NCBI RefSeq assembly: GCF_004341515.1
Contig: NZ_SLZF01000001.1
Coordinates: 868,001-932,000, forward strand
Length of the DNA: 64,000 nucleotides
DNA from: Allobosea sp. BK604
GTDB taxonomy: Bacteria; Pseudomonadota; Alphaproteobacteria; Rhizobiales; Beijerinckiaceae
Reading direction: 5' to 3'
The position numbers and the translations under genes are program-made. Positions 1-64,000 of the stretch are shown one piece after another. Position 1 is the stretch's first letter; each line of letters starts with the position of its first letter. Below the pieces are notes generated by a model, which saw only the letters and a program-made list of their open reading frames with translations, was not told the DNA's origin and made no database searches.

Positions 1-1778
1 CACGGCATCGAAACGACGGCCGTCGGGATGCCCTCGCCCTGCAGGATCTCGCGGGCCGCGAGCGCGATCTGAACCTCGGACCCGGTCGAGAGCAGGGTGA
101 TGCGCCGCGCGCCGCCCTCCGCCTCCGCAAGCACATAGGCGCCTCGTGCCGAGCGGTTCTCGCTCTCGCCGTCGCGTCGAAGCTGCGGCAGGCTCTGGCG
201 CGCGAAGACCAGCGAGACTGGCCCCGTGCGATGCTCGAGCGCAATCTCCCAGGCCTCGACCGCCTCGACGGCGTCACAGGGGCGCAGCACCAGCATGTTC
301 GGCATCGCTCGCAACGAGGCGATGATCTCGACGGGCTGGTGGGTCGGCCCGTTCTTGCCGATGCCGATGGAGTCATGGCTGAAGACGAAGAGCGTCGGCA
401 GCCCCATCAGCGCGGCCATGCGCATGGCCGGCCGCTCATAGTCCGAAAACGGCAAATAGGTGACGGCGAGCGGAATGATCCCGCCATGAGCCGCCATGCC
501 GTTGGCGAGCGCCCCCATCGCATGCTCGCGGACGCCGCAATGCAGATAGCGACCGGACCGATGACCGGCATCGAAGGCGGCGAGCTGCCGCTTATGGTTG
601 GTCGGCGCTTCGAGATCGGCGCAGGCCGTCATGATCTCGGGCAGCACCTCGTAAAGCGCCGCCGCGATCTCGCCGGAACTGGCGATGGCGATTTCGGCGC
701 GTCCCTCCCCGGCCGCGCGAGTCTTGTAGGCCTGGATCGCTTCACGCCAGCGGGGTTTCAGCGTGCGGGCCTGGATGCGCTCGAACTCGTCGCGCACAGC
801 CTCTCCACTGGTCGCAAGGCGCATCGTCCAGGCCGCGCGTGCACGCGATCCTGCCGACGACGTGGCACGCCAGGTTTCACCGATCGACGCCGGTATCTCG
901 AAGCTGTCGCCTGTCCAGCCATAGCGCTCGGCCATCTCCGCGCGATCCTGCGGGAACAGCTTGCCGGAATGGCCGCCGCGCTGCCCTTCCAGCCGCGGAA
1001 TGCCGCGCGCGATCGTGGTCCGGCAGGCGATCAGCGACGGACGCGGATTGCATTTGGCGGCCGTGATCGCCGCATCGATCGCCGCAATGTCGTGGCCGTC
1101 GATCTCCTGCACGTGCCAGCCGCCGACGCGGAAGCGTTCGGCGACATTCTCCGAGATCGAGAGCGAGGTCGCGCCATCATCCGTAATGGCGTTGTCGTCC
1201 CAGAAGAAGGTGAGCTTGCCCAGCCGCAAATGCCCCGCGAGCTGGATCACCTCCTGCCCGACGCCTTCCTGCAGGCAGCCATCGCCAACGAAGGCCCAGG
1301 TGCGGTGGTCGACAAGCGCGTCGCCGAAGCGGGCGTTCAGCGAGGCTTCGGCGATCGCCATGCCCAGCGCGTTGGCGATGCCCTGCCCAAGCGGACCGGT
1401 CGTCGTCTCGATTCCGGCCGGGGGATCATATTCCGGATGTCCGGCGCAAGGTGAACCGAGTTCTCGGAAACGCTTCACCGCATCGAGCGGGATATGACGG
1501 TAGCCCGTGAGGTGAAGCAGCGAATAGAGCAGCATCGAGCCATGGCCGTTGGACAGCACCACACGGTCGCGATCGGGCCAGGTCGGATCGGCCGGGTCGA
1601 ACCGCAAGTGGCGCGCATAGAGCGTCGTGGCGATCTCGGCCATGCCGAGCGGCACGCCCTGGTGGCCTTCACCGGCGGCGAGAATGGCATCGACGGAGAG
1701 AAACCGGATCGCATGGGCCATCATCGCGAGATCGGGCGATAGCCGGTCGAGCGGCACCAGTTCCGGACAGTCGTTCAA
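1..1778 (-). CDS. tkt: Transketolase, 3' part missing at the window edge
   Basis: This encodes a thiamine-diphosphate transketolase that moves two-carbon units between sugar phosphates in the pentose phosphate or Calvin pathways. About 592 codons are present and the C-terminus lies beyond base 1. Visible family motifs are GEGHQG near residue 37, LSNGHGS near 76, GPLGQG near 125, the ThDP/Mg motif GDGCLQEG near 160 with a downstream Asn, and VREHAMGA near 415 carrying the catalytic Glu of the pyrimidine domain. The start is TTG at 1778, preceded by a GGGAGG site at proper spacing; in-frame ATGs about 54 bases downstream are alternatives. It is transcribed away from the catabolic genes and is probably unrelated housekeeping or carbon-fixation machinery. 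Confidence 0.92.
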   Translation of the reverse strand, partial: MNDCPELVPLDRLSPDLAMMAHAIRFLSVDAILAAGEGHQGVPLGMAEIATTLYARHLRFDPADPTWPDRDRVVLSNGHGSMLLYSLLHLTGYRHIPLDAVKRFRELGSPCAGHPEYDPPAGIETTTGPLGQGIANALGMAIAEASLNARFGDALVDHRTWAFVGDGCLQEGVGQEVIQLAGHLRLGKLTFFWDDNAITDDGATSLSISENVAERFRVGGWHVQEIDGHDIAAIDAAITAAKCNPRPSLIACRTTIARGIPRLEGQRGGHSGKLFPQDRAEMAERYGWTGDSFEIPASIGETWRATSSAGSRARAAWTMRLATSGEAVRDEFERIQARTLKPRWREAIQAYKTRAAGEGRAEIAIASSGEIAAALYEVLPEIMTACADLEAPTNHKRQLAAFDAGHRSGRYLHCGVREHAMGALANGMAAHGGIIPLAVTYLPFSDYERPAMRMAALMGLPTLFVFSHDSIGIGKNGPTHQPVEIIASLRAMPNMLVLRPCDAVEAVEAWEIALEHRTGPVSLVFARQSLPQLRRDGESENRSARGAYVLAEAEGGARRITLLSTGSEVQIALAAREILQGEGIPTAVVSMP

Positions 1779-2271
1779 AATCGGCCTCCCGCATCATTCG
1801 ATAGGAAGTGCCGATAGTGCCGACGTTCGCGCCGCGGCATAAACGCAAAAATTAGAGCAATCGGTGAATCTGAATCATGCTCCGGCGCAGCGGCTCGTTC
1901 AGATCCAGCATGGCGCCATCGTCCGATCCTTTGGACGCTGGGTTCAATTTTTGTGGGCTTCTGAGCGGATGGTGCAGCGGCTAGCCTGCCTCCGCACGGG
2001 TACTGGCAACATCGATGCAGCTTCGGAGACCAATAATTCCCGCGCTGCAGTTTTATCGCATAATCATATAATTGAATACCTATAATTCATTAGACAGTAT
2101 AGCCGCCTGCCCATAGGCTCCAGCTAGATCAGATGGGAACGAGGTCATCACCGATGGCTGGAGACTGGCTTTGCTGCGCAGGCATCGGCTGCGCTTACGT
2201 CGCCTCTGCGCGACGTTTGACACCGTGGTCGAGCACCGCATCAGTCGCCGTCGGGATACGGTGACGTCGCG
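1779..2271. other. Intergenic region, divergent, with an AT-rich patch
   Basis: About 490 bases separate the transketolase start from the first plus-strand catabolic gene. No open frame here has a recognisable family. A conspicuously AT-rich stretch at about 2050-2095 contains TATAAT at 2081-2086 and an imperfect AATTGAAT/AATTCATT inverted repeat. This is the most likely place for the promoter and operator of the 2272-11183 operon. The assignment is inference from base composition only. Confidence 0.35.
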
Positions 2272-3258
2272 ATGTTGCCAATCACCATCGCCACAGGCTC
2301 CTATGATCGCGTCCAGGCCATCATCGACGGCACCGTGCCGGTCCAGGGATGCGCCGTCTCCTATTTCCCGCTGGATATCGAAGAGGTCACCTACCGAACC
2401 TTCGAGCATGCGGAGTTCGATGTCGCCGAGGTCTCGTTCTCGAACTACATGGTCGCCCGGTCGCGCGGCGCGTTGAACTATATCGCGATCCCCGTCTTCA
2501 CCTCGCGGATGTTCCGCCATTCCGCGATCTACATCCGGGACGATGCCGGGATCCGCGAGCCCCAGGATCTGCGCGGACGCCGCGTCGGCGTTCCGACCTA
2601 TGCCATGACCGCGGCACTATGGATGCGGGGCATCCTCGCATCGGACTTCGATGTCCAGCCGTCGCAGATCGAATGGCGAACCGGCGGCCTCGAGCAATCG
2701 GGCCGCGCCGCCCGCTTCCCGCTCGATGCCGGACCGGATGTCCGGATCGTCCCGATCGAGCCCGGCCAGACGCTCTCGGCGATGCTGCGCGACGGCGAGA
2801 TCGATGCGCTGATCACGGCGCGCGCACCATCCTGCTTCACCCAGCGCGCACCCGGCATCTCGCGCCTGTTTCCCGATTATCGCCGCGTCGAGCAGGACTA
2901 CTATCGCCGCACCGGGCTCTTCCCGATCATGCACGGAATCGCGGTCCGGGAGACGCTGGCCCAAGCCCATCCCTGGCTGCCCAACAGCCTGTTGAAAGCC
3001 TTCCAGGACGCCAAAAGCCGGGCGCTTGCCGGGCTGGACGATCTCACAGCCTCAAAGCTCGCCCTTCCCTGGGCGGCGGCGCTTGCCGAGGAAGCCGCCT
3101 CCGTCATGGGCGCGGATTTCTGGCGCTACGGCTTCAAGGACAACCTGCCGGAGCTCGAGATCATGACCGCCTGGGCCGATGCCCAGGGGCTGACCGCGCG
3201 GCGGATGACTCCGGCCGAACTCTTCCATCCAGCGACGCGAGGGCGGGCATACGTCTAG
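2272..3258 (+). CDS. 4,5-dihydroxyphthalate decarboxylase-like protein (type 2 periplasmic-binding fold)
   Basis: The 328-residue protein resembles the Pht5 family of 4,5-dihydroxyphthalate decarboxylases, which use a periplasmic-binding-protein fold as a cytoplasmic enzyme. Family-like features are the opening ITIATGSYDR, the DVAEVSFSNYM segment near residue 52, the IYIRDDAGIREPQDLRGRRVGVP segment near 90-110, and a C-terminal WRYGFKDN/ELEIMTAWADAQGL region. There is no signal peptide, which argues against a classical transport role although an ABC importer follows downstream. It is the first gene of the plus-strand operon. It could decarboxylate an ortho-hydroxy aromatic acid or act as a cytoplasmic binding protein; the exact substrate cannot be read from sequence. 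Confidence 0.78.
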   Translation: MLPITIATGSYDRVQAIIDGTVPVQGCAVSYFPLDIEEVTYRTFEHAEFDVAEVSFSNYMVARSRGALNYIAIPVFTSRMFRHSAIYIRDDAGIREPQDLRGRRVGVPTYAMTAALWMRGILASDFDVQPSQIEWRTGGLEQSGRAARFPLDAGPDVRIVPIEPGQTLSAMLRDGEIDALITARAPSCFTQRAPGISRLFPDYRRVEQDYYRRTGLFPIMHGIAVRETLAQAHPWLPNSLLKAFQDAKSRALAGLDDLTASKLALPWAAALAEEAASVMGADFWRYGFKDNLPELEIMTAWADAQGLTARRMTPAELFHPATRGRAYV

Positions 3259-3325
3259 CCGCCCGACCGCAATGTCGAAGGCGAATACGCCAGCATGGAA
3301 AATGCATGACCAGAAGGGGGATCAC

Positions 3326-4423
3326 ATGACGTCGAATTCATCATTCTCGAACGGCACATCGACCAGCCGCCGCAGCTTCCTCCGCAATTTCGGCGCCTTC
3401 GCCGCCGCGGGCTGCATGTGCGGGCGCGTCCATGCCCAAACCGTCCCAGGGGCTGCCGCTCCCGCGCTCGCCAAGCCCTATCGCATCGACACCCATCACC
3501 ACATCCTGCCTCCCGCCTTCCTGGCGGAGGAGCGTGCCCGCGTCCTCGATTCCTCGCAAGGCATCAACACCGATGTCATCGATGGCTGGACGCCGCAGCG
3601 GGCCCTCGCCGACATGGACAAGGCCGGCGTCCAGACCTCCGTCGTCTCGATCTCCACGCCCGGCGTCTACTATGGCGACGTGGGACAGGGGCGGCGCCTC
3701 GCGCGTCTCTGCAATGATTACGGCGCCACACTGATCCGCGACTATCCCGGCCGCTTCGGCATGTTCGCCGCCATTCCCCTGCCCGATGTCGAGGGCAGCT
3801 TGCGCGAGATCGAATACGCGCTCGATGTGCTCAAGCTCGACGGCATCGGCCTGATGACCAGCTATGCCGATCGCTGGCCCGGGGACCCCGCCTTCTTCCC
3901 CGTCTTCCAGGAGCTCAACCGACGCAAGGCTGTCGTGTATTTCCACCCGACGGCGCCGAATTGCTGCGGCTCGCTGGTTCCGGACGTCTCCTCCGCTCTG
4001 GTCGAATACCCGACCGACACAACCCGCTGCGCCGCGAGCCTCGCGGTCAACGGCACCTTCTCCAAATGCCCCGACATCAAGTTCATCTTCTCGCATGGCG
4101 GCGGCTCGCTGCCGACCTTCGCGGCGAGGCTCGACCGGACCTTCCGGAACATGCCGAAGGCCAAGGAGAACATGCCGAAGGGCGCGATGTACGAGTTCCA
4201 GCGGCAATATTACGACGTCGTCGCCGCGACCAACGAGATCACGATGGCGGGCGTGACCAAATTCGTGCCGCCGACCCAGATCCTGCTCGGCAGCGACTTC
4301 CCCTATCGCCCGGCCAAGGAGGCCACGGACGGTCTGAGGAGCCTGAAGCTCTTCTCCGATTCCGAGCTGATGGCGATCGAGCGCGACAACGCCGTGCGAT
4401 TGATCCCTCGCCTGGCCTCGTAA
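3326..4423 (+). CDS. Tat-exported amidohydrolase (amidohydrolase_2/ACMSD-like)
   Basis: This is a 365-residue metal-dependent hydrolase or decarboxylase of the amidohydrolase_2 group, which includes aminocarboxymuconate-semialdehyde decarboxylase and gamma-resorcylate decarboxylase. The N-terminus has a twin-arginine signal, SRRSFLRNFGAFAAAG, so the folded protein should be exported to the periplasm, unusual for this family. Metal-site motifs are DTHHH near residue 52, FHPTAP near 206, FSHGGG near 254 and GSDFPY near 322. ATG 3326 was chosen because AAGGGGG lies directly upstream; an in-frame ATG at 3272 lacks such a site and would bury the Tat motif. It sits between the decarboxylase-like gene and the binding-protein gene, suggesting it prepares a substrate before uptake. 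Confidence 0.85.
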   Translation: MTSNSSFSNGTSTSRRSFLRNFGAFAAAGCMCGRVHAQTVPGAAAPALAKPYRIDTHHHILPPAFLAEERARVLDSSQGINTDVIDGWTPQRALADMDKAGVQTSVVSISTPGVYYGDVGQGRRLARLCNDYGATLIRDYPGRFGMFAAIPLPDVEGSLREIEYALDVLKLDGIGLMTSYADRWPGDPAFFPVFQELNRRKAVVYFHPTAPNCCGSLVPDVSSALVEYPTDTTRCAASLAVNGTFSKCPDIKFIFSHGGGSLPTFAARLDRTFRNMPKAKENMPKGAMYEFQRQYYDVVAATNEITMAGVTKFVPPTQILLGSDFPYRPAKEATDGLRSLKLFSDSELMAIERDNAVRLIPRLAS

Positions 4424-4482
4424 ATCGTTGCGCACAAAGCGAAGCGCCTGCCTCGGCAGGCGCGGATTCGGGAGGACAATGC

Positions 4483-5472
4483 ATGGCACGACATGACATC
4501 ACCAGAAGGCGGGCCCTTGCGCTCGCCATGGCTGCGGCCGCAGCTCCGTTCGCGGCCGCCCCGGTGCTCGGCCAATCGCGCACGAAACTGCGCGTAGGCA
4601 AGGCGATCGCGGCACAGATGTCCTTCGCCGGGCTGGAAGTCGGCCAGGCCGCCGAGATCTGGAAGGAGGCGGGCCTCGATATCGAGATCGTCTCCTTCAC
4701 CGGCGACGCGCGCATGCAGCAGGCTTTCGCGGCCGGCTCGATCGATATCGGCCTCGGCTCCGGGCCCGCCATGGGCTACGCCTCCAAGGGCGTGCCGGCC
4801 CATGCCGTCGCCTCGCTTGCCAATCGGCCCGATAACTTCGTCATCGCGGTCGGGGAAAAGAGCGGCGTCAAGACGATCGACGAGATGAAGGGCAAGCGCA
4901 TCGGCGTGACCACGCTGGGCTCGCTGACGGAATGGCTCGCCCGCACCACCTCCGCCCGACGCGGCTGGGGCCCGACCGGGATGGAGATCGTCTCGATGGG
5001 CGAGACGCGCTCCCGGCTTGCGGCCCTGGAAGCCGGCGAACTTTCCGCCATCGTCACCTCGGCCGTCCAGGCCTTCCAGATGGAAGCGGACAAGAAGGGC
5101 CGGGTGCTCGTCTCGTTCGGCGCGGACGTGCCGCATTTCCACACGAACATCATTTTCGCCCATGACGACCTGATCGCGAAGCGGCCGGACGATCTCAAGC
5201 GCTTCCTGAGCGCCTGGTTCAAGACCGCGAAATACATGCGCGAGAACAAGGCCGACAGCGTCAAGGCGATCGCCCGCACGATGCGCCTGCCGGAAGAGGC
5301 GATCTCGCGCTCCTACGAGCTCGAGCTCGGCTCCATGTCCATGGACGGGGCTTTCGATCCCGAGGCGCTGAAGGTCATCCAGAGCTCCCTGAAAGAGCTC
5401 GGCATCACCGAGACACCTCCGCCCATCGAAAAGCTCTACACGCCGGGCTTCGCCCCGGTGTCGTCAAGCTAG
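4483..5472 (+). CDS. ABC transporter substrate-binding protein (NMT1/SsuA-like)
   Basis: The 329-residue protein is the extracytoplasmic binding component of the importer encoded just downstream. It begins with an RRRALALAMAAAAAP signal region, probably Tat-type, with cleavage near residue 30. The mature part has the NMT1/THI5/SsuA pattern: KLRVGKAIAAQMSF, GLDIEIVSFTGDARMQQAF, GSIDIGLGSGPAMG and MKGKRIGVTTLGS. The ATG at 4483 follows GGAGGACAAT. Members bind taurine, sulfonates, nitrate, pyrimidine precursors or aromatic acids. The neighbouring hydrolases make a nitrogen-containing or aromatic ligand more likely here, but that is inference. Confidence 0.9.
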   Translation: MARHDITRRRALALAMAAAAAPFAAAPVLGQSRTKLRVGKAIAAQMSFAGLEVGQAAEIWKEAGLDIEIVSFTGDARMQQAFAAGSIDIGLGSGPAMGYASKGVPAHAVASLANRPDNFVIAVGEKSGVKTIDEMKGKRIGVTTLGSLTEWLARTTSARRGWGPTGMEIVSMGETRSRLAALEAGELSAIVTSAVQAFQMEADKKGRVLVSFGADVPHFHTNIIFAHDDLIAKRPDDLKRFLSAWFKTAKYMRENKADSVKAIARTMRLPEEAISRSYELELGSMSMDGAFDPEALKVIQSSLKELGITETPPPIEKLYTPGFAPVSSS

Positions 5473-5501
5473 TCTCCGATCTGCAACATCGTTGGACCCG
5501 A

Positions 5502-6362
5502 ATGAACAAGATGACCCCCGCCGGGCAGATCGTATCCAGCCAGACGGCCGCGATCTCCATTCAGAATGTCCGGCAGCAATATCCCGGCCGCCACTCTTCA
5601 GCCGCCGTCCTCGCCCTGGACGATATCTCGCTCGACATCCCGCGCGGAGAATTCGTCTGCCTGCTCGGACCTTCGGGCTGCGGCAAGAGCACGCTCCTGA
5701 ACATCGTCGGCGGGCTCATCAAGCCGACCGCCGGCAAGGTCCAGGTTTCCGGCCGGACGATCGACGGCCCCTCGCCGCGGGACATCGCCTTCATCTTCCA
5801 GGAAAGCACCTTGCTGCCCTGGTACACGATCCGCGAGAATTTCCACGTTTCCTTCAAGTTCAGCCGCATCGCCAGGTCCGAATGGCAGAGCCGCACCGAG
5901 GAGGCGCTGGCGGCCGTCGGGATGTCGCGGTTCATCGACCACTATCCGGAGCAGCTCTCCGTGGGCATGCGCCAGCGCGTGAATCTCGCGCGCGGCATCG
6001 CGCTCGGCACCGACATCATCCTGATGGACGAGCCCTTCGCGGCGCTGGACGAGCAGACGCGCATGGTGCTGGGCGAGGATCTCTCAGAGCTACTGGCCAA
6101 GACGGGCAAGACCATCGTCTTCGTCACGCATAGCCTGGCCGAGGCGGTCTTCCTGTCCGACCGCGTCTATGTGATGGCCGCCCGCCCCGGCCGCCTCAAG
6201 ACGATCGTCGAGATCGACGAGCCGCATCCGCGCTCCCCGGACTTCATGCTGACGACGCGCTTCGGCGACCTGCGCAACCAGCTCTACGGGCTGCTGCGCG
6301 ACGAGGTGCGCGAGGGACTGCAGATCGAACGCAAATCCAGCGCGGCGGCAGGTCGGACATGA
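5502..6362 (+). CDS. ABC transporter ATP-binding protein (SsuB/TauB-like) with altered signature motif
   Basis: This 286-residue ATPase powers the importer formed with the two following permeases. Visible motifs are Walker A GPSGCGKST (56-64), Q-loop FQEST (about 99-103), Walker B DIILMDEP (171-178), D-loop ALDE and switch histidine FVTHS (H210). The signature is LSVGM (152-156) instead of LSGGM: codon GTG at 5961 places Val where the invariant second Gly normally contacts ATP. Everything else looks intact. The gene overlaps the next permease by ATGA, so the two are probably translationally coupled. The substitution may lower ATPase activity or be tolerated; see findings. Confidence 0.93.
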   Translation: MNKMTPAGQIVSSQTAAISIQNVRQQYPGRHSSAAVLALDDISLDIPRGEFVCLLGPSGCGKSTLLNIVGGLIKPTAGKVQVSGRTIDGPSPRDIAFIFQESTLLPWYTIRENFHVSFKFSRIARSEWQSRTEEALAAVGMSRFIDHYPEQLSVGMRQRVNLARGIALGTDIILMDEPFAALDEQTRMVLGEDLSELLAKTGKTIVFVTHSLAEAVFLSDRVYVMAARPGRLKTIVEIDEPHPRSPDFMLTTRFGDLRNQLYGLLRDEVREGLQIERKSSAAAGRT

Positions 6363-7117
6363 TCGGGGATGCAAGCAATCTGTCCTCGCGTGCGATCCAG
6401 CTCGGCTTTCTCGCGCTCCTGGTCGGGGCCTGGCAGCTGCTGAGCTCGCTCGGAACCATCAGCCCGCTCCTGCTCCCCTCGCCCGACTCGGTCCGCATCG
6501 CCTTCGTCAAGCTGGTCGAGAGCGGGCAGTTCTGGTCGAGCTTGCGCGTCACCGGGTCGACGGTGCTGCAGGCCTGGGCGATCGCGATGATCGCCGGCTC
6601 GGCGGCTGCCTATGCGATCACCCGCTCGCGCTTCCTCGTCGCCGTCTTCGAGCCGGTGATCGCCGGCATCTTCGCAATCCCGCTGACGCTGCTATTCCCG
6701 CTCTACATCCTCTTCCTGGGGATCGGGCCCAGCTCCAAGGTGGCCTATGCGGCGACATACGGGTTCTTCCCGGTCGCGCTGAACGCCATCGCCGGGTTCT
6801 CGGCGGTGAAGGAGCATTACCTGCGCGCAGCGCACTCGATGGGCGCGTCTGCGTTCGCGACCTTCCGCCATGTGATGCTGCCGGCGAGCTTTCCGATCAT
6901 CCTGACCGGCATCCGGATCAGCTTCTTCATCACCTTCGCCTCGGTGCTGGGGGGCGAGACGCTGTCCTCCGTCACGGGCATCGGCAAGCGCATCGCCCTC
7001 GCAGCCGAGCTGATGGAACCGGCCGAGATGTTCGCCTGGATCGTCTTCGTGATCGTGTTCTCGGTGGCGACCAACATGGTGCTGTCCATGCTCGAGAGCC
7101 GCGCGAGCGCGCAATGA
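6359..7117 (+). CDS. ABC transporter permease (SsuC/TauC-like), first subunit
   Basis: The 252-residue hydrophobic protein has about six membrane segments and a BPD_transp_1 EAA loop near AAHSMGASAFATFRHVMLPA, where the ATPase docks. The start ATG at 6359 overlaps the stop of the ATPase gene in an ATGA, and the protein ends close to a second permease gene. It forms the membrane channel of the importer with that paralogue. The pair of different permeases suggests a heterodimeric channel, whereas classic SsuC/TauC systems use a homodimer. Substrate specificity cannot be read from the sequence. Confidence 0.9.
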   Translation: MIGDASNLSSRAIQLGFLALLVGAWQLLSSLGTISPLLLPSPDSVRIAFVKLVESGQFWSSLRVTGSTVLQAWAIAMIAGSAAAYAITRSRFLVAVFEPVIAGIFAIPLTLLFPLYILFLGIGPSSKVAYAATYGFFPVALNAIAGFSAVKEHYLRAAHSMGASAFATFRHVMLPASFPIILTGIRISFFITFASVLGGETLSSVTGIGKRIALAAELMEPAEMFAWIVFVIVFSVATNMVLSMLESRASAQ

Positions 7118-7181
7118 TCCGGCGAGCCTGCAGACAAACGAAGACGACCGCCGCCAAACGGCAACCTTGGATGGACTCTCG

Positions 7182-7943
7182 ATGCGCATGACAACAGGCG
7201 CCCGCATCTTCTGGACCAGATGCGCCATGCTCCTCGCCGCCCTTCTGTGCTGGGAGGTCTATGCCCGCCTCTGGGCCGATACCCGCTTCGTCAGCCCGCC
7301 CTCGCTCGTTCTCCACGCGGCGATCTTCGAGCTGTTCCGCGAGCCCGGCGTCATCGACGCGCTGGTCACCTCGTTGTGGATACTGTTCGTCGCCTACGCC
7401 CTGGCGATCCTGTTCGGCGTCGCCATCGGCCTTGCGGTCGGCTGGAGCAGCTTCGGCCGCAAGGCCTTCTTCCCCGTCGTGCTGCTGCTCTACGGCATTC
7501 CGCAGGTCATCCTGCTGCCGCTCTTCGTGCTGATCTTCGGCATTGGCCCAGCCTGCAAGATCGCCTTCGGGCTCAGCCACGGCTTTTTCCCGATCGCCGT
7601 CAACGTGATCTCGGGCATGAAGAACATCAATATCCTGTACTTGCGCAGCGGCCATTCGCTCGGCGCCTCCAGCTTCGACATCGCCCGCTACATCTATTTG
7701 CCGAACATGCTGCAGAGCCTGTTCACCGGACTGCGCCTGGGCATGACCCTGACCCTGCTCGGCGTCGTGCTCGCCGAGCTCTACGTCTCGACGCAGGGCA
7801 TCGGCTACTGGACGAAGCTCTACGCGGAGACCCACGATCCGGCGCCGCTTTTCGCCCTCATCGCGATCCTCGCATTGATGGCGGTCATCCTGAACGAGCT
7901 CGTTCGCGCCATCGAGCGTCGCGGCTTGCGCTGGCGCGGCTAA
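7182..7943 (+). CDS. ABC transporter permease (SsuC/TauC-like), second subunit
   Basis: This second permease of about 253 residues has the same BPD_transp_1 architecture. The EAA-type loop SGHSLGASSFDIARYIYLP is followed by a membrane segment with the family motif GVVLAELYVSTQGIGY. The start is uncertain: ATG 7182 is given, while TTG 7167 and ATG 7188 are in frame, and none has a strong ribosome-binding site. It lies about 65 bases after the first permease and completes a four-gene importer (binding protein, ATPase, two permeases). About 200 bases of non-coding sequence follow, so the next gene may have its own promoter. Confidence 0.88.
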   Translation: MRMTTGARIFWTRCAMLLAALLCWEVYARLWADTRFVSPPSLVLHAAIFELFREPGVIDALVTSLWILFVAYALAILFGVAIGLAVGWSSFGRKAFFPVVLLLYGIPQVILLPLFVLIFGIGPACKIAFGLSHGFFPIAVNVISGMKNINILYLRSGHSLGASSFDIARYIYLPNMLQSLFTGLRLGMTLTLLGVVLAELYVSTQGIGYWTKLYAETHDPAPLFALIAILALMAVILNELVRAIERRGLRWRG

Positions 7944-8142
7944 GGCCAGCCGAAGGCGATAAAAAGCTAAATTATTTCAGTGCGATACCACCTTAATTCG
8001 ATGATCTCATCCGGAACGGCACGGCCCAGCACATTCATAAAGAAACAAGATAACTGAATGCGGATAAAGCATTGGACCGTATCAACCACGCCTTTTAGGC
8101 TCGTCGATGACATGTCCTCAGGCAAATCAAATGGAGGGGTAA

Positions 8143-8613
8143 GTGATTCGCCAAAATCGTCTAGCAGGGGCCTGGCTTGTCGGCCTTCTGACACTATCCG
8201 CCGCCGGCGCCGCGGCAGCCCGTGACTACATCCCATTGCCGCCTGAGTTCGCCGGCCGCAGCTACTCGCCGGGCGTCGTCACCAAGGGCGGCAAGACGGT
8301 CTGGCTCGCCGGCGTGACGACGCTGAAGGACGAGCAGGGCAAGTCGCTGGCCGGTGATGTCGAGGGCCAGACACGCTTCATCTTCCGCGAGATCGAGCGC
8401 AACCTCGCCAAGGTCGGCGGCAAGCTCGACGACATCGTCACGATGAACGTCTACCTGACCGATGCCCGCAACGGCGGGGATTTCGCCAAGGTCAGGCGCG
8501 AGGTCTTCCCGAAGAATCCTCCTGCCAGCTCGCAGATCACCATCGCTGGCCTGGCCGTGCCAGGCTTCCTCATCGAGATCTCCTGCGTCGCCGTCATCGG
8601 CGACGAGAAATAG
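8143..8613 (+). CDS. RidA/YjgF-family protein with signal peptide
   Basis: The 156-residue protein carries an N-terminal export signal (hydrophobic residues about 8-26, AAGAAAA before the mature part) followed by a RidA-type domain with YSPGVVTKGGKTVWLAGV, KVGGKLDDIVTMNVYLTD and PGFLIEISCVAVI. Cytoplasmic RidA enzymes hydrolyse reactive enamines and imines and need an Arg in the PxARS segment; here the matching stretch is PPASSQITI, so that Arg is Ser. Export plus loss of the Arg point to a RidA subgroup with another role, perhaps deamination of an aminomuconate-like intermediate. The GTG start at 8143 is supported by GGAGGGG seven bases upstream. Confidence 0.85.
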   Translation: MIRQNRLAGAWLVGLLTLSAAGAAAARDYIPLPPEFAGRSYSPGVVTKGGKTVWLAGVTTLKDEQGKSLAGDVEGQTRFIFREIERNLAKVGGKLDDIVTMNVYLTDARNGGDFAKVRREVFPKNPPASSQITIAGLAVPGFLIEISCVAVIGDEK

Positions 8614-8729
8614 CGGCCGCGCAGCGCCGCCACGACGACAACGCCTCGCCCATCGGGCGAGGACGTCTTTTTCCTGGGAACGAGGGGCCCGGCGCAACGC
8701 CGCCGGCCCGAAGAGCGAGAGCGGCATCC

Positions 8730-9242
8730 ATGGACTTCACCGTCGAACAGCTTGTGGCCGAAGCGCAGATCAGGAAACTGATCCACACCTATCCGCGCGG
8801 CCTCGACCGCCTCGACCGCGATATCCTGCTCTCGATCGCGCATCCTGAGGCCACGGTTAAGTTCGCGCCGATGTTCGACGGCAGCTGGACGGCGTTCGTC
8901 GACTGGCTGATGCATGCCCATGACCGGATGCTGTTCAACAATCACCGCATCACCAACACGTTGATCGAGGTCCGGGGCGACCACGCTGTGAGCGAGACAT
9001 CCTCCACCGCGACGCTGCTGGTGAAGCGGGATGACGGCGATATCGAAGACCGGACGGTGCATTCGCGCTATCTCGATCGCTGGCGCCGGGATGACGGGCG
9101 CTGGGCGCTTTCCCATCGCGACACCATCCGCGATTTCCGCCGGGTGCGGATCATCACCGAAGCGGAGCTGAAGGCGACCTGCGAGTTCAACCGGGCGAGC
9201 GAGATCGGCCGCGCCGACCCGTCCTACGCCCTGTTCGGCTGA
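8730..9242 (+). CDS. SnoaL/NTF2-like domain protein
   Basis: The 170-residue protein fits the SnoaL_4 branch of the NTF2-like alpha+beta-barrel fold. The N-terminal helix EQLVAEAQIRKLIHTYPRGLDRLD is followed by ATVKFAPMFDG and ends with DRTVHSRYLDRWRRDDGRWALSHRDTIRDF, which is typical. These small proteins are isomerases, dehydratases or hydroxylating-dioxygenase accessory subunits, or ligand-binding proteins. No catalytic residues can be assigned with confidence. It lies between the RidA and TRZ/ATZ-type amidohydrolase genes in the same orientation and probably belongs to the same pathway. Confidence 0.8.
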   Translation: MDFTVEQLVAEAQIRKLIHTYPRGLDRLDRDILLSIAHPEATVKFAPMFDGSWTAFVDWLMHAHDRMLFNNHRITNTLIEVRGDHAVSETSSTATLLVKRDDGDIEDRTVHSRYLDRWRRDDGRWALSHRDTIRDFRRVRIITEAELKATCEFNRASEIGRADPSYALFG

Positions 9243-9296
9243 TTCTCCCGATCAATCGGGCATCCGCCCGCGCCCCTTTCCCGGCTGGAGTTTATC

Positions 9297-10667
9297 ATGA
9301 AGAAGCTGATCAAGGGCGGCCGTGTCGTCAGCATGGATGCGGCAATCGGCGATTTCGTCCGCGGCGACGTGCTGATCGAGGATGACAGGATCGTCGCTGT
9401 CGCCGCTCATATCGAAGCCGATGCGGACGAGGTCCATGACGCGACCGACATGATCGTCCTGCCTGGGCTGGTCAACGCGCATCTGCATACCTGGCAGACC
9501 GGGCTTCGCTCCATCGGTGCCGGCTGGACCGGGCCGGACTATCACCGGCTGATGCACGGCAATATGGGGACGCGCTTCAACGCCGAAGACAATTATGTGG
9601 CGACCCTCGTCGGCGCGCTCGAACAGCTCAATGGCGGCGTCACGACCCTGTTCGACTGGTGTCATAACCTGACCTCGCTGGAGATGGCGGAGCGCTCGGT
9701 CGATGGGTTGGAAGAGAGCGGCATTCGCGCAGTCTTCGGCCATGGCACGGCAAAGCCACTCGCGGCGGACGGCGACCTGCCCTTCACCCACAGGCCGCAT
9801 GCGCGCGAGCGGCTGGAAGCGCTGCGCAAGGGCCGCTTCGCCTCCGACGACCGGCGCGTCACCCTCGCCGCCGCGATCCTGGGGCCCCAGTTCTCGACGC
9901 CCGAGGTCACCGAACATGATTTCCGCATGGCCAGGGATCTCGGGCTCCTGTCCAGCTCCCATGCCGCGCGCCGCCCGCAGGACCGGGTCTCCGCGAAAGG
10001 TTATTTCATCCCCGCCGAGCGCGGTCTGCTGGACCACTCCCATAACGTCGTCCACGGCAACTATCTGACCGACGAGGAACTGAAGCTCGTCGTCGAAAGC
10101 GGCGCGTCGATCACGGTGACCTCCCTGATCGAGCTGCATGTCCACCCGGCCGATCCCGTCACCGGGCGCGTCAGCGCGCTGGGCGGCCTGCCGTCGCTCG
10201 GGGTCGACAGCATCCCGGCGGCGAACAGCGATCTGTTCACCGAGATGCGCGTGGCAATGCTGTTCCAGCGTGCGCTGGAGCATCGCGCCAATTATCGGAA
10301 GGGCAATGGTCCGCTCGAGACGCTTCCGGTGCGTTCGCGCGAGGCGCTGGAATGGATCACGATCGGTGGGGCGCGAGCCCTCGGGCTGGAGCATCTCATC
10401 GGCAGCCTGACACCGGGCAAGAAGGCCGACATCATCCTGATCGGGATGAAGGCGCTCAATCTCTTTCCGGTGCACGACCCGGTTCACACGGTCGTCCAGC
10501 AAGCCAATGCCTTCAATGTCGATACGGTTTTCGTGAACGGCGACCTCATCAAGCGAAACGGAAGCCTGCTCTTCGACGCGAACACTTTGCGCAAGCGGCA
10601 GGCGGAGCTCGAAATATCGGCCGCTCGCATCATTCGCGAGTCGGGCTATCAGCTCGCTGCCGCCTGA
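9297..10667 (+). CDS. Amidohydrolase of the TRZ/ATZ/cytosine-deaminase group
   Basis: This 456-residue enzyme belongs to the chlorohydrolase/deaminase branch of the amidohydrolase superfamily. The N-terminal beta-sandwich part (KKLIKGGRVVSMD) leads to the metal motif GLVNAHLHTWQTG near residue 60. HNVVHGNYLTDEELKL near 247 and the SLGVDSIPAANSDLFTEMR region near 300 follow the family, the latter replacing the usual GTDGxxSNN motif. The C-terminal sandwich has the GSLTPGKKADIILIG signature. Members deaminate or dechlorinate N-heterocycles such as triazines, guanine or cytosine derivatives. In this operon it would act on an imported nitrogen compound. Two amidohydrolases of different subfamilies in one operon is notable. 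Confidence 0.86.
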   Translation: MKKLIKGGRVVSMDAAIGDFVRGDVLIEDDRIVAVAAHIEADADEVHDATDMIVLPGLVNAHLHTWQTGLRSIGAGWTGPDYHRLMHGNMGTRFNAEDNYVATLVGALEQLNGGVTTLFDWCHNLTSLEMAERSVDGLEESGIRAVFGHGTAKPLAADGDLPFTHRPHARERLEALRKGRFASDDRRVTLAAAILGPQFSTPEVTEHDFRMARDLGLLSSSHAARRPQDRVSAKGYFIPAERGLLDHSHNVVHGNYLTDEELKLVVESGASITVTSLIELHVHPADPVTGRVSALGGLPSLGVDSIPAANSDLFTEMRVAMLFQRALEHRANYRKGNGPLETLPVRSREALEWITIGGARALGLEHLIGSLTPGKKADIILIGMKALNLFPVHDPVHTVVQQANAFNVDTVFVNGDLIKRNGSLLFDANTLRKRQAELEISAARIIRESGYQLAAA

Positions 10668-10688
10668 CGCAGCGGGGACGAGGCTTCG

Positions 10689-11183
10689 ATGACGCCTTTG
10701 GACTTCATGATCCGCACAGTGGTCATCGGCGTCACCGCCACCATCGTCTTCGACTTGTGGAACCTGCTCCTGCACCGGGTTCTGCAAACGCCCAATCCCG
10801 ATTGGGGGCTGCTCGGTCGATGGGTGCGCCATGCGGGCCATGGCGTGCTCATGCACCGGACCATTCGCGAGGCCCGGGCCTTCCCTGGAGAAGCCCGGAT
10901 CGGCTGGCTCGCGCATTACGTGACGGGCGTGGCTTTCGCAGCGCTCCTCCTTCTCGCAGCCGGACCTGACTGGGCTCGCAATCCGACGCTGATCCCAGCG
11001 CTGGCGGCAGGGCTTGCGACGCTCATTCCGGCCTGGTTCCTGCTGATGCCTGCCTTCGGCCACGGCTTCGCCGCCTCCAGGAGCCCAATCGCGAACAAAA
11101 TCCGCACGCTGAATATCGTCGGACATCTCGTGCTCGGCCTCGGATTCTATGCCGGCGCCTTGCTGAGCGCGGCGCTCCACTAA
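10689..11183 (+). CDS. DUF2938 family inner-membrane protein
   Basis: The 164-residue protein has about four membrane segments: residues about 6-25, 78-95, 98-125 and 140-160. It shows DUF2938 features, namely DLWNLLLHRVLQTPNPDWGLLGRWVRH near the N-terminus and AHYVTGVAFAALLL in the second segment. No function is established for the family. It starts about 20 bases after the amidohydrolase stop and is the last gene of the plus-strand operon, facing convergently the minus-strand aspartate dehydrogenase gene. It may assist uptake or export, which is a guess from context. Confidence 0.8.
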   Translation: MTPLDFMIRTVVIGVTATIVFDLWNLLLHRVLQTPNPDWGLLGRWVRHAGHGVLMHRTIREARAFPGEARIGWLAHYVTGVAFAALLLLAAGPDWARNPTLIPALAAGLATLIPAWFLLMPAFGHGFAASRSPIANKIRTLNIVGHLVLGLGFYAGALLSAALH

Positions 11184-11252
11184 GGCCCACACCAGGGTTT
11201 CGGAGCCAGCCTGGCTCCCTTGGCACGAGGCGAAAGCTTGCCCTGACGGCGC

Positions 11253-12062
11253 CTATTGCACCAGCGCCCGTACACGGTTCTCGACAAGCCTGACCAGGCT
11301 GAGCGCCGTCATCTCCGAGGATTTGGGGTTGGCGGCGAGCGGTCGGTTCTCGATGGCGATGGTCAGCGTGCCAAACGCCCCGCGCGCGCTGAGCTGGTGG
11401 CTGTTCCCGGTCGCGCGAGGGTCGACGACCAGCTCGACCTTGGAACGGTCGAGCCCAATCCCGGCCAAAGCCGCAACGACGGCCACATTGGCGTTCTGGG
11501 GAAAGCGCGATGCCGCCTCCCGCGCCGAGCCGGTGAAGAATGTAACGGGCTCATTCAAGCCATCGAGCGCCACCTGGCCCTCGGCCGGCGTGCCGCGCCA
11601 GGCGGCCGGCGGCTTGACGATACGGTGGATGACCTCGTCGAGCGGCAAGGCCGAAGCGGCAGCGATAGCCTCGATGCCGGCGAGCGCGCCGGGGGGCACC
11701 AGGATCTGGCTGCCCACCTGATCGGCGACGCTGACCAGACGCTCGAGCAATGCGTCATCGCAAAAGGCACTTGTGGATGCGACCGCGAAGCCACGGGACT
11801 GCCGCAACGCCGCCTCTCCCCAGACTGCGACCGCTTCCCTGCCAGCGGCCTCGATGATCAGGTCGAGATCGAGCGCCTCCAGATCACCCGGGCTTGCGAT
11901 CATCCTCGCATTCGCCGGCAGCCCGGCGACCGCAGCCGCGCTCCTGACGCCCACGGCGACGATCACGACTGTTTCCGGTACACGCTCGGCAAGCAGCTCG
12001 GCGACGCGGCGGTTGATCGCGCCCCAGCCGATGAGGGCGATGCGCAGCGGGCGAGCCATCAT
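11253..12062 (-). CDS. nadX: Aspartate dehydrogenase
   Basis: The 269-residue protein belongs to the L-aspartate dehydrogenase family, which interconverts aspartate and iminoaspartate/oxaloacetate with NAD(P). The N-terminal Rossmann motif is IALIGWGAINRRVAELL. The C-terminal Asp_DH domain shows GALAGIEAIAAASALPLDEV, NANVAVVAALAGIGLDRSKVELV and the GTLTIAIENRPLAANPKSSEMTALS end. The start is the ATG at 12062, whose ATGA overlaps the stop of the upstream hydrolase gene, implying coupling; a second ATG follows immediately. Free-standing aspartate dehydrogenase can feed NAD synthesis. As last gene of a hydroxyanthranilate cluster it could instead handle an amino-acid product or recycle ammonia, which is inference. 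Confidence 0.88.
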   Translation of the reverse strand: MMARPLRIALIGWGAINRRVAELLAERVPETVVIVAVGVRSAAAVAGLPANARMIASPGDLEALDLDLIIEAAGREAVAVWGEAALRQSRGFAVASTSAFCDDALLERLVSVADQVGSQILVPPGALAGIEAIAAASALPLDEVIHRIVKPPAAWRGTPAEGQVALDGLNEPVTFFTGSAREAASRFPQNANVAVVAALAGIGLDRSKVELVVDPRATGNSHQLSARGAFGTLTIAIENRPLAANPKSSEMTALSLVRLVENRVRALVQ

Positions 12063-13174
12063 ATCTCGTCCGTCGCGAGCGAGCGGGCCAGATCGAGCAA
12101 GCTCCCGCCATTCAGCCCGTCGAGCAGACTGAAATGGTTTGCTCCCGACACGACAAGCGGCGCCGAGACACCCCAGGCGTCGGCGAGCGCGGCCGATTGC
12201 CATTTGAACTCGTCGCTCTCACCCTCTCCGACGGCCAGCTCCAACCGAACATTGCTGGGAGGAGGCCTGCGCCTTGGACTCAGCCGCATCGCATAATCGG
12301 GATCGTCGAAACCGAGCAGCCGCCCGAGCGGCAAATGGCCGAGCGGCTCGAGCTCGTACAGGCCGGAGAGGAGCAGCGCCGAGCGGAGCCGCGGCGCATC
12401 CGGTTCACAGAGCGCCATGGCCGCGAGATGCGCACCAGCGGAATGCCCGCACAAATGCAGGCGCGATCCATCGACGCCGAGACTGTCGGCTTCGCGCGCC
12501 AGAAAATTCAACGCCGCGACGGTTTGCGTGACCGCGCGCGCGACACTGTTGTCGGGCGCCAGTCCATAGTTGGGCAGGGCGACGGCATAACCGGCGGCGA
12601 CCATCCCACGCGCGAACTGCGCATGCTGGAGCTTGTCCGAAGCCTGCCAGTAACCGCCATGGACGAGCACCCAGACGGGTGGCCGCTCGACGCCATCAGG
12701 CTTGAAAAGATCGAGCGTCTCGAAGCGATCCTCGCCATAGGCGAGATCGAGACCCGGATGCGTGGCGCGGTAGGCGTCACCATCCCGGCTCCATTGCCTG
12801 AACAGCGCGAGCATATCCGCCTGCAGCCGCGGACTGTATTGCCGGCCGAGCTGCGGCAGGCTGTAGCCGCGCACCAGCTTGTCCGGAACAGGCTGGGCCG
12901 GCGCGATGCGTGCACGCACCGTCAGGCCGGGATCGGACGAGCGCAGCAAGGTGATCGGCGGCCTGAAGCCGATCAGGACTTCGCGATAGGCGAGGTCGAC
13001 GAGATGGCGCGACGGATGGAAAGCCGCCGGCTCGGGCACTTCCCAGACCATATCGAGGAGATGCTGCGGACCACGACCGGCCGCGATCAGCTTGTCGAGC
13101 AGCAGCGTCAACGCCTCGCGCAACGCTTCGACCACGTCGTGTTCCAGTGTGGCGACGATGATCTCGTCGGCCAT
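12059..13174 (-). CDS. RidA-like domain fused to alpha/beta hydrolase (arylformamidase-like)
   Basis: The protein has two parts. The first about 95 residues (EIIVATLEHDVVEAL, HLLDMVWEVPEPAAF, AYREVLIGFRPPITLL, GLTVRARIA) follow the secondary-structure and spacing pattern of a RidA domain but are diverged. The rest is an alpha/beta hydrolase like kynurenine formamidase or acetyl-esterase, with oxyanion motif HGGYW near 172, nucleophile elbow LCGHSAGAH (Ser near 245) and C-terminal GANHFS carrying the likely catalytic His. ATG 13174 follows the livF stop by one base; an upstream ATG at 13189 overlaps livF and is possible. Next to 3-hydroxyanthranilate dioxygenase, hydrolysis of an N-formyl or amide aminoaromatic is a reasonable role. 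The RidA assignment is by pattern and less certain than the hydrolase. Confidence 0.75.
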   Translation of the reverse strand: MADEIIVATLEHDVVEALREALTLLLDKLIAAGRGPQHLLDMVWEVPEPAAFHPSRHLVDLAYREVLIGFRPPITLLRSSDPGLTVRARIAPAQPVPDKLVRGYSLPQLGRQYSPRLQADMLALFRQWSRDGDAYRATHPGLDLAYGEDRFETLDLFKPDGVERPPVWVLVHGGYWQASDKLQHAQFARGMVAAGYAVALPNYGLAPDNSVARAVTQTVAALNFLAREADSLGVDGSRLHLCGHSAGAHLAAMALCEPDAPRLRSALLLSGLYELEPLGHLPLGRLLGFDDPDYAMRLSPRRRPPPSNVRLELAVGEGESDEFKWQSAALADAWGVSAPLVVSGANHFSLLDGLNGGSLLDLARSLATDEI

Positions 13175-13175
13175 G

Positions 13176-13876
<701 letters not shown>

Positions 13877-13877
<1 letters not shown>

Positions 13878-14629
13878 CAGGCCTCCCCATCGCCGAGATA
13901 GGCGGCGCGCACATCGGGATTGTCGCGGATCTCCGCAGCCGTCCCGGTCGCGATCACCCGGCCGTAGACGAGCACCGAGATCCGATCGGCCAAGGCGAAG
14001 ACGGCGTCCATATCGTGCTCGACGAGCAGCATCGTGACCTTGCCCCGGAGCGCGCTGAGCATGCCGACCATCTGTTCGCTCTCGGCATGGCCGAGCCCGG
14101 CCATCGGCTCGTCGAGCAGGAGCAGGCGCGGTCCGCCGGCGAGCGCCATGATGAGCTCGAGCTGCTTCTGCTCACCATGGGAGAGGTCGGAGACCTTGAC
14201 CTCGGCGCGGTGAAAGAGACCGGCGGCGGCGAGATGCCCTTTGGCCTGGCCGCGCAAGCCGTCATCGCGACGCGCCTCCGCGAAGAAGCGGAAGCTGTGG
14301 CCCTGCCGCGCCTGCACCGCGAGTGCGACATTGTCGAGCACGGTATAGTCCGGCAGCAGATGCGTGATCTGGAACGTGCGCGCGAGACCGCGGCGCACGC
14401 GCTGCGGCGTCGGCAGGGCGCCGATCTCCTCGCCACCGAGCCTGATCTCGCCGGCATCATGCGAGAGCTCGCCGAAGAGCTGGGTGATCAGCGTGGTCTT
14501 GCCGGCGCCATTCGGGCCGATGAGGGCGTGGATCTCGCCCTCGGCGACGTCGAGATCGACTCCATCGGTGGCGACGAGGCCGCCGAAGCGCTTTCGCAGG
14601 CCGCGAACGCAGAGCAGAGGCTCGGCCAT
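13877..14629 (-). CDS. livG: Branched-chain-type ABC transporter ATP-binding protein LivG
   Basis: The 250-residue ATPase shows Walker A GPNGAGKTT near residue 38, Q-loop ARTFQITHLLPDYTVLDN, signature LSHGEQKQLELIMAL and Walker B LLLLDEPMAGLGHAES with VEHDMD as switch. The LSHGEQ signature and the C-terminal GDG(E)A end match LivG. ATG 14629 overlaps the livM stop, so the genes are tightly coupled. An upstream in-frame extension exists but runs into livM coding sequence and was not used. It pairs with LivF to energise the importer. Confidence 0.94.
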
Positions 14630-15642
14630 CAGCGCCCTCCCCCCAACCGGCGGAGCAGCGCGCGCAGGCCGCCCTGGGTGAACAACACGACGACGAGCAG
14701 GATCGGCCCGAGAACGAGCTGCCAATGCTCCGTCCAGGCGGTCAGAACGGTCTCGAGAACGACGAGCGCCGCTGCCCCCAGGAGCGGGCCGAGCAGCGTG
14801 CCGACGCCGCCAAGGATCACCATGATCATCAGCTCGCCCGACTTGGTCCAGTGCAGCATGTCGGGGCTGACGAAGCGCAGGTAATTGGCCATCAGCGCGC
14901 CGGCGAGCCCGGCCCCCATGCCGGAGATGACGAAGGCCGCGAGCTTGTAGCGATAGGGGGCGATGCCCATCGCGGCCATGCGCCGCTCGCTCTGCCGGAT
15001 ACCGGCCAGGACCATGCCGAAGCGCGAGCCGACGATGCGCGCGATCCCCCAGAACATGATGGCCGCCGCGGCGAGACAGACGAAGTAGAACACCGTGTCG
15101 TCGCGCGTATCGAGCCCGAAGAGGATGTTGCGGCGGCGAATGATGAGGCCATCGTCCCCGCCATAGGCTTTCAGCGAGACGAAGAGGAAGAACAGCATCT
15201 GCGCGAAGGCGAGCGTGATCATGATGAACTGCACGCCGCTGGTGCGCAGTGACAAGGCCCCGATCACGAGGGCGAGGAAGCCCGCCGCCAGCATCGCCGC
15301 GGCCAGGGTGAGCAGCAGCTGGTTCGTGCCCGGGATCAATCCGAACAGAAGCTCGTCGGCGGTGAAGCTCTGGTAGAGGATGCCGACGACATAGCCGCCG
15401 ATGCCGAAGAAAGCCGCGTGGCCGAAGCTCACCATGCCGCCATAGCCCAGCGCCAGGTTCAGGCTCGCGGCGGCGATGGCATAGATCAGCGCCCGCGTCG
15501 CCAGGGGCACGAGCGAGGGCTGGCCGAGAGCCTGCGCCGCGAAGGGCAGTACGACGAGCGCCAGCGCGAGGACGAGCGTGGCCAGCAGCGGGCCGTAGGC
15601 CACCGGCACGGGAACGGGTTGCACCATCGCTTCGTTACGCAT
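14629..15642 (-). CDS. livM: Branched-chain-type ABC transporter permease LivM
   Basis: This 337-residue permease has about nine membrane segments and the LivM signatures ALNLALGYGGMVSFGHAAFFGIGGYVVGIL near residue 62-90 and GIRQSERRMAAMGIAPYRYKLAAFVISGMGAGLAGAL near 215-250, the second being the ATPase-docking region. The start overlaps the 3' end of livH by eight bases. It forms the transmembrane channel with LivH. Confidence 0.93.
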   Translation of the reverse strand: MRNEAMVQPVPVPVAYGPLLATLVLALALVVLPFAAQALGQPSLVPLATRALIYAIAAASLNLALGYGGMVSFGHAAFFGIGGYVVGILYQSFTADELLFGLIPGTNQLLLTLAAAMLAAGFLALVIGALSLRTSGVQFIMITLAFAQMLFFLFVSLKAYGGDDGLIIRRRNILFGLDTRDDTVFYFVCLAAAAIMFWGIARIVGSRFGMVLAGIRQSERRMAAMGIAPYRYKLAAFVISGMGAGLAGALMANYLRFVSPDMLHWTKSGELMIMVILGGVGTLLGPLLGAAALVVLETVLTAWTEHWQLVLGPILLVVVLFTQGGLRALLRRLGGGR

Positions 15643-16549
15643 GGCTCGGGAAGAGCCCTTTGGGCCGCAGCAGCAGAACGACCGCCATCAGCAGATAGAT
15701 TCCCATGGAGGAGAGACCGGCGCCGAGCGCATCGGCCTCGGAACCCGCCATCACCTGCCGCAGCAGGCCGGGCAGGAACGCACGCAGGCAGGTATCGACA
15801 ATTCCGACGATGAGCGCCCCGAAAAGGGCACCGCGGACCGAGCCGACGCCGCCGATGACGACGACGACGAAGGTCATGATCAGGATTTGCTCGCCCATTC
15901 CGACCTGGACAGCGAGGATCGGCCCCGCCATCAAGCCGGCAAGCCCTGCGAGCAGCGCGCCCAGGCCGAAGACCGCGGTGTAGAGCAGCTTGATGTCGAC
16001 GCCGAGCGCGCGAACCATGTCGCGATGGGTCGCGCCCGCCCGCACCAGCATGCCGACACGTGTGCGGTTGATCAGGATGGAGAGCCCGGCCGCGACCAGC
16101 AATCCCACCGCGATGATCGTCAGCCGGTACACTGAATAGCTCAGCCCGGGCAGGAGTTCGACCGAGCCGTTCAGCAGCGGTGGGATGGAGACGAAAAGCG
16201 GCTGGCGGCCGAAGAGGAGCGTGACGCCCTGATTGAAGATCAGGATCAGGGCGAAAGTCGCCAGCACCTGGTCGAGATGGTCGCGCTGGTAGAGCCGGCG
16301 CAGCACGAGAAGCTCCATCGCCACGCCGGCGGCGGCGGCCGCCGCGAGTGCGGCCGGAATCGCGAGCAGCAGCGAGCCCGTCTTCGCTGCGACGATCGCG
16401 CCAGCATAGGCGCCGACCATGTAGAGCGAGCCATGGGCGAGATTGATCACGCCCATGATGCCGAAGATCAGGGTCAGCCCCGCTGCGAGCAGGAACAGCA
16501 TCACGCCGAACTGCACGCCGTTGAGCAATTGTTCGAGGACGAGCGTCAT
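15635..16549 (-). CDS. livH: Branched-chain-type ABC transporter permease LivH
   Basis: The 304-residue permease carries the LivH signatures EQLLNGVQFGVMLFLLAAGLTLIFGIMGVINLAHGSLYMVGAYAGA at the N-terminus and GATHRDMVRALGVDIKLLYTAVFGLGALLAGLAG as docking loop. About eight membrane segments are visible. It lies 58 bases after the binding-protein gene, while everything downstream overlaps, so the permease and ATPase genes form a coupled block below a separately dosed binding protein. Confidence 0.93.
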   Translation of the reverse strand: MTLVLEQLLNGVQFGVMLFLLAAGLTLIFGIMGVINLAHGSLYMVGAYAGAIVAAKTGSLLLAIPAALAAAAAAGVAMELLVLRRLYQRDHLDQVLATFALILIFNQGVTLLFGRQPLFVSIPPLLNGSVELLPGLSYSVYRLTIIAVGLLVAAGLSILINRTRVGMLVRAGATHRDMVRALGVDIKLLYTAVFGLGALLAGLAGLMAGPILAVQVGMGEQILIMTFVVVVIGGVGSVRGALFGALIVGIVDTCLRAFLPGLLRQVMAGSEADALGAGLSSMGIYLLMAVVLLLRPKGLFPSHA

Positions 16550-16607
16550 CGCGAGTCACATGGCCGGAGGGATGGCAGCAAGACGAGCGGGGTCGTCTCG
16601 CCCGGGA

Positions 16608-17777
16608 TCACAGCTTGCACTGCGCCGCGTAGGCATCGCCATGATTGGTCAACACCTTGCCCACCGTCTTCAGGGCGAGCTTGCCCTCGCCATCCTTCTC
16701 GACCTTGAGCGCATACCAGTCCTGGATGGGGTGTTGGTTCGGTCCGAACTTGAACGCGCCGCGCACGGACTGGAAATCGGCCTTGGCCAGCGCCTTGTCG
16801 AGGGCGGGGACATCGAGCTTGCCGCTGGTGCCCTTCAGCGCCGAGGCGATGGCGAGCGCGGCGTCATAGCCCTGGCTGGAATAATAGGTCGCCGGACGGT
16901 TATAGGCCTTGGTCCAGGCGGCCATGAAGGCCTTGTTGGCGGGATTGTCGAGATCCGAGTTCCAGTGGCTGGAGACGTTGAGGCCGAGCGCCGCGTCACC
17001 GACGGCAGCGAGCGTCACCGCATCCAGCGACGGCGCCGCGACGACCATCGGGATCTTCCCGAGCAGGCCCGCCTGCTGGTACTGGCGCAGGAAGGCGATG
17101 CCGATGCCGCCGGGATGGAACTGGAAGACGACATCGGGATTGGCCGAGCGGATCTGCGCCATTTCTGCGGCGAAATCGGTCTGGTCGAGGCGGGTATAGA
17201 GCTCGCCGACGACATCGCCCTTGAAATAGCGCTTGAAGCCGGAGAGCGCATCCTTGCCGGCCTGGTAGTTGGGCGCCAGGATGAACGCGCGCTTGTAGCC
17301 GAGATTGGTCGCGTTCTGGCCGGCGCTCTCGTGCAGGCTGTCGTTCTGCCAGGACACGACAAAATAATTCGCGTTGCACTCCTTGCCGGCGAGATTCGAG
17401 GGCGCGGCATTGGGGCTGACATAGAGCGCGCCGGCATCGACGATATCGGGCACGGTCGCACCGGCGACATTCGAGAAGACGATGCCGGTGAAGATCTTGA
17501 TGCCGTCGGTCTTGAGCATGCGCTCGGCGATCTGCTTGCCCTGGCCGGGCTTGAGACCGTCATCCTCGACGACGAGTTCGACGGGCACGCCGCCGAGCTT
17601 GCCGCCTTCCATCTCGATGGCGAGCTTGAAGGCGTCGCGGATATCCTGGCCGAGATAGCCGCCCGGCCCGGACAGGGTGGTGATCATCCCGATCTTGACC
17701 GGCGCCTGCTGGGCGAAGGCGGCAGCGGACATCAGCAGCGACGTCGCCAGACCGAACAACAAGCCTCGCGCTTTCAT
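16608..17777 (-). CDS. livK: Branched-chain-type ABC transporter substrate-binding protein (LivK-like)
   Basis: The 389-residue Peripla_BP_6 protein has a Sec signal (KARGLLFGLATSLLMSAAAFAQ, cleavage near residue 23) and the family opening VKIGMITTLSGPGGYLGQDIRDAFKLAIE. The ligand-binding hinge regions VELVVEDDGLKPGQGKQIAERML and VVSWQNDSLHESAGQNATNLGYKRAFIL follow. ATG 17777 is preceded by TGGAGT. Upstream in-frame codons extend into the dioxygenase gene region but lack a signal peptide and were rejected. The same subgroup includes binding proteins for aromatic acids and amides as well as leucine, so the cargo may be an aminobenzoate. Confidence 0.92.
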   Translation of the reverse strand: MKARGLLFGLATSLLMSAAAFAQQAPVKIGMITTLSGPGGYLGQDIRDAFKLAIEMEGGKLGGVPVELVVEDDGLKPGQGKQIAERMLKTDGIKIFTGIVFSNVAGATVPDIVDAGALYVSPNAAPSNLAGKECNANYFVVSWQNDSLHESAGQNATNLGYKRAFILAPNYQAGKDALSGFKRYFKGDVVGELYTRLDQTDFAAEMAQIRSANPDVVFQFHPGGIGIAFLRQYQQAGLLGKIPMVVAAPSLDAVTLAAVGDAALGLNVSSHWNSDLDNPANKAFMAAWTKAYNRPATYYSSQGYDAALAIASALKGTSGKLDVPALDKALAKADFQSVRGAFKFGPNQHPIQDWYALKVEKDGEGKLALKTVGKVLTNHGDAYAAQCKL

Positions 17778-17890
17778 GGTGGACTCCAGTTGTTTGCGTT
17801 CATGCCTCTGAGATGTTTCGGACGGTGTCATCCCCGCCCTGTGTGCAGTCTGCCCGACGCGATCTCGACCCGCTGCGCCGGGCGCGCTGC

Positions 17891-19461
<1,571 letters not shown>

Positions 19462-19490
19462 GTGGCAGCTCCTCTCCGGCCGGCTGGCGA

Positions 19491-20924
19491 CTAGATCGCC
19501 ATGCGGTGCGAGACGTTCTTGATGATCGTGTAATGCGCCAATCCCTCGGCGCCGCCCTCGCGGCCGTAGCCGCTGTCCCTGACGCCACCGAAGGGCGTTT
19601 CGGGCACGGAGGCCTCGAGCGTGTTGATCGAGACATTGCCGGCCTGGATCGTCTCTGCGAGACGGTCGGCAGTGCTGGCGGAATGCGTGAACGCGTAGGC
19701 GGCGAGGCCGAAAGGCAGCGAATTCGCCTTCTCGATCGCCTGATCGAGCGACGAGACCGGGCTGATCAGCGCGAGCGGGCCAAACGGCTCCTCTCGCATC
19801 GCCCTCGCATCATCCGGCACATCGGCCAGCACCGTCACCGGGAAGAAATAGCCGCGATTGCCGAGCCGCTCGCCTCCGGCGAGGACGCGTGCGCCCTTCG
19901 CCCTGGCATCGGCCACCATCGTTTCCATCGCCTCGATGCGGCGGTGATTGGCGAGCGGTCCCATCTGGGTCGCCGGGTCGAGCCCGTTGCCGACGACGAT
20001 CGAGCGGGCCTTTTCGGCAAAGGTCTTGGCGAAGACCTCATAAACCGGTTCCTGCACGAAGAACCGTGTCGGGGACGTGCAGACCTGGCCGGTATTGCGG
20101 GCCTTGCGGATCGCCGAGGTCACCGCCGCCGCCACCGGGTCGACATCGTCGCAGACGATGACCGGCGCGTGCCCGCCAAGCTCCATCAGCACCGGCTTCA
20201 TGTGTTCCGCGGCGATCTTGGTCAGGTGCTTCCCGACGGCGGTCGAGCCTGTGAAGGCGATCAGGCGGGTTTGGTCCTGCGGAATCAGGTAGTCCGAAAT
20301 CTCCGAAGGCACGCCGAAGACGAGATTGAAGACGCCCGGCGGCAGGCCGGCATCGTGCAGCGCGCGGGCGATGTGGAACGCTCCCGCCGGCGTTTCTTCC
20401 GCCGCCTTGAGAATGATCGAGCAGCCCGCGGCGAGCGCGCCGGCGATCTTGCGCGACGGCTGGCTCATCGGGAAGTTCCACGGCGAGAACGCCGCGACCA
20501 TCCCGATCGGCTGGTGCAACACGATGTATTTGATGCCTGGCTCGCTCGGGATGACGCGGCCATAGGTGCGTTGCCCCTCGGCAGCGTCCCACTCGAAGAA
20601 CTCGCAGCCCCGGACCACTTCGAGCCGCGCCTGGGCAAGCGGCTTGCCGTGCTCCAGCGTGATGGATTGGGCGATTTCCTCGACGCGCTCGCGCATCAGC
20701 CGGGCCGCTGCGAGCATCACCTCCCCACGTCGGCGCGGAGAAGTCTGGCTCCAGATCCGGAAGCCGCTCGCGGCCGCTTCCAGCGCCGCATCGAGATCGG
20801 CACGGCGCGCCACCGGGACCGCGCCGATCACGGCTTCATCGGCCGGGTTGAGCACCGGTAGCTCATCCGCCGTCTTCCGCCAGGCACCGCCGATATAGAG
20901 CTTGAGATCCGGATAGTTAGACAT
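19491..20924 (-). CDS. NAD(P)-dependent aldehyde dehydrogenase (succinate-semialdehyde/aminomuconate-semialdehyde type)
   Basis: The 477-residue enzyme has the aldehyde dehydrogenase landmarks: SPWNFPMSQPSRKIAGALAAG near 150, FTGSTAVGKHL near 225, catalytic Glu in MELGGHAP near 250 and catalytic Cys in NTGQVCTSPTRFFV near 285. EEPFGPLALI and PFGGVRDSGYGREGG close the protein. ATG 20924 follows GAGGGAATTC. It most resembles NAD-dependent succinate-semialdehyde dehydrogenases; in a hydroxyanthranilate pathway the expected substrate would be 2-aminomuconate semialdehyde. It is the first gene of the minus-strand cluster and diverges from a LysR gene. Confidence 0.92.
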   Translation of the reverse strand: MSNYPDLKLYIGGAWRKTADELPVLNPADEAVIGAVPVARRADLDAALEAAASGFRIWSQTSPRRRGEVMLAAARLMRERVEEIAQSITLEHGKPLAQARLEVVRGCEFFEWDAAEGQRTYGRVIPSEPGIKYIVLHQPIGMVAAFSPWNFPMSQPSRKIAGALAAGCSIILKAAEETPAGAFHIARALHDAGLPPGVFNLVFGVPSEISDYLIPQDQTRLIAFTGSTAVGKHLTKIAAEHMKPVLMELGGHAPVIVCDDVDPVAAAVTSAIRKARNTGQVCTSPTRFFVQEPVYEVFAKTFAEKARSIVVGNGLDPATQMGPLANHRRIEAMETMVADARAKGARVLAGGERLGNRGYFFPVTVLADVPDDARAMREEPFGPLALISPVSSLDQAIEKANSLPFGLAAYAFTHSASTADRLAETIQAGNVSINTLEASVPETPFGGVRDSGYGREGGAEGLAHYTIIKNVSHRMAI

Positions 20925-21088
20925 GAATTCCCTCGAACGACCGGCCTGCGCGACCATCGGCGTCACGGCCGCTCCAATCCCGCGCCAGGCTCGGTGCGGG
21001 CGGCGATGAGGCATCATGGCAGGAGCCCGGCCATATGGAATTGAGCTTATTCGTATGAATTCAGATGAAATCATTATAAGTTGGTCGC

Positions 21089-22000
21089 ATGGCCGTCACA
21101 CTGCGTCAGATGCATGCCTTTCTCGCCGTTGCCGAGCATGGCTCCTTCACCAAGGCCGCGGAGCGCATGCATATGGCGCAGCCCGCGCTGTCCCAACTCA
21201 TCCGCGAGCTGGAGCGTGAGCTCGGCATTCGGCTGTTCGACCGCACGACGCGGCGCGTCGAACTCACCGATGGCGGCAGAGAATTCCACGGGGCTTCGGC
21301 GAAGATCGTTCAGGATATCGAGCTCGCCGTCAGAGGTGCCATCGATCTGGCCGAGCGAAAGCGAGGCCGGATCGTCGTCGCCGCCCCGCCCCTGCTGGCG
21401 GCGGTCATCCTGCCCGAAGCGATCGCCGAGATGCGGGAGCGCTATCCCGGGATCCAGATTTCCGTGATCGATGTGAAGACCGACACGATCGTCGAGGCGG
21501 TCCGCCTGGGCCGGGCCGATTGCGGCGTCGGCACCTTTGCCGCGGTCGAGGATGGGATCGAGCGCATTCCGATGGCGCGCGACAGCCTGATGCTGTTCTG
21601 CGACCACAGCAGCCGGTTCGCGGCGGCGGGCACAGTCACCTGGCGCGATCTCAGGGACGAGCCGCTGATCACCTTGACCCGCGACAGCGGCATCAGGCTG
21701 CTCGTCGAGGTCGGCTACGAAACGGCGGGCGTACAGCTCCTGCCCGCCTACGAGGTCACCCAGATCACCACGGCCCTGGCCTTGGCCGAAGCCCGCCTGG
21801 GCATCGCGGTCCTGCCGACCTATGCGCGCGCGGCCGCTCCCCACCGCCGCGTCATCGCCAGGCCGCTGGCGGAGCCGACGATCGCGCGCGACATCGTCAT
21901 GATCAGGCGCAGCGACCGTTCGGCCTCGCCGGCCGTCACCGCATTCGAAGGGGTGCTCCGGCGTTATGCGCGCCGCCTGACCCCCCATGATATCGACTAG
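21089..22000 (+). CDS. LysR-family transcriptional regulator, divergent from the aminoaromatic cluster
   Basis: The 303-residue protein has an N-terminal winged helix-turn-helix (LRQMHAFLAVAEHGSFTKAAERMHMAQPALSQLIRELERELGIRLFDR, residues 4-52) and a LysR substrate-binding domain. It lies back-to-back with the aldehyde dehydrogenase gene; the 164-base gap contains an AT-rich stretch with TTATTCGTATGAATTC-like half-sites suited to a LysR operator. The placement strongly suggests it controls the 20924-to-11253 cluster in response to a pathway metabolite. Ligand identity is unknown. Confidence 0.92.
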   Translation: MAVTLRQMHAFLAVAEHGSFTKAAERMHMAQPALSQLIRELERELGIRLFDRTTRRVELTDGGREFHGASAKIVQDIELAVRGAIDLAERKRGRIVVAAPPLLAAVILPEAIAEMRERYPGIQISVIDVKTDTIVEAVRLGRADCGVGTFAAVEDGIERIPMARDSLMLFCDHSSRFAAAGTVTWRDLRDEPLITLTRDSGIRLLVEVGYETAGVQLLPAYEVTQITTALALAEARLGIAVLPTYARAAAPHRRVIARPLAEPTIARDIVMIRRSDRSASPAVTAFEGVLRRYARRLTPHDID

Positions 22001-22083
22001 GGTATCGGCTACGGAGGCGCTGCTTGCTGCCTGCCAATATGAATGTTAGCTGATTACTGGAGATCCATTCTTAGGAAAACAGA

Positions 22084-22977
22084 ATGAATGTTACTCTCAA
22101 GCAGGTCCGCGCCTTCTTGGAAGTAGCGAAGCTGAGCAGCTTCACGCGGGCGAGCGAGCGATTGAATGCCACACAATCATCGCTCTCCGTGCTTATTCGC
22201 GAGCTCGAGGCCGAACTTCAGACCAAACTGCTCGACCGTACGACCCGCAAAGTCGAGGTGACTGAGGCCGGACGTGAATTTCTGCCCTTCGCCGAGAGAA
22301 TCCTCGCCGAGTTGGGGCATGGCGTCGAGGCGACGCGCGAGATCGTCGCCCGTCGCCGTGGCCGCGTAAGCATAGCTGCATCGCCGCTGGCGGCGGCCGC
22401 GCTCCTGCCGAAGGTCATCGCCAAGTTTCGCACGGCCTATCCCGGCATCAGCGTGGTTCTCGAGGAGTTTCGGCCGGAACAAGTCGCGACCCGCGTGGCG
22501 AATTCCCTCTCGGATTGCGGGGTCGGCGTCTTCGACACCAAGGACGATGGGCTGACGAGCACACCGATCTTCCAGGAAAGGCAGATGCTGGTCTGTGCCC
22601 GCAATCATCCCCTGGCGCTCAAGGATGAGGTCGGCTGGGCTGATCTGGCCGGTCATCCGTTGATCGCGGTGACGTCGGAGAGTGCCGCTCGGCGCAGGCT
22701 CGATCGGCAGTTCGCGCTGGCCGGGGTCTCGATCCAACCGAGCTTCGAGGTCCGCAACATGATCACGATGCTCGGGCTGGTCGACGCGAACCTGGGCATC
22801 GCCGTCTGGCCCTCGTGGGCAAGCGCCCTCGCCCGCTCTTTCGACATCGAGCTGCGCCCGCTCGTCCGGCCGAACGCGATGCACGTCGTCTCTGTCGTCG
22901 TCGCCAAGGATCGCGCCCAATCGCCCGCCCTCGAAGCCTTCATCGAGATGCTGCGGTCGCACGACGCGCATCAATAG
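22084..22977 (+). CDS. LysR-family transcriptional regulator
   Basis: The 297-residue LysR protein is a clear paralogue of the preceding gene (TLKQVRAFLEVAKLSSFTRASERLNATQSSLSVLIRELEAELQTKLLDR against the first regulator's helix). The substrate-binding domain contains RRRGRVSIAASPLAAAALLPKVIAKFR. ATG 22084 follows AGGAAAAC. Two similar regulators in tandem suggest duplication with divergence toward different inducers. Its target may be the same cluster or genes elsewhere; there is no divergent partner of its own. Confidence 0.92.
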   Translation: MNVTLKQVRAFLEVAKLSSFTRASERLNATQSSLSVLIRELEAELQTKLLDRTTRKVEVTEAGREFLPFAERILAELGHGVEATREIVARRRGRVSIAASPLAAAALLPKVIAKFRTAYPGISVVLEEFRPEQVATRVANSLSDCGVGVFDTKDDGLTSTPIFQERQMLVCARNHPLALKDEVGWADLAGHPLIAVTSESAARRRLDRQFALAGVSIQPSFEVRNMITMLGLVDANLGIAVWPSWASALARSFDIELRPLVRPNAMHVVSVVVAKDRAQSPALEAFIEMLRSHDAHQ

Positions 22978-23022
22978 AGCATTTTCGAGCGAAGTGGACA
23001 CCGGTTCGCGTGAAGAAAATGC
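22977..23022. repeat. Dispersed 46-base intergenic element, copy 1
   Basis: This 46-base palindromic element starts GAGCATTTTCGAGCGAAGTG and ends GGTTCGCGTGAAGAAAATGC. Its ends GAGCATTTTC/GAAAATGC pair imperfectly. A second copy lies at 48073-48118 with 44 of 46 identical positions. Such sequences are common between Rhizobiales genes. It begins at the stop codon of the LysR gene and directly precedes a second hairpin. Confidence 0.8.
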
Positions 23023-23037
23023 AATAAAACAAAAGCT

Positions 23038-23078
23038 TAGAGCATTTCCGCGTTTCGAGGAAACGCGGAAATGCTCTA
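23038..23078. repeat. Perfect 19-bp hairpin (repeat-type palindrome or terminator)
   Basis: The stem TAGAGCATTTCCGCGTTTC (23038-23056) pairs without mismatch with 23060-23078 across a 3-base GAG loop. It shares the AGAGCATTT beginning with the adjacent 46-base element, so the two look like members of one repeat family. There is no clear T-run on either side, but a perfect stem this long between the convergent LysR and GNAT genes could stop transcription from both directions. Confidence 0.75.
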
Positions 23079-23156
23079 GACGGCTGCAGCCGCCGCTATG
23101 TGCCCCGCCTCGTTCGGCCGGCCATCGTCCAACCCAACCTGGGACATGACGGCAGC

Positions 23157-23741
23157 CTATCCGCGGAATGTCCCCTCGACGCGAAGCGGGAATGAGAGCG
23201 CAACCAGGCGCTCTCCAGCGAAGAGGAATTCGCCGTGCACGGTCATGCCCATGCCGTCACGGTGAACAGCGATCGACTTGGGATTGGAGCTTGAGACGAA
23301 GGCCACCGCGGTGGTGAAGCGGCTCTCGGCCAATCCGCGCAGCCGATCGATCAGGCCACGCAGGATGCCGTGCCCACGATAGGCACGGTCGATGCAGACC
23401 GGCCCATAAACCATCGTGCTGTCATCGGCGAAATGCTCGCCGTCGGGATCGATCCCCTGCAGGAAGCTGCGCAGCGCCTTTGCCGGCGGCGGAATTGACG
23501 CTCCGCCCAGATCCGCGCTGCACAGGCAACCGGCCAGGTTTTCGCCGACATGGGCGACGAGCACCGCGCAGGCGGCATCCATGGCCGCGAGTTGCTCGGC
23601 GGTAAAGGTGGCGAGCAGATAGCCTTCCCGACGCTCCGCCGGAGACAGTCGATCGACATAGTAGCTGTTCATCAGCGCGGCCGCGGCTGCGAAATCTGCG
23701 CCGGTCGCCCTTCGGAAAATCGGTGTGAGGGAGATGGTCAT
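23157..23741 (-). CDS. GNAT-family N-acetyltransferase
   Basis: The 194-residue protein has the acetyl-CoA-binding motif A of GNAT enzymes in YGPVCIDRAYRGHGILRGLIDRLRG near 115-140, followed by the beta5 strand TAVAFVSSSNPKSIAVHRDGMGM near 150-170. The N-terminal part resembles uncharacterised GNATs that act on small molecules. The acceptor is unknown. It is convergent with the LysR gene and has no operon partner, so its role in the surrounding catabolism is not evident. Confidence 0.85.
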   Translation of the reverse strand: MTISLTPIFRRATGADFAAAAALMNSYYVDRLSPAERREGYLLATFTAEQLAAMDAACAVLVAHVGENLAGCLCSADLGGASIPPPAKALRSFLQGIDPDGEHFADDSTMVYGPVCIDRAYRGHGILRGLIDRLRGLAESRFTTAVAFVSSSNPKSIAVHRDGMGMTVHGEFLFAGERLVALSFPLRVEGTFRG

Positions 23742-23885
23742 GACGCGATCGCCGGATATCTCGAAATCAGGTCCAGAATGGCGAGCAAGGCCGTCAGCAT
23801 CCCCTTGGGCTGCTCATGTTCTACCCTGGCTGCCCGCGCGCAGGCGAACGGCCAGGGTCATTGTCGGAAAGCCCGCTTGCCCGGC

Positions 23886-25244
23886 TTATGACGCAGCCGG
23901 CACAGGCCGCTTTGCCTCGTCCAAGTCTGCCGAGCCCATGCGGCTCGGTTCAATGCCGAGAAGCGCGACCACGACCGCCATGAGCAGCAGCGCAGCGCTC
24001 ATCACGCTGAGAACACCGACGACGCCATAGCTGACAAAGACCGGCCCGATGAACAGCGGGACGATGATGCTGGCACTGCGGCCGACGGCGTTGCAGAGCC
24101 CGACGCCGCGCAGGCGGAATTCCGTCGGGAAGATTTCGGGAATGTAGACCGCGAACAGCGCCGCCACGAGGACGTAGATCGGGATCGTCAGAAGGAAGCC
24201 CAGCGAAACCGTGACCAGGACATCCGTCGAGAGGGCGAAGGCCGCGCTCAGCAGCACGCCGATGAGCGCCGATCCGACGATGGTGACCTTCCGGCCCAAA
24301 GCGTCACAGGCGAGAGCGCCGAGCGTGGAGCCAAGCGGGCCACCCAGGGCCATCAGCAGGGCGAAGCCGGTGCTCTTGGTGATCGTCTGCCCCTGGCTGA
24401 CGAAGAAGGTCGGCATCCAGACGATAAAGCCATAGATCAGCGTGTTCACCACCATCAGCGAGACGCTGCCCACGATCACCCGCGACAGCAGCGGCTCGCG
24501 GAAGAGCTGCCCGAGATCTCGCGCGATCGCCGGCGGCGGGGTGAGATCGGGCGCGGGCAACGCACCTCGTTCACGCTCGATCTCACGTTCGATCTCGGAA
24601 ACGAGCTTTTCGGCCTCGGCGCCGCGTCCGGCGATCTCGAGCCAACGCGGCGATTCCGGCAGCTTCGTCCGCAGCAGCCACGCAATCAGCGCGCCGATTC
24701 CACCGAGAACGAACATCACGCGCCATCCGAAGATCGGGATCAGCAGCCAGGCCATGATCGCAGACGCGGGAAGCCCCAATGTCACGGCCGTGCAGATCAT
24801 TCCCGCCCAGCGCCCGCGGGTCTTGCTCGGGAAGAATTCAGCGATGATCGAATAGCCGACCACATTCTCGGCCCCCAATCCCAGCCCCATCAGAAAACGC
24901 AGGATGATGAGCGTCTGCATATCCGGCGCAAAGGCCGAGGCGATCGCGGCGGCACCAAACAGCAGCAGGTTCCATTGGTAGGTGCGGCGCCGACCATAGC
25001 GGTCCCCGAGAAAGCCGGTGAGGAGCGCCCCCAGCGTCATGCCGACGAAGGTCGCCGAGATGAACAGGCCATTTTGCGCAAAAGTTGAAAAGCCGGTGCT
25101 GGTCGTTCCAGCCAGAACGCTGGCTGCGATATAGATGTCAAATCCCTCAAAGAACATGCCGACGGCGACAATATAAAAAAGCTTCCAGTGGAATTTTCCC
25201 ACCGGCAATCTGTCGATTCTCGCTCCGATGCTTGCAGTCGACAT
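23886..25244 (-). CDS. MFS transporter (aromatic acid:H+/sugar-type symporter)
   Basis: The 452-residue protein has twelve predicted membrane segments with the MFS motif A GDRYGRRRTYQWN after segment 2 and a matching region CDALGRKVT after segment 8. The first segment GMFFEGFDIYIAASVL carries the D/G pattern of aromatic-acid (AAHS) and metabolite:H+ symporters. ATG 25244 follows GAGGGGATAATA; further upstream in-frame sequence overlaps the RidA gene and was rejected. It is transcribed with the RidA gene under the 25692-25709 operator and probably imports the substrate of the LacI-controlled pathway. Confidence 0.9.
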   Translation of the reverse strand: MSTASIGARIDRLPVGKFHWKLFYIVAVGMFFEGFDIYIAASVLAGTTSTGFSTFAQNGLFISATFVGMTLGALLTGFLGDRYGRRRTYQWNLLLFGAAAIASAFAPDMQTLIILRFLMGLGLGAENVVGYSIIAEFFPSKTRGRWAGMICTAVTLGLPASAIMAWLLIPIFGWRVMFVLGGIGALIAWLLRTKLPESPRWLEIAGRGAEAEKLVSEIEREIERERGALPAPDLTPPPAIARDLGQLFREPLLSRVIVGSVSLMVVNTLIYGFIVWMPTFFVSQGQTITKSTGFALLMALGGPLGSTLGALACDALGRKVTIVGSALIGVLLSAAFALSTDVLVTVSLGFLLTIPIYVLVAALFAVYIPEIFPTEFRLRGVGLCNAVGRSASIIVPLFIGPVFVSYGVVGVLSVMSAALLLMAVVVALLGIEPSRMGSADLDEAKRPVPAAS

Positions 25245-25264
25245 TATTATCCCCTCATTTTGAG

Positions 25265-25651
25265 TTATTCGATGACAGCGATGCCCTGAATTTCGATCAG
25301 CATGTGCGGATCGGCGAAGCCGGTGACCGTGACCGCAGCGCTCGCCGGAAAGTCGGAACCGAAGATCTCCGACCGGATCTCCGTCATTCGCGTCGTGTTT
25401 CGCGCATCGGTCAGGAAGACCGTCATGGTGACGATGTCCTTGAGGGTCGCGCCCGCTTCCTTCAGCGTCTCCTCGATGTTCCTGAAGGTCTGGTAGGTCT
25501 GTGCCTCGAAATCGCCGGCGAGCGACTTTCCATTCTCGTCCTTTTGCCCGGTATGGCCGGCAATCCAGACGATCCTGCCGCCCTCCGTAACGATTGCAGG
25601 CGAGAAGGCGCGCGTTTTCTGCCAGGTGCCCCGAACGAAAGTTTTCTTCAT
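25265..25651 (-). CDS. RidA/YjgF-family protein
   Basis: The 128-residue cytoplasmic RidA-domain protein shows SPAIVTEGGRIVWIAGHTG, EAGATLKDIVTMTVFLTDARN and PHMLIEIQGIAVI. As in the secreted RidA at 8143, the catalytic Arg position is lost (FPASAAVTV), placing it in a divergent Rid subgroup. ATG 25651 is preferred because GGAGG sits six bases upstream; GTG 25654 is in frame. It is the promoter-proximal gene before the MFS transporter and would process an enamine, imine or aminomuconate intermediate of this pathway. Confidence 0.88.
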   Translation of the reverse strand: MKKTFVRGTWQKTRAFSPAIVTEGGRIVWIAGHTGQKDENGKSLAGDFEAQTYQTFRNIEETLKEAGATLKDIVTMTVFLTDARNTTRMTEIRSEIFGSDFPASAAVTVTGFADPHMLIEIQGIAVIE

Positions 25652-25691
25652 CACATGCCTCCGTGAGAGTGCGAACGGCGCTTGCCTTGTC

Positions 25692-25709
25692 TCTGCAATC
25701 GATTGCAGA
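25692..25709. promoter_or_regulatory. LacI-type operator, site 1 (perfect 18-bp palindrome)
   Basis: TCTGCAATCGATTGCAGA is a perfect 18-bp palindrome with the central CG common to LacI/GalR operators. It lies 41 bases upstream of the RidA start on the minus strand and about 70 bases upstream of the LacI-family gene on the plus strand, so it can control both. Two close copies occur at 29209 and 29461. Confidence 0.85.
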
Positions 25710-25779
25710 AATAATCATTGCGGTCAAGCTGCCAATTCGAATACTCGCTGTCTCCTCCCCCTCTCACGCCGCATCGCGA

Positions 25780-26823
25780 ATGGAATCCGATAAAGACCAG
25801 CGCCGATCCAACGTGACCTTGAAGCAGGTCGCCGAACGCGCCGGGGTGCATGCCTCGACGGTCTCGCGGGCGCTGAATGCGGCAACGCGTTCGATGGTCG
25901 CCGAGGATGTCGTCGCTCGCGTCGAAAAGGCGGCCGCGCAGATGGGCTATCGCCGCGATCCGGTCGCGGCCAGCCTGCGGACGGGGCGATCCAAGCTGGT
26001 GGGCGTGCTCGTCCCCGACATCGTGAACCCGGTCTTCGGCCCGATCCTCAGCGGTGTCAGCGAGCTTTTCGCCTCCCAGGGCTATTCCGTCATCGTCGCC
26101 GACGTCGGTAATGACGAGAACCGTCAGTTAGAGCTCGTTCAGGGTCTCATCGCCCATCGGGTCGATGGGCTGATCCTCGCAACCGTCAGCCGTGACGATC
26201 CGCTCGTCGACTATTGCCTGAGCAGGAAGCTGCCGGCCGTGCTGGTCAACCGTGCCGAGATGCGGGCGCGCTTGCCGGCCGTGATTTCGGATGATGCCCT
26301 GGGCATGCAGCTGGCGGTGGACCACCTTGTCGAACTCGGCCATCGCACGATTGGCCATCTCGCGGGGCCGTCCCGCCACTCCACCGGCTATCTCCGGCGC
26401 AGGGGCTTCCAACTCGCGATCCTGTCGCATGGCATCGAGCTCCAGGATGCTCCCTGCCAGGACACGCTGGCCTATACCCGCGAGGAGGGCGCCGCCGCCA
26501 CGCACCGCCTGCTCGACGCCAGCCCCAATTTGACGGCGATCGCTTCGGCCAACGATCTTCTCGCCCTGGGCGCCTATGATGCACTGCGAGAGCGTGGGCT
26601 CAGCTGCCCCGCCGATATCTCGATCATCGGGCATAATGATATGCCGATGCTCGATCTCGTTTCGCCGGCGCTGACGACCGTGCGGATCAGTCACAAGCAG
26701 ATGGGCCGGCAAGCCGGGCAGTTGCTGCAGGCGGCGATCGAAAACAACGATTCCCCCCCGCATAACGTCGTCCTGCCGTCCCAACTGGTCGTCAGGGCAT
26801 CGACCGCTTCACCGCGGGCATGA
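25780..26823 (+). CDS. LacI-family transcriptional regulator
   Basis: The 347-residue repressor has an N-terminal LacI helix-turn-helix TLKQVAERAGVHASTVSRALN (residues about 10-31) and hinge helix VAASLRTGRSKLVGVLVP. The periplasmic-binding-like effector domain (VNPVFGPILSGVSELFASQGYSVIVADVGND, and SIIGHNDMPMLDLVSPALTTVR near the end) follows. ATG 25780 is the first start giving a normal LacI N-terminus; no strong ribosome site is visible. It is divergent from RidA/MFS and is the evident regulator of the three TCTGCAATCGATTGCAGA-type sites. The effector is probably the imported aromatic or a metabolite of it. Confidence 0.92.
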   Translation: MESDKDQRRSNVTLKQVAERAGVHASTVSRALNAATRSMVAEDVVARVEKAAAQMGYRRDPVAASLRTGRSKLVGVLVPDIVNPVFGPILSGVSELFASQGYSVIVADVGNDENRQLELVQGLIAHRVDGLILATVSRDDPLVDYCLSRKLPAVLVNRAEMRARLPAVISDDALGMQLAVDHLVELGHRTIGHLAGPSRHSTGYLRRRGFQLAILSHGIELQDAPCQDTLAYTREEGAAATHRLLDASPNLTAIASANDLLALGAYDALRERGLSCPADISIIGHNDMPMLDLVSPALTTVRISHKQMGRQAGQLLQAAIENNDSPPHNVVLPSQLVVRASTASPRA

Positions 26824-26862
26824 TCAAGCAGCGCGCCTGCCGGGTGGGATCGCAGCAGTGCT

Positions 26863-27783
26863 TCAGCCGAGCGCGGCCTGGCGGAAGCTATTGTCGATAT
26901 AGGCCAGGGGCGAGCCCAGGGGCTTGTCGGCATGCGTGCTGTAGCGCCGCCGCAGGTCTATCACCCGGACGACGCCTTCCGTATCGATGTCGAGCGAGCG
27001 AGTCAGGCCGCCCTGGCTGATCAGCAAATCATAGGCAGCGCCAAGCGACGCCTTGAGCTGCGGCATCTTTGCCGCGAGGATCGCGCAGGCAGCCTCTTTG
27101 TTGGCGGGGTCCGCCAACCAGCCGATACTATCGTGGAAGCCGGCGATGAAAGCCTGGAGCGTCCGCGTATTGGCTTGCGCCCAGCTGCGGCGTGCGCCTC
27201 CGACCACGCCCTGATAGCTGCCGAGAACGTCGCGAACGCGGAGCAGCCGCGCTTTGCCTTGTGCCTCGGCGGCGAGACAGAGCGGCGCATTGAGCAAGGT
27301 CGCCGTGCATGCCCCGGCGCTGAGAGCGGCCAGCCGCTCGGCGCCCGTGCCGACGCTGGCATAGCTGACATCGCCGTCGCGCAGTCCCGCCTGCTGGAGC
27401 AACTCGCGCAAGACGAAGGCGAAGCCTGTGGTCATGGCATCGACGGCCAAGGTGGTTCCGCGTAGTGCGGCAAGCGATTTGACGTCCGGTTGCGTCATCA
27501 CGCTGAGCAGACCGTCATCCACCCCCATGAAGGCGAAGAAATCGATGGGGCCTTCGAGCACCTCTTCGCCATGTCCCTCGACATAGGCGATGATGTTGTC
27601 GATGGCGGTGAGTGCGATTTGCGCCCGTCCCTCGTGCAGCTCGCGCGCCATATGGCGCGAGTTCGGCGTGAGGCTGACCTGCAGGTCGATGCCACGCTCA
27701 GTGAAGAATTTCCGCTCGAAGCCGGCGAATAGCGGCCAGTTGGAAGCCCCCGGGAACGCGATCACTTGGAGCGTATCGGCCAT
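26863..27783 (-). CDS. NMT1/SsuA-like substrate-binding protein without signal peptide
   Basis: The 306-residue protein has the type-2 binding-protein pattern: LQVIAFPGASNWPLFAGFERKFFTERGIDLQVSLTPNS, GRAQIALTAIDNIIAYVEG, LRGTTLAVDAMTTGFAFVL and ETC-type C-terminal helix. It has no signal peptide and no ABC permease or ATPase beside it. Homologous PBP-fold proteins can be enzymes such as Thi5-like or Pht5-like decarboxylases, so a cytoplasmic enzyme or sensor is plausible. ATG 27783 lies one base after the cupin gene's stop, within an operon running from the MDR gene under operator site 2. Confidence 0.82.
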   Translation of the reverse strand: MADTLQVIAFPGASNWPLFAGFERKFFTERGIDLQVSLTPNSRHMARELHEGRAQIALTAIDNIIAYVEGHGEEVLEGPIDFFAFMGVDDGLLSVMTQPDVKSLAALRGTTLAVDAMTTGFAFVLRELLQQAGLRDGDVSYASVGTGAERLAALSAGACTATLLNAPLCLAAEAQGKARLLRVRDVLGSYQGVVGGARRSWAQANTRTLQAFIAGFHDSIGWLADPANKEAACAILAAKMPQLKASLGAAYDLLISQGGLTRSLDIDTEGVVRVIDLRRRYSTHADKPLGSPLAYIDNSFRQAALG

Positions 27784-27784
27784 C

Positions 27785-28141
27785 TCAGCTGCTCGCGGGA
27801 GTGGCAGCAGGAAGGGGCATCGCCAGAAGGATGCTCGACGGGCTGTTGGAATCGTTGCGCAGTGCCCGCGCCTCGCCAGGCGCGATGCGGCAGGAATCCC
27901 CGCGGCGCAGAACGGCTTCCTCCTCGCCCGTCGATACGGTGACTTCGCCCTCGACGACGAAATACAGCTTCTCGAGGGGCGAGGTATCGAGTGAGGTCTT
28001 TCCGCCGGGCAGCAAATGCGACAACCCGAGCCAGAGCATCGAGGATGGTCCGGCCTCGTGACCCTGCAAGCGCAGGCAGCGCATGTCGTCATGGGCGGGC
28101 GGGTGGTAGAACGGCGCGTCGTTCAGCCGGGTGACATTCAT
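27785..28141 (-). CDS. Small cupin-domain protein
   Basis: The 118-residue single-domain cupin shows motif 1 around GLSHLLPGGKTSLDTSPLEKLYFVVEGEVTV and motif 2 around GDSCRIAPGEARALRNDS. The usual HxH/E metal ligands of motif 1 are largely absent (PGGKTSLDTSPLEKLYFV), so metal binding is uncertain. ATG 28141 follows GGGGGAGCTTGAG. It sits one or two bases from both neighbours in the MDR-cupin-binding-protein operon and could be a small isomerase, decarboxylase or ligand-sensing protein. Confidence 0.85.
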   Translation of the reverse strand: MNVTRLNDAPFYHPPAHDDMRCLRLQGHEAGPSSMLWLGLSHLLPGGKTSLDTSPLEKLYFVVEGEVTVSTGEEEAVLRRGDSCRIAPGEARALRNDSNSPSSILLAMPLPAATPASS

Positions 28142-28142
28142 C

Positions 28143-29174
28143 TCAAGCTCCCCCAGGGACCAGGACAAGGCGATCGCGCGAGGAGCCGAGCACCTTGGCA
28201 TAGGCCTCCTTCGCCTGATCGAGCGTGTAGATTGAAGACGGCAGGACCGGGAATGGCTTGAGCGCGCCGCTTTCGAAGCTCGGGACCATCTGCCCGAGGA
28301 TGGCGATCGTCTCGGCCGTACTCAGGGCCAGCGTATCGATCCCGACAAATGTCTGCTGTCCGCGATAGAATTGCAGGATATCGAACGGGACGGCGCGATC
28401 GATGGTCGCAATCAGGATCTGATGCGCATGCAGCGCCAGGATCTGACGCGCCAGATCGAAATAGGGACTGCCGACCGTGTTGAAGACGATGTCGGCACCA
28501 TGTCCGTCCGTCAGCTCGCGGATCCGGGCTGCGGCCTCGGCGCCGTTGCCGCTCACGATACTGACCGGGTTGGCATGGTAGCCGTCGAAGGCCGCGCCTT
28601 CGCGCATGACCCCGATCGTCCTGGCGCCCAGCATCGAAGCGATCTGGATGGCGGCCTGCCCGACCTTGCCGGTCGCCCCGAGAACGGCCACGTTCATGCC
28701 CGCCTTCGGGAAGCCTGAACGCTCGAACCCTTTCCAGGCCGTGACGAAGGGCACGCCGACGGCGCCCGCTTCGATCATCGACATCGCACGGGGCTTTGGC
28801 AGCACATCGGCCAGGTCGACGACCAGATGCGTGCCATGGCTGCCATCCCGGCTGATGCCCAGCTCGCCGCTCGATCCCCAGACCTCCAATCCCAGCAGAT
28901 TCGTCGGTCCCTCGACGACCGTCCCGGCGAAATCACGACCCGGCGTCCTCGGCCATCTGGCGTGCGGCATCATCCCCAGCGTCGCCTTGACGTCGCTGGG
29001 ATTGACGGCTGCGGCGCTGATCTCGATCACGGCCTGCCCGGGGCCCCAGCGCACCGGCTCATGCGACATCCGCAGATCGAGCCGGGACACATCGTCCGCC
29101 TTTGCCGTCACATGCAGGCGCCGGCTCTCGCGGGAAAAAGCCGGCGGGGCGGCAGCCGCCTCGATCGCATTCAT
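28143..29174 (-). CDS. MDR-family oxidoreductase (quinone reductase/zinc-independent alcohol dehydrogenase)
   Basis: The 343-residue protein has the GroES-like N-terminal domain (VIEISAAAVNPSDVKATLGMMP, RTPGRDFAGTVVEG near 55-90) and the nucleotide-binding motif VAVLGATGKVGQAAIQIASMLGA near 165. The structural and catalytic zinc Cys/His sets of true alcohol dehydrogenases are absent, as in NADPH:quinone oxidoreductases. It is the first gene of the minus-strand operon below operator site 2. It would reduce an enone, quinone or maleylacetate-like intermediate produced by the divergent dioxygenase operon. Confidence 0.87.
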   Translation of the reverse strand: MNAIEAAAAPPAFSRESRRLHVTAKADDVSRLDLRMSHEPVRWGPGQAVIEISAAAVNPSDVKATLGMMPHARWPRTPGRDFAGTVVEGPTNLLGLEVWGSSGELGISRDGSHGTHLVVDLADVLPKPRAMSMIEAGAVGVPFVTAWKGFERSGFPKAGMNVAVLGATGKVGQAAIQIASMLGARTIGVMREGAAFDGYHANPVSIVSGNGAEAAARIRELTDGHGADIVFNTVGSPYFDLARQILALHAHQILIATIDRAVPFDILQFYRGQQTFVGIDTLALSTAETIAILGQMVPSFESGALKPFPVLPSSIYTLDQAKEAYAKVLGSSRDRLVLVPGGA

Positions 29175-29208
29175 CTCGGTCTCCAGGAAGCCCTCAGCGG
29201 CAAATCTT

Positions 29209-29225
29209 TTACAATCGATTGCAGA
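29209..29225 (-). promoter_or_regulatory. LacI-type operator, site 2
   Basis: TTACAATCGATTGCAGA on the plus strand is the exact reverse complement of site 3 at 29461-29477 over 17 bases and matches the palindrome of site 1 except for one half-site. It lies 35 bases upstream of the MDR gene start. The position and identity indicate control of the minus-strand operon by the LacI protein at 25780. Confidence 0.85.
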
Positions 29226-29460
29226 TCTCGGTCAAGAGAGATGCCTATTTTCGAACCACGCTCGCGCATCCCCACATTGCGCCCATCGAGAGGCCGCACG
29301 AGGGATCATAGGTTGGGCCTTGGGCCTTCTCGCCCTCAAAGCCACGGATATTCCCGATAGGGAAGCGGCCTGCGCCCAACCATGACGCCCGGGCGCTACG
29401 GACGGCGGCGGTTTGCCGCAAGCCGCCATCAAATGACATCGACTCGATTTCGCCTTGCTA

Positions 29461-29477
29461 TCTGCAATCGATTGTAA
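29461..29477 (+). promoter_or_regulatory. LacI-type operator, site 3
   Basis: TCTGCAATCGATTGTAA lies 25 bases before the intradiol dioxygenase start, in the same orientation relative to its gene as site 2 is to the MDR gene. The two sites flank a divergent promoter region of about 330 bases (29175-29502), which holds no gene. Together with site 1 they define one regulon. Confidence 0.85.
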
Positions 29478-29502
29478 TACCTCAAGCGCAGGGAGAAGGC
29501 GA

Positions 29503-30396
29503 ATGATCATCGAAAACCAGCAAATGGTCACGGGCGCCGTCATCGACGCGATGTCGAATGCGGAGAATCCCCGGCTGCGAGAGATCATGGCGGCCCTCGT
29601 CCGGCATGCCCACGCTTTTGCGCGCGAGGTCAAGCTGACCGAGGAGGAGTTCGAGCAGGGCCTCGCCTTCCTCAACGCCATCGGCCAGGCGACGAATGAC
29701 TCCCACAACGAAGCCGTGCTCTTCTCGGACGTCCTCGGCTTTTCCACGCTCGTGTGCCTGCTCAATAACGGCAATGCCGGCGCGACCGAGACGGCGGCTG
29801 CGCTGCTCGGCCCGTTCTGGCGGATGAACTCTCCCGCGACGGCCAATGGCGGCTCCATCCTTCGTTCGCCGACGCCGGGGCCCGCGCTTTTCGTGAATTG
29901 CCGGATCGTCGATGTCGATGGGGCTCCCATCGCCGGCGTCGAGGTCGATGTCTGGCAGGCATCGCCTGTCGGGCTTTATGAAAACCAGGATGACGATCAG
30001 GCCGACATGAACCTGCGCGGGAAGTTCCGGACCGACTCCGAAGGTCGTTTCAGCTTCCGCTCCGTCCGACCCGCCGGCTATCCCGTCCCCACGCATGGCC
30101 CCGTCGGCGACCTGCTGCGGGCGCAGCACCGCCATCCCTATCGGCCGGCGCATCTGCATTTTCTCGGCTTCAAGCAGGGCTACAAGACGCTGATCACTCA
30201 GGTCTTCGTGGCCGAAGACGATCGTCTCCAGACCGATGTCGTCTTCGGTGTGACGCGCCATCTGATCGGCACCTATGTGCGGCACGAGGACGGCGCGCCG
30301 CCCGCGGAGGGCGTCTCGCCCCCCCGGTACACGCTCGACTACGGCTTCGTCATGGAGCCCGGCGAAGCAAAACTGCCCGTTCCCCCGATCAAGTGA
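29503..30396 (+). CDS. Intradiol ring-cleavage dioxygenase (catechol/hydroxyquinol 1,2-dioxygenase type)
   Basis: The 297-residue enzyme has the N-terminal dimerisation domain of catechol and hydroxyquinol 1,2-dioxygenases (VKLTEEEFEQGLAFLNAIGQ) and the catalytic beta domain. The four Fe(III) ligands are visible: Tyr in ASPVGLYENQD, Tyr in RPAGYPVP and two His in RPAHLHF. The family signature VDGAPIAGVEVDVWQAS is present near 145. ATG 29503 has GGGAGAAGG upstream; a start at 29455 would place the operator inside coding sequence and was rejected. It opens the ring between the hydroxyls of a catechol or hydroxyquinol made by the pathway; the Mo hydroxylase in the same operon could help produce it. 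Confidence 0.93.
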   Translation: MIIENQQMVTGAVIDAMSNAENPRLREIMAALVRHAHAFAREVKLTEEEFEQGLAFLNAIGQATNDSHNEAVLFSDVLGFSTLVCLLNNGNAGATETAAALLGPFWRMNSPATANGGSILRSPTPGPALFVNCRIVDVDGAPIAGVEVDVWQASPVGLYENQDDDQADMNLRGKFRTDSEGRFSFRSVRPAGYPVPTHGPVGDLLRAQHRHPYRPAHLHFLGFKQGYKTLITQVFVAEDDRLQTDVVFGVTRHLIGTYVRHEDGAPPAEGVSPPRYTLDYGFVMEPGEAKLPVPPIK

Positions 30397-30403
30397 GGCC
30401 GAC

Positions 30404-31168
30404 ATGAGCTATCCGAAGAACCTCTCCGGAACGGTGGCGCTGATCGTCGGCGGGGCCGGAGCGATCGGCGCCGCGACCGCTCAGATGCTCGCCGCTGCGG
30501 GCGCGACGATCGTCGTGACGCACATGCCCGGCGCCGACCCGGAGCGCATGGCGAAAGACGTCATTGCACAGCTGCCGCAAGATCGGGACCACGGCCATTT
30601 CGTTGCCGATATCGTCGACACCCCGTCCCTGCTCGCCCTGCGGCAGGAGATCACCGCCCGTTACGGCCGCCTGGATATTCTGGTGAATGCCGCCGGCTTC
30701 ACCAAGCCGGTCGCACATGCCGATCTCGACAGCCTCGACGATGAGCTCATCGACAGGATGTTCCAGGTCAATTGGCGCGGCCAGTTCGCCGCAATCAGAA
30801 CCTTCGCCCCCATGCTCAAGGCGTCGGGCGACGGGCTCGTCGTCTCGATTTCGTCGATCGCCGCGTTCACCGCCGTCGGCTCGAGCATCGCCTATTGCGC
30901 GGCGAAGGCCGGGATCGATGTGATGACCAAGGCATTGGCCCGCGTGATGGCGCCGGAGGTCCGGGTGCTGGCTGTATCACCAGGCGTGGTCGACACGCAG
31001 TTCGTGCCCGGGCGCGGCGCCGATTTCAACGACAAGGTCGCCAGTTCCACGCCCCTGAAGCGCATCGGCGCCGTCGACGATATCGCAGCCGCAATCACGG
31101 CCTGCGCAACTCATCTCGGCTTTTCGACCGGCCATATCATCCAGGTCGACGGCGGGCGGGCACTGTAA
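30404..31168 (+). CDS. Short-chain dehydrogenase/reductase
   Basis: The 254-residue SDR has the cofactor motif VALIVGGAGAIGAATAQML (GxxxGxG, residues about 10-28), LVNAAGF near 92, catalytic Ser in VVSISSIAAF near 145 and YCAAK near 160 (Tyr and Lys). VSPGVVDTQF and TGHIIQVDGGRAL are typical of classical SDRs. It starts seven bases after the dioxygenase stop behind GAGG. It would oxidise or reduce a hydroxyl or keto intermediate of the pathway. Confidence 0.92.
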   Translation: MSYPKNLSGTVALIVGGAGAIGAATAQMLAAAGATIVVTHMPGADPERMAKDVIAQLPQDRDHGHFVADIVDTPSLLALRQEITARYGRLDILVNAAGFTKPVAHADLDSLDDELIDRMFQVNWRGQFAAIRTFAPMLKASGDGLVVSISSIAAFTAVGSSIAYCAAKAGIDVMTKALARVMAPEVRVLAVSPGVVDTQFVPGRGADFNDKVASSTPLKRIGAVDDIAAAITACATHLGFSTGHIIQVDGGRAL

Positions 31169-31211
31169 AGCGCGCCGCCGCCGATCCGGCCCGAGCCAGG
31201 AGGAAGCCAAC

Positions 31212-32093
31212 ATGCAAAACAAGGTCTTCGTCACCTGCGCCGTGACAGGCAACCTGACAATGCCGGAACAGACGCCGCACCTGCCGATCACGCCCGAACA
31301 GATTGCGACATCCGCACTCGAAGCGGCGCGAGCGGGTGCAGCTATCGCCCATATCCATGTCCGCGATCCCAGGACCGGCAAGCCTTCGACTGCATTTGAT
31401 CTCTACAAGGAGGTCGTCGATCGAATTCGTGAGAAGGACGAGGAGCTGATCCTCAACATCACGACGGGACCAGGCGGGCGTTTCGTCCCGTCGGAGGAAG
31501 ATCCCAAGATCTTCGGGCCGGGAACCACCCTGATGCGTCCGGAACTGCGCGTCGAGCACATCGCCGCGTTGAAGCCGGATATCTGCACGCTCGACCTGAA
31601 TACGATGAATTCGGGCGCCCAGGTCGTGATCAACACGCCCGGCAATGTCCGCAAGATGGCGCAGATCATTCGCCAGAGCGGCGTCAAGCCGGAAATCGAG
31701 CTGTTCGATTCCGGCGATATCGCACTGCTGCAGGATCTGGTGAAGGACGGCACCGTCGATGCCGCTCCGCTATGCTCGATCGTGATGGGTGTGCAATACG
31801 GCTTTCAGCCCTCGGCGGAGACGGTCTTGTATGCGCGCGGCCTGCTCCCGGCCGGCGCGACCTGGACGGCCTTCGGCATCGGTCGCTGGAGCTTTCCGAT
31901 GGCTGCTCAAGCGCTCATCGCCGGCGGCCATATCCGTGTGGGCATGGAGGATGCCGTCTACCTGGCGCGCGGCAAGCTGGCGCCGTCCAATGCTGTGCTG
32001 GTCGAGAAAGCCTGCGGCATCGTCGAAGCGATCGGCGCGGGTATCATGACCGCCCGCGAGGCCCGGGCCGCCCTCAAGCTGGCGGGAGCTTGA
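31212..32093 (+). CDS. BKACE-family beta-keto acid cleavage enzyme (DUF849)
   Basis: The 293-residue protein belongs to the BKACE family, Zn-dependent enzymes that condense a beta-keto acid with acetyl-CoA to give acetoacetate and a CoA ester. Family features are VFVTCAVTGNLTMPEQTPHLPITPEQIA, the metal motif AHIHVRDPRTGKPS (His/His near 48-50), LNITTGPGGRFVPS and the ELFDSGDI segment with its conserved Glu. In this operon it would handle a beta-keto acid such as a 3-oxoadipate-like product after ring cleavage. This is an alternative to the usual CoA-transferase/thiolase route and is unusual beside an intradiol dioxygenase. Confidence 0.93.
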   Translation: MQNKVFVTCAVTGNLTMPEQTPHLPITPEQIATSALEAARAGAAIAHIHVRDPRTGKPSTAFDLYKEVVDRIREKDEELILNITTGPGGRFVPSEEDPKIFGPGTTLMRPELRVEHIAALKPDICTLDLNTMNSGAQVVINTPGNVRKMAQIIRQSGVKPEIELFDSGDIALLQDLVKDGTVDAAPLCSIVMGVQYGFQPSAETVLYARGLLPAGATWTAFGIGRWSFPMAAQALIAGGHIRVGMEDAVYLARGKLAPSNAVLVEKACGIVEAIGAGIMTAREARAALKLAGA

Positions 32094-32120
32094 GGCCGCT
32101 GCTCAAGGGGGCAAAACGCG

Positions 32121-32591
32121 ATGGGCACAAGCTTCACACTCAACGGCGAGCCGGTCACCGTCGCAGCCGACGGAAACTCCACGCTGTTATTGGCGCTGCG
32201 GAACGAGCTCGGCCTTCAGGGCACGCGCTTCGGCTGCGGCGCCGAGGATTGCGGAGCCTGCACCGTTCTCATCGACGGCCACCTCCACTATTCCTGCGGT
32301 CAATTCGTGGAGGATACCGCCGGCAAGCATGTCGAGACGGTCGAGGGCCTGCGAGGGCCGATCGCCGATGCGCTGAGAACGGCGTTTTTCGAAGCCGGGG
32401 CAGGTCAATGCAGATATTGCCTGAGTGGCATCTTCGTCACCGCTCACGACCTGCTCATGCGCAATCGGCAGCCGGCCCGCGCGGAGATACGCGCCGCGCT
32501 GTCGCGCAATCTCTGCCGCTGCGGCGCCCATGGCAGCATCTTGCGCGGAGTGGAGAAGGCCGCAACCTTGCTCGCTGACATGGACCGGTGA
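32121..32591 (+). CDS. Molybdenum hydroxylase small subunit, 2x[2Fe-2S] (IorA/NicA-like)
   Basis: The 156-residue iron-sulfur subunit belongs to the xanthine-dehydrogenase family. The plant-type cluster ligands are in RFGCGAEDCGACTVLIDG and the following YSCGQ. The second cluster uses GQCRYCLSG and LSRNLCRCGAHGSILRGV. The length matches IorA, NicA and similar small subunits of two-component hydroxylases. It ends one base before the large-subunit start, so the two are coupled. It passes electrons from the Mo centre to an unknown acceptor; no FAD subunit or cytochrome is in the operon. Confidence 0.93.
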   Translation: MGTSFTLNGEPVTVAADGNSTLLLALRNELGLQGTRFGCGAEDCGACTVLIDGHLHYSCGQFVEDTAGKHVETVEGLRGPIADALRTAFFEAGAGQCRYCLSGIFVTAHDLLMRNRQPARAEIRAALSRNLCRCGAHGSILRGVEKAATLLADMDR

Positions 32592-32592
32592 C

Positions 32593-34692
32593 ATGGCTTC
32601 GCCAGCCCTTGCCCCACCATCTCCCGCGAATACAAGTCTCGGCGACTGGTTCGATCTCTCCCTCCCCGGCAAGGTGCTGCTGAAGACCGGCAAGGTCGAG
32701 CTCGGCCAAGGCATTTTGACAGCGCTGCTCCAGATCGCTGCCGAGGAGCTCGATCTCGAACTCGACCAGATGGACGTGCTCTCCGGGGACACCGGCCTCT
32801 CCCCGCTCGAGGCCGGCACGGTCGGCAGCATGTCCATCGAAACGTCGGGGGTCATCGTCCGGCATGCCGCGGCAGACCTGGGGCGACGCCTCCTCGACGC
32901 CGCCACGATGCGCGCTCAGGTTCCGCCCGGTCAGGTCACGGCCCGCAACGGCCGATTTCGGCGCGACGGAGAACTGCTGGCGGATACGATCTGGAGCGTC
33001 GCTGCGGATGTCGACCTCGATGTGCCGGTCGACCGCAGCGCGCCGCTCAAGCCACGCGGCAGCTACAGACTCGTCGGCACGAGCGCACCTGCCGTCGGAT
33101 CACAGGAGAAACTCGCAGGAGCGGCCTTCATCCACGACATCAACCTTCCCGGCATGCTGCATGGACGAGTCCTGCGGAAGCCGCATCCGGACGCCCGCCT
33201 CCAGCATGTCGACGTGGACCGCATCCGCGGCCGCAAAGGTGTCTCCGCGGTCGTCCTCGAGCAGGATTTCATTGGCGTGCTGGCCGAGACGGAGCACGAT
33301 CTCGACAAGGCCATGGAGCTCGTCACGGCTGCTGCCAAGTGGCTCTTGCCCGAGGCCGGGCGCCATGAGACAGCGCTCGATATCCTGCACAGGCTGCCGA
33401 GCGTCGATACCGCCATTCGCGACGACCTCGCGGCGAACGAACCAGCGCCGAACGAGCTCGTGGAGGCCACCTTCACCAAGCCACTGGTCGGTCATGGTTC
33501 GATCGGGCCCTCCTGCGGACTCGCCGTCATCCGACCAGACGGTGCGGAATTGTGGAGTCATTCCCAGACGGTCTTCGCCTTGCGTGATCAGGCCGCGCGG
33601 ATCTTGGGCTGCGATATCGAGCAGGTCAGGGTCCGCCATTCGCAGGGCGCGGGCTGCTACGGGCATAATGGCGCCGACGACGCGGCAATGGACGCGCTGC
33701 TTCTCGCCCGCGCCGTACCCGGCCGCCCGGTGCGGGTCCAATGGTCGCGCCAGGACGAACTGACCGCCGAGCCGCTCGGTTCGCCGATGAGCGTGCGGAT
33801 CGCGGCCGCCGTTGCCGGCGAGCGGATCGTCCATTGGGAGCTGGAAACGCGCTCGGGCTCGCACATCCAGCGTCCGGGCTGGAATGGCGGCGTCAACCTG
33901 CTCGGTCCCGCCGCCATCGCCGACGCCTGGAAGCCCGCCGCCCAGCGTGACCTGCCGAGCCATAATGGCGGGACCAAGAACGCGGTCGCACTCTATGATT
34001 TTCCGCAGCGCGTCGTTCATCAGTTCGTCCCGGCCATGCCGTTCAGGCTATCGGCGCTGCGCTCGCTCGGCGCCTTCGCCAATGTCTTCGCCGTCGAGAG
34101 CATGATGGACCAGCTCGCCGAGGTTGCCGGCACAGACCCCATCGCGTTTCGTCTGGCGCATCTTTCCGATCCGCGTGCGCGTGCAGTCGTCGAACGCGTC
34201 GCTGCGATATCCGGCTGGCACGAGCCGCTGCACGATGGTCGTGGCCGCGGCGTGGGCTTCGCGCGCTTCAAGAACAGCGGCAGCTATTGCGCCGTGGCCG
34301 CTATCGTGGAGGTCGACGAGCAGATTTCACTCCGTGGGCTATGGGGCGTCGTGGACCCCGGCCTGGCGATCAATCCCGACGGGATCATCGCGCAGGTTGA
34401 AGGGGGCATGATCCAGGCAGCGAGCTGGACCCTCAAGGAGGCAGTGCCGACGGAGGGCCCATTCCTCACCGCCGAAAGCTGGCGCGACTACCCGATCCTG
34501 AGCTTCGCCGAGATCCCGGACATTCAGGTCGAGATCCTTTCCGACCCGAGCCACGAGCCGGCGGGCGTGGGTGAAATCTCACTTGGTCCTACCGCCGGCG
34601 CGATCGGCAATGCTGTCGCCGCCGCGCTCGGAGCCAGAATCTACGACCTGCCGATAACGCGCGATCGCGTGATCGCGACGTTGATGGGCTAG
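32593..34692 (+). CDS. Molybdenum hydroxylase large subunit (IorB/NicB-like, MoCo-binding)
   Basis: The 699-residue protein is the molybdopterin-binding subunit of a two-component hydroxylase. It starts directly with the segment KVLLKTGKVELGQGILTALLQIAAEELDL, which contains the GQG loop, and has YRLVGTSAPAVGSQEKLAGAAFIHDI at 155-180. The catalytic Glu region is GVGEISLGPTAGAIGNAV near the C-terminus. There is no cytochrome extension as found in NicB. These enzymes hydroxylate N-heteroaromatic rings or aldehydes using water. Beside an intradiol dioxygenase it suggests breakdown of a nitrogen heterocycle or aromatic acid. ATG 32593 lies one base after the small-subunit stop. Confidence 0.9.
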   Translation: MASPALAPPSPANTSLGDWFDLSLPGKVLLKTGKVELGQGILTALLQIAAEELDLELDQMDVLSGDTGLSPLEAGTVGSMSIETSGVIVRHAAADLGRRLLDAATMRAQVPPGQVTARNGRFRRDGELLADTIWSVAADVDLDVPVDRSAPLKPRGSYRLVGTSAPAVGSQEKLAGAAFIHDINLPGMLHGRVLRKPHPDARLQHVDVDRIRGRKGVSAVVLEQDFIGVLAETEHDLDKAMELVTAAAKWLLPEAGRHETALDILHRLPSVDTAIRDDLAANEPAPNELVEATFTKPLVGHGSIGPSCGLAVIRPDGAELWSHSQTVFALRDQAARILGCDIEQVRVRHSQGAGCYGHNGADDAAMDALLLARAVPGRPVRVQWSRQDELTAEPLGSPMSVRIAAAVAGERIVHWELETRSGSHIQRPGWNGGVNLLGPAAIADAWKPAAQRDLPSHNGGTKNAVALYDFPQRVVHQFVPAMPFRLSALRSLGAFANVFAVESMMDQLAEVAGTDPIAFRLAHLSDPRARAVVERVAAISGWHEPLHDGRGRGVGFARFKNSGSYCAVAAIVEVDEQISLRGLWGVVDPGLAINPDGIIAQVEGGMIQAASWTLKEAVPTEGPFLTAESWRDYPILSFAEIPDIQVEILSDPSHEPAGVGEISLGPTAGAIGNAVAAALGARIYDLPITRDRVIATLMG

Positions 34693-34960
34693 TTCTCGCT
34701 TCGGCACGGCTCGACAACGACATCCCGTTCGAGAAACCCGGGCGCCTCGAAGGCGCGATTGGGGATCAGGGCCACGCCGAGACCGCTCTGCACCATCCGA
34801 TATAGCGCGTCTAAGCTGGGCACGTGGATGCTCAGCTTGACGACGTGGCCGGGCTCGCCCGCGGTGACGACAACGCGGATGTACATCGCACTGTCCGAAT
34901 CGGGAGTGGTCTGGGCAGCTGGTATCCGCTACTGGCCAAGCACGCTATCGCCCGGGGCGA
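34689..34960 (-). pseudogene. Remnant of a LysR-family regulator (C-terminal fragment)
   Basis: The last 65 codons (to 34886) read IHVPSLDALYRMVQSGLGVALIPNRAFE, the standard C-terminal part of a LysR substrate-binding domain. A short upstream extension PDSDSAMYIRV also fits, but the frame then meets a TAG and the rest of the regulator is missing. The fragment faces convergently the Mo-hydroxylase operon. It is best read as a decayed regulator left by a rearrangement. Confidence 0.7.
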
Positions 34961-35078
34961 AATGACCTCGACGAAGCCCATTGCCACGAAACTTATTCCA
35001 CAGACGGCTTTCGACGCGTCTTTCCAAACAGAACTGTGACGTGACACTACGGTAGCGCGTTCGGACCAAAAGCCGAAA

Positions 35079-36716
35079 ATGAGTCAAGTTATGGATGTGC
35101 CAAGGCCTGCAGCAGGCGCGGGGCCGTTTGCGCCGCTCAGAAACACGACGTTCCGCGCCATTTGGCTCGCCGGGCTGATCTCGGCACTAGGATGGCTCAT
35201 CCAGACCATCGCGATGAGTTGGCTGATGGCGACGATCACGCCATCGAGCGTGATGGTCGCGTCGGTTCAGGCCGCGACGAACCTGCCGGCCTTCATCCTG
35301 TCGATCTTCGCCGGCGCCATCGTCGACAATTTCAATCGCCGCAAGGTGATGCTGATTGCGCGGTCCCTGATGGCGCTGACCGCGGCCACACTAACGGTCC
35401 TGGTTGCAGTCGGACTGATCAACCCCTGGATCATCCTGTTCTTCAGCTTCCTGGCGGGGTGCTGCATCGCCTTCAATGACCCGGCTTGGCAGGCATCCGT
35501 AGGCGATATCGTCGATCGCAAGGATCTGGCCGCTGCCGTGACACTGACATCTGTCGGTTTCAACACTGTTCGCAGCGTCGGACCGGCCCTGGGCGGCATC
35601 ATTCTCGCGACCTTCGGCCCGCTGACAGCCTTCTGTCTCTATACCCTCGGCCATTTTGCGCCACTGATTGTGGTCTGGCGGTCGAAATGGAAAGTTCCTG
35701 TCTCCAGGCTGCCACCCGAAGCGATGCTGACGGCGATCTCCGACGGAATTCGCTTCACCTCCCTGTCATCCGAGATCAAGACGGCGCTCGCACGTGGCTT
35801 CCTGTTTGGGCTCGCTGGCATCGCCATCCTCGCCCTTCTGCCACTGGTCGTTCGTGACCAGCTGAAACAGGGAGCCGTTGCCTATGGTGTCCTGATGGCC
35901 GGCTTCGGCGCAGGAGCGCTGCTGGCAGGCCTGACGTCCACGGCACTCCGGGTCAGGCTGTCGGATGAGCAGCTCTTGAAGCTGGCTTGCGTCGCCTGCG
36001 CGATTTGCACGATCACCCTCTCGATGACGCAAACCGCTGCTGTCGCCGCCGTCGCGCTCATGCTCGGCGGGGCCGGATGGGTCCTGGGGTGGTCGGGCCT
36101 GAGTATCAGCGTGCAATGGGCGAGCCCCCGCTGGGTCGTCGGCCGGACAATTTCGCTCTACTACGCTCTCACCTCATGCGGGCTTGCCGCAGGGAGCTGG
36201 CTCTGGGGCATGGTGACCGAGAGCTATTCCCTGAGTTTCGCCTTGCAGGCATCGACCGCAGCGTCTCTTGGCGTCGCTATTCTTGGCTTGATCCTGCCAA
36301 TCCATCAGCGCAAGGACGCGGATGTTTCGACGCCTGATCATTTCGAGGCGCCCGCGATCAGCCTGGACGTGAAGCCGCGAAGCGGGCCGATCGCGGTCAA
36401 GATCGTACCGGATTCCAACCGAACAGATCGAAGCCTTTCTCGCCTTGATGCTGCAGCGGCGGCGCGTCCAAGCGCGCAACGGTGCGCGCCGATGGATCCT
36501 GACGCGCAATCTGCACGATACCGCCGTTTGGACCGAGACGTTCCGCACGCCCACCTGGAACGACTATCTGCGTTTCAACTACCGCCAGACCGCCGCCGAC
36601 CGGGCGCTGGATGCCAGCTTGATCGACCTGCACATGGGACACGAGCCGCCCGCAATAACCCTCTCGATCGAGCGGCCCACCGCCACACCGCGAAAGGCCG
36701 ATATTTTCGGGTCTGA
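35079..36716 (+). CDS. MFS transporter (EntS-like, MFS_3) with C-terminal frameshift
   Basis: The protein matches the MFS_3 group: residues 16-415 give twelve membrane segments beginning PFAPLRNTTFRAIWLAGLISALGWLIQTIAMSWLM, with GAIVDNFNRRKVMLIAR as motif A. Relatives end in a cytoplasmic domain of about 110 residues. That domain is present but in another frame: after VAVKI-type strand IAVKIV (about base 36405) the expected YRIPTEQIEAFLALM continues in frame +1 to a stop at 36732 (YLRFNYRQTAADRALDASLIDLHMG). The frame given here therefore ends in out-of-register sequence. Either a real single-base indel or a sequencing error disrupts the tail; the membrane part is intact. Confidence 0.82.
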   Translation: MSQVMDVPRPAAGAGPFAPLRNTTFRAIWLAGLISALGWLIQTIAMSWLMATITPSSVMVASVQAATNLPAFILSIFAGAIVDNFNRRKVMLIARSLMALTAATLTVLVAVGLINPWIILFFSFLAGCCIAFNDPAWQASVGDIVDRKDLAAAVTLTSVGFNTVRSVGPALGGIILATFGPLTAFCLYTLGHFAPLIVVWRSKWKVPVSRLPPEAMLTAISDGIRFTSLSSEIKTALARGFLFGLAGIAILALLPLVVRDQLKQGAVAYGVLMAGFGAGALLAGLTSTALRVRLSDEQLLKLACVACAICTITLSMTQTAAVAAVALMLGGAGWVLGWSGLSISVQWASPRWVVGRTISLYYALTSCGLAAGSWLWGMVTESYSLSFALQASTAASLGVAILGLILPIHQRKDADVSTPDHFEAPAISLDVKPRSGPIAVKIVPDSNRTDRSLSRLDAAAAARPSAQRCAPMDPDAQSARYRRLDRDVPHAHLERLSAFQLPPDRRRPGAGCQLDRPAHGTRAARNNPLDRAAHRHTAKGRYFRV

Positions 36717-36868
36717 CACACCCCATACCTGAACGCCCCAAAGGCTGGCAAAGGTTCGGCTCTGTCAGACCACTGTCCTGATCCCGAAAGTCCGGGCAGG
36801 CCGTCGGTCGCCCCTCGACATGCAGGAGATAAGTGCGAATGCCGGCTGGGCGCTGGTGCGCCCCAGCC

Positions 36869-38149
36869 TCAGTCCTGCGCGCGAGAGCGCTTCGTCAGAA
36901 GGGCAAAAGCGGTCGCGGTGACAATCAGGACCGCGGCCAGGAAGAGCATCACCGCGCCCAGACCCAGGCTGGCTGCGATCGGGCCGGTGCAGGATTGCAG
37001 GATGGCCGCCCCTGCGAAGAACGACAGGTTGACCGCGGCGAGCGCTTTGCCGGCATGTTCAGGGGAGACCGCGTCTCGCGCCATGGCGAACAGGAGCGGT
37101 TGCGACGACAGCGCCGCCCCGAGCAGCAGGAAGGCGAAGACGTCGAATGCCGGCGAGAGCATTGGCAGGCCAGCGGCCTTCGCCAGGAATCCCCCGGGAC
37201 CGCCGGCCGCGACTGCGAACAGCGTCATGGCGGCAATCACATGCGTCGCCGTCAGGACGAAGCGGCGGTGGCCGAAGCGCCGGTCGGCAATGCCGTAGAG
37301 CATCGGCCCTGCCACGAGCGCGAGCGTCAGCGGAAGAAGCGCATTCCCGACCTCCAGCCGGGACAGGTGCTTGATCTCCATCAGCCAGACGCCGCCCCAG
37401 AGCCCCCTCACCGCGATGCCGGCCGCAAAGGATGCGAAGGCCAGGATGACGACCCCGCGCAAGGCCGGCGAGGCGCCGATCCTGATCACCTGCCTGGCTT
37501 CGGAACGCAGGCCCGCCCGGCCGCTGCCCTGCCCGGGGATAGTCCTGGGCACCGTCAGCATCACCAGCACGGCAACCACGACGGCCAGGCAGGCTGCCAG
37601 CCCGAAACCGGTGCGCCAGCCCTGATGTTCGACCAGCCAGGCCATCGGGCTGGCCGAAAGCAGCATGCCCGAATTGCCCACGCCCTGGATCAGGCCCGAC
37701 CACAGGCCGAACTTGTCGGCGCTCAGCGTCTTCGCAGCCAAGGTCATCGGGCAAAGCAGCATGCCGCAACAGCCGATGCCGAGGGTGATCTGAGCCAGCA
37801 GGAACCCGCCGGGGCCGCCCGCGATCATGGCCAGGACCGCGCCCGCGGTCACGATCGCGAAGAGGGTCAGCGATACCGCGCGCACGCCGAAGCGGTCGAG
37901 CGCGACGCCGACGGGTATCTGACCTGCGGCGAAAGCAAAATGATAAGCCCCGGTCAGGCCTGCCAGGGTGTCGGGCGAGACGGCGAGATCGGTCGCGATC
38001 ACATCGGCCGCGATGCCCGGCAAGGTCCGCAGCAGGTTTGACAGCATATGCCCCAGGGCGAGCACGAGCAGCGGCACGCCGAACAGGAGCGCATTTCTCA
38101 GGGCGCCATGCTTCGCAGCCTGGTCGCGGGTCTCTGCAATGGAAGTCAT
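36869..38149 (-). CDS. MFS transporter
   Basis: The 426-residue protein has twelve predicted membrane segments with motif-A-like ALDRFGVRAVSLT after segment 2 and GIADRRFGHRRFVL in the second half. Conserved GIGCCGMLLCPMTLAAKTLSADKFGLWSGLIQGVGNSGMLLSASP follows cyanate/nitrate-type MFS proteins loosely. The substrate is not evident. It is convergent with the frameshifted MFS gene and shares the strand with the aminotransferase locus, from which it is separated by 186 bases that hold no recognisable feature. Confidence 0.87.
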   Translation of the reverse strand: MTSIAETRDQAAKHGALRNALLFGVPLLVLALGHMLSNLLRTLPGIAADVIATDLAVSPDTLAGLTGAYHFAFAAGQIPVGVALDRFGVRAVSLTLFAIVTAGAVLAMIAGGPGGFLLAQITLGIGCCGMLLCPMTLAAKTLSADKFGLWSGLIQGVGNSGMLLSASPMAWLVEHQGWRTGFGLAACLAVVVAVLVMLTVPRTIPGQGSGRAGLRSEARQVIRIGASPALRGVVILAFASFAAGIAVRGLWGGVWLMEIKHLSRLEVGNALLPLTLALVAGPMLYGIADRRFGHRRFVLTATHVIAAMTLFAVAAGGPGGFLAKAAGLPMLSPAFDVFAFLLLGAALSSQPLLFAMARDAVSPEHAGKALAAVNLSFFAGAAILQSCTGPIAASLGLGAVMLFLAAVLIVTATAFALLTKRSRAQD

Positions 38150-38335
38150 GGCGTCGCGATCGTCGTCTTGTCTCGGGTGAAGCTCATCACTCGCCGGCTT
38201 GAGCGCGACGATGGTATGGGTCGCCCGCTTCCCTGACGATAGCCCAGTTTGAACATGGCTGCTGAGCTTGGAAGGCCCGTTCGCCTTGGGGGATGGCGCT
38301 CGAAAGTCGGATTATCCGTTGCAGGACGGGCGCGT

Positions 38336-39577
38336 CTAGCGCTGGAGCGCCTCGGCAACCTTCCGGACTGAATCCAAGACCAGAGCGAGCTCCGCGTCGC
38401 TCACGGTCATGGGCAGGGAAAACCCGATGCTGGCATCGCCCTTTGAGGTGGTCGAGAGACCGGCAGCCATGCAGGCCCCGACGAGCTCTGCTGCAAATCC
38501 GGGCCCGGGAGCCGCCCCACAGGCCGCGGGATCGAATTCGATCGCAAGCAGCAGCCCGGCGCCGCGCACGCCACGGATTGCCGGGGCCGTGCCGGCGAGT
38601 TCGGAGATCCGCGCTCTGATCCGCTGCTCCAGCTCCGCCGCGCGCTCCACCAGCCGGTCGCGCTCGATGATCTCGAGCGTCGTCAGGGCGGCGAGCGTCG
38701 TCAGCGGGTTCTTCTCGTGGGTGTAGTGGCCGAGATTCAGCTCGGGCGCGATATCGAGCCGTGCGTCCGCGATCACGGCGGCAATCGGCAGCACGCCTCC
38801 GCCAAGCGCCTTGCCGAGCACGACCGCGTCGGGCACCGCCCCGACATGCTCGAAGGCGAAGAAGCGGCCGGTCTTGCCGAGGCCTGACGGGATCTCGTCG
38901 AAGATCAGGAGCGCGCCGTGCCGGTCGCAGAGCCCACGGACTTCGGACCAGAGTCCCTCTGGCGGCAAATGACAGTTCGAGCGGATCGGCTCGGCCATGA
39001 CGGCGGCGATGCCGGTCTGCGACTGCGCGAAGGCCTCGCGCATCTCTGCGAGCATGCGCCGCGCACCATCCGGCGCCCAATAGGGCGAGACATGCCGACG
39101 CCCCGGCAGGAACGGGCCCAGACGCGGATCGGGAATCGCCTTCGACAGGCCGAAGCTGCCGAAGCCATGGCCATGATATGAGCCCTCGAGCGAGATCGTC
39201 TCATGCCGGCCGGTCGCGACGCGCGCCAGTTTCAGGGCGATCTCGATCGCGTCCGAGCCGCCGGTGGCAAAGAGGAGCTTGGCGGGTGCACCTGGCCAGC
39301 GGGCGAGCAGCTTTTCGGCAAGCGCGACCGCGGGCTCGTTGGTGTATCGCCGTGGCGAGAACGGCAAGGTGTCGAGCTGGCGCTTTAGCGCCGTGACGAT
39401 CTCCGGATGGCGATGCCCGACATGATGGGCGGTGTTGCCGTGGAGGTCGATGAAGCGCCGTCCGTCGACATCTTCCAGCCAGATTCCCTCGACGGCGCGC
39501 AGGGCCGACAGACAGGGGCTCGACCCATCCTGATGGAAGAAGGCGGCGGCGTCGCGCGAGACGAGATCCAGGGTCAT
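38336..39577 (-). CDS. Class-III pyridoxal-phosphate aminotransferase family protein
   Basis: The 413-residue enzyme has the class-III aminotransferase pattern: GNTAHHVGHRHPEIVTALKRQL near 48-68, LLFATGGSDAIEIALKLARVATGRHETISLEGSYHGHGFG near 100-140, LLIFDEIPSGLGKTGRFFAFEH near 223-245 and PLP-Lys in VLGKALGGGVLPIAAVI (Lys near 256). It lies seven bases after the fused permease gene. The context of a phosphonate-like importer suggests 2-aminoethylphosphonate transamination or the related (R)-1-hydroxy-2-aminoethylphosphonate ammonia-lyase PbfA, which shares this fold. The sequence alone does not separate these, and an omega-amino-acid aminotransferase is also possible. Confidence 0.86.
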   Translation of the reverse strand: MTLDLVSRDAAAFFHQDGSSPCLSALRAVEGIWLEDVDGRRFIDLHGNTAHHVGHRHPEIVTALKRQLDTLPFSPRRYTNEPAVALAEKLLARWPGAPAKLLFATGGSDAIEIALKLARVATGRHETISLEGSYHGHGFGSFGLSKAIPDPRLGPFLPGRRHVSPYWAPDGARRMLAEMREAFAQSQTGIAAVMAEPIRSNCHLPPEGLWSEVRGLCDRHGALLIFDEIPSGLGKTGRFFAFEHVGAVPDAVVLGKALGGGVLPIAAVIADARLDIAPELNLGHYTHEKNPLTTLAALTTLEIIERDRLVERAAELEQRIRARISELAGTAPAIRGVRGAGLLLAIEFDPAACGAAPGPGFAAELVGACMAAGLSTTSKGDASIGFSLPMTVSDAELALVLDSVRKVAEALQR

Positions 39578-39584
39578 TCGGCAT

Positions 39585-41702
39585 TCACCGGGAGATTGCG
39601 GAAGGGAGGCCGGGCAGAGCGGCCGGCGAGCGTCGCTGCCTTCCGGCCTCCCGCTGCCGCTCGATCAGCCTCGCCAGGCCGATGGCTGTAAGCGCGAAGG
39701 CAAGCAGGACGAGGCTCTTGGCGGCTGCGTAGCCGTATTCGCCGGAATTCGCGTGATTGAAGATTGCGACCGAGGCCAGCTTGTGATTGCCCGACACGAG
39801 GAAGATCACCGAGGAGAGGGTCGTCAGCCCGTCGATGAAGACATAGAGCGTCCCGAGCAGCAGGGCCGGCAGCAGGATCGGCAAGGTGACGTTGACGAAG
39901 CGCGAGACCAGCCCCGCGCCAAGGCCTTCGGCCGCTTCGTCGATCGAGCGGTCGACCCGCTGGAGCGCCGCGCGGGCGGCGAGCACGCCGACGAAAATGT
40001 TGGAGAACAGGATGTTGATGACCAGGATCGCCGAGGTGCCGGTCAGCGACAACGCGGGAATGCCGAGGGGGACGTTGAAGGCGACGATATAGCCGATGCC
40101 GAAGATGATACCCGGCAGGATGGCGGGCACCAGCACCAGGAAGACGATGAGATTGGCGCCGGGCGGCCGCAGGCGCTCGACGACATAGGCGATCACCACG
40201 GCAAGCAGCCCGCCGATCGGCCCCGCGATCAGGCCGATCCGCAGGCTCTCCCAGACGAGCCCGAGCCCGCGCTCCGAGCTGCCATAGCCGGTCCCGGCAA
40301 GGCCGATATTGACGCCCTCCCCGCTGAAGTAGCCGAGCGTCAGGCTCCAATCGGTGCCCCAGACCCTTGTCACGGCGCCCAGCGCCATCGTGCCGTAGAC
40401 CGCGAAGATCAGGGCGGCGACGATGCCGGCGATCACGGTCAGCCCGATGCGCCAACTGCGCGGCATCGGCAGTTCGGACCGTGCCGCGATACTGGCGCTC
40501 GCATAGCCCTTGCGCCGCCCGAGCAGCTCGAGGCCAAGATAGAGCAGCAGCGAGGGAATGATCAGCCAGACGCAGAGCGCCGCTGCCAGCGGCGTGTTCC
40601 GATAGGCCGTGATCTCGTCATAGATGATGCCGGCAAGCACGGGCGTATCGCGGCCGAGGATCAGCGGGTTGCCGAAATCGGTCAGGCTCATGATAAAGAC
40701 GAGCACGATGGCGCGCTTGAGCGCCGGCCATGCCAGCGGCAGCGTGACGTGCCGGAAGGTGGTGAAATGGCCGGCGCCCAGGCCGGCGGCTGCCTCGTCG
40801 ACCCGGCCGTCCTGCCGGCGCAGGACATTGTCGAGGATGATCAGTGTCGCCGGCATGAAGGACAGCATCTGCGCCAGCACGACCCCGAACAGGCCGTAAA
40901 GGTTGGTCTCGTCGGCGTCGATCAGGCCGAAACCCCGGTCCAGCAGCGCATAGGTCACCAGGCCGCGCCGGCCGAACAGCATGACCGTGGCCGTCGCGAT
41001 CAGCACGGGCGGCGCGACCAGCGGCATCAGGAAAACGCCCCGCATCGCCGCGGGCCAGGGTATGCCGCCGCAATTGATGCCATAGGCGAGCGCGAAGGCG
41101 AGCGGCACCGTGAGCATGACCGACAAGGCCGCCAGCGACAGGCTGTTGAGCGCCGCGTTGCGCAGGTACGAGTCCTGGAAGACCTTGAGATAATGATCCA
41201 GTCCCCAGCGCGCCTCGCTGCCATTGCGCAATGTGTCGAAGCCCTGCTGGCCGAGCTGGGCCTTGACCCTGAAGGCGAGCGCGGTCCGCTTGTGCAGCAT
41301 CACATGGGCGATCGACCGGTTCTGGGCCACCTGCTCCCGGTCTTGCGGCGGCAGCGTCGCGAGGGCGGCCTCCATCGCGCGCGCCTGGTCTGAATAGGGC
41401 GCCTTGCGATCCCAGGAGGGCACGAGCCCGGCGAGCTGGAATGCGGTGGCGGCCGCTTCGACGCGCTCGGCCTCCGTCGCCGTTTCGACCCAGCGCCGGA
41501 TCAGGGCCGCCCGCTCCTCCTCCGGCAACCGGCCGAGCGCATCGGCCGTGATGGCTTTGAGGCGCACCGGCGGCATCGGCCCGGAGATCACGACGCTCTC
41601 GACCAGCACGGCTCCGATCGGCACGCCGATGAAGACGATCAGCAGGAGCGCGACGACGCCGCTGACGAGCGCGCGCGGCAATTCTCGCAGCAGCCGCGTC
41701 AC
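39585..41702 (-). CDS. Fused two-domain ABC transporter permease (iron/2-aminoethylphosphonate type)
   Basis: The 705-residue protein contains two BPD_transp_1 modules. The first docking loop is DEAAAGLGAGHFTTFRHVTLPLAWPAL and the second DEAAEGLGAGLVSRFVNVTLPILLPAL. Between the first membrane segment (about residues 10-35) and the second lies an extracytoplasmic insert of about 130 residues, longer than in FbpB-type permeases. The GTG start at 41702 overlaps the ATPase stop (GTGA); longer in-frame sequence overlaps the ATPase gene and was rejected. It is the membrane part of an importer with the ATPase at 42832 and the binding protein at 43811. Confidence 0.9.
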   Translation of the reverse strand: MTRLLRELPRALVSGVVALLLIVFIGVPIGAVLVESVVISGPMPPVRLKAITADALGRLPEEERAALIRRWVETATEAERVEAAATAFQLAGLVPSWDRKAPYSDQARAMEAALATLPPQDREQVAQNRSIAHVMLHKRTALAFRVKAQLGQQGFDTLRNGSEARWGLDHYLKVFQDSYLRNAALNSLSLAALSVMLTVPLAFALAYGINCGGIPWPAAMRGVFLMPLVAPPVLIATATVMLFGRRGLVTYALLDRGFGLIDADETNLYGLFGVVLAQMLSFMPATLIILDNVLRRQDGRVDEAAAGLGAGHFTTFRHVTLPLAWPALKRAIVLVFIMSLTDFGNPLILGRDTPVLAGIIYDEITAYRNTPLAAALCVWLIIPSLLLYLGLELLGRRKGYASASIAARSELPMPRSWRIGLTVIAGIVAALIFAVYGTMALGAVTRVWGTDWSLTLGYFSGEGVNIGLAGTGYGSSERGLGLVWESLRIGLIAGPIGGLLAVVIAYVVERLRPPGANLIVFLVLVPAILPGIIFGIGYIVAFNVPLGIPALSLTGTSAILVINILFSNIFVGVLAARAALQRVDRSIDEAAEGLGAGLVSRFVNVTLPILLPALLLGTLYVFIDGLTTLSSVIFLVSGNHKLASVAIFNHANSGEYGYAAAKSLVLLAFALTAIGLARLIERQREAGRQRRSPAALPGLPSAISR

Positions 41703-42832
41703 GACAGCGCTTGGGCGGGAACCAGGACCGCGCGCTCTGCATCCGGAATGAGCGTCACCGACGCCCCGCGCGCGCCGAACCGCTCGGCCTGGTGCGACGG
41801 GCAATCGACGATCACCGTGCGCCCCGAGTCGAGCGTCACCGTCAGCCGGACGACCGCGCCGAGGAAGGCCGAGCTGACGACCCGCCCGGCCAGCCCCTGC
41901 CCCTCGCAAGCCACCGCGATGTGCTCTGGCCGGTAGACGGCCATCACGGGTTGTCTCGGCCGGATGTCGGTCGGGAACGCCATCGGCCAGAGCTCGCCAT
42001 AGGCATCGACGCCGCCGGCGGCGGCATGGCCCTCGACAAGATTGGAGGTGCCCACGAATTGAGCGACGAAGGCGGAGCAGGGCCGATGATAGATCTCGGT
42101 CGGCGTGCCGATCTGCTCGATGCGGCCATTGCGCATGACCGCGACCCTGTCGGACAGGGCGAGCGCCTCCTCCTGATCATGCGTCACATAGAGGGTGGTG
42201 ATGCCGAGCCGGTCGATGATCATGCGCAGCTCGTTGCGCAGCTTGACCCTGATACGGGCATCCAGGGCCGACATCGGCTCGTCCAGCAGCAGCACCTCGG
42301 GATCGGAGGCGAGCGCGCGCGCCAATGCGACGCGCTGCTGCTGACCACCGGAAAGCTCGTGCGGGTGGCGTTCCAGCAGGCGCTCCATCTCGACCAGCCG
42401 GGCGAGCTCGCCGATGCGCTGTTCCCGCTCGGCGCGGCCCCGCGCGGCGATGGCGAGCGCAAAGCCGATATTGTCCGCGACCGTCTTCGTCGGAAACAGC
42501 GCGTAGGACTGGAAGACGAAGCCCATCCGCCGCCGCGCCGGCGCCGTCTCCGTGACATCCTGCCCGCCGCGCGTGACCTGCCCGCTATCGGGCCGCACGA
42601 AACCGGCGATGATCCGGAGCAGGGTCGTCTTGCCGCAACCGGAATCGCCGAGCAGCGTGACGAACTCGCCCTTGGCCAGGGCGAGCGTGACCCCATCGAC
42701 GGCGCGCGACGCGCCGCCATAGGATTTGCCGCCATAGGATTTGACGATGTCGCGCACGGCCAGATGCGGCCGCCCTGTCATTGCCAGGGGCGGCCGCTCG
42801 GCGGCGGCGGCAGGGACCGCCAGTTCGATCAC
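41699..42832 (-). CDS. ABC transporter ATP-binding protein (PotA/FbpC-like with TOBE domain)
   Basis: The 377-residue ATPase has Walker A GDSGCGKTT near residue 63, signature LSGGQQQRVALARAL near 158, Walker B LLLDEPMSALDA near 180, switch YVTHDQEEAL and a C-terminal TOBE-type regulatory domain (MAVYRPEHIAV onward). Near residue 33 the pentapeptide KSYGG occurs twice in a row, encoded by a 15-base tandem duplication. The GDSGCGKTT form (Asp instead of Pro) is typical of phosphonate and iron-type ATPases. It stops within the start of the permease gene and energises that importer. Confidence 0.92.
   Translation of the reverse strand: MIELAVPAAAAERPPLAMTGRPHLAVRDIVKSYGGKSYGGASRAVDGVTLALAKGEFVTLLGDSGCGKTTLLRIIAGFVRPDSGQVTRGGQDVTETAPARRRMGFVFQSYALFPTKTVADNIGFALAIAARGRAEREQRIGELARLVEMERLLERHPHELSGGQQQRVALARALASDPEVLLLDEPMSALDARIRVKLRNELRMIIDRLGITTLYVTHDQEEALALSDRVAVMRNGRIEQIGTPTEIYHRPCSAFVAQFVGTSNLVEGHAAAGGVDAYGELWPMAFPTDIRPRQPVMAVYRPEHIAVACEGQGLAGRVVSSAFLGAVVRLTVTLDSGRTVIVDCPSHQAERFGARGASVTLIPDAERAVLVPAQALS
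42713..42742. repeat. 15-bp tandem duplication inside the ATPase gene
   Basis: The unit GCCGCCATAGGATTT occurs twice head to tail (42713-42727, 42728-42742). It adds five residues in frame, giving KSYGGKSYGG near the adenine-binding A-loop of the ATPase. The perfect identity suggests a recent slippage event. Confidence 0.9.
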
Positions 42833-42845
42833 CGGTCCGGACCCG

Positions 42846-43811
42846 TCACTGCTTGAGGATGCGGCTGGCGAAATCGCGCCGGAACGCGGTCATGTCGACC
42901 GGGCGGCGCATCTGCCAGAGCGTGATCTGCCTGAGGTCGACCAGGCCGTGCCCCGGCACCGCCGTGGCGCCGACCACCTTGCCGAGCACGGCAGCGGCCT
43001 CGTCGCTTGCCATGAAGTCGAGGAAGATCTTCGCCTCGACCGGGTTCGGGCCGCCGGCGACGAGGCCGCCGCCTTCGGTGACATTGGGGGTGATCCGGCC
43101 GTAGACGATCTCCACCGGCTTGCCCGCGGCCTTGGTCTCGAAACAGGTGGTGTCGAAGGTCAGGCCGATCGCGACCTCGCCGGCACCAGCCAGTTGCGCC
43201 CCGCCCGAGCCGCCATCCGAATATTGATAGACGTTCTCGTTCAGGTTCTCGACGAAGGGCCAGCCGAACGCGTCGACGAAAGTCGTCAGGATCGCGCCGC
43301 CCGTTCCGGACTTGAGCGGCGAAGGCAGCGAGATCTCCTTGCGGTAGACCGGCTTGATCAGGTCTTCCCAGGTCGCGGGCATGGGCAGACCCTTCTGCGC
43401 CAGCCGCTCCTTGTTGACGACCATGCACATCGTGGTGGCGAAATACTTGCTGTAGAAGCCGTCATCATCGCGGAAGGCCGGCAGGATCTTCGATCCCTTC
43501 GGCTCGTAAGGCTCGAACACGCCGGCCTGCTTGAGCTGATCGAGGGCGACATTGTTGACGAGATAGACGACGTCCGCCTGGGGCTTGCCCTTTTCGGCAA
43601 TGGCTCGCTCGGCGATCGGACCGGTGGAGCCGGACACGAACTTCACCTCGATATCCGGGTGCTTCTGCTTGAAGGCCCCGACAAGCGCGCTGTTGACGCT
43701 ATCCGAGGCGTTGTAGATCACGACCTCCTTGGCGAGAGCAGCGGCGCTCGTGAGCGCGAAGGTCGCCGTGGCGGCGAGACGCGCGATCATCTTGGTGGAG
43801 AGGCTGAGCAT
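42846..43811 (-). CDS. ABC transporter substrate-binding protein (iron/2-aminoethylphosphonate type)
   Basis: The 321-residue protein has a Sec signal (about 1-27, LTSAAALA) and the type-2 binding fold of iron and phosphonate binders: KEVVIYNASDSVNSALVGAFKQKHPDIEVKFVSGSTGPIAERAIAEKGKPQADVVYLVNN near the N-terminus and GGGLVAGGPNPVEAKIFLDFMASDEAAAVL near the C-terminus. Tyr residues typical of Fe(III) binding are not arranged as in FbpA, favouring an organic ligand such as 2-aminoethylphosphonate. It is the first gene of the importer operon and diverges from a LysR gene. Confidence 0.9.
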   Translation of the reverse strand: MLSLSTKMIARLAATATFALTSAAALAKEVVIYNASDSVNSALVGAFKQKHPDIEVKFVSGSTGPIAERAIAEKGKPQADVVYLVNNVALDQLKQAGVFEPYEPKGSKILPAFRDDDGFYSKYFATTMCMVVNKERLAQKGLPMPATWEDLIKPVYRKEISLPSPLKSGTGGAILTTFVDAFGWPFVENLNENVYQYSDGGSGGAQLAGAGEVAIGLTFDTTCFETKAAGKPVEIVYGRITPNVTEGGGLVAGGPNPVEAKIFLDFMASDEAAAVLGKVVGATAVPGHGLVDLRQITLWQMRRPVDMTAFRRDFASRILKQ

Positions 43812-43846
43812 GAAAGTCTCCGTGCCTTCTGGCTGTCCGTCGTGAT

Positions 43847-43892
43847 ATAAGTGTTGCTAAAGCTTGTGACATTGAAATGAAGCTCCACTTAT
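43847..43892. promoter_or_regulatory. Candidate LysR operator between binding-protein and LysR genes
   Basis: In the 94-base divergent gap ATAAGTG (43847-43853) and CACTTAT (43886-43892) form a 7-bp inverted repeat with 32 bases between. The spacing and AT-rich surroundings suit a LysR recognition and activation site pair. The binding assignment is inference. Confidence 0.45.
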
Positions 43893-43905
43893 TTCCGGCC
43901 GCTCG

Positions 43906-44796
43906 ATGAACCTTGCCCAGCTCCGCGCCTTCCACGCTGTCGCGAACCACCGCACGTTTTCAGCCGCCGCACAGGCGCTCGGCGTCAGCCAGCCGGCGAT
44001 CACCCAGCATGTGAAATCCCTGGAGGACGCCGTCGGGACGCGCCTCTTCCTGCGCACGGCGGGAGGCGTCGAGCTCACGGCCGACGCGCTCGACCTGCTC
44101 CCGAAGGTGCGGCAGGCCATCCTCATGCTCGACGACATCTCGGCGCGGATGAGCGACGGCCGCAGCCTCGCAACCGGGCATCTCGCGATCGGTCTATGCG
44201 CGCCCTATGTCGCGATGCCGATCCTGGAGCGTTTCACCACAGAGCATCCCGGTATCCAGCTCGAGGTTCGGCTGGAGAATTCGAGCAGCCTTCTGGAGCT
44301 CGTCGCACAGCACCGCGTGGACATCGCCGTCGCGACGCTCCGGGAGCCTCACCCCGACTTCGCCTGCGATTTCCTGATCGATCAGCGGGTCGAGATCCTG
44401 GTCCATGCCGGCCACCCCTGGTGGGAGCGCCGGCAGGTCGAGGCGCGGGAATTGCCGGGTCAGCGCCTCGTGACGCGCGAGGCCGGCTCGATGACGCGTC
44501 ACCTCTTCGAGGCCGCTTTGGCGGAGCACGGCCTCGAGCTTCCGCCGCATTTGATCCTCGGCAGCCGTGAAGCGGTGAAGGAGGCGGTCGCAGCCGGCAT
44601 CGGCATCGGCATCGTGCTCGATCAGGAACGCGGCTTCGACCCTCGCCTCAGAGCGATCACCGTCTCGGATTTCGAGATCGCGGCTGGCGAGTATCTCGTG
44701 ACGCGCCGGGAGAACCGCAGTCTCGGCGGCGTCGCTGCCTTCCTTGCCATTGCCGGTGAGGTCGCCAAGCCCAAGGCCGCAGATCATTGCGTCTGA
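43906..44796 (+). CDS. LysR-family regulator (phosphonate-locus type)
   Basis: The 296-residue protein has the helix-turn-helix MNLAQLRAFHAVANHRTFSAAAQALGVSQPAITQHVKSLEDAVGTRLFLR and a substrate-binding domain with GHLAIGLCAPYVAMPILERFTTEHPGIQLEVRLENSSSLLELV. The opening resembles LysR proteins linked to 2-aminoethylphosphonate use. It is divergent from the binding protein gene and very likely controls the 43811-to-38336 operon. The specific inducer is not shown by the sequence. Confidence 0.92.
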   Translation: MNLAQLRAFHAVANHRTFSAAAQALGVSQPAITQHVKSLEDAVGTRLFLRTAGGVELTADALDLLPKVRQAILMLDDISARMSDGRSLATGHLAIGLCAPYVAMPILERFTTEHPGIQLEVRLENSSSLLELVAQHRVDIAVATLREPHPDFACDFLIDQRVEILVHAGHPWWERRQVEARELPGQRLVTREAGSMTRHLFEAALAEHGLELPPHLILGSREAVKEAVAAGIGIGIVLDQERGFDPRLRAITVSDFEIAAGEYLVTRRENRSLGGVAAFLAIAGEVAKPKAADHCV

Positions 44797-44816
44797 CAGA
44801 TCCGACTGCGGGGCAG

Positions 44817-46127
44817 TCACGCCGACATGGCTGCCTGTACCGAACTCCGCCCGCCCTGTGAGCGAAGGAACGTGCGGCGCGCCGCCAGGGCATAGCGCGC
44901 GTGATTGATCGCCAGGACCGTCGTGGAATCGCTGCCTGAACGGCCAGCGGATGTAACGGCCTCGCCAATGACCTGGTGAAGCGCGTGTTCGAGGGCCTCC
45001 AGCGTGTCGGCGTCGGCGCCCTGGGCTTGATCGGCGATCTGGATCAACTGCCCGATCCGCTTCTGCTCCTCGCGCATCCGTCCAGTCTTCACCCGGCCCA
45101 TGATGATCGTGGCAAGCGAGCCCAGGATGCTCAGGGCAGCCGCGCCGAGATAGAAATAGCCTTGCAGCTCATCGAAAAAGCTCTGTTCGCCATTGTTGAG
45201 ATAGCTGGCGACGCCGGGATGGACCGGCAGGATCGGATTCTTCGCATCGGGATCAGGCGCTTCGATCTGGCTTGCCAGCGGGGTGAGCGCGACGAGCTTC
45301 GCCTTCGACGTGAACAGGGTTCTTCCGATCGCGCCGGCGACCAGGCTGAGCATCGTATCGGGCGCGACGAGCCGATATGTCACCGAGAGCGTGGTGACGC
45401 TGTCGTCGGGCGTCGCCGGGCGCGACCTGAAGGCACCTTCCGGCACATCATACGACTCGAAAGCCGGAAAGCGCTTGTTGAACGCATCCGCATCGGAGAA
45501 AGCGAGGATCGTCGGCGTTCCCGCGGTTCCCTTGGCCATGGCCGTCACGGCGCCGACCACGTCTCCGGGCCCGACCGGGCCGACGGCAAGGATGGCGGCG
45601 ACATGCCGCCCATGAACTGCCGCGATCATCTCGTCCGCGGACAGGAAGACCCGCTTCACGTCATGAGGCGCGACATTGTAGTAACTCAGGATGGTGTCGA
45701 GCAGCGCAGCGTTGACATCCTGCAAACGCCCTTGCGGGATTGCGATCGTCTTGCCCGAGAGCTTGCCGATGCTGTCGATCGGGGATTTCGGCGGCAGCAC
45801 AAAGGCGACGACGTCCCGGCGCAGGATCGCGATGGTCTGGCCATTGCTCGGTGGCGATACGTCGCTGCGGACCAGGGCGAGTTCGGCGTCGCCGGATTCG
45901 ATCGCCTTCGAGCTGGCAGCCAGACTGTCGACCTGAACCGGCTGAAGCCTGACCCGGGGGTGATCCTTGGCGACTTCCGTGATCAGCGCGCCCATGAAGC
46001 GCTGGGCGTCCGTGCCGAAGGGGCCGGTGGTGATACGCAGGGTCGCGTGTGGGGACCAGTAATGCAGCGCGGCCGCGATTGCGGCGATCACGAGGAGTGC
46101 GCCCGTCCACAAGGCAAATCGCATCAT
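44817..46127 (-). CDS. TAXI-family TRAP-type solute-binding protein with C-terminal membrane anchor
   Basis: The 436-residue protein has an N-terminal membrane segment (residues 4-24), a TAXI binding domain (LRITTGPFGTDAQRFMGALITEVAKDHPRVRLQPV, SGKTIAIPQGRLQDVNAALL, HGRHVAAILAVGPV), then a second membrane segment near 325-345 (YFYLGAAALSILGSLATII) and a cytoplasmic helical tail of about 90 residues. No TRAP permease gene is nearby. The anchored form with a cytoplasmic tail suggests a sensor or a docking role rather than a diffusible binding protein. It is convergent with the LysR gene. Confidence 0.83.
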   Translation of the reverse strand: MMRFALWTGALLVIAAIAAALHYWSPHATLRITTGPFGTDAQRFMGALITEVAKDHPRVRLQPVQVDSLAASSKAIESGDAELALVRSDVSPPSNGQTIAILRRDVVAFVLPPKSPIDSIGKLSGKTIAIPQGRLQDVNAALLDTILSYYNVAPHDVKRVFLSADEMIAAVHGRHVAAILAVGPVGPGDVVGAVTAMAKGTAGTPTILAFSDADAFNKRFPAFESYDVPEGAFRSRPATPDDSVTTLSVTYRLVAPDTMLSLVAGAIGRTLFTSKAKLVALTPLASQIEAPDPDAKNPILPVHPGVASYLNNGEQSFFDELQGYFYLGAAALSILGSLATIIMGRVKTGRMREEQKRIGQLIQIADQAQGADADTLEALEHALHQVIGEAVTSAGRSGSDSTTVLAINHARYALAARRTFLRSQGGRSSVQAAMSA

Positions 46128-46249
46128 CCCGCTTTCCGTGATCGGCCGGAGGGTATCAGTCCCTCCTCCGCCAGCACTGATCGTCCCATGGCCGCACTGG
46201 CAAGCAGCCCCATGCCTGCGAGCGTAGCGGATCGACGAATGCTCGTCAT
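46124..46249 (-). CDS. Possible 41-residue signal-peptide-like small ORF upstream of the TAXI gene
   Basis: A short frame from ATG 46249 reads MTSIRRSATLAGMGLLASAA followed by MGRSVLAEEG. This looks like an export signal, then stops at TGA overlapping the TAXI start in an ATGA. It could be the truncated head of an exported protein, or a real coupled small protein. No ribosome site is obvious, so the call is weak. Confidence 0.3.
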   Translation of the reverse strand: MTSIRRSATLAGMGLLASAAMGRSVLAEEGLIPSGRSRKAG

Positions 46250-46619
46250 TTTACACGTCCACATGCCCTGATGAAAACGCCAACCACGGACAGGCCCGCC
46301 CGTGCATCACCGCCGGACCTGGTATGCGTCGTCACGCGGCGGTGCAGGAGAAGGCCGCGCGGCCGGCACGGCAGCGTGCAGTCGCAGCGGCGAGGCCGAG
46401 ATCATGACTATCCACTTGCTTCATGTCTGCGCCTCTTCGCCCCCTGCGAAGTCTTGCAATGCCGGTGAACATCTCCCGCATTGCATCGACAACAACGCCT
46501 TTCGCATGGTCATTTCGCGCCAATCCGGGGCGATGGGTCTTACCATTTCGCGCCAAAATGACTCTGGCGATGCCACTCAAAGCTGCTCCCGCCAACCTAT
46601 CTGGAATGCCACCAGGCCC

Positions 46620-46778
46620 CTCTCCGACGCGGACGTCAGGATCATCGATGTCGCCTTCTCGTCCGGCTCTACCGATCCCGCTCACTTCACCCGCGCGTTC
46701 CAGCGGATTTCCGGGACCACACCACGCCAGTTCCGTGTCCCAGCAACGGGCACGCTGAGCTTGTCGCGGAGTACTTGA
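46620..46778 (+). pseudogene. Remnant of an AraC-family regulator (C-terminal HTH)
   Basis: The frame ending at 46778 contains DVRIIDVAFSSGSTDPAHFTRAFQRISGTTPRQFR, the second helix-turn-helix of AraC-family proteins (compare IxDIAxxxGFSSxSHFSRAFRRxFGxTPxxFR). The first AraC helix and the effector domain are absent upstream, where frames show only low-complexity sequence. The 46128-46887 interval has no other recognisable gene. It is best read as a decayed regulator. Confidence 0.65.
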
Positions 46779-46887
46779 CCGGCCGGCCTCATGTGGCAGA
46801 CTTGCGAGATACAGGACAGTTTTCGTGTAAAGCGGGCTAGATCAACTGTCATTTGAGCCGGTGTTCTCGTTAGAGGAGGGCCGACTT

Positions 46888-47511
46888 TTGCGACCTCGCA
46901 CAGCGACCCGCGACCGTATCCTCGCCGTTGCCGAAGCCGGCGTGCTAGCCAAGGGCTTTGGCGCGACCTCGATCGAGGAGGTCATCGCCGAGGCCGGCAT
47001 CACCAAGAGCGGCTTCTTCTATCATTTCCGCGACAAGAACGAACTCGCCCGCGAAATGCTGAAGCGCTACGTCGCCAGCAACGACCAGCTCTTCGACGAG
47101 ATCTTCGCCCGCGGCCGCGAGCTCTCCGACGATCCGCTGCAGGCCTTCCTGATCTCGCTCAAGCTCCTGGCCGAGGTGATGTCCGATCTGCCCAACGGCC
47201 ATCCCGGCTGTCTGATCGCCAGCATCTGCTATCAGGAGCGTCTCTATGACCGCGAGGTGCGCGAGCTCACCGCGCAATCGGTCAGGAGCTGGAACGCCCG
47301 CTTCCGCGCCGTCTTCACTGATATCGCCGCGATCCACCCACCGCGCGAGCCGGTCGATCTCGACGATCTCGCCGACATGTTCTCCTGCGTCGTCGACGGC
47401 GGCATCATCATGTCGAAGACGCTCGGCGATCCCAGCCGCCTGACCCGCCAGGTCCTCGCCTTCCGCAGCTTCGTCAAGCTGCTTTTCTCCTCGCCGGCGC
47501 GGATGTCCTGA
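46888..47511 (+). CDS. TetR-family transcriptional regulator
   Basis: The 207-residue repressor has the TetR helix-turn-helix TRDRILAVAEAGVLAKGFGATSIEEVIAEAGITKSGFFYHFRDKNELAREML (residues about 6-57) and an all-helical ligand domain with GHPGCLIASICYQERLYDREVREL. TTG 46888 is chosen because GAGGAGGG stands seven bases before it; the longer GTG 46861 frame would include that ribosome site in coding sequence. No divergent partner is nearby, so its target is unknown; NemR/AcrR-like control of detoxification is typical of this subgroup. Confidence 0.88.
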   Translation: MRPRTATRDRILAVAEAGVLAKGFGATSIEEVIAEAGITKSGFFYHFRDKNELAREMLKRYVASNDQLFDEIFARGRELSDDPLQAFLISLKLLAEVMSDLPNGHPGCLIASICYQERLYDREVRELTAQSVRSWNARFRAVFTDIAAIHPPREPVDLDDLADMFSCVVDGGIIMSKTLGDPSRLTRQVLAFRSFVKLLFSSPARMS

Positions 47512-47763
47512 GCCGGCTTCGTGCCGCTCGACTGTGATCCACATCACAGAACTCCGTTGCGCGCTCGGCTATGCCGAGCCGTCCGGGAGGACGGGGTTGC
47601 TCCAGTTACGGAACCCGCAACCCCAATTCGTAGTTCTTGTTCGTCGAACGGTAGAATTTCACCGTTCATCTCGGGTCGGCGGCGGCGAGTCCGGAGAACA
47701 GGGCAATATAATTGTGACAGGGCCTCGCGCTGCAAACGGACGCGAGAATAAGGGGACAGAGCA

Positions 47764-48042
47764 ATGCCATATACGAAGGGACTGGCCGAACGCGCGCTCA
47801 ACGAGAATCTTGATCGACTCGGCGAGGGCAAGCCCGACCCGCTGAACTACAATATCCATGTCGCCATGGCGCAAATGGCGATGATGCTCGAGGAGATGCT
47901 GGCCCGTCAGGAGAGCCAGGACGAGCGACTCGCCATGATCGAGCGTGGCCTGAGCAACCTGCGCCGCCGCTCCCAGGGCCGCGGCCTGCCCTCCTCCGGC
48001 GTGACGCTGCCGCCCAAGGCCAACGGCGCCGCCGCGAACTGA
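47764..48042 (+). CDS. Small conserved-type hypothetical protein
   Basis: The 92-residue protein is not recognised. It is strongly helical with a Met-rich centre (VAMAQMAMMLEEMLARQESQDERLAMIERGLSNLRRR, residues about 33-70), which suggests a coiled coil or oligomerising helix, followed by a basic and proline-rich tail. ATG 47764 follows AAGGGG at good spacing, which supports translation. It stands alone between the TetR gene and a repeat-rich gap. Confidence 0.65.
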   Translation: MPYTKGLAERALNENLDRLGEGKPDPLNYNIHVAMAQMAMMLEEMLARQESQDERLAMIERGLSNLRRRSQGRGLPSSGVTLPPKANGAAAN

Positions 48043-48072
48043 CGCCGCAGCCACCGCCTGCCGCGCAGGCTG

Positions 48073-48118
48073 GAGCATTTTCGAGCGAAGTGGGTACCGG
48101 TTCGCGTGAAGAAAATGC
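48073..48118. repeat. Dispersed 46-base intergenic element, copy 2
   Basis: This copy matches the element at 22977-23022 at 44 of 46 positions (GGTACC replaces GACACC in the middle). It lies in an intergenic gap after the small hypothetical gene, as expected for a dispersed Rhizobiales repeat. Confidence 0.8.
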
Positions 48119-48220
48119 GTCAAGACAAGCCCCGCCCTCGCATCGCTGCGGGGGCGTTTTTCGTTGGAGGAGCAGCGCAGCGGCGACTATCCCCGCTTCG
48201 GCTGGCCGCACCGCGCTCTT

Positions 48221-48378
48221 CCCTTCTCCCGGATGGGAGAAGGTGGCGCGGAGCGCCGGATGAGGGGTCGCGCCGTCCCCCATCGTTGAGCTTGGCCGAA
48301 GCGTCGCACGGAAATCATTGCGCGACCCCTCATCCGTCTCGGCTTCGCCGAGCCACCTTCTCCCGCAGGGGGAGAAGG
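48221..48378. repeat. RIME-like long inverted repeat
   Basis: Two arms, 48221-48273 and 48320-48378, are imperfect reverse complements (CTTCTCCCGGATGGGAGAAG with GGATGAGGGGTCGCGC, and GCGCGACCCCTCATCC with CCACCTTCTCCCGCAGGGGG). Each arm also contains its own small hairpin. The layout and sequence match RIME-type mosaic elements of Rhizobiales. The 48043-48506 gap has no other gene. Confidence 0.75.
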
Positions 48379-48506
48379 AAAGTCCCGCAATGCCTCCTCC
48401 GCAAAGCTGCCCGCCGCCAATCGCATTTGCGCATGGCGGCGAAGCAGGGCAGGAGCGGCGCTGACCGGCCGCCTGGCGCGGCTCGACTGTTTCAGGACGA
48501 CCCATC

Positions 48507-48755
48507 ATGCGCTTTGCCGCCCGCGCGCTCGCCGCCGCCTTCGCCTGCCTGCTGACCGCCGCGGCTGCCTCGGCCGCCATCACCGACCCGGAGCTGAGCT
48601 GCGCCGACTGGCTCAAGGCCGGCGCCCACAACGCCAAGGCCCATCACGCCGCGAACCGGGCCGACGCCGCCGTCGAGGCCAAGGTCAGGGCCTTCTGCGC
48701 CGCGAACCCGAAGATGAAGGTGATGGACGCAGAGATGACGGTGACGGGTGATTGA
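48507..48755 (+). CDS. Secreted HdeA/HdeB-like small protein
   Basis: The 82-residue protein has a Sec signal (ARALAAAFACLLTAAAASA, cleavage near residue 23) and a mature part of about 59 residues with two Cys (ELSCADWL and AFCAANPKMKVMDAEM). This pattern fits the HdeA family of periplasmic acid-stress chaperones. The mature domain is shorter than E. coli HdeA and the match is by pattern only. It stands alone between repeats. Confidence 0.7.
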   Translation: MRFAARALAAAFACLLTAAAASAAITDPELSCADWLKAGAHNAKAHHAANRADAAVEAKVRAFCAANPKMKVMDAEMTVTGD

Positions 48756-48834
48756 GTCGTGACTTTCTCGACGCGCAAACGCTGACATTGAGGATACAGT
48801 TCGTCGCGCCTTGCTGGTGACGCTGCATCTGAAA

Positions 48835-48955
48835 GCTTGAACGAGCCTCGCCGTCATTGCGAGGAGCGCAGCGACGAAGCAATCTAGGGGGCGTAGAGCG
48901 CAATCCCCCTGGATTGCTTCGCTACGCTCGCAATGACGGCGAGGCTCATTCAAGC
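48835..48955. repeat. 121-bp inverted-repeat element
   Basis: The outer arms 48835-48863 and 48927-48955 pair at 28 of 29 positions, including a perfect 21-bp core with CGCCGTCATTGCGAG. The interior continues to pair around GAAGCAATC/GATTGCTTC. The CGTCATTGCGAGGAGCGCAG type is a widespread dispersed repeat in this group and could form one long hairpin. Confidence 0.8.
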
Positions 48956-49268
48956 CAGCCGCGACAGGCATGAATCGTCAAGTCTCCAAGTCGGGTGAGA
49001 CAGCTACACATATCTGCCGCACCAGCTGTGTAACGAACGATCACATGGCAATTCCTGGGGCGTACCCGATCATAGGCGATCATAGCCGGGCACACCCAGA
49101 TACTGGCGTGTTCGCAATGGCTTAGCGGACGGCCCGCTGGGGCCGCGCCGGATTTCTTTGCCATTTGATTGTTCGTCGATCCGAAAGGATGCGGAGAGGG
49201 CAAGCTACATGGCCGGCAATCGAGCCGCCGCTAAGAGTTTGAAATATCATGGGTGCGGCCTCGGAAAG

Positions 49269-49378
49269 TGTTACCGTTTTCTCCAATAGCTGCCTGCAGG
49301 TAACAGTTAGAGGAACGGTTGTAGTTTCAAAGGCCTATCTCGACTCGCCTCTAAAACGCGGACCATCGAACTGTTACC
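49269..49378 (+). promoter_or_regulatory. Nested inverted repeats with alternative pairing
   Basis: TGTTACC (49269-49275), GGTAACAGTT (49299-49308) and AACTGTTACC (49369-49378) allow the middle block to pair with either flank. TTAGAGG (49306) and CCTCTAA (49348) extend the second pairing. Mutually exclusive hairpins of this kind are used in attenuators and riboswitch-like leaders. No downstream gene is evident, so the role is unknown. Confidence 0.35.
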
Positions 49379-49485
49379 CGCTCGAGCAGGAACCGGGGGG
49401 CTATCGCTCCGGGTGCCGGGCATTTTTTATTTCGGCGCGAGAGAGGCGTGACCTGAACCTTTTGCGCCAACTCGCGTTTACCCGG

Positions 49486-49559
49486 CGGCACTCATCCAAG
49501 CGCCAGCCTACAACCGACCAGGACGCGAGCCGCGGATGTACCGGCCGCGCTGGTCGGAG
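49486..49559. repeat. Structured repeat unit A
   Basis: The unit begins CGGCACTCATCCAAGCGC then AGCCTAC, has a 25-base variable part, then TGTACCGG, and closes with CTGGTCGG that pairs perfectly with CCGACCAG in the variable part. Unit B at 49791 shares the conserved blocks with different but still complementary arms. Confidence 0.5.
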
Positions 49560-49609
49560 GTAGCACCGAAATCGAAAGCGACCGTTCGCATCCGTGCGAC
49601 GACGGTCAC

Positions 49610-49644
49610 AAAGCCCGGCACTCCGAAAGGGGGCCGGGCTTTTT
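49610..49644 (+). terminator. Intrinsic terminator
   Basis: AAAGCCCGGC pairs with GCCGGGCTTT across a 13-base loop, followed by a run of five T on the plus strand. No upstream plus-strand gene is evident, so it may end a small RNA containing unit A. Confidence 0.7.
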
Positions 49645-49712
49645 ATGTTGGAACCTGCTCAGTTGGCGAACGTTACGTGAGCGGGATGCCAGTCCCACCG
49701 TCATGAGACTAT

Positions 49713-49743
49713 GCCCCGCTAGGTCATGCTGGCGGGGCTTTTT
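49713..49743 (+). terminator. Intrinsic terminator
   Basis: GCCCCGC (49713-49719) pairs with GCGGGGC (49732-49738) and is followed by TTTTT. It lies about 70 bases after the previous terminator, so the piece between would be a very short transcript. Confidence 0.7.
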
Positions 49744-49790
49744 CTGTCGTGAGGTCTGATCTGCACATCCTGGCGTCGCCTGCTCGCCCC

Positions 49791-49861
49791 CGGCACTCAT
49801 CCAAGCGCGAGCCTACCGCGAGCGCCGCGGCGTCGTGTGTGTACCGGCTCGCCGGTTGCGG
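49791..49861. repeat. Structured repeat unit B
   Basis: CGGCACTCATCCAAGCGC and AGCCTAC are repeated from unit A (25 of 26 positions), followed by 23 variable bases and TGTACCGG. Its arms GCGAGC and GCTCGC are complementary although their sequence differs from unit A. The pairing is kept while bases change, a sign of selected structure. Confidence 0.5.
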
Positions 49862-50159
49862 TAACGATTTAGAGAGAGGCTAGCGCCTGGGGGTGGCCAA
49901 GCTCTCCTTATGGTATACTGCAAAGGCTGACGTTAACCTGTGGTGGTATTCGGGGCGCCCCCTTTTACACCCACGGCGTCACGGGAAGGGATAGGCGCTG
50001 CGATGCATCTCGCGAGCCGAATGCCCGTATGTCGCAGCTTCACGACTGAATCCCGGCGATGTTGTTGTGGCCGCAACTAACCTTCTCTCTATTTCACAAT
50101 ACGAAGTTACGCCACGCTAACGAATAGTGTTCGAGCTATCGAACCAGATGGAGGGGAAA

Positions 50160-50633
50160 GTGGAGTTCATCTTAACCAATAGCGCGGAATCCGATAGAAT
50201 CGAATCACGTGCCGCGCCTGAATTAACAACAAGCGAGACATCCCGAGAAAAAACCCTGTATTGGGACCCAATTGCTATACCACCAGGACTTAACGGACCC
50301 TGGCAGTTTTCCACGAGAGTCTCTAATCTTACGGTCACTATCGTTGAGCAAACTTCACCGCGAGTATCGACGCGCTTTATTGCAAGTGGTACGTACTTTA
50401 ATCAGACACAGGACGACAGGAACCACACGTCATCCATTTGGACTATCTCTCTTCGTAATGCCGGAAGAGTCGAACTGGAACGCTTCCAATTCAGTTTGAC
50501 TCGCGGACATTGCAGCTACAATGGGGAAGAGCCTTTCCGCTTCGAATTTGCTACCCCGAACAATAATATAGATATTATAGAAAGAGGCTGGGCACATGGT
50601 CTCAAACCCGGTGGTTACGAAGGCGGGTGCTAG
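50160..50633 (+). CDS. AT-richer orphan ORF of unknown function
   Basis: The frame gives about 157 residues with no family I recognise. Composition differs from the neighbours: codons are visibly AT-richer and the protein is rich in Thr, Ser and Asn with beta-type spacing (WQFSTRVSNLTVTIVEQTSPRVSTRFIASGTYF), suggesting a beta-sandwich. GTG 50160 has GGAGGGGAAA directly upstream; ATG 50148 and GTG 50127 are in frame. A foreign origin is likely. It lies between the structured interval and two small minus-strand ORFs. Confidence 0.5.
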   Translation: MEFILTNSAESDRIESRAAPELTTSETSREKTLYWDPIAIPPGLNGPWQFSTRVSNLTVTIVEQTSPRVSTRFIASGTYFNQTQDDRNHTSSIWTISLRNAGRVELERFQFSLTRGHCSYNGEEPFRFEFATPNNNIDIIERGWAHGLKPGGYEGGC

Positions 50634-50860
50634 CAGGGGCCGTGCCCGGCGCGTGGACGCACCCGCTGCCTGGCCCGAGCCCAAGCGAGCCACTTTCACA
50701 AGCTTCTCCACGTGTGAGGCTCATCCTTCGTAGCAATAGATCGATGCGCAGATCGCGGCATACTCGCAGCTGGCGAAGAGTGCGCGGCCATGCCCGTGAC
50801 GATGCATTGTTTTGCGTTGGAGACTCGGCCATGACGCGCTCAAATCGCCCAACAGAGCGG

Positions 50861-51214
50861 TTATAGGTCAAGCGTCTCGCCGCCTCCCGCCAGTCCCTCA
50901 ACCTGGAGAGAGGCGGCACCTTTAGTTCCTGCCTTGGCCTCCGGCTGACTATCAACTATTCCTCCTTTCACGCGGCCGGCCTCTTCGTTGCTGAACTCGT
51001 GAAGATCGTCCGAAGGCACCGGCTGCACCCTTGTGGCCTCTATATAGGCATCGATCGCCGCGACGATCTCGGCGAGCTCACTCTCCTCCGCGCTATCATC
51101 GAGCAGCGCGTCAGCACGCTTGAGCGCGGCACAAGTTTGGTGTCGTCGCGGATCGTGAATGGTGTCCTGCTCATAGCCCATCATCAGCAGGATGGCGCTC
51201 AGGGCCAAGCCCAA
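50861..51214 (-). CDS. Small hypothetical protein, possible antitoxin-like fragment
   Basis: The 117-residue frame is not firmly recognised. Its centre, CAALKRADALLDDSAEESELAEIVAAIDAYIEA, resembles the N-terminal region of HigA/Xre-type antitoxins (xEYxxALxxVexLmd, ExxELxxLxxxIxxYE) but no DNA-binding helix-turn-helix follows. TTG 51214 has GGAGGCGGAGA upstream; ATG 51184 is an alternative. A similar motif occurs in the next minus-strand ORF, suggesting a small paralogous pair. Translation is plausible but unproven. Confidence 0.4.
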   Translation of the reverse strand: MGLALSAILLMMGYEQDTIHDPRRHQTCAALKRADALLDDSAEESELAEIVAAIDAYIEATRVQPVPSDDLHEFSNEEAGRVKGGIVDSQPEAKAGTKGAASLQVEGLAGGGETLDL

Positions 51215-51324
51215 ATCTCCGCCTCCTTCTGGCGTTTCCGGGGAGGATGTCAAAAGACATTGACCCGACAATAGGTGTCGCGGAGCATAAACGTGGCGCT
51301 GCCGGAGCCGACGGCGCCGCCTCA

Positions 51325-51391
51325 CCGAAGGTACCCCAAACTACCTTCGGAACTGTCAGGCCCCGTCAGCTTCGGCTGGCGGGGCCTTTTT
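51325..51391 (+). terminator. Double hairpin with UUCG-loop terminator
   Basis: CCGAAGGTA (51325) pairs with TACCTTCGG (51342). Then AGGCCCCGTCAGC (51358-51370) pairs with 51375-51387 over 13 positions across a TTCG tetraloop, followed by TTTTT. This is an exceptionally stable plus-strand terminator although no plus-strand gene ends here. The stop codon of the minus-strand ORF at 51356 lies inside the stem. Confidence 0.7.
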
Positions 51392-51607
51392 CGTTTGCGG
51401 CCCGTGGCGGTAGGAGGCGCGCCAGTATTCTTTGGCCTCCCAGACCTCCAAAGCGAAGACGAGAGCAATCAGTTCGGTTTCCTCGGCCGAAGCCTCGGTG
51501 CAGCCCGACAGGTGTTCGACACGCGCCAGTGCAGCGCACGCTTCTTCAATACTGCGGATCATCTGCTTTACGGCGGCACGCGCGCGCTGAACTGAACTTG
51601 ACCGCAT
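51356..51607 (-). CDS. Small hypothetical protein
   Basis: The 83-residue frame is helical and reads ACAALARVEHLSGCTEASAEETELIALVFALEVWEAKEYWR in its centre, a pattern (CxEASxEExELxxLxxxxExWE) that resembles the preceding ORF's motif. ATG 51607 is preceded by AAAGG at eight bases. The stop lies within the terminator hairpin, which is unusual for a real gene. Its product is unknown. Confidence 0.45.
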   Translation of the reverse strand: MRSSSVQRARAAVKQMIRSIEEACAALARVEHLSGCTEASAEETELIALVFALEVWEAKEYWRASYRHGPQTKKAPPAEADGA

Positions 51608-51686
51608 AGGCTGACCTTTCGCTGATCCTTGGAACGAATCTCCTCGCCGGCTGTTCCCGGTCCGTCGGGTTGCGGAGTTTCAGTCA

Positions 51687-52784
51687 GTGTGCGCGCGTCG
51701 CGTGTTGCGGTCGGGGCCTGTCGCCGAGACCTTGAAGGGGCCGGCCGCGCGCCGCTCTGCGACCGGCCAGCGCGCGCTGATCTTCGATGCGATGCCGGAG
51801 CGCATCGAGCCCAGCCTGGCGCTCCTGGTCTCGCAGGTGCCGGAAGGACCGGACTGGTCCTATGAAGTCAAATGGGACGGCTATCGCCTCGCCGTCCACA
51901 TTGAGCCCGGCGGCAAGGTGCGCATCATCACCCGCGGCGGCCATGACTGGACCGAGCGCTTCCCGACCGTTGCAAAGGCCGCCAGCCTGCTCGGCGTCGA
52001 CAGCGCGATCATCGATGGCGAGGCTGTCGTGCTCGATGCCCAGGGCCGTGCTGACTTCTCCGCCCTGCAGAAGGCCCTTGGCGGCCGCGGCGGCAAGCTG
52101 CGGGCCGGCGCCGCAACGCTTTATGCCTTTGATCTGCTCTATCTCAATGGCCACGACCTGCGCCAGTTGCGGCTCGACGAGCGGCGCGCCCTCCTGGAGG
52201 GCGTGCTCGGCGAGGCCAAGGTCCAGGGCATAGGCTTCAGCGAGGATATCGATCGACCGGGCGCCGAGCTACTCGAACAGGCCTGCGCGCTCGGCCTTGA
52301 AGGCATCATCGCAAAGAAGCGCAACGCTCGTTATCGCTCCGGACGGTTCGGCGAATGGGTCAAGATCAAGTGCGTCCAGAGTGAGACGTTCGTGATCATC
52401 GGCTATGAGCCCTCGAGCGTGGCGCTGGGCGGCATCGGGCGGCTGCTCCTGGCTGCGCGCAAGGGCGACGGCCTAGCGTACGTCGGCGGCGTCGGCACCG
52501 GCTTCGGCGAGGTCAGCGGGCGGGCTCTGAAGCGGATGATGGACAAGCTGGTGATCGAGAAGCCCGTGATCCCACTAAAGCGCAAGGGCGCGAAATGGCT
52601 CACGCCGGCGCTTGCGGCCGAGATCGAATTCCGCGGCTGGACCGATGAGCCGAAGCTCCGCCACGCCTCGTTCAAAGGCCTGCGCGAGGAAGCTGAGACG
52701 GGCGAAATCCATCAGCTGCCCCAGGGCCCGCCTCGGGCTATGAACCGGTCTATTCAGGGGCCGCACTCCGCCCGACGTCGTTAA
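51687..52784 (+). CDS. ATP-dependent DNA ligase (stand-alone LigD/LigC-type)
   Basis: The protein contains an adenylation domain with nucleotidyl Lys in YEVKWDGYRLAVH (Lys near 74), motif III DGEAVVLD near 115, motif IIIa AFDLLYLNG near 150, motif IV EGIIAKKRNARYRSGR near 215 and motif V WVKIKC near 235. An OB-fold domain follows to about residue 340. It matches the ligase part of LigD without nuclease or primase domains. The true start may be GTG 51687 or ATG 51792. Such ligases join double-strand breaks with Ku, but no ku gene is in the window, so it could be an accessory paralogue. Confidence 0.9.
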   Translation: MCARRVLRSGPVAETLKGPAARRSATGQRALIFDAMPERIEPSLALLVSQVPEGPDWSYEVKWDGYRLAVHIEPGGKVRIITRGGHDWTERFPTVAKAASLLGVDSAIIDGEAVVLDAQGRADFSALQKALGGRGGKLRAGAATLYAFDLLYLNGHDLRQLRLDERRALLEGVLGEAKVQGIGFSEDIDRPGAELLEQACALGLEGIIAKKRNARYRSGRFGEWVKIKCVQSETFVIIGYEPSSVALGGIGRLLLAARKGDGLAYVGGVGTGFGEVSGRALKRMMDKLVIEKPVIPLKRKGAKWLTPALAAEIEFRGWTDEPKLRHASFKGLREEAETGEIHQLPQGPPRAMNRSIQGPHSARRR

Positions 52785-54109
52785 TTGATGACGCGGAAGC
52801 CTGAATTCGGGGTCATCATGCCCATGCTGCAATTGAAAGCGTATTCACCCGCCTGCTGCGGAGTAAAGGTGATGACGGTCGTTTCGGTGTCCGAGAGCAG
52901 TTTCCGCAGGCCTAGCGAGCGGGAGATGAGGATGCGCCCGCAGCCTTCCGCCTCCCGTGCATCGATGCGCCATTCAACCGGGAGCCCCGCCTTCACGACA
53001 AAACGGTTAGGGATGTAATCAAAGCCGCTGACGGTCATGTCGATGACTTGCCGGGCCGGGGTTTCCTGGGGCGCGGCAGCCGACGAGATCAGCCCGACAT
53101 TTGGAAGGCTTTGATCGAGCTGAACGAACCCGTATTGCATGTTCATGAGTCCGAGCACTAGGACGAACGCACCCGCGATCGTCAGGAAGCGCGCTTGCAG
53201 TGCTCCTCCGGTGAAACTGGACAGGATCGAGAGCCCCAGCAGAGCCGGCAAGGTGCCAAGTGCGAACACAAGCATCGTGGCTGCGCCGAGCCCGGCCTCT
53301 CCCTTGCCAAGGACGTAAAGCTGAAGGGCAAGCGTAAAGCCGCAGGGCAGAAAGAATGTGGCCGCCCCAAGAATGAGCGCAGCGGTGCGCGAAGTCCGCA
53401 GTCTGAGATCGTGGATGCTGTGCAGCAGCGATTTGGGGACGATAGGCAGCGCGCGGCTGAAGCGCGGGAACAGGCCCAGCATCTGCAAGCCGATGATCAT
53501 CATCAGGGTGCTGATGGTGATGGTGAGCGCCCCGCTCAGGGACGGGGATAGCGCAAATGCGGACCCGGCGGCGCCGATCACAGCACCGAAGCCGGTATAG
53601 GACACAAGGCGTCCGGCATTGAACCAGAGATGCGGGATCAAACGCCGGCCGGGGCTCAAGCCAATGGTCGTCTCGTTGTACTTGGCGGCAAGGGCAACCA
53701 GCAGGCCGCCCGTGACCGCCATGCAGCTGGACACCGAAGCGAGCAGTCCAATGACGAAGACGAAGCCGAGACTCATGTTTTCGCTGACGCTGATGCCTTT
53801 TGGCCAGTCGAACTGCCGCGCCGCGAGAAGTACGGCCAGAACGAGGATGACAGCGGCCCCGGCCTCGGCATAACGGCGGCGGCTTGGGGTTCCGGGCGTA
53901 CCCAGAGCATAGCCCTCGCTCAGCAGCGCGGTGGCCACAGCCTGCTCGTCTAAGGGGCCGTCGTGCTCAATGCTGACGCGGTTCGCAGAAAATTCCGCCT
54001 TCGCCTCATGTACGCCCGGAACGGCGCGCAGCGCACGCTCAACGGCGATCTCGCAGTGAAGGCAGGTCATCCCGCTCACGCTGAGTGTCGTATGGGAGGG
54101 TGTAGTCAT
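52781..54109 (-). CDS. HMA domain-TauE/SafE-like membrane protein-cupredoxin fusion
   Basis: The 442-residue protein has three parts. Residues about 5-68 form a heavy-metal-associated domain with SGMTCLHCEIAVERAL. Residues about 80-325 have six or more membrane segments of the sulfite-exporter/UreH-like type, including SVSSCMAVTGGLLVALAAKYN, GRLVSYTGFGAVIGAAG and the FFLPCGFTLALQLY Cys-containing segment. The C-terminal 90 residues form a cupredoxin domain with ligand-type residues in EAEGCGRILI and GEYAFNCSMGMM. The order suggests capture of Cu(I) inside, transfer across the membrane and delivery to a periplasmic site. ATG 54109 follows GCGAGG. Related fusions are usually annotated as sulfite exporters, probably incorrectly. 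Confidence 0.88.
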   Translation of the reverse strand: MTTPSHTTLSVSGMTCLHCEIAVERALRAVPGVHEAKAEFSANRVSIEHDGPLDEQAVATALLSEGYALGTPGTPSRRRYAEAGAAVILVLAVLLAARQFDWPKGISVSENMSLGFVFVIGLLASVSSCMAVTGGLLVALAAKYNETTIGLSPGRRLIPHLWFNAGRLVSYTGFGAVIGAAGSAFALSPSLSGALTITISTLMMIIGLQMLGLFPRFSRALPIVPKSLLHSIHDLRLRTSRTAALILGAATFFLPCGFTLALQLYVLGKGEAGLGAATMLVFALGTLPALLGLSILSSFTGGALQARFLTIAGAFVLVLGLMNMQYGFVQLDQSLPNVGLISSAAAPQETPARQVIDMTVSGFDYIPNRFVVKAGLPVEWRIDAREAEGCGRILISRSLGLRKLLSDTETTVITFTPQQAGEYAFNCSMGMMTPNSGFRVIN

Positions 54110-54231
54110 AGAACCTCGCAACAGGCTTTCTCTAGGAACTCTGCACCTTCCCCCCGTGGTAAGGTCAAGGCCGCAGAATCCAGGTCCGAAATGGATCGGC
54201 AGTCGCACACAACTGGGCGATTAGATGCTGC

Positions 54232-54594
54232 CTATACATTCCGCTCGGCCTCCTCCATCTCGCGGCGCATCCGGCGCGACCTCTCATACTCCTCGTCTGT
54301 CAAATGGGCGCGGAAGATCGGCCAGAGCTCACACACCTTCGCCTTGGCGGCTTCGAAGCTCGGTACCAGCGTATTGAACACGCCGTCATAGATCGGCAGC
54401 CCGCCCGTGCCCTGGATATTCACCAACCAGCGGCCCGTGGTCGACGACGTGTCCCGACTGATGCGGGCGATCTGCTCGCCATCCTCGTCAATGACGAGAT
54501 AGTCATCCTCCGCGCTGGGCTCTCCCGGCCAGGTGGGGCGCAATGCGTAACTGTGTTCTCGTGCTCCACCCGTCACCTCGATCGGCCGCCTCAT
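54232..54594 (-). CDS. Hypothetical protein
   Basis: The 120-residue protein is not recognised. The N-terminal half has DDYLVIDEDGEQIARISRDTSSTTGRWLVNIQGTGGLPIYDGVF, a beta-rich domain like those in small stress or prophage-associated proteins. The C-terminal half is helical (SFEAAKAKVCELWPIFRAHLTDEEYERSRRMRREMEEAERN). ATG 54594 is the start giving the compact protein; longer frames are possible. It lies before the prophage and may be host sequence or part of an older insertion. Confidence 0.55.
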   Translation of the reverse strand: MRRPIEVTGGAREHSYALRPTWPGEPSAEDDYLVIDEDGEQIARISRDTSSTTGRWLVNIQGTGGLPIYDGVFNTLVPSFEAAKAKVCELWPIFRAHLTDEEYERSRRMRREMEEAERNV

Positions 54595-54764
54595 CGAAAC
54601 TCGACTGCACACCCAGCTGTTCGGGTTTGTCAGCAATGCCCATGCGGTCAACACATTCCACAACGCCCAAAGCCGCAGCCAGTCTGTTCTTGTTTCGTTC
54701 TCGTTATCAAGCTTTCCTATGGTCAGCCCGGCCGGGAGAGAGCTCGGGCAATCAGGAGAGTGTC

Positions 54765-55118
54765 ATGAGTAAGGCTGGGAACAAGAAGTTGGTCAGGGAG
54801 ACCGTCAGGCACCTGACTTATTTTGTCGTGCAAGCATTCAGGGAGGTAAAAGGAGCAAAGGGAAAAATCACCGCCGATGATCCTATTCCGGCGCAGGACG
54901 AAGCTCACGCTAAACGGCTGTTCGAGCGTTACCTGCCCATACGCGCCGGCGTGGTCGCCTTCCGGCGCACCGGAGATCCGACCACGGGCGACTGGGAGGA
55001 TGCGGTGATCATTCACCGCCACGGCAGATTGCCGGCCGAGGTCGACAACATGGCCGATGCGAACGACCTCGAGGCGGATAACTGGGCGCTGAGCGCAGTC
55101 GATTTGAAGGTCGCTTAA
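54765..55118 (+). CDS. Hypothetical protein
   Basis: The 117-residue protein is not recognised. It begins KAGNKKLVRETVRHLTYFVVQAFREVKGAKGKITADDPIPAQDEAHAKRLFERYL and ends GDWEDAVIIHRHGRLPAEVDNMAD, suggesting a small alpha/beta protein. ATG 54765 follows AGGAGAG, which is strong support. A bidirectional-looking hairpin closes it before the convergent prophage gene. It may be the last host gene before the prophage or the first prophage gene. Confidence 0.6.
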   Translation: MSKAGNKKLVRETVRHLTYFVVQAFREVKGAKGKITADDPIPAQDEAHAKRLFERYLPIRAGVVAFRRTGDPTTGDWEDAVIIHRHGRLPAEVDNMADANDLEADNWALSAVDLKVA

Positions 55119-55126
55119 GAGACTGG

Positions 55127-55153
55127 GCCCCGCGAGAGCGGGGCTCAGCTTTT
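55127..55153 (+). terminator. Intrinsic terminator
   Basis: GCCCCGC and GCGGGGC pair around a GAGA loop, followed by a short TTTT run at 55150. It ends the 54765 gene and overlaps the 3' end of the convergent exported-protein gene. Confidence 0.65.
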
Positions 55154-55510
55154 AGGAACGAGAAGGTTTGGCATATTGCGGCCCTTTGGGCCGTAGAGAG
55201 AGCGCCCGGAGGCACAGGCAACGGTTTTCGACGAGCGCTCGGTCTCGTTGATCGCTTCGCGAATGAAGGCGCCATGCAGCTGGCCGTGCTTGCCGCCAGG
55301 CTCGATATCGCCGGGGCGAAGTCCGGCCATTGTCATCATCGTGCCATAGCGGCTCCAGTCGACCTGCAGCTCAGGGCATTTTTCCGCAAGCACCTGCGCC
55401 CAGGCGCCGATCTTGATGACCCCCACGACTTGATCGGACTGAGCCGATGCGCCGGCAGCGCTGACGATACGCGCCCCTGCAACCAACACGGCGGCAATGC
55501 TCGTTCTCAT
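55145..55510 (-). CDS. Small exported protein coupled to the prophage repressor
   Basis: The 121-residue protein has a Sec signal (RTSIAAVLVAGARIVSAAGASAQS, cleavage near residue 24) and a mature domain with two Cys (EKCPELQ and VACASG), possibly a disulfide. ATG 55510 overlaps the repressor stop in an ATGA and has GGGGAG upstream, so it is read from the lysogenic transcript. No family is recognised. A role in the envelope of the lysogen, such as exclusion of other phages, is a reasonable guess. Confidence 0.7.
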   Translation of the reverse strand: MRTSIAAVLVAGARIVSAAGASAQSDQVVGVIKIGAWAQVLAEKCPELQVDWSRYGTMMTMAGLRPGDIEPGGKHGQLHGAFIREAINETERSSKTVACASGRSLYGPKGRNMPNLLVPKS

Positions 55511-56211
55511 AATTCTCCCCCTGCCCAAACGACCCTTCCAGCGACGCGCAGCGCCTCAGCATCGGGCGGAGCGAGCGTCTCAGAAGCATATCTTTCATTG
55601 TCGCTGATCAGCACGATCGAGTTTTGCCACCCGATAGCGATCCGCTTGATCCGGACATTTGGCCCGTCGACCAGGACGTAGATCCCGTCCTTCCGTGCGT
55701 GTGAGAAGCGTGTATCGACAAGGCAAATCGACCCGTCAGCGATCGTCGGTTCCATCGAATCTCCGCGAGAGTCGACGAAGCGCGCGTGTTGCTCCGGCAG
55801 CCCGAGCCGCTGGAGCCAGCTGCGCGGAAAAGGCAGCTGGTCAATCTCGTACGGCCTGGCGTTCTCGTGTCCCGGTCCAGCACTCGCCACGACATCGAGC
55901 AGCGGCACGAAAGCAACATTGCCGGAATCGTCATCCGATCCTGGTGCAGCCAACTCCTGCGCACCAGGCGCACCGGCCTGGCCGCCAGCCAGCCAATCCA
56001 TCGACCGACCTGCCTGCCGGCACAGAATCGCGAGCGGCCAAAACGGGGGGCGAGCCTTCCCGTCCCGCCATTTGGCGACTTGTTCGGACGAATAGCCCGT
56101 GAGGTCCGCCGCCTTTTGTAGCGTCGGAAACCGATCAAGAAGCCCCTTAAGCCGCTCATAGAACGCAGCGTCCGGCCCTTCGGTGGGATCAGTCGATATT
56201 TGGTCGGCCAT
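55507..56211 (-). CDS. Mu-like prophage repressor, S24/LexA type
   Basis: The 234-residue protein has an N-terminal helix-turn-helix (FPTLQKAADLTGYSSEQVAKWRDGKARPPFWPLAILCRQAG, residues 28-68) and a C-terminal S24 peptidase domain. The catalytic pair is Ser152 in RGDSMEPT and Lys189 in VRIKRI, and an Ala-Gly at about 111-112 may be the self-cleavage site. It should hold the early genes silent and be inactivated through RecA after DNA damage, unlike Mu c which lacks this domain. It is divergent from ner across a 94-base gap. Confidence 0.92.
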   Translation of the reverse strand: MADQISTDPTEGPDAAFYERLKGLLDRFPTLQKAADLTGYSSEQVAKWRDGKARPPFWPLAILCRQAGRSMDWLAGGQAGAPGAQELAAPGSDDDSGNVAFVPLLDVVASAGPGHENARPYEIDQLPFPRSWLQRLGLPEQHARFVDSRGDSMEPTIADGSICLVDTRFSHARKDGIYVLVDGPNVRIKRIAIGWQNSIVLISDNERYASETLAPPDAEALRVAGRVVWAGGEL

Positions 56212-56305
56212 GGCGGTTGCGTATCGCTAAAAATCGAGTTACGGTATCGTTCGTTACTCTGAAGGTTAACAGAAAGCGGGATTTCCCGCGAATCGGTGGT
56301 CCTAC
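56212..56305. promoter_or_regulatory. Repressor/Ner divergent control region
   Basis: This 94-base gap separates the divergent repressor and ner genes and should hold the operators. It contains GTTAC twice in about 20 bases (56239 and 56252) and GCGGGA-TT-TCCCGC at 56276-56289. Which repeat binds which protein cannot be told from sequence. Confidence 0.5.
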
Positions 56306-56557
56306 ATGCACGAAGCTGACATTCTCGCCGCTGTCAGAAAGTCGAAATACCGCTTTTTACCGGCGATTGCCCAGCAATTTGGCGTGTCCGACGTTTCGCT
56401 GCGGGCCGCCCTTCGTCGTCCCCAGCTGCGGGCGGAAAAGGCGATATCTCGCGCTACCGAGATTCCGCTGCATATTCTGTGGCCGGAACGGTGGTCGCCC
56501 GAGGGCGAGCGCTTGGTCTTCCGTGGCGGCTGGCAACGCAGGCAGAGGGCTGCGTGA
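56306..56557 (+). CDS. ner: Ner/Nlp-family DNA-binding protein
   Basis: The 83-residue protein matches phage Mu Ner: HEADILAAVRKSKYRFLPAIAQQFGVSDVSLRAALRRPQLRAEKAISRATEIPLHILWPERW. The C-terminal IWP-type motif (LHILWPERW) is diagnostic. Ner dampens early transcription and repressor synthesis during lytic growth. Its stop shares a base with the next start (TGATG). It is the first gene of the early operon. Confidence 0.88.
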   Translation: MHEADILAAVRKSKYRFLPAIAQQFGVSDVSLRAALRRPQLRAEKAISRATEIPLHILWPERWSPEGERLVFRGGWQRRQRAA

Positions 56558-57477
56558 TGTCGGAGCGTGACGTCCTCAACCTTGCGCCGGGCCATCTCGA
56601 GGACTCCATCGTGGTCGATATCGCTGCGATCGGCGTCGAAGATCGGCTGCGCCTCGTCGATCGGTCAGTCGTCGAGGCAATCGCCGCCTCCATGGCCGAG
56701 GGCAGCCAAGCACACCCGCTTGCCGGCCAGCACCAGCCGATCGCTGTCTCGCTCAGCGACGAACTTTCCAACGCCTACGTCCTCGTCGATGGGGAGCATC
56801 GTCTGGAGGCCGCCAAGCTGCTCGGCTGGACACAGATCAAGGCGATTGTCCGCCGCCAGACACAGGCCGAACGGCGCAAGCACGAGATCCATGCGAACCT
56901 CATCCGAGCCGAACTGACGATCCTCGATCGCAACCTCTTCATCGGCAAGCTTGCCGAGATTCATGAGGCCGAGACCGACGCCCGGCACGGCGGCGATCGC
57001 AAGTCCAAGAAATGGCGGGAGAAAAATCAATTCGCCAACTTGGCGAATTGGTCTGCCTTCTCAAAAGAGGCGGCTCGTCGCACCGGCCTGTCTACACGTT
57101 CCATCGACCGAGCCCGCGAACTGTCCGGGAAGCTATCGCCGGACGCTGTTGCCCTGATCCGAGGCAGCAAACTTGCCGACAACCAGTCTCAGCTGCAGGC
57201 GCTTGCCGAGCTGAAGGCGCCCGATCAGGTCAAGGCGGCACGGGAGATCGCCGAGGGCCGAGCCGCCAATTTCGCCAAGGCGCGCGTCTCGGCGGGCATG
57301 GTCCCGGCGGGCGGCGCCGTCCGCGAAGCCGATCGCCCGCTCGTCAGGTTCGAGCCGATGCTTCCGCGCCTATCCTTGGCCGACCTGCAGACACTCGCCG
57401 CGATGGTGGCGGCAGAGATCGCTGTCAGGACCGCGCCGACCAAGGCCGCCAAAGCCAAGAAGGGCGGCGCAGCGTGA
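56557..57477 (+). CDS. ParB-N domain protein between ner and transposase
   Basis: The 306-residue protein has a ParB/sulfiredoxin N-terminal domain with HQPIAVSLSDELSNAYVLVDGEHRLEAAKLLGWTQIKAIVRRQ (residues about 50-105) and a following helix NLIRAELTILDRNLFIGKLAEIHE. A basic linker and a KLSPDAVALIRGSKLADNQSQLQALAEL helix-rich region follow. Classical Mu lacks such a gene between ner and A, but related prophages carry it. It overlaps the transposase start (GTGA). It may load onto the phage ends, replace host factors or regulate transposition. Confidence 0.85.
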   Translation: MSERDVLNLAPGHLEDSIVVDIAAIGVEDRLRLVDRSVVEAIAASMAEGSQAHPLAGQHQPIAVSLSDELSNAYVLVDGEHRLEAAKLLGWTQIKAIVRRQTQAERRKHEIHANLIRAELTILDRNLFIGKLAEIHEAETDARHGGDRKSKKWREKNQFANLANWSAFSKEAARRTGLSTRSIDRARELSGKLSPDAVALIRGSKLADNQSQLQALAELKAPDQVKAAREIAEGRAANFAKARVSAGMVPAGGAVREADRPLVRFEPMLPRLSLADLQTLAAMVAAEIAVRTAPTKAAKAKKGGAA

Positions 57478-59657
57478 AGCTCTGGCTGACCTCCTCCGAA
57501 ATCGCGGATCTGGCCTTGCCTGGAATGCCGACGAGCAGAAAAGGCGTCATCGACCTCGCCGAGCGCGAGGATTGGTCACGCTTCTCGGAACTCTGCCGTC
57601 CGCGCGAGGGCCGCGGCGGCGGGCAGGAGTATCATGTTCGCCTGCTGCCGGTGGTGGCGCGGAACGCCTATCTCGGCCCGCAAGCCGGACAGGGGGAGGC
57701 CTCGGCGCCCGCCGCGGAGATGCAGGCGGCGCCGCCGCCTGCGCCGAGCTCGACACGCGCGGCTACGCTACAGCTCGATGCGCGCCTCGCCATACTCGGT
57801 GCGCTTCGCGCCTTCATGCGCGGCGGCGGGATGAAGCAGACGTTGGCGATCTCGACCTTTGCCGGCCTCTACAACCTTGGGAAGGTTGAGGTTCCCGCCT
57901 GGGCTCGCGCTGTCGTCGGTCGCCTTTCGCCGCGCACGCTGCATCGGTGGTTCTCCGCCGATCGCGAGGGCGAAGTGAATCGGCTCGCGGTCGATCGCGG
58001 CGCCGGCCGGCGCGGCCAGGGCGTGCTCGATGCCGCCTTTGATGGCGAGATCAAGCATTTCGCAATCGCGGTCCATTCTCTCAATGACCTCTATACGTCC
58101 CGCCACATCTACGATGCGGTGAAGGGCGAATTCGACGCTCGCGTCGCGGCCGCCGGGCTGGAATTGCCGGGCCTGCGCGGCTTTGAAAAGCGCTTGAACG
58201 CGTGGAAAGCGGAGCACGCCGCCGGCCTTCTGAAGATGATGGACCCGGACGGATACCGCTCGAAGATGCGGGCTTCCGGCTCCTATGCCCATCTGGCTCC
58301 GCATCTCAACGCGCTCTGGCAGATCGACGCCTCTCCGGTCGACGCGATGTGCGTGGACGGGCGCCATTCGATCTATGTCTGCATCGACTACTGGTCTCGT
58401 CGGATCATCCTGTTTGCCTCGAAGACGCCGCGCTCCGAGGCGGTTCAATTGCTGATGCGCAAGGCCATCCTGGCCTGGGGCGTGCCCGATGCGGTGAAGA
58501 CGGATAACGGCAGCGATTTCGTCGCTCGCGCCACCGTTCGGCTCTTCGCCCGCATGCAGATCGAGCCGATCCGCTCGGATGCCTTCTCGCCCTGGCAGAA
58601 GGGTGTCGTCGAGCGGAATATTCGGACCTTCCAGACGGATTGCGCCCGCATGTTGCCGGGCTTCGTCGGTCACAACGTGGCCCAGCGCAAGAAGATCGAG
58701 GGCCGCAAGGCGTTCTCGCAAAGGCTGGGACAGGAGAACGACACCTTCAACGTCACCCTGACAGGTGAGGCGCTGCAGACGATTTGCGACCATTGGGCGG
58801 CTGACATTTACGCCCATCATGAGCACGGCGGCATCGGCAGGATGACGCCTTTTGCCAAGGCGGCCTCGTCGACACGGCCAATTCGCACCGTCGATGCCGA
58901 CGCGCTCGCGGTTCTCCTGATGCAGGCTCCTGACAGCCAAGGCTACCGCACGGTCGGGAAGAACGGCATCAAGATCGGCGGCTTCCACTACCAGCCCATG
59001 GGCATTCTGCCCGGCGAGCGTGTCTTCGTCATGCTCGACCCCGCCGACAAGGGCACGATCTGGTTGTTCGCGGACGAGAGCCTGGACCGTCCGCTCGGCC
59101 GTGCCGTGAATGGCGAGCTAGCCGGTATCGACCCAGCCGAGCTTCTCGCCCAGCGCAAGGCCCTGCAGACGCGGATCGTCGACGAGCAGATGGCCGAGGC
59201 CAAGGCCATGCTGCGTTCGAAGCGGGTCACCGATCGCACCGTGCTCGAACACCGCATGGCGCAGGCCGCCGCGCAGGCCGGCAATCTCGTGCCTTTCCCG
59301 CCACGGTCCGAGATCCACGCCACGCCTGCGCTCGATGCCGGCATCGAAGTCGCGGCGATGCGTCGGGGCGACGCGCCCAAAGCCCGGCCACTCTCGGAGG
59401 CCGAGCAGCGCATCATGGCCGAGCTTGAGGCTGCGTCCGTCACCGCGGCTCCCGCCCCTTCAAATGTTCGACGCCTGCGTCAGCACGAAACCGCCCAGCA
59501 GCGCTATCGGCGCTGGCTCGAGCTGCACGAGCGCATGGAGGCCGGTCAGCCGATCACACCGGATGAGGCTGCTTTCTACGGCGGCTTCGCTGGCAGCTCG
59601 GAAAAGCGGTCCCTCGACCCCCTCTACCAGGAATTCGGCGAAGCGGCGTTGCGGTGA
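57474..59657 (+). CDS. Mu-like transposase A (DDE integrase)
   Basis: The 727-residue protein begins with a Mu-type DNA-binding domain (KLWLTSSEIADLALPGMPTSRKGVIDLAEREDW, residues 2-35). The integrase core has catalytic Asp285 (WQIDASP), Asp344 (KTDNGSDF) and Glu380 (KGVVERNI), the D,D(35)E spacing of rve transposases. The C-terminal Mu transposase beta-barrel and tail follow. GTG 57474 overlaps the ParB-like stop; earlier in-frame sequence belongs to the ParB reading region. It catalyses integration and replicative transposition together with MuB. Confidence 0.95.
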   Translation: MKLWLTSSEIADLALPGMPTSRKGVIDLAEREDWSRFSELCRPREGRGGGQEYHVRLLPVVARNAYLGPQAGQGEASAPAAEMQAAPPPAPSSTRAATLQLDARLAILGALRAFMRGGGMKQTLAISTFAGLYNLGKVEVPAWARAVVGRLSPRTLHRWFSADREGEVNRLAVDRGAGRRGQGVLDAAFDGEIKHFAIAVHSLNDLYTSRHIYDAVKGEFDARVAAAGLELPGLRGFEKRLNAWKAEHAAGLLKMMDPDGYRSKMRASGSYAHLAPHLNALWQIDASPVDAMCVDGRHSIYVCIDYWSRRIILFASKTPRSEAVQLLMRKAILAWGVPDAVKTDNGSDFVARATVRLFARMQIEPIRSDAFSPWQKGVVERNIRTFQTDCARMLPGFVGHNVAQRKKIEGRKAFSQRLGQENDTFNVTLTGEALQTICDHWAADIYAHHEHGGIGRMTPFAKAASSTRPIRTVDADALAVLLMQAPDSQGYRTVGKNGIKIGGFHYQPMGILPGERVFVMLDPADKGTIWLFADESLDRPLGRAVNGELAGIDPAELLAQRKALQTRIVDEQMAEAKAMLRSKRVTDRTVLEHRMAQAAAQAGNLVPFPPRSEIHATPALDAGIEVAAMRRGDAPKARPLSEAEQRIMAELEAASVTAAPAPSNVRRLRQHETAQQRYRRWLELHERMEAGQPITPDEAAFYGGFAGSSEKRSLDPLYQEFGEAALR

Positions 59658-59713
59658 GCCGAGCCAAAAACCGGCTCCAGAACCGGAGCCAACCACGTCG
59701 TCAGGAAACAAAC

Positions 59714-60481
59714 ATGAATGCACATGCGGATATCAGCCAGGACGTTTCGAAGCTTCGCCGGCCGCCGGCGCTGCTGAAGAATGTCGTGGCGATGATGGGG
59801 CTGGTTCAGACCATGCGGGACCGCAGCCCCGATGATGACCAGTTCGGCTGCTTCTACGGTTATTCCGGCTACGGCAAGACCGAGGCGACCCGCTTCGCTC
59901 AGATCAAGACGGGCGGCCCGCGCGTCGAGATTGGCGTCAGCTGGACCAAGAAGGATCTGATCTCGAACATCCTGTTCGAGCTCGGCGTGCTCAAGCCCAA
60001 GGGCACGCTCTCGGAGCTGACCCGGCAGGTGATCGAGCTCCTCTCGATGCCCGAGCACCCGCCGCTGTTCATCGACGAGGCCGATAAGCTGGTCGACCGC
60101 GGCATGATCGAGAACATCCGTGAGATCGCGGACAAATCCCAGGCGCCCATCATCCTGATCGGTGAGGAAGCCTTGCCGGACAAGCTGGCCAAGGTCGAAC
60201 GCGTCTATGGCCGCGTCATCTCCTGGACCCCGGCGCAGCCCGTCGACCTCGAAGATTGCCGCAAGCTGGTCCAGCGCGCTTTTGGCGCGGCTCTGATCGA
60301 CGACGAGGTGCTGGAAGCCATCCGGAAGGCCTCTGAGGGCCGTGCGCGCATCGTCGTCTCCAATCTCAATCTCTGCCGGCAGTTTATGGCCGCCCAAGGG
60401 CTCGCCAGCCTGACGGTGGCCGGGCCGGTGCCGGATTTCATCAACGGCAAGCACCCGCCGCGCGTGAAGAGGTTCGGCTGA
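59714..60481 (+). CDS. Mu B-like AAA ATPase, transposition target protein
   Basis: The 255-residue AAA+ protein has Walker A GYSGYGKT (49-56) and Walker B PPLFIDEAD (116-124), with TELLSMPEHP and ILIGEEALPDKLAKVERVYGR as sensor regions. It matches MuB/TniB-type ATPases that pick target DNA and activate the transposase. ATG 59714 has AGGAAACA upstream; GTG 59654 overlapping the transposase stop is an alternative start. Confidence 0.92.
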   Translation: MNAHADISQDVSKLRRPPALLKNVVAMMGLVQTMRDRSPDDDQFGCFYGYSGYGKTEATRFAQIKTGGPRVEIGVSWTKKDLISNILFELGVLKPKGTLSELTRQVIELLSMPEHPPLFIDEADKLVDRGMIENIREIADKSQAPIILIGEEALPDKLAKVERVYGRVISWTPAQPVDLEDCRKLVQRAFGAALIDDEVLEAIRKASEGRARIVVSNLNLCRQFMAAQGLASLTVAGPVPDFINGKHPPRVKRFG

Positions 60482-61083
60482 TGGCCAGCTCGATCCCTAA
60501 TCCCGACCAAGGCCGCCTTGCCTACTGGCGGATCATGACCGGCCTGCAGAAACACTATGGCGAGTTCACCTCGCGCATCGTCGTCGATATCGCGGGCGTC
60601 GGCCACCGCAAGACGATCGAGAACTACCTCGCCTTCCTCTTGGCCGAGAACGTTGTCCGCGTCGTCTCGGCCGGCCAACGCGGAGCCACCGCCACGCACC
60701 GCTACAAGATCGTCAATCTGGGCGACGCTCCGCCTTTGCGCCGAGGCGATAGCACTCTCGGGCAGCGCCAGCAGGCGCTCTGGACCGCGATCCGCTCACT
60801 CGGGCAGTTCCGGTCGAGCGAGCTAGCTGACGCCGCTTCCACCGACACGCTCGTCATCGCTCGCGAAACGGCCTCGGGGTACGTCCAAGACCTCCTCCGC
60901 ACCGGATATCTGGCAGTTGCGGGCCACGCTCCAGAGCGTCGGCAAACGCAGATCTACCGGCTTATCCGCAACAGCGGTCCGCGCGCGCCGATCGTGATGC
61001 GACCCGAGAAGGCCTGCTTCGATCTCAATTTGATGCGGGTCGTTAACCTTAACGAGCCGGCACTGATCGGGAGGGCGGCATGA
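60481..61083 (+). CDS. Phage early protein with winged-helix features
   Basis: The 200-residue protein is not a named family. It has two segments resembling winged-helix domains (GEFTSRIVVDIAGVGHRKTIENYLAFLLAENVVRVV near 28-63 and LGQFRSSELADAASTDTLVIARETASGYVQDLLRTGYLAV near 108-147). It starts on the MuB stop and overlaps the following gene. The position after B matches the small regulatory or accessory genes of Mu-like phages. Confidence 0.75.
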   Translation: MASSIPNPDQGRLAYWRIMTGLQKHYGEFTSRIVVDIAGVGHRKTIENYLAFLLAENVVRVVSAGQRGATATHRYKIVNLGDAPPLRRGDSTLGQRQQALWTAIRSLGQFRSSELADAASTDTLVIARETASGYVQDLLRTGYLAVAGHAPERRQTQIYRLIRNSGPRAPIVMRPEKACFDLNLMRVVNLNEPALIGRAA

Positions 61084-61478
61084 ACCGCGGCCCGATTTCC
61101 GGCTCGGCCGGCAAGCTCGACGCGCTGGCCAAGGCGCAGGCCGCCTGGGGGGAGAGTATCCCGCGCGAGGTCGCGGCGCTTGCAGCAGCGTGCAAGGCGC
61201 AGACCTCGCGCGCTGTCGCGAAGCGTCTCGGCTACTCGGACGCCACGATTAGTTACGTGCTCGCCAACAAGTATCCCGGCGATCTGCCCAAGCTCTTTGC
61301 CACAATCCGCGGCGCCCTGATCGGGGAGACGGTGCTCTGCCCGATCCTCGACGAGATCGGCCGCGACCGCTGCCTGGACGAACAGGCGCGCCCCTTCGTC
61401 GCGACGAACTCCACCCGCGCGCGCCTTTTCCACGCCTGCAAAACCTGCCCCAACCGCCAGCAGAAGGATGTCGCCTGA
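61080..61478 (+). CDS. Phage early protein with HTH and Cys motif
   Basis: The 132-residue protein has a helix-turn-helix (QTSRAVAKRLGYSDATISYVLANKYPGDL, residues about 42-70) and a C-terminal Cys set (VLCPILDEIGRDRCLDEQ and HACKTCPN) that could bind zinc. Similar proteins in Mu-like prophages are called transcriptional regulators. It overlaps the preceding gene by an ATGA. Confidence 0.8.
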   Translation: MNRGPISGSAGKLDALAKAQAAWGESIPREVAALAAACKAQTSRAVAKRLGYSDATISYVLANKYPGDLPKLFATIRGALIGETVLCPILDEIGRDRCLDEQARPFVATNSTRARLFHACKTCPNRQQKDVA

Positions 61479-61699
61479 TGGTTTCCTCCATCGTGAAATT
61501 GCTCGCGCTCGCGGCCGCCGTGCTCGGCCCTTTCATCGGCGGCTATGTCACCGCGCACACCATCGTCGTTGAGGCCAGCTGGTTCTTCGCGCTGGCTGGT
61601 AGCGGCATCGGCATCGCCGGCCTGCTCGTCTTCGCCTCGATCGACCGCGGCGAGCGACGCGCCCATGCCCGCGCCCGCAACCTGGTGCGGGGAGCGTGA
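61478..61699 (+). CDS. Small two-segment membrane protein
   Basis: The 73-residue protein has two hydrophobic segments (LLALAAAVLGPFIGGYVTA near 6-24 and FFALAGSGIGIAGLLVFASI near 33-52) and a basic tail (DRGERRAHARARNLVRG). It has no recognised family. The coupled start and stop with its neighbours supports translation. Confidence 0.65.
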   Translation: MVSSIVKLLALAAAVLGPFIGGYVTAHTIVVEASWFFALAGSGIGIAGLLVFASIDRGERRAHARARNLVRGA

Positions 61700-61701
61700 C
61701 G

Positions 61702-62103
61702 ATGGTGGAGATCGTCTCTCTCGATCTGCGCGCCTGCGCCAAGCTGCTGCGCAGTCACGCCAAGCACGAGACCATGCTTTCGCCCGGCGCCTGCCGCCGG
61801 CTGGCCGGCCTGCTCTCGAAGGCAGCCCGCCGCGCAGATGAGCTAGAGGCCCGCGCCCGCGAGGCCGAGGAGCTCGACGACGAGCTGCACGCCATGGCGC
61901 AGGATCTCGCCGGCATCGGCGAGACGGGCTCGCGCTCTTATCAAGCGGCGTTGAAAGACCAGCAGCGCGTCATCCAGGCGCGGCTGGATGGCGATCCCGG
62001 CCCCGTTCGTGTCCCGCGTCGGGCCGGGATCGCCTCGCTCGCCACGCCGATCGGCGACAGTAACGTTGTCACCTTCCCGCTCGGCAGCGGAGAGCCGGCA
62101 TGA
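61702..62103 (+). CDS. Phage hypothetical protein, coiled-coil
   Basis: The 133-residue protein contains a long charged helix (LLSKAARRADELEARAREAEELDDELHAMAQDLAGIGE, residues about 32-72), likely coiled coil, and a Pro-rich tail ending VTFPLGSGEPA. ATG 61702 is preferred because GGGGAG lies seven bases upstream; GTG 61696 overlaps the previous gene. Function unknown. Confidence 0.65.
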   Translation: MVEIVSLDLRACAKLLRSHAKHETMLSPGACRRLAGLLSKAARRADELEARAREAEELDDELHAMAQDLAGIGETGSRSYQAALKDQQRVIQARLDGDPGPVRVPRRAGIASLATPIGDSNVVTFPLGSGEPA

Positions 62104-62384
62104 ACGCGCTCTCCCATCTCGCCGCCGGCGTTGCCCGCGAGATTGGCCCGGCGGACCTCGCCGGCCAGCTCGTGCTCGACCAGGTCATGGGCCAGCTCCA
62201 ATGGCTGGTCTCCAGCGGACGCCTGCGCGTCACGGCGCCGATCGACCCGATCGCGGTCGCCGAGCGCGTCATCGCTTCGCCCGAGCGCGAGGCGGTGCGC
62301 GTCTCCACCCTCGAAATCACAGCCATGTCACTCGCGCTCCTCGCGCTGCATGGCGCCACCACCGAACCCAGCCAGAGGACCTAA
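62100..62384 (+). CDS. Phage hypothetical protein
   Basis: The 94-residue helical protein (MNALSHLAAGVAREIGPADLAGQLVLDQVMGQLQWLVSSG) is not recognised. It begins in an ATGA overlap with the preceding gene and ends just before the DUF3164 gene. It probably belongs to the same early operon. Confidence 0.65.
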   Translation: MNALSHLAAGVAREIGPADLAGQLVLDQVMGQLQWLVSSGRLRVTAPIDPIAVAERVIASPEREAVRVSTLEITAMSLALLALHGATTEPSQRT

Positions 62385-62385
62385 G

Positions 62386-63096
62386 ATGCAGACCGCCCAG
62401 CCTGAAACCATGCCCATCCTGTCTGCGGCCGCAGATATCGAGTTCGCGCCTAGCCGCCCCGTCCCGGCGCTCTCGACCGGCATCACCACCGTCGACGGCC
62501 AGCCCTATATGCGGGACGTCAAGGGGCACCTCGTCCCGCTCTCTCTGGTCAACGCTGAGGACAAGCTGGAAGACGAGACAGTGCGCAAGGTCATGGCCTT
62601 CGCCCTCGACCTCTCGGCGCAGATCGCCCGCTTCAAAGCGCACACCTTCGCCGACCTCAGTGGTTTTCAGGCGCTGCTCGATCAGGAGTACGGCGCCACG
62701 AAGGGCGGTGCCAAGGGCAACGTCACCTTCCAGACCCATGACGGGCTGATGAAGGTGCAGATCCAGATCGCCGATGTGATCGAGTTCGGTCCGCAGCTGC
62801 AGCAGGCCAAGTCACTCATCGACGAGTGCCTGGTCGAGTGGGGCGCGGACAGCCGCGCCGAGATCCGCGCCATCGTCACCCGCGTCTTCAACGTCGAGAA
62901 GGAAGGTCAGATCAACAAGGCCGAGCTGTTCTCGTTGATGCGGCTCGACATCGGGGACGATCGCTGGAAGCGGGCGATGGACGCTGTCCGCAGCGCCATC
63001 AAGCCCAACGGCACGAAGGAGTATGTCCGCTTCTACCAGCGCAAGAGCCCGCGGGACCGCTTCGAACCGGTCACCATCGACCTCGCGGCGGCGTGA
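62386..63096 (+). CDS. DUF3164 family phage protein
   Basis: The 236-residue protein fits DUF3164: MRDVKGHLVPLSLVNAEDKLEDETVRKVMAFALDLSAQIARFKAHTFADLSGFQALLDQEYGA near 40-105, and a C-terminal DDRWKRAMDAVRSAIKPNGTKEYVRFYQRKSPRDRFEPVTIDLA. The family is typical of Mu-like early regions and has no established activity. AGAGGACC lies upstream of ATG 62386. Confidence 0.9.
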   Translation: MQTAQPETMPILSAAADIEFAPSRPVPALSTGITTVDGQPYMRDVKGHLVPLSLVNAEDKLEDETVRKVMAFALDLSAQIARFKAHTFADLSGFQALLDQEYGATKGGAKGNVTFQTHDGLMKVQIQIADVIEFGPQLQQAKSLIDECLVEWGADSRAEIRAIVTRVFNVEKEGQINKAELFSLMRLDIGDDRWKRAMDAVRSAIKPNGTKEYVRFYQRKSPRDRFEPVTIDLAAA

Positions 63097-63104
63097 GGCT
63101 CCCG

Positions 63105-63380
63105 ATGGCTCTCCGCAAGCTCAAGCCGATCGAGGAGCGCGACCCTTACGCCGCGCTCGTGCTCGACGCCTTCGACCGCCTGTGCAAGTCGCCGGCCGAC
63201 TTCCCAGCAGGTGCCCTGGTCCAGGTCGACACCTTCGATCATGCGAAGGGCGAGCTCGTTTTCAAGGCCCGCGTCGTCGGGCCGAGCTCGGAAAGCCATC
63301 TGCGCATCCGCGTCGATGACGGCCTGGTCTTCGCCGTGCCGGCGTCGGACTGCAAGCTGATCCCGGAGGAAGGTCGGTGA
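63105..63380 (+). CDS. Phage hypothetical protein
   Basis: The 91-residue protein has a small beta-rich domain (GALVQVDTFDHAKGELVFKARVVGPSSESHLRIRVDDGLVFAVPASDC) with no recognised family. It lies nine bases after the DUF3164 gene and overlaps the next by GTGA. Confidence 0.65.
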   Translation: MALRKLKPIEERDPYAALVLDAFDRLCKSPADFPAGALVQVDTFDHAKGELVFKARVVGPSSESHLRIRVDDGLVFAVPASDCKLIPEEGR

Positions 63381-63604
63381 GCATGCGCGCGTTCACGCCG
63401 CCGGAGGAAAGGGCGCTGGTGAAGCTGCACGCCCTCACCGGCGAGACCTTCCTCGACATCACCCGCGACCGCCCGTCGATCTACGAGCGTCTGGCCGACA
63501 AGGGGCTGACCACGGTCATGCTCCACAAGCGCCAGAAGCGCGCCCGTCTCACGGCCACCGGTCGGTACTTCGCCACGCTCGTCGCAGCCAGAAAGGCTCC
63601 GTGA
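63377..63604 (+). CDS. Phage hypothetical protein
   Basis: The 75-residue basic protein (ERALVKLHALTGETFLDITRDRPSIYERLADKGLTTVMLHKRQKRARLTATGRYFATLV) looks like a small DNA-binding helical protein of the winged-helix kind. GTG 63377 has GGAGG at seven bases; ATG 63383 is in frame but farther from it. Function unknown. Confidence 0.65.
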   Translation: MSMRAFTPPEERALVKLHALTGETFLDITRDRPSIYERLADKGLTTVMLHKRQKRARLTATGRYFATLVAARKAP

Positions 63605-63789
63605 TCATGGTCATCCTTCTCATCGCCGGCTGTGTCTGCCTTCTCCTGGGCTCCAGGCTCGTCAGCTATGGCCAAGAGGACAAGGACCGCTTCAGTCGCC
63701 GCATCGGCCTTCTGCTCGGCCTCTTCGGCGCCGCTGCTCTCGTCGCAGGCCTTACTATCACGCTTTCGGTGTCGAGCCCGAGGTCATGA
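63601..63789 (+). CDS. Small membrane protein
   Basis: The 62-residue protein has two hydrophobic segments (VILLIAGCVCLLLGSRLVS and IGLLLGLFGAAALVAGLTITLSV) joined by a charged loop. It may be a holin-like or regulatory membrane protein, though at this early-region position that is a guess. It starts in a GTGA overlap with the previous gene. Confidence 0.6.
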   Translation: MIMVILLIAGCVCLLLGSRLVSYGQEDKDRFSRRIGLLLGLFGAAALVAGLTITLSVSSPRS

Positions 63790-64000
63790 TGATGGCCCGC
63801 CCGATCCCGCCCGCACCATCCGATACTGCGCCGCTGATGGCGCTGCTGGCGAGGCACGATCTGGCGAAGCTCAACGCCGAGCGCGCGCGGCTGATCGCGG
63901 TCATCGAGACCGTGAAGCCCAGGCGCTCGACCATCCTTGAAACCCGCTTGAAGCAGCTAACCCGAAAGGCGGTCGAGCTGCAGGCCGCGATCGCGAGGGC
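63786..64000 (+). CDS. Phage hypothetical protein, 3' end beyond the window
   Basis: From the ATGATGATG at 63786 an open frame runs to the end of the window with at least 71 codons. The visible part is helical and heptad-like (LLARHDLAKLNAERARLIAVIETVKPRRSTILETRLKQLTRKAVELQAAIAR), suggesting a coiled coil. It overlaps the previous stop, continuing the coupled early operon. Confidence 0.6.
   Translation, partial: MMMARPIPPAPSDTAPLMALLARHDLAKLNAERARLIAVIETVKPRRSTILETRLKQLTRKAVELQAAIAR

Follow-up and report, generated by a model that had tools for sequence, protein, structure and literature searches.

A probable local LacI-family regulon with three predicted operators beside ring-cleavage genes in Allobosea sp. 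BK604

In a survey of LacI-family regulons carbohydrates are controlled by 176 of the 182 groups with an assigned pathway (PMC4052901). In the survey excerpts used here, LacI-family sites are typically even palindromes with CG at the centre, and a spacing of 20-24 bp is of a known type: tandem operators spaced 21-22 bp are described for RafR of Enterobacteriales and ScrR of Burkholderiales (PMC4052901). In the same excerpts the local RafR and ScrR regulons have palindromic operators upstream of catabolic genes, as does the locus presented here, the relatives of which mostly possess pairs 20-24 bp apart. RafR and ScrR regulons have tandem operators, whereas the locus below has a single site and no pair at each promoter; ScrR serves sucrose use, whereas the genes considered here are those of ring cleavage (PMC4052901). 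The word "aromatic" is absent from the main text of this survey. Among the literature matches listed, no title or abstract opening describes hydroxyquinol or aromatic catabolism under a LacI regulator, or the core operator string. The sole mention of LacI in the excerpts of PMC13118786 stands in the title of a reference about a different regulator. For the beta-keto acid cleavage enzyme (BKACE) together with 3-oxoadipate the only match, going by its excerpt, was on deoxyribose, and beta-keto acid cleavage together with intradiol returned no literature match.

The window, i.e., the whole stretch of 64,000 nucleotides of Allobosea sp. BK604 that was analysed, contains a LacI-family gene and three candidate operators amid catabolic genes (Table 1). 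The genes comprise an intradiol dioxygenase, BKACE, a Mo-hydroxylase, RidA and an MFS transporter nearest to aromatic acid symporters; sugar uptake or catabolism genes are not among them. Thus, the predicted regulon is not of the sugar-utilisation type.

Table 1. Predicted genes, operators and promoter-like signal of the locus (window positions).
Feature	Position	Strand	Remarks
MFS transporter	23886..25244	-	best NCBIfam match aromatic acid/H+ symport family, below its cut-off
RidA-family protein	25265..25651	-	
Promoter-like match for LacI gene	25687..25715	+	TTGTCT-17-AATAAT; consensus match only; 1 found, shuffle mean 0.2
Operator O1	25692..25709	.	TCTGCAATCGATTGCAGA, 18-bp perfect palindrome, central CG, between divergent RidA and LacI genes
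LacI-family regulator, 347 aa	25780..26823	+	HTH LacI PF00356 and Peripla_BP_3
Substrate-binding-protein-like (SBP; NMT1/SsuA-like) protein	26863..27783	-	
Small cupin protein	27785..28141	-	
MDR-type enzyme (zinc-binding dehydrogenase/quinone oxidoreductase)	28143..29174	-	first gene behind O2
Operator O2	29208..29225	.	TTTACAATCGATTGCAGA; TCTGCAATCGATTGTAAA read in MDR operon direction
Operator O3	29461..29478	.	TCTGCAATCGATTGTAAT; precedes dioxygenase operon
Intradiol dioxygenase	29503..30396	+	first gene behind O3; closest solved relatives PnpC, hydroxyquinol 1,2-dioxygenase
Short-chain dehydrogenase (SDR)	30404..31168	+	
BKACE	31212..32093	+	
[2Fe-2S] small subunit of Mo-hydroxylase (Fer2)	32121..32591	+	
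Mo-hydroxylase large subunit	32593..34692	+	MoCoBD_1, MoCoBD_2

An earlier note on this DNA had claimed a perfect 18-bp palindrome starting at 25692, two 17-base copies at 29209 and 29461 as mutual reverse complements, close positions upstream of the RidA, MDR and dioxygenase starts, and a LacI-family gene beside the first site. All of this is borne out by direct reading: TTACAATCGATTGCAGA (29209-29225) is the exact reverse complement of TCTGCAATCGATTGTAA (29461-29477), the bases between site and start codon number 40 for O1 and the RidA ATG (25651, minus strand), 34 for O2 and the MDR ATG (29174, minus strand) and 25 for O3 and the dioxygenase ATG (29503, plus strand), and the LacI-family gene starts 70 bases from O1. 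The notion of one shared operator holds insofar as three near-identical sites exist; the full palindrome, however, occurs only once, at O1, and the other two copies, both asymmetric, have 16/18 and 15/18 of its bases. The core and a TCTGCAATC half are common to all three.

When up to 3 mismatches are allowed, three matches fall in the window versus 0.04 expected by chance, and none of 100 shuffles had three. The search of the own genome (7,626,662 bases), which the earlier note had proposed, located TGCAATCGATTGCA in one place and CAATCGATTG in four; three of these are O1, O2 and O3, the fourth lies within an ORF on contig C16 with flanks unlike those of the window sites. With as many as 3 mismatches allowed, the 18-mer also has four places, the fourth on contig C3. 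The operator motif is almost confined to the window locus across the 7.63-Mb genome.

The regulator displays the traits of its family: an N-terminal HTH domain (PF00356, 40.3 bits, cut-off 27), a C-terminal periplasmic-binding-protein-like effector domain (PF13377, 130.5 bits, cut-off 26.5) and an even palindromic operator with central CG which recurs beside related regulators. None of the 20 listed NCBIfam models of known LacI equivalogs (RbsR, CytR, GntR, PurR, CcpA and others) reaches its curated cut-off. The best of these matches, the RbsR/CytR/GntR/PurR group, share domain order and similar length with the window protein, yet it scores far below their curated cut-offs, e.g., 213.6 versus 382 for RbsR. 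It clusters with proteins whose genes adjoin RidA-MFS genes. Its residues 12-346 (of 347) can be aligned with residues 4-333 of the lac repressor, which has 360, and we take the C-terminal tetramerisation helix of the latter to lie beyond the aligned region. Because the alignment leaves no room for it, the window LacI appears to be without the E. coli-type helix. DNA looping by a LacI tetramer was set aside on these grounds.

Of 79 related dioxygenase loci three were dropped for short upstream DNA (n = 76), and a matching site was sought within 300 bp upstream of the dioxygenase. With a linked LacI relative a site is present at 24/24 loci, without it at 1/52; these counts include L089, where the LacI gene is cut by a contig edge. 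With a stricter LacI length the figures are 23/23 and 2/53. Reading the motif backwards gave 0/76 loci, and 100 shuffled palindromes gave averages of 0.01 and 0.03 loci. In 11 genomes the dioxygenase belongs to the related branch and has no site; all 11 likewise lack this LacI subfamily at E<=1e-60. L062 has two sites and no LacI in the locus; the only match of its genome at E<=1e-60 is 38% identical. At L095, L119 and L226 the LacI gene is >8 kb away from the dioxygenase. Some LacI relatives at 54-55% identity fit less well: L228 has one weak site roughly 0.9 kb from the LacI start, and L229, L230 and L235, with up to 2 mismatches allowed over about 16 kb, have none. The 37 distinct LacI-linked promoters (L078 and L217, being the same contig, counted once; L089 included) carry two sites in 27 cases, three in five and one in five, and 34/37 spacings of neighbouring sites are 20-24 bp. 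The conservation among relatives with the same genes, which the earlier note made a check of its claim, was found: sites recur with the LacI gene across genera of related soil bacteria and, save one exception, are absent without it. Independent co-loss of LacI and site was considered and not retained, as two independent pairs on well supported branches (six on all) are too few for significance.

The analysis shows directly where the sites lie, how rare they are, that they recur in relatives together with the regulator, and that site and regulator are missing together. The parts of the regulon are of a familiar kind, and the three-site finding is real. We consider it very likely that this is a local, probably autoregulated LacI-family regulon with three predicted operators. 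The earlier proposal that one LacI regulator acts on an importer, two divergent operons and a Mo-hydroxylase pathway is supported, at the level of sequence, by rarity and by co-recurrence in relatives.

It is unlikely, yet deserves discussion, that the sites are genuine LacI-family operators at least partly bound by another LacI, the neighbouring one controlling only RidA-MFS. Ten further LacI-family matches in the own genome, all of them more distant, reach E<=1e-30, and in many relatives the dioxygenase operon adjoins its own LacI paralogue. Further, exact TGYAATCGATTGYA was found among 11 relative genomes in 19 places within eight genomes (none in the other three); 15 are at these LacI loci and four elsewhere, upstream of xylose-isomerase-like genes in two related genomes, so a similar core may be used by other LacI proteins. 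Against this, the next match in the own genome, with all 48 candidates scored, is only 36% identical to the window LacI (E 2.8e-51) and the remaining nine reach no higher, whereas identities of 47-59% are seen for the paralogues next to dioxygenase operons, and the three window sites have core and TCTGCAATC half in common. Moreover, the TTGT half-site of O2 and O3 is typical of the window's LacI clade, 9/9 listed sites (9/11 when the two L019 sites are included), and occurs in 6/72 sites at other dioxygenase promoters. A clean operator split between the two clades was rejected, since the Microvirga promoters L069 and L070 beside the other LacI have TTGT and L019 in the window's clade is without it: TTGT separates most sites, not all. 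The window LacI apparently governs the dioxygenase module as well; among relatives this module is usually found next to another LacI paralogue.

For the local regulon which we favour, we infer binding, dimer state, repression, co-transcription of the gene rows, inducer and pathway. The LacI protein, a predicted dimer, would bind the 18-bp operators via HTH and hinge: one between the divergent RidA-MFS and LacI transcripts, a second ahead of MDR-cupin-SBP, a third ahead of dioxygenase-SDR-BKACE-Fer2-Mo-hydroxylase. When inducer is absent it would block RNA polymerase at the promoters, and a pathway substrate or intermediate would release it. O1 overlaps the last -35 base of the promoter-like match of the LacI gene and occupies its spacer, which is consistent with autorepression. 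O2 overlaps the spacer that follows a TTGACC hexamer, a consensus match only; in the promoter scan at O2 and O3 none passed. That LacI is instead an activator or dual regulator is somewhat less probable still than binding by another LacI: the frequent site pairs of relatives could hold cooperative dimers beside a promoter, yet the geometry at O1 and O2, consensus matches though these promoters are, favours blocking. That the sites are chance palindromes, or a dispersed repeat without regulatory function, can practically be dismissed, for although few-copy short matches can arise by chance, the rarity of the motif beyond this locus and its recurrence with the LacI gene speak against it.

Returning to the LacI repressor model, the clade of the window LacI seems to control a hydroxyquinol-type ring-cleavage pathway. 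The dioxygenase has catechol-dioxygenase N and C domains and is, among solved structures, closest to hydroxyquinol enzymes (PnpC 3n9t; 1tmx). The aligned tyrosines and HLH histidines, which we take to be the Fe ligands, are conserved. The neighbouring BKACE and Mo-hydroxylase set the window enzyme apart from hydroxyquinol 1,2-dioxygenase, and hydroxyquinol cleavage is a prediction here. Such ring cleavage would lead to a beta-keto acid, cleaved in turn by BKACE. Mo-hydroxylase and RidA, plus an amidase gene behind a site in L018, hint at an N-heterocycle as a possible substrate. We tentatively entertain a broader proposal, the odds being somewhat against it: that across several alphaproteobacterial families this LacI clade responds to an aromatic or N-heteroaromatic compound instead of a sugar, and that in this genome the RidA/Mo-hydroxylase-type paralogue took over the operon of its sister paralogue, merging two regulons via a nearly shared operator. 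If true, a LacI clade tied to intradiol ring cleavage would mean that this textbook repressor family recognises a wider range of ligands. Its sister clades, whose operator is nearly the same, offer a natural test of target-operon exchange among paralogous repressors, and the regulon predicts the inducible gene set of an uncharacterised pathway. We do not claim that the arrangement arose independently in the window and in Bradyrhizobium dw_411 (L071), as the AU test does not reject one clade for the two dioxygenases (p 0.499). In Bradyrhizobium sacchari the SBP and Fer2-Mo-hydroxylase genes have a site between them, next to a LacI of the window's clade.

Direct reading of the sequence confirmed the three sites described in the earlier note, a perfect 18-bp palindrome and two 17-mers (29209-29225 and 29461-29477). 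When up to three mismatches are allowed, the window contains three matches to the 18-mer, against 0.04 expected. The genome-wide search which had been suggested points the same way. Across the whole 7.63 Mb, TGCAATCGATTGCA is found only once and CAATCGATTG four times, three of them being the window sites; the fourth copy is located inside an ORF and its flanks are unlike. Matches to the 18-mer with no more than three mismatches likewise number four, including the three window sites.

Positions of the sites and other features (in the window unless a locus is named; distances for O2 and O3 were measured from the 17-mers)
Feature	Position	Strand	Location	Bases to gene start
O1	25692-25709		RidA/LacI intergenic region	40 (RidA)
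O2	29208-29225		before MDR operon	34 (MDR)
O3	29461-29478		before dioxygenase operon	25 (dioxygenase)
LacI-family gene (predicted)	25780-26823	+	divergent from RidA-MFS genes	
Perfect inverted repeat, 19-nt arms, 3-nt loop	23038-23078		intergenic	
13-nt near-copy of the repeat	22975			
Additional matching site, L018	12565-12582		directly upstream of amidase gene (PF01425)	

According to Pfam and NCBIfam scans the locus encodes a LacI-family regulator, RidA, MFS, an NMT1-like binding protein, a cupin, MDR, an intradiol dioxygenase, SDR, BKACE and a [2Fe-2S] subunit; a Mo-hydroxylase large subunit is also present. The nearest relatives of the dioxygenase among solved structures are PnpC and hydroxyquinol 1,2-dioxygenase. 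The LacI protein scores above the cut-offs for the HTH and effector domains and below those of all NCBIfam equivalog models listed.

Are the sites conserved together with the regulator? LacI relatives (E<=1e-60) are present in 13 of 150 genomes, own genome included. Eight of the 15 loci around them (L020-L027) carry a dioxygenase gene divergent to LacI with matching sites in between; seven are without a dioxygenase gene. A pattern-based scan of named genomes yielded 79 dioxygenase loci, of which 76 were counted and three dropped for too short upstream DNA. Sites were called if they lay within 300 bp upstream of the dioxygenase and differed from TGCAATCGATTGCA at two positions at most. Counting LacI at >=45% identity in the locus, at least one site was found in 23/23 loci with LacI versus 2/53 without; the motif read backwards gave 0/76. 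In one of the two LacI-less loci with a site, L089, LacI is cut by a contig edge, and when it is counted as LacI-linked the sites recur in 24/24 loci versus 1/52; conservation in relatives was among the checks named in the earlier note. The true exception is L062. In L095 and L119 LacI is >8 kb from the dioxygenase. Since many LacI-less loci belong to a separate dioxygenase branch of 41 rows, the comparison inside the 48-row branch is sharper: 36 rows (window included) have LacI and site, 11 neither and one a site only. All 11 genomes with neither at the locus lack the LacI subfamily genome-wide at E<=1e-60, weaker evidence in four of them because these are bins <3 Mb. On these sequence comparisons, recurrence and joint absence support the proposal that one LacI regulator acts at three operators over an importer, two divergent operons and a Mo-hydroxylase pathway. 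The parts of this putative regulon are of already known kinds; unusual is a LacI clade tied to ring-cleavage genes, not to sugar genes.

Thirty further LacI loci were taken from the genus of Bradyrhizobium sacchari and from the order; two repeat earlier ones (L217 = L078, L227 = L095). Fifteen hold a dioxygenase gene; in 13 of these LacI is its divergent neighbour and the sites lie between the two, and in L226 and L227 the two genes are about 8 kb apart. Of the 15 without dioxygenase, 11 show a core site close to LacI, L229, L230 and L235 have no core site, and L228 has a single weak and distant one. Altogether, 37 distinct LacI-linked dioxygenase promoters have two sites (27), three (5) or one (5), whereas in the window each promoter has one. 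Neighbouring sites are spaced by 20-24 bp in 34/37 cases, by 12 bp in two and by 118 bp in one; at three mismatches further overlapping or extra sites appear, e.g., a second L082 site 12 bp away. A published survey (PMC4052901) gives 13, 22 and 32 bp as the peaks of site spacing and finds CG at the centre in 1173 of 1303 cases. Operators that overlap at a distance of 12 bp, seen in L008 and L009 (intergenic, 2566 and 2578) and at the dioxygenase promoters of L069 and L070, resemble the class of roughly 13 bp, which the survey discusses as hard to explain.

Which LacI protein operates which sites? In a tree of 44 LacI proteins the window protein groups with those of L071 (Bradyrhizobium dw_411), L075 (copy at 18245) and L018 (support 99/94); L019 joins next (98/98). 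In L071, L075 and L018 this LacI adjoins RidA-MFS genes. B. sacchari (L075, L171) has an additional site that separates the SBP gene from the Fer2-Mo-hydroxylase genes, and its dioxygenase operon comes with a second LacI of its own. In L071, as in the window, the RidA-type LacI is the only one at E<=1e-60. When all 48 first-look candidates from the window genome were scored, ten more LacI-family matches emerged at E<=1e-30, none with >36% identity to the window LacI. O2 and O3 contain a TTGT half-site, as do 9/9 listed window-clade sites outside the window (9/11 with two L019 sites, left out of the nine) and 6/72 sites at other dioxygenase promoters. The contrast is weakened because these sites are not independent and four of the six exceptions are from Microvirga. 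Read most simply, these sequences suggest that in the window genome the dioxygenase module is under the RidA-type regulator as well. The L018 amidase gene is a possible extra regulon member. In L020-L023, L122 and L137 LacI has Ala for Ser before the recognition-helix Arg (ARAL), and half-sites are TCGC (or GCGA), not TTGC; as the ARAL proteins form one clade, this change was probably a single event.

O1 fills the spacer of the promoter-like site in front of the LacI gene, and O2 reaches into the spacer that follows TTGACC; blocking is therefore the likeliest mechanism: the LacI protein would block RNA polymerase at the promoters, and a pathway compound would free them. A promoter scan at O2 and O3 passed nothing.

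Exact TGYAATCGATTGYA was found at 19 places in 8 of 11 relative genomes, 15 of them at the LacI loci described here, as judged by coordinates; the other three genomes have none and their sites deviate. The remaining four places are upstream of xylose-isomerase-like genes, and a similar core may therefore serve other LacI proteins as well. In genomes G003 and G005 alike, two xylose-isomerase-like genes (L172-L175) have TGTAATCGATTGCA sites upstream, which other LacI proteins probably use as operators. Loci L112 and L115, from bins carrying the label Actinomycetota, contain dioxygenase relatives (62%), by transfer or mis-binning. The window's inverted repeat with its near-copy resembles a terminator or a repeat dispersed between genes.
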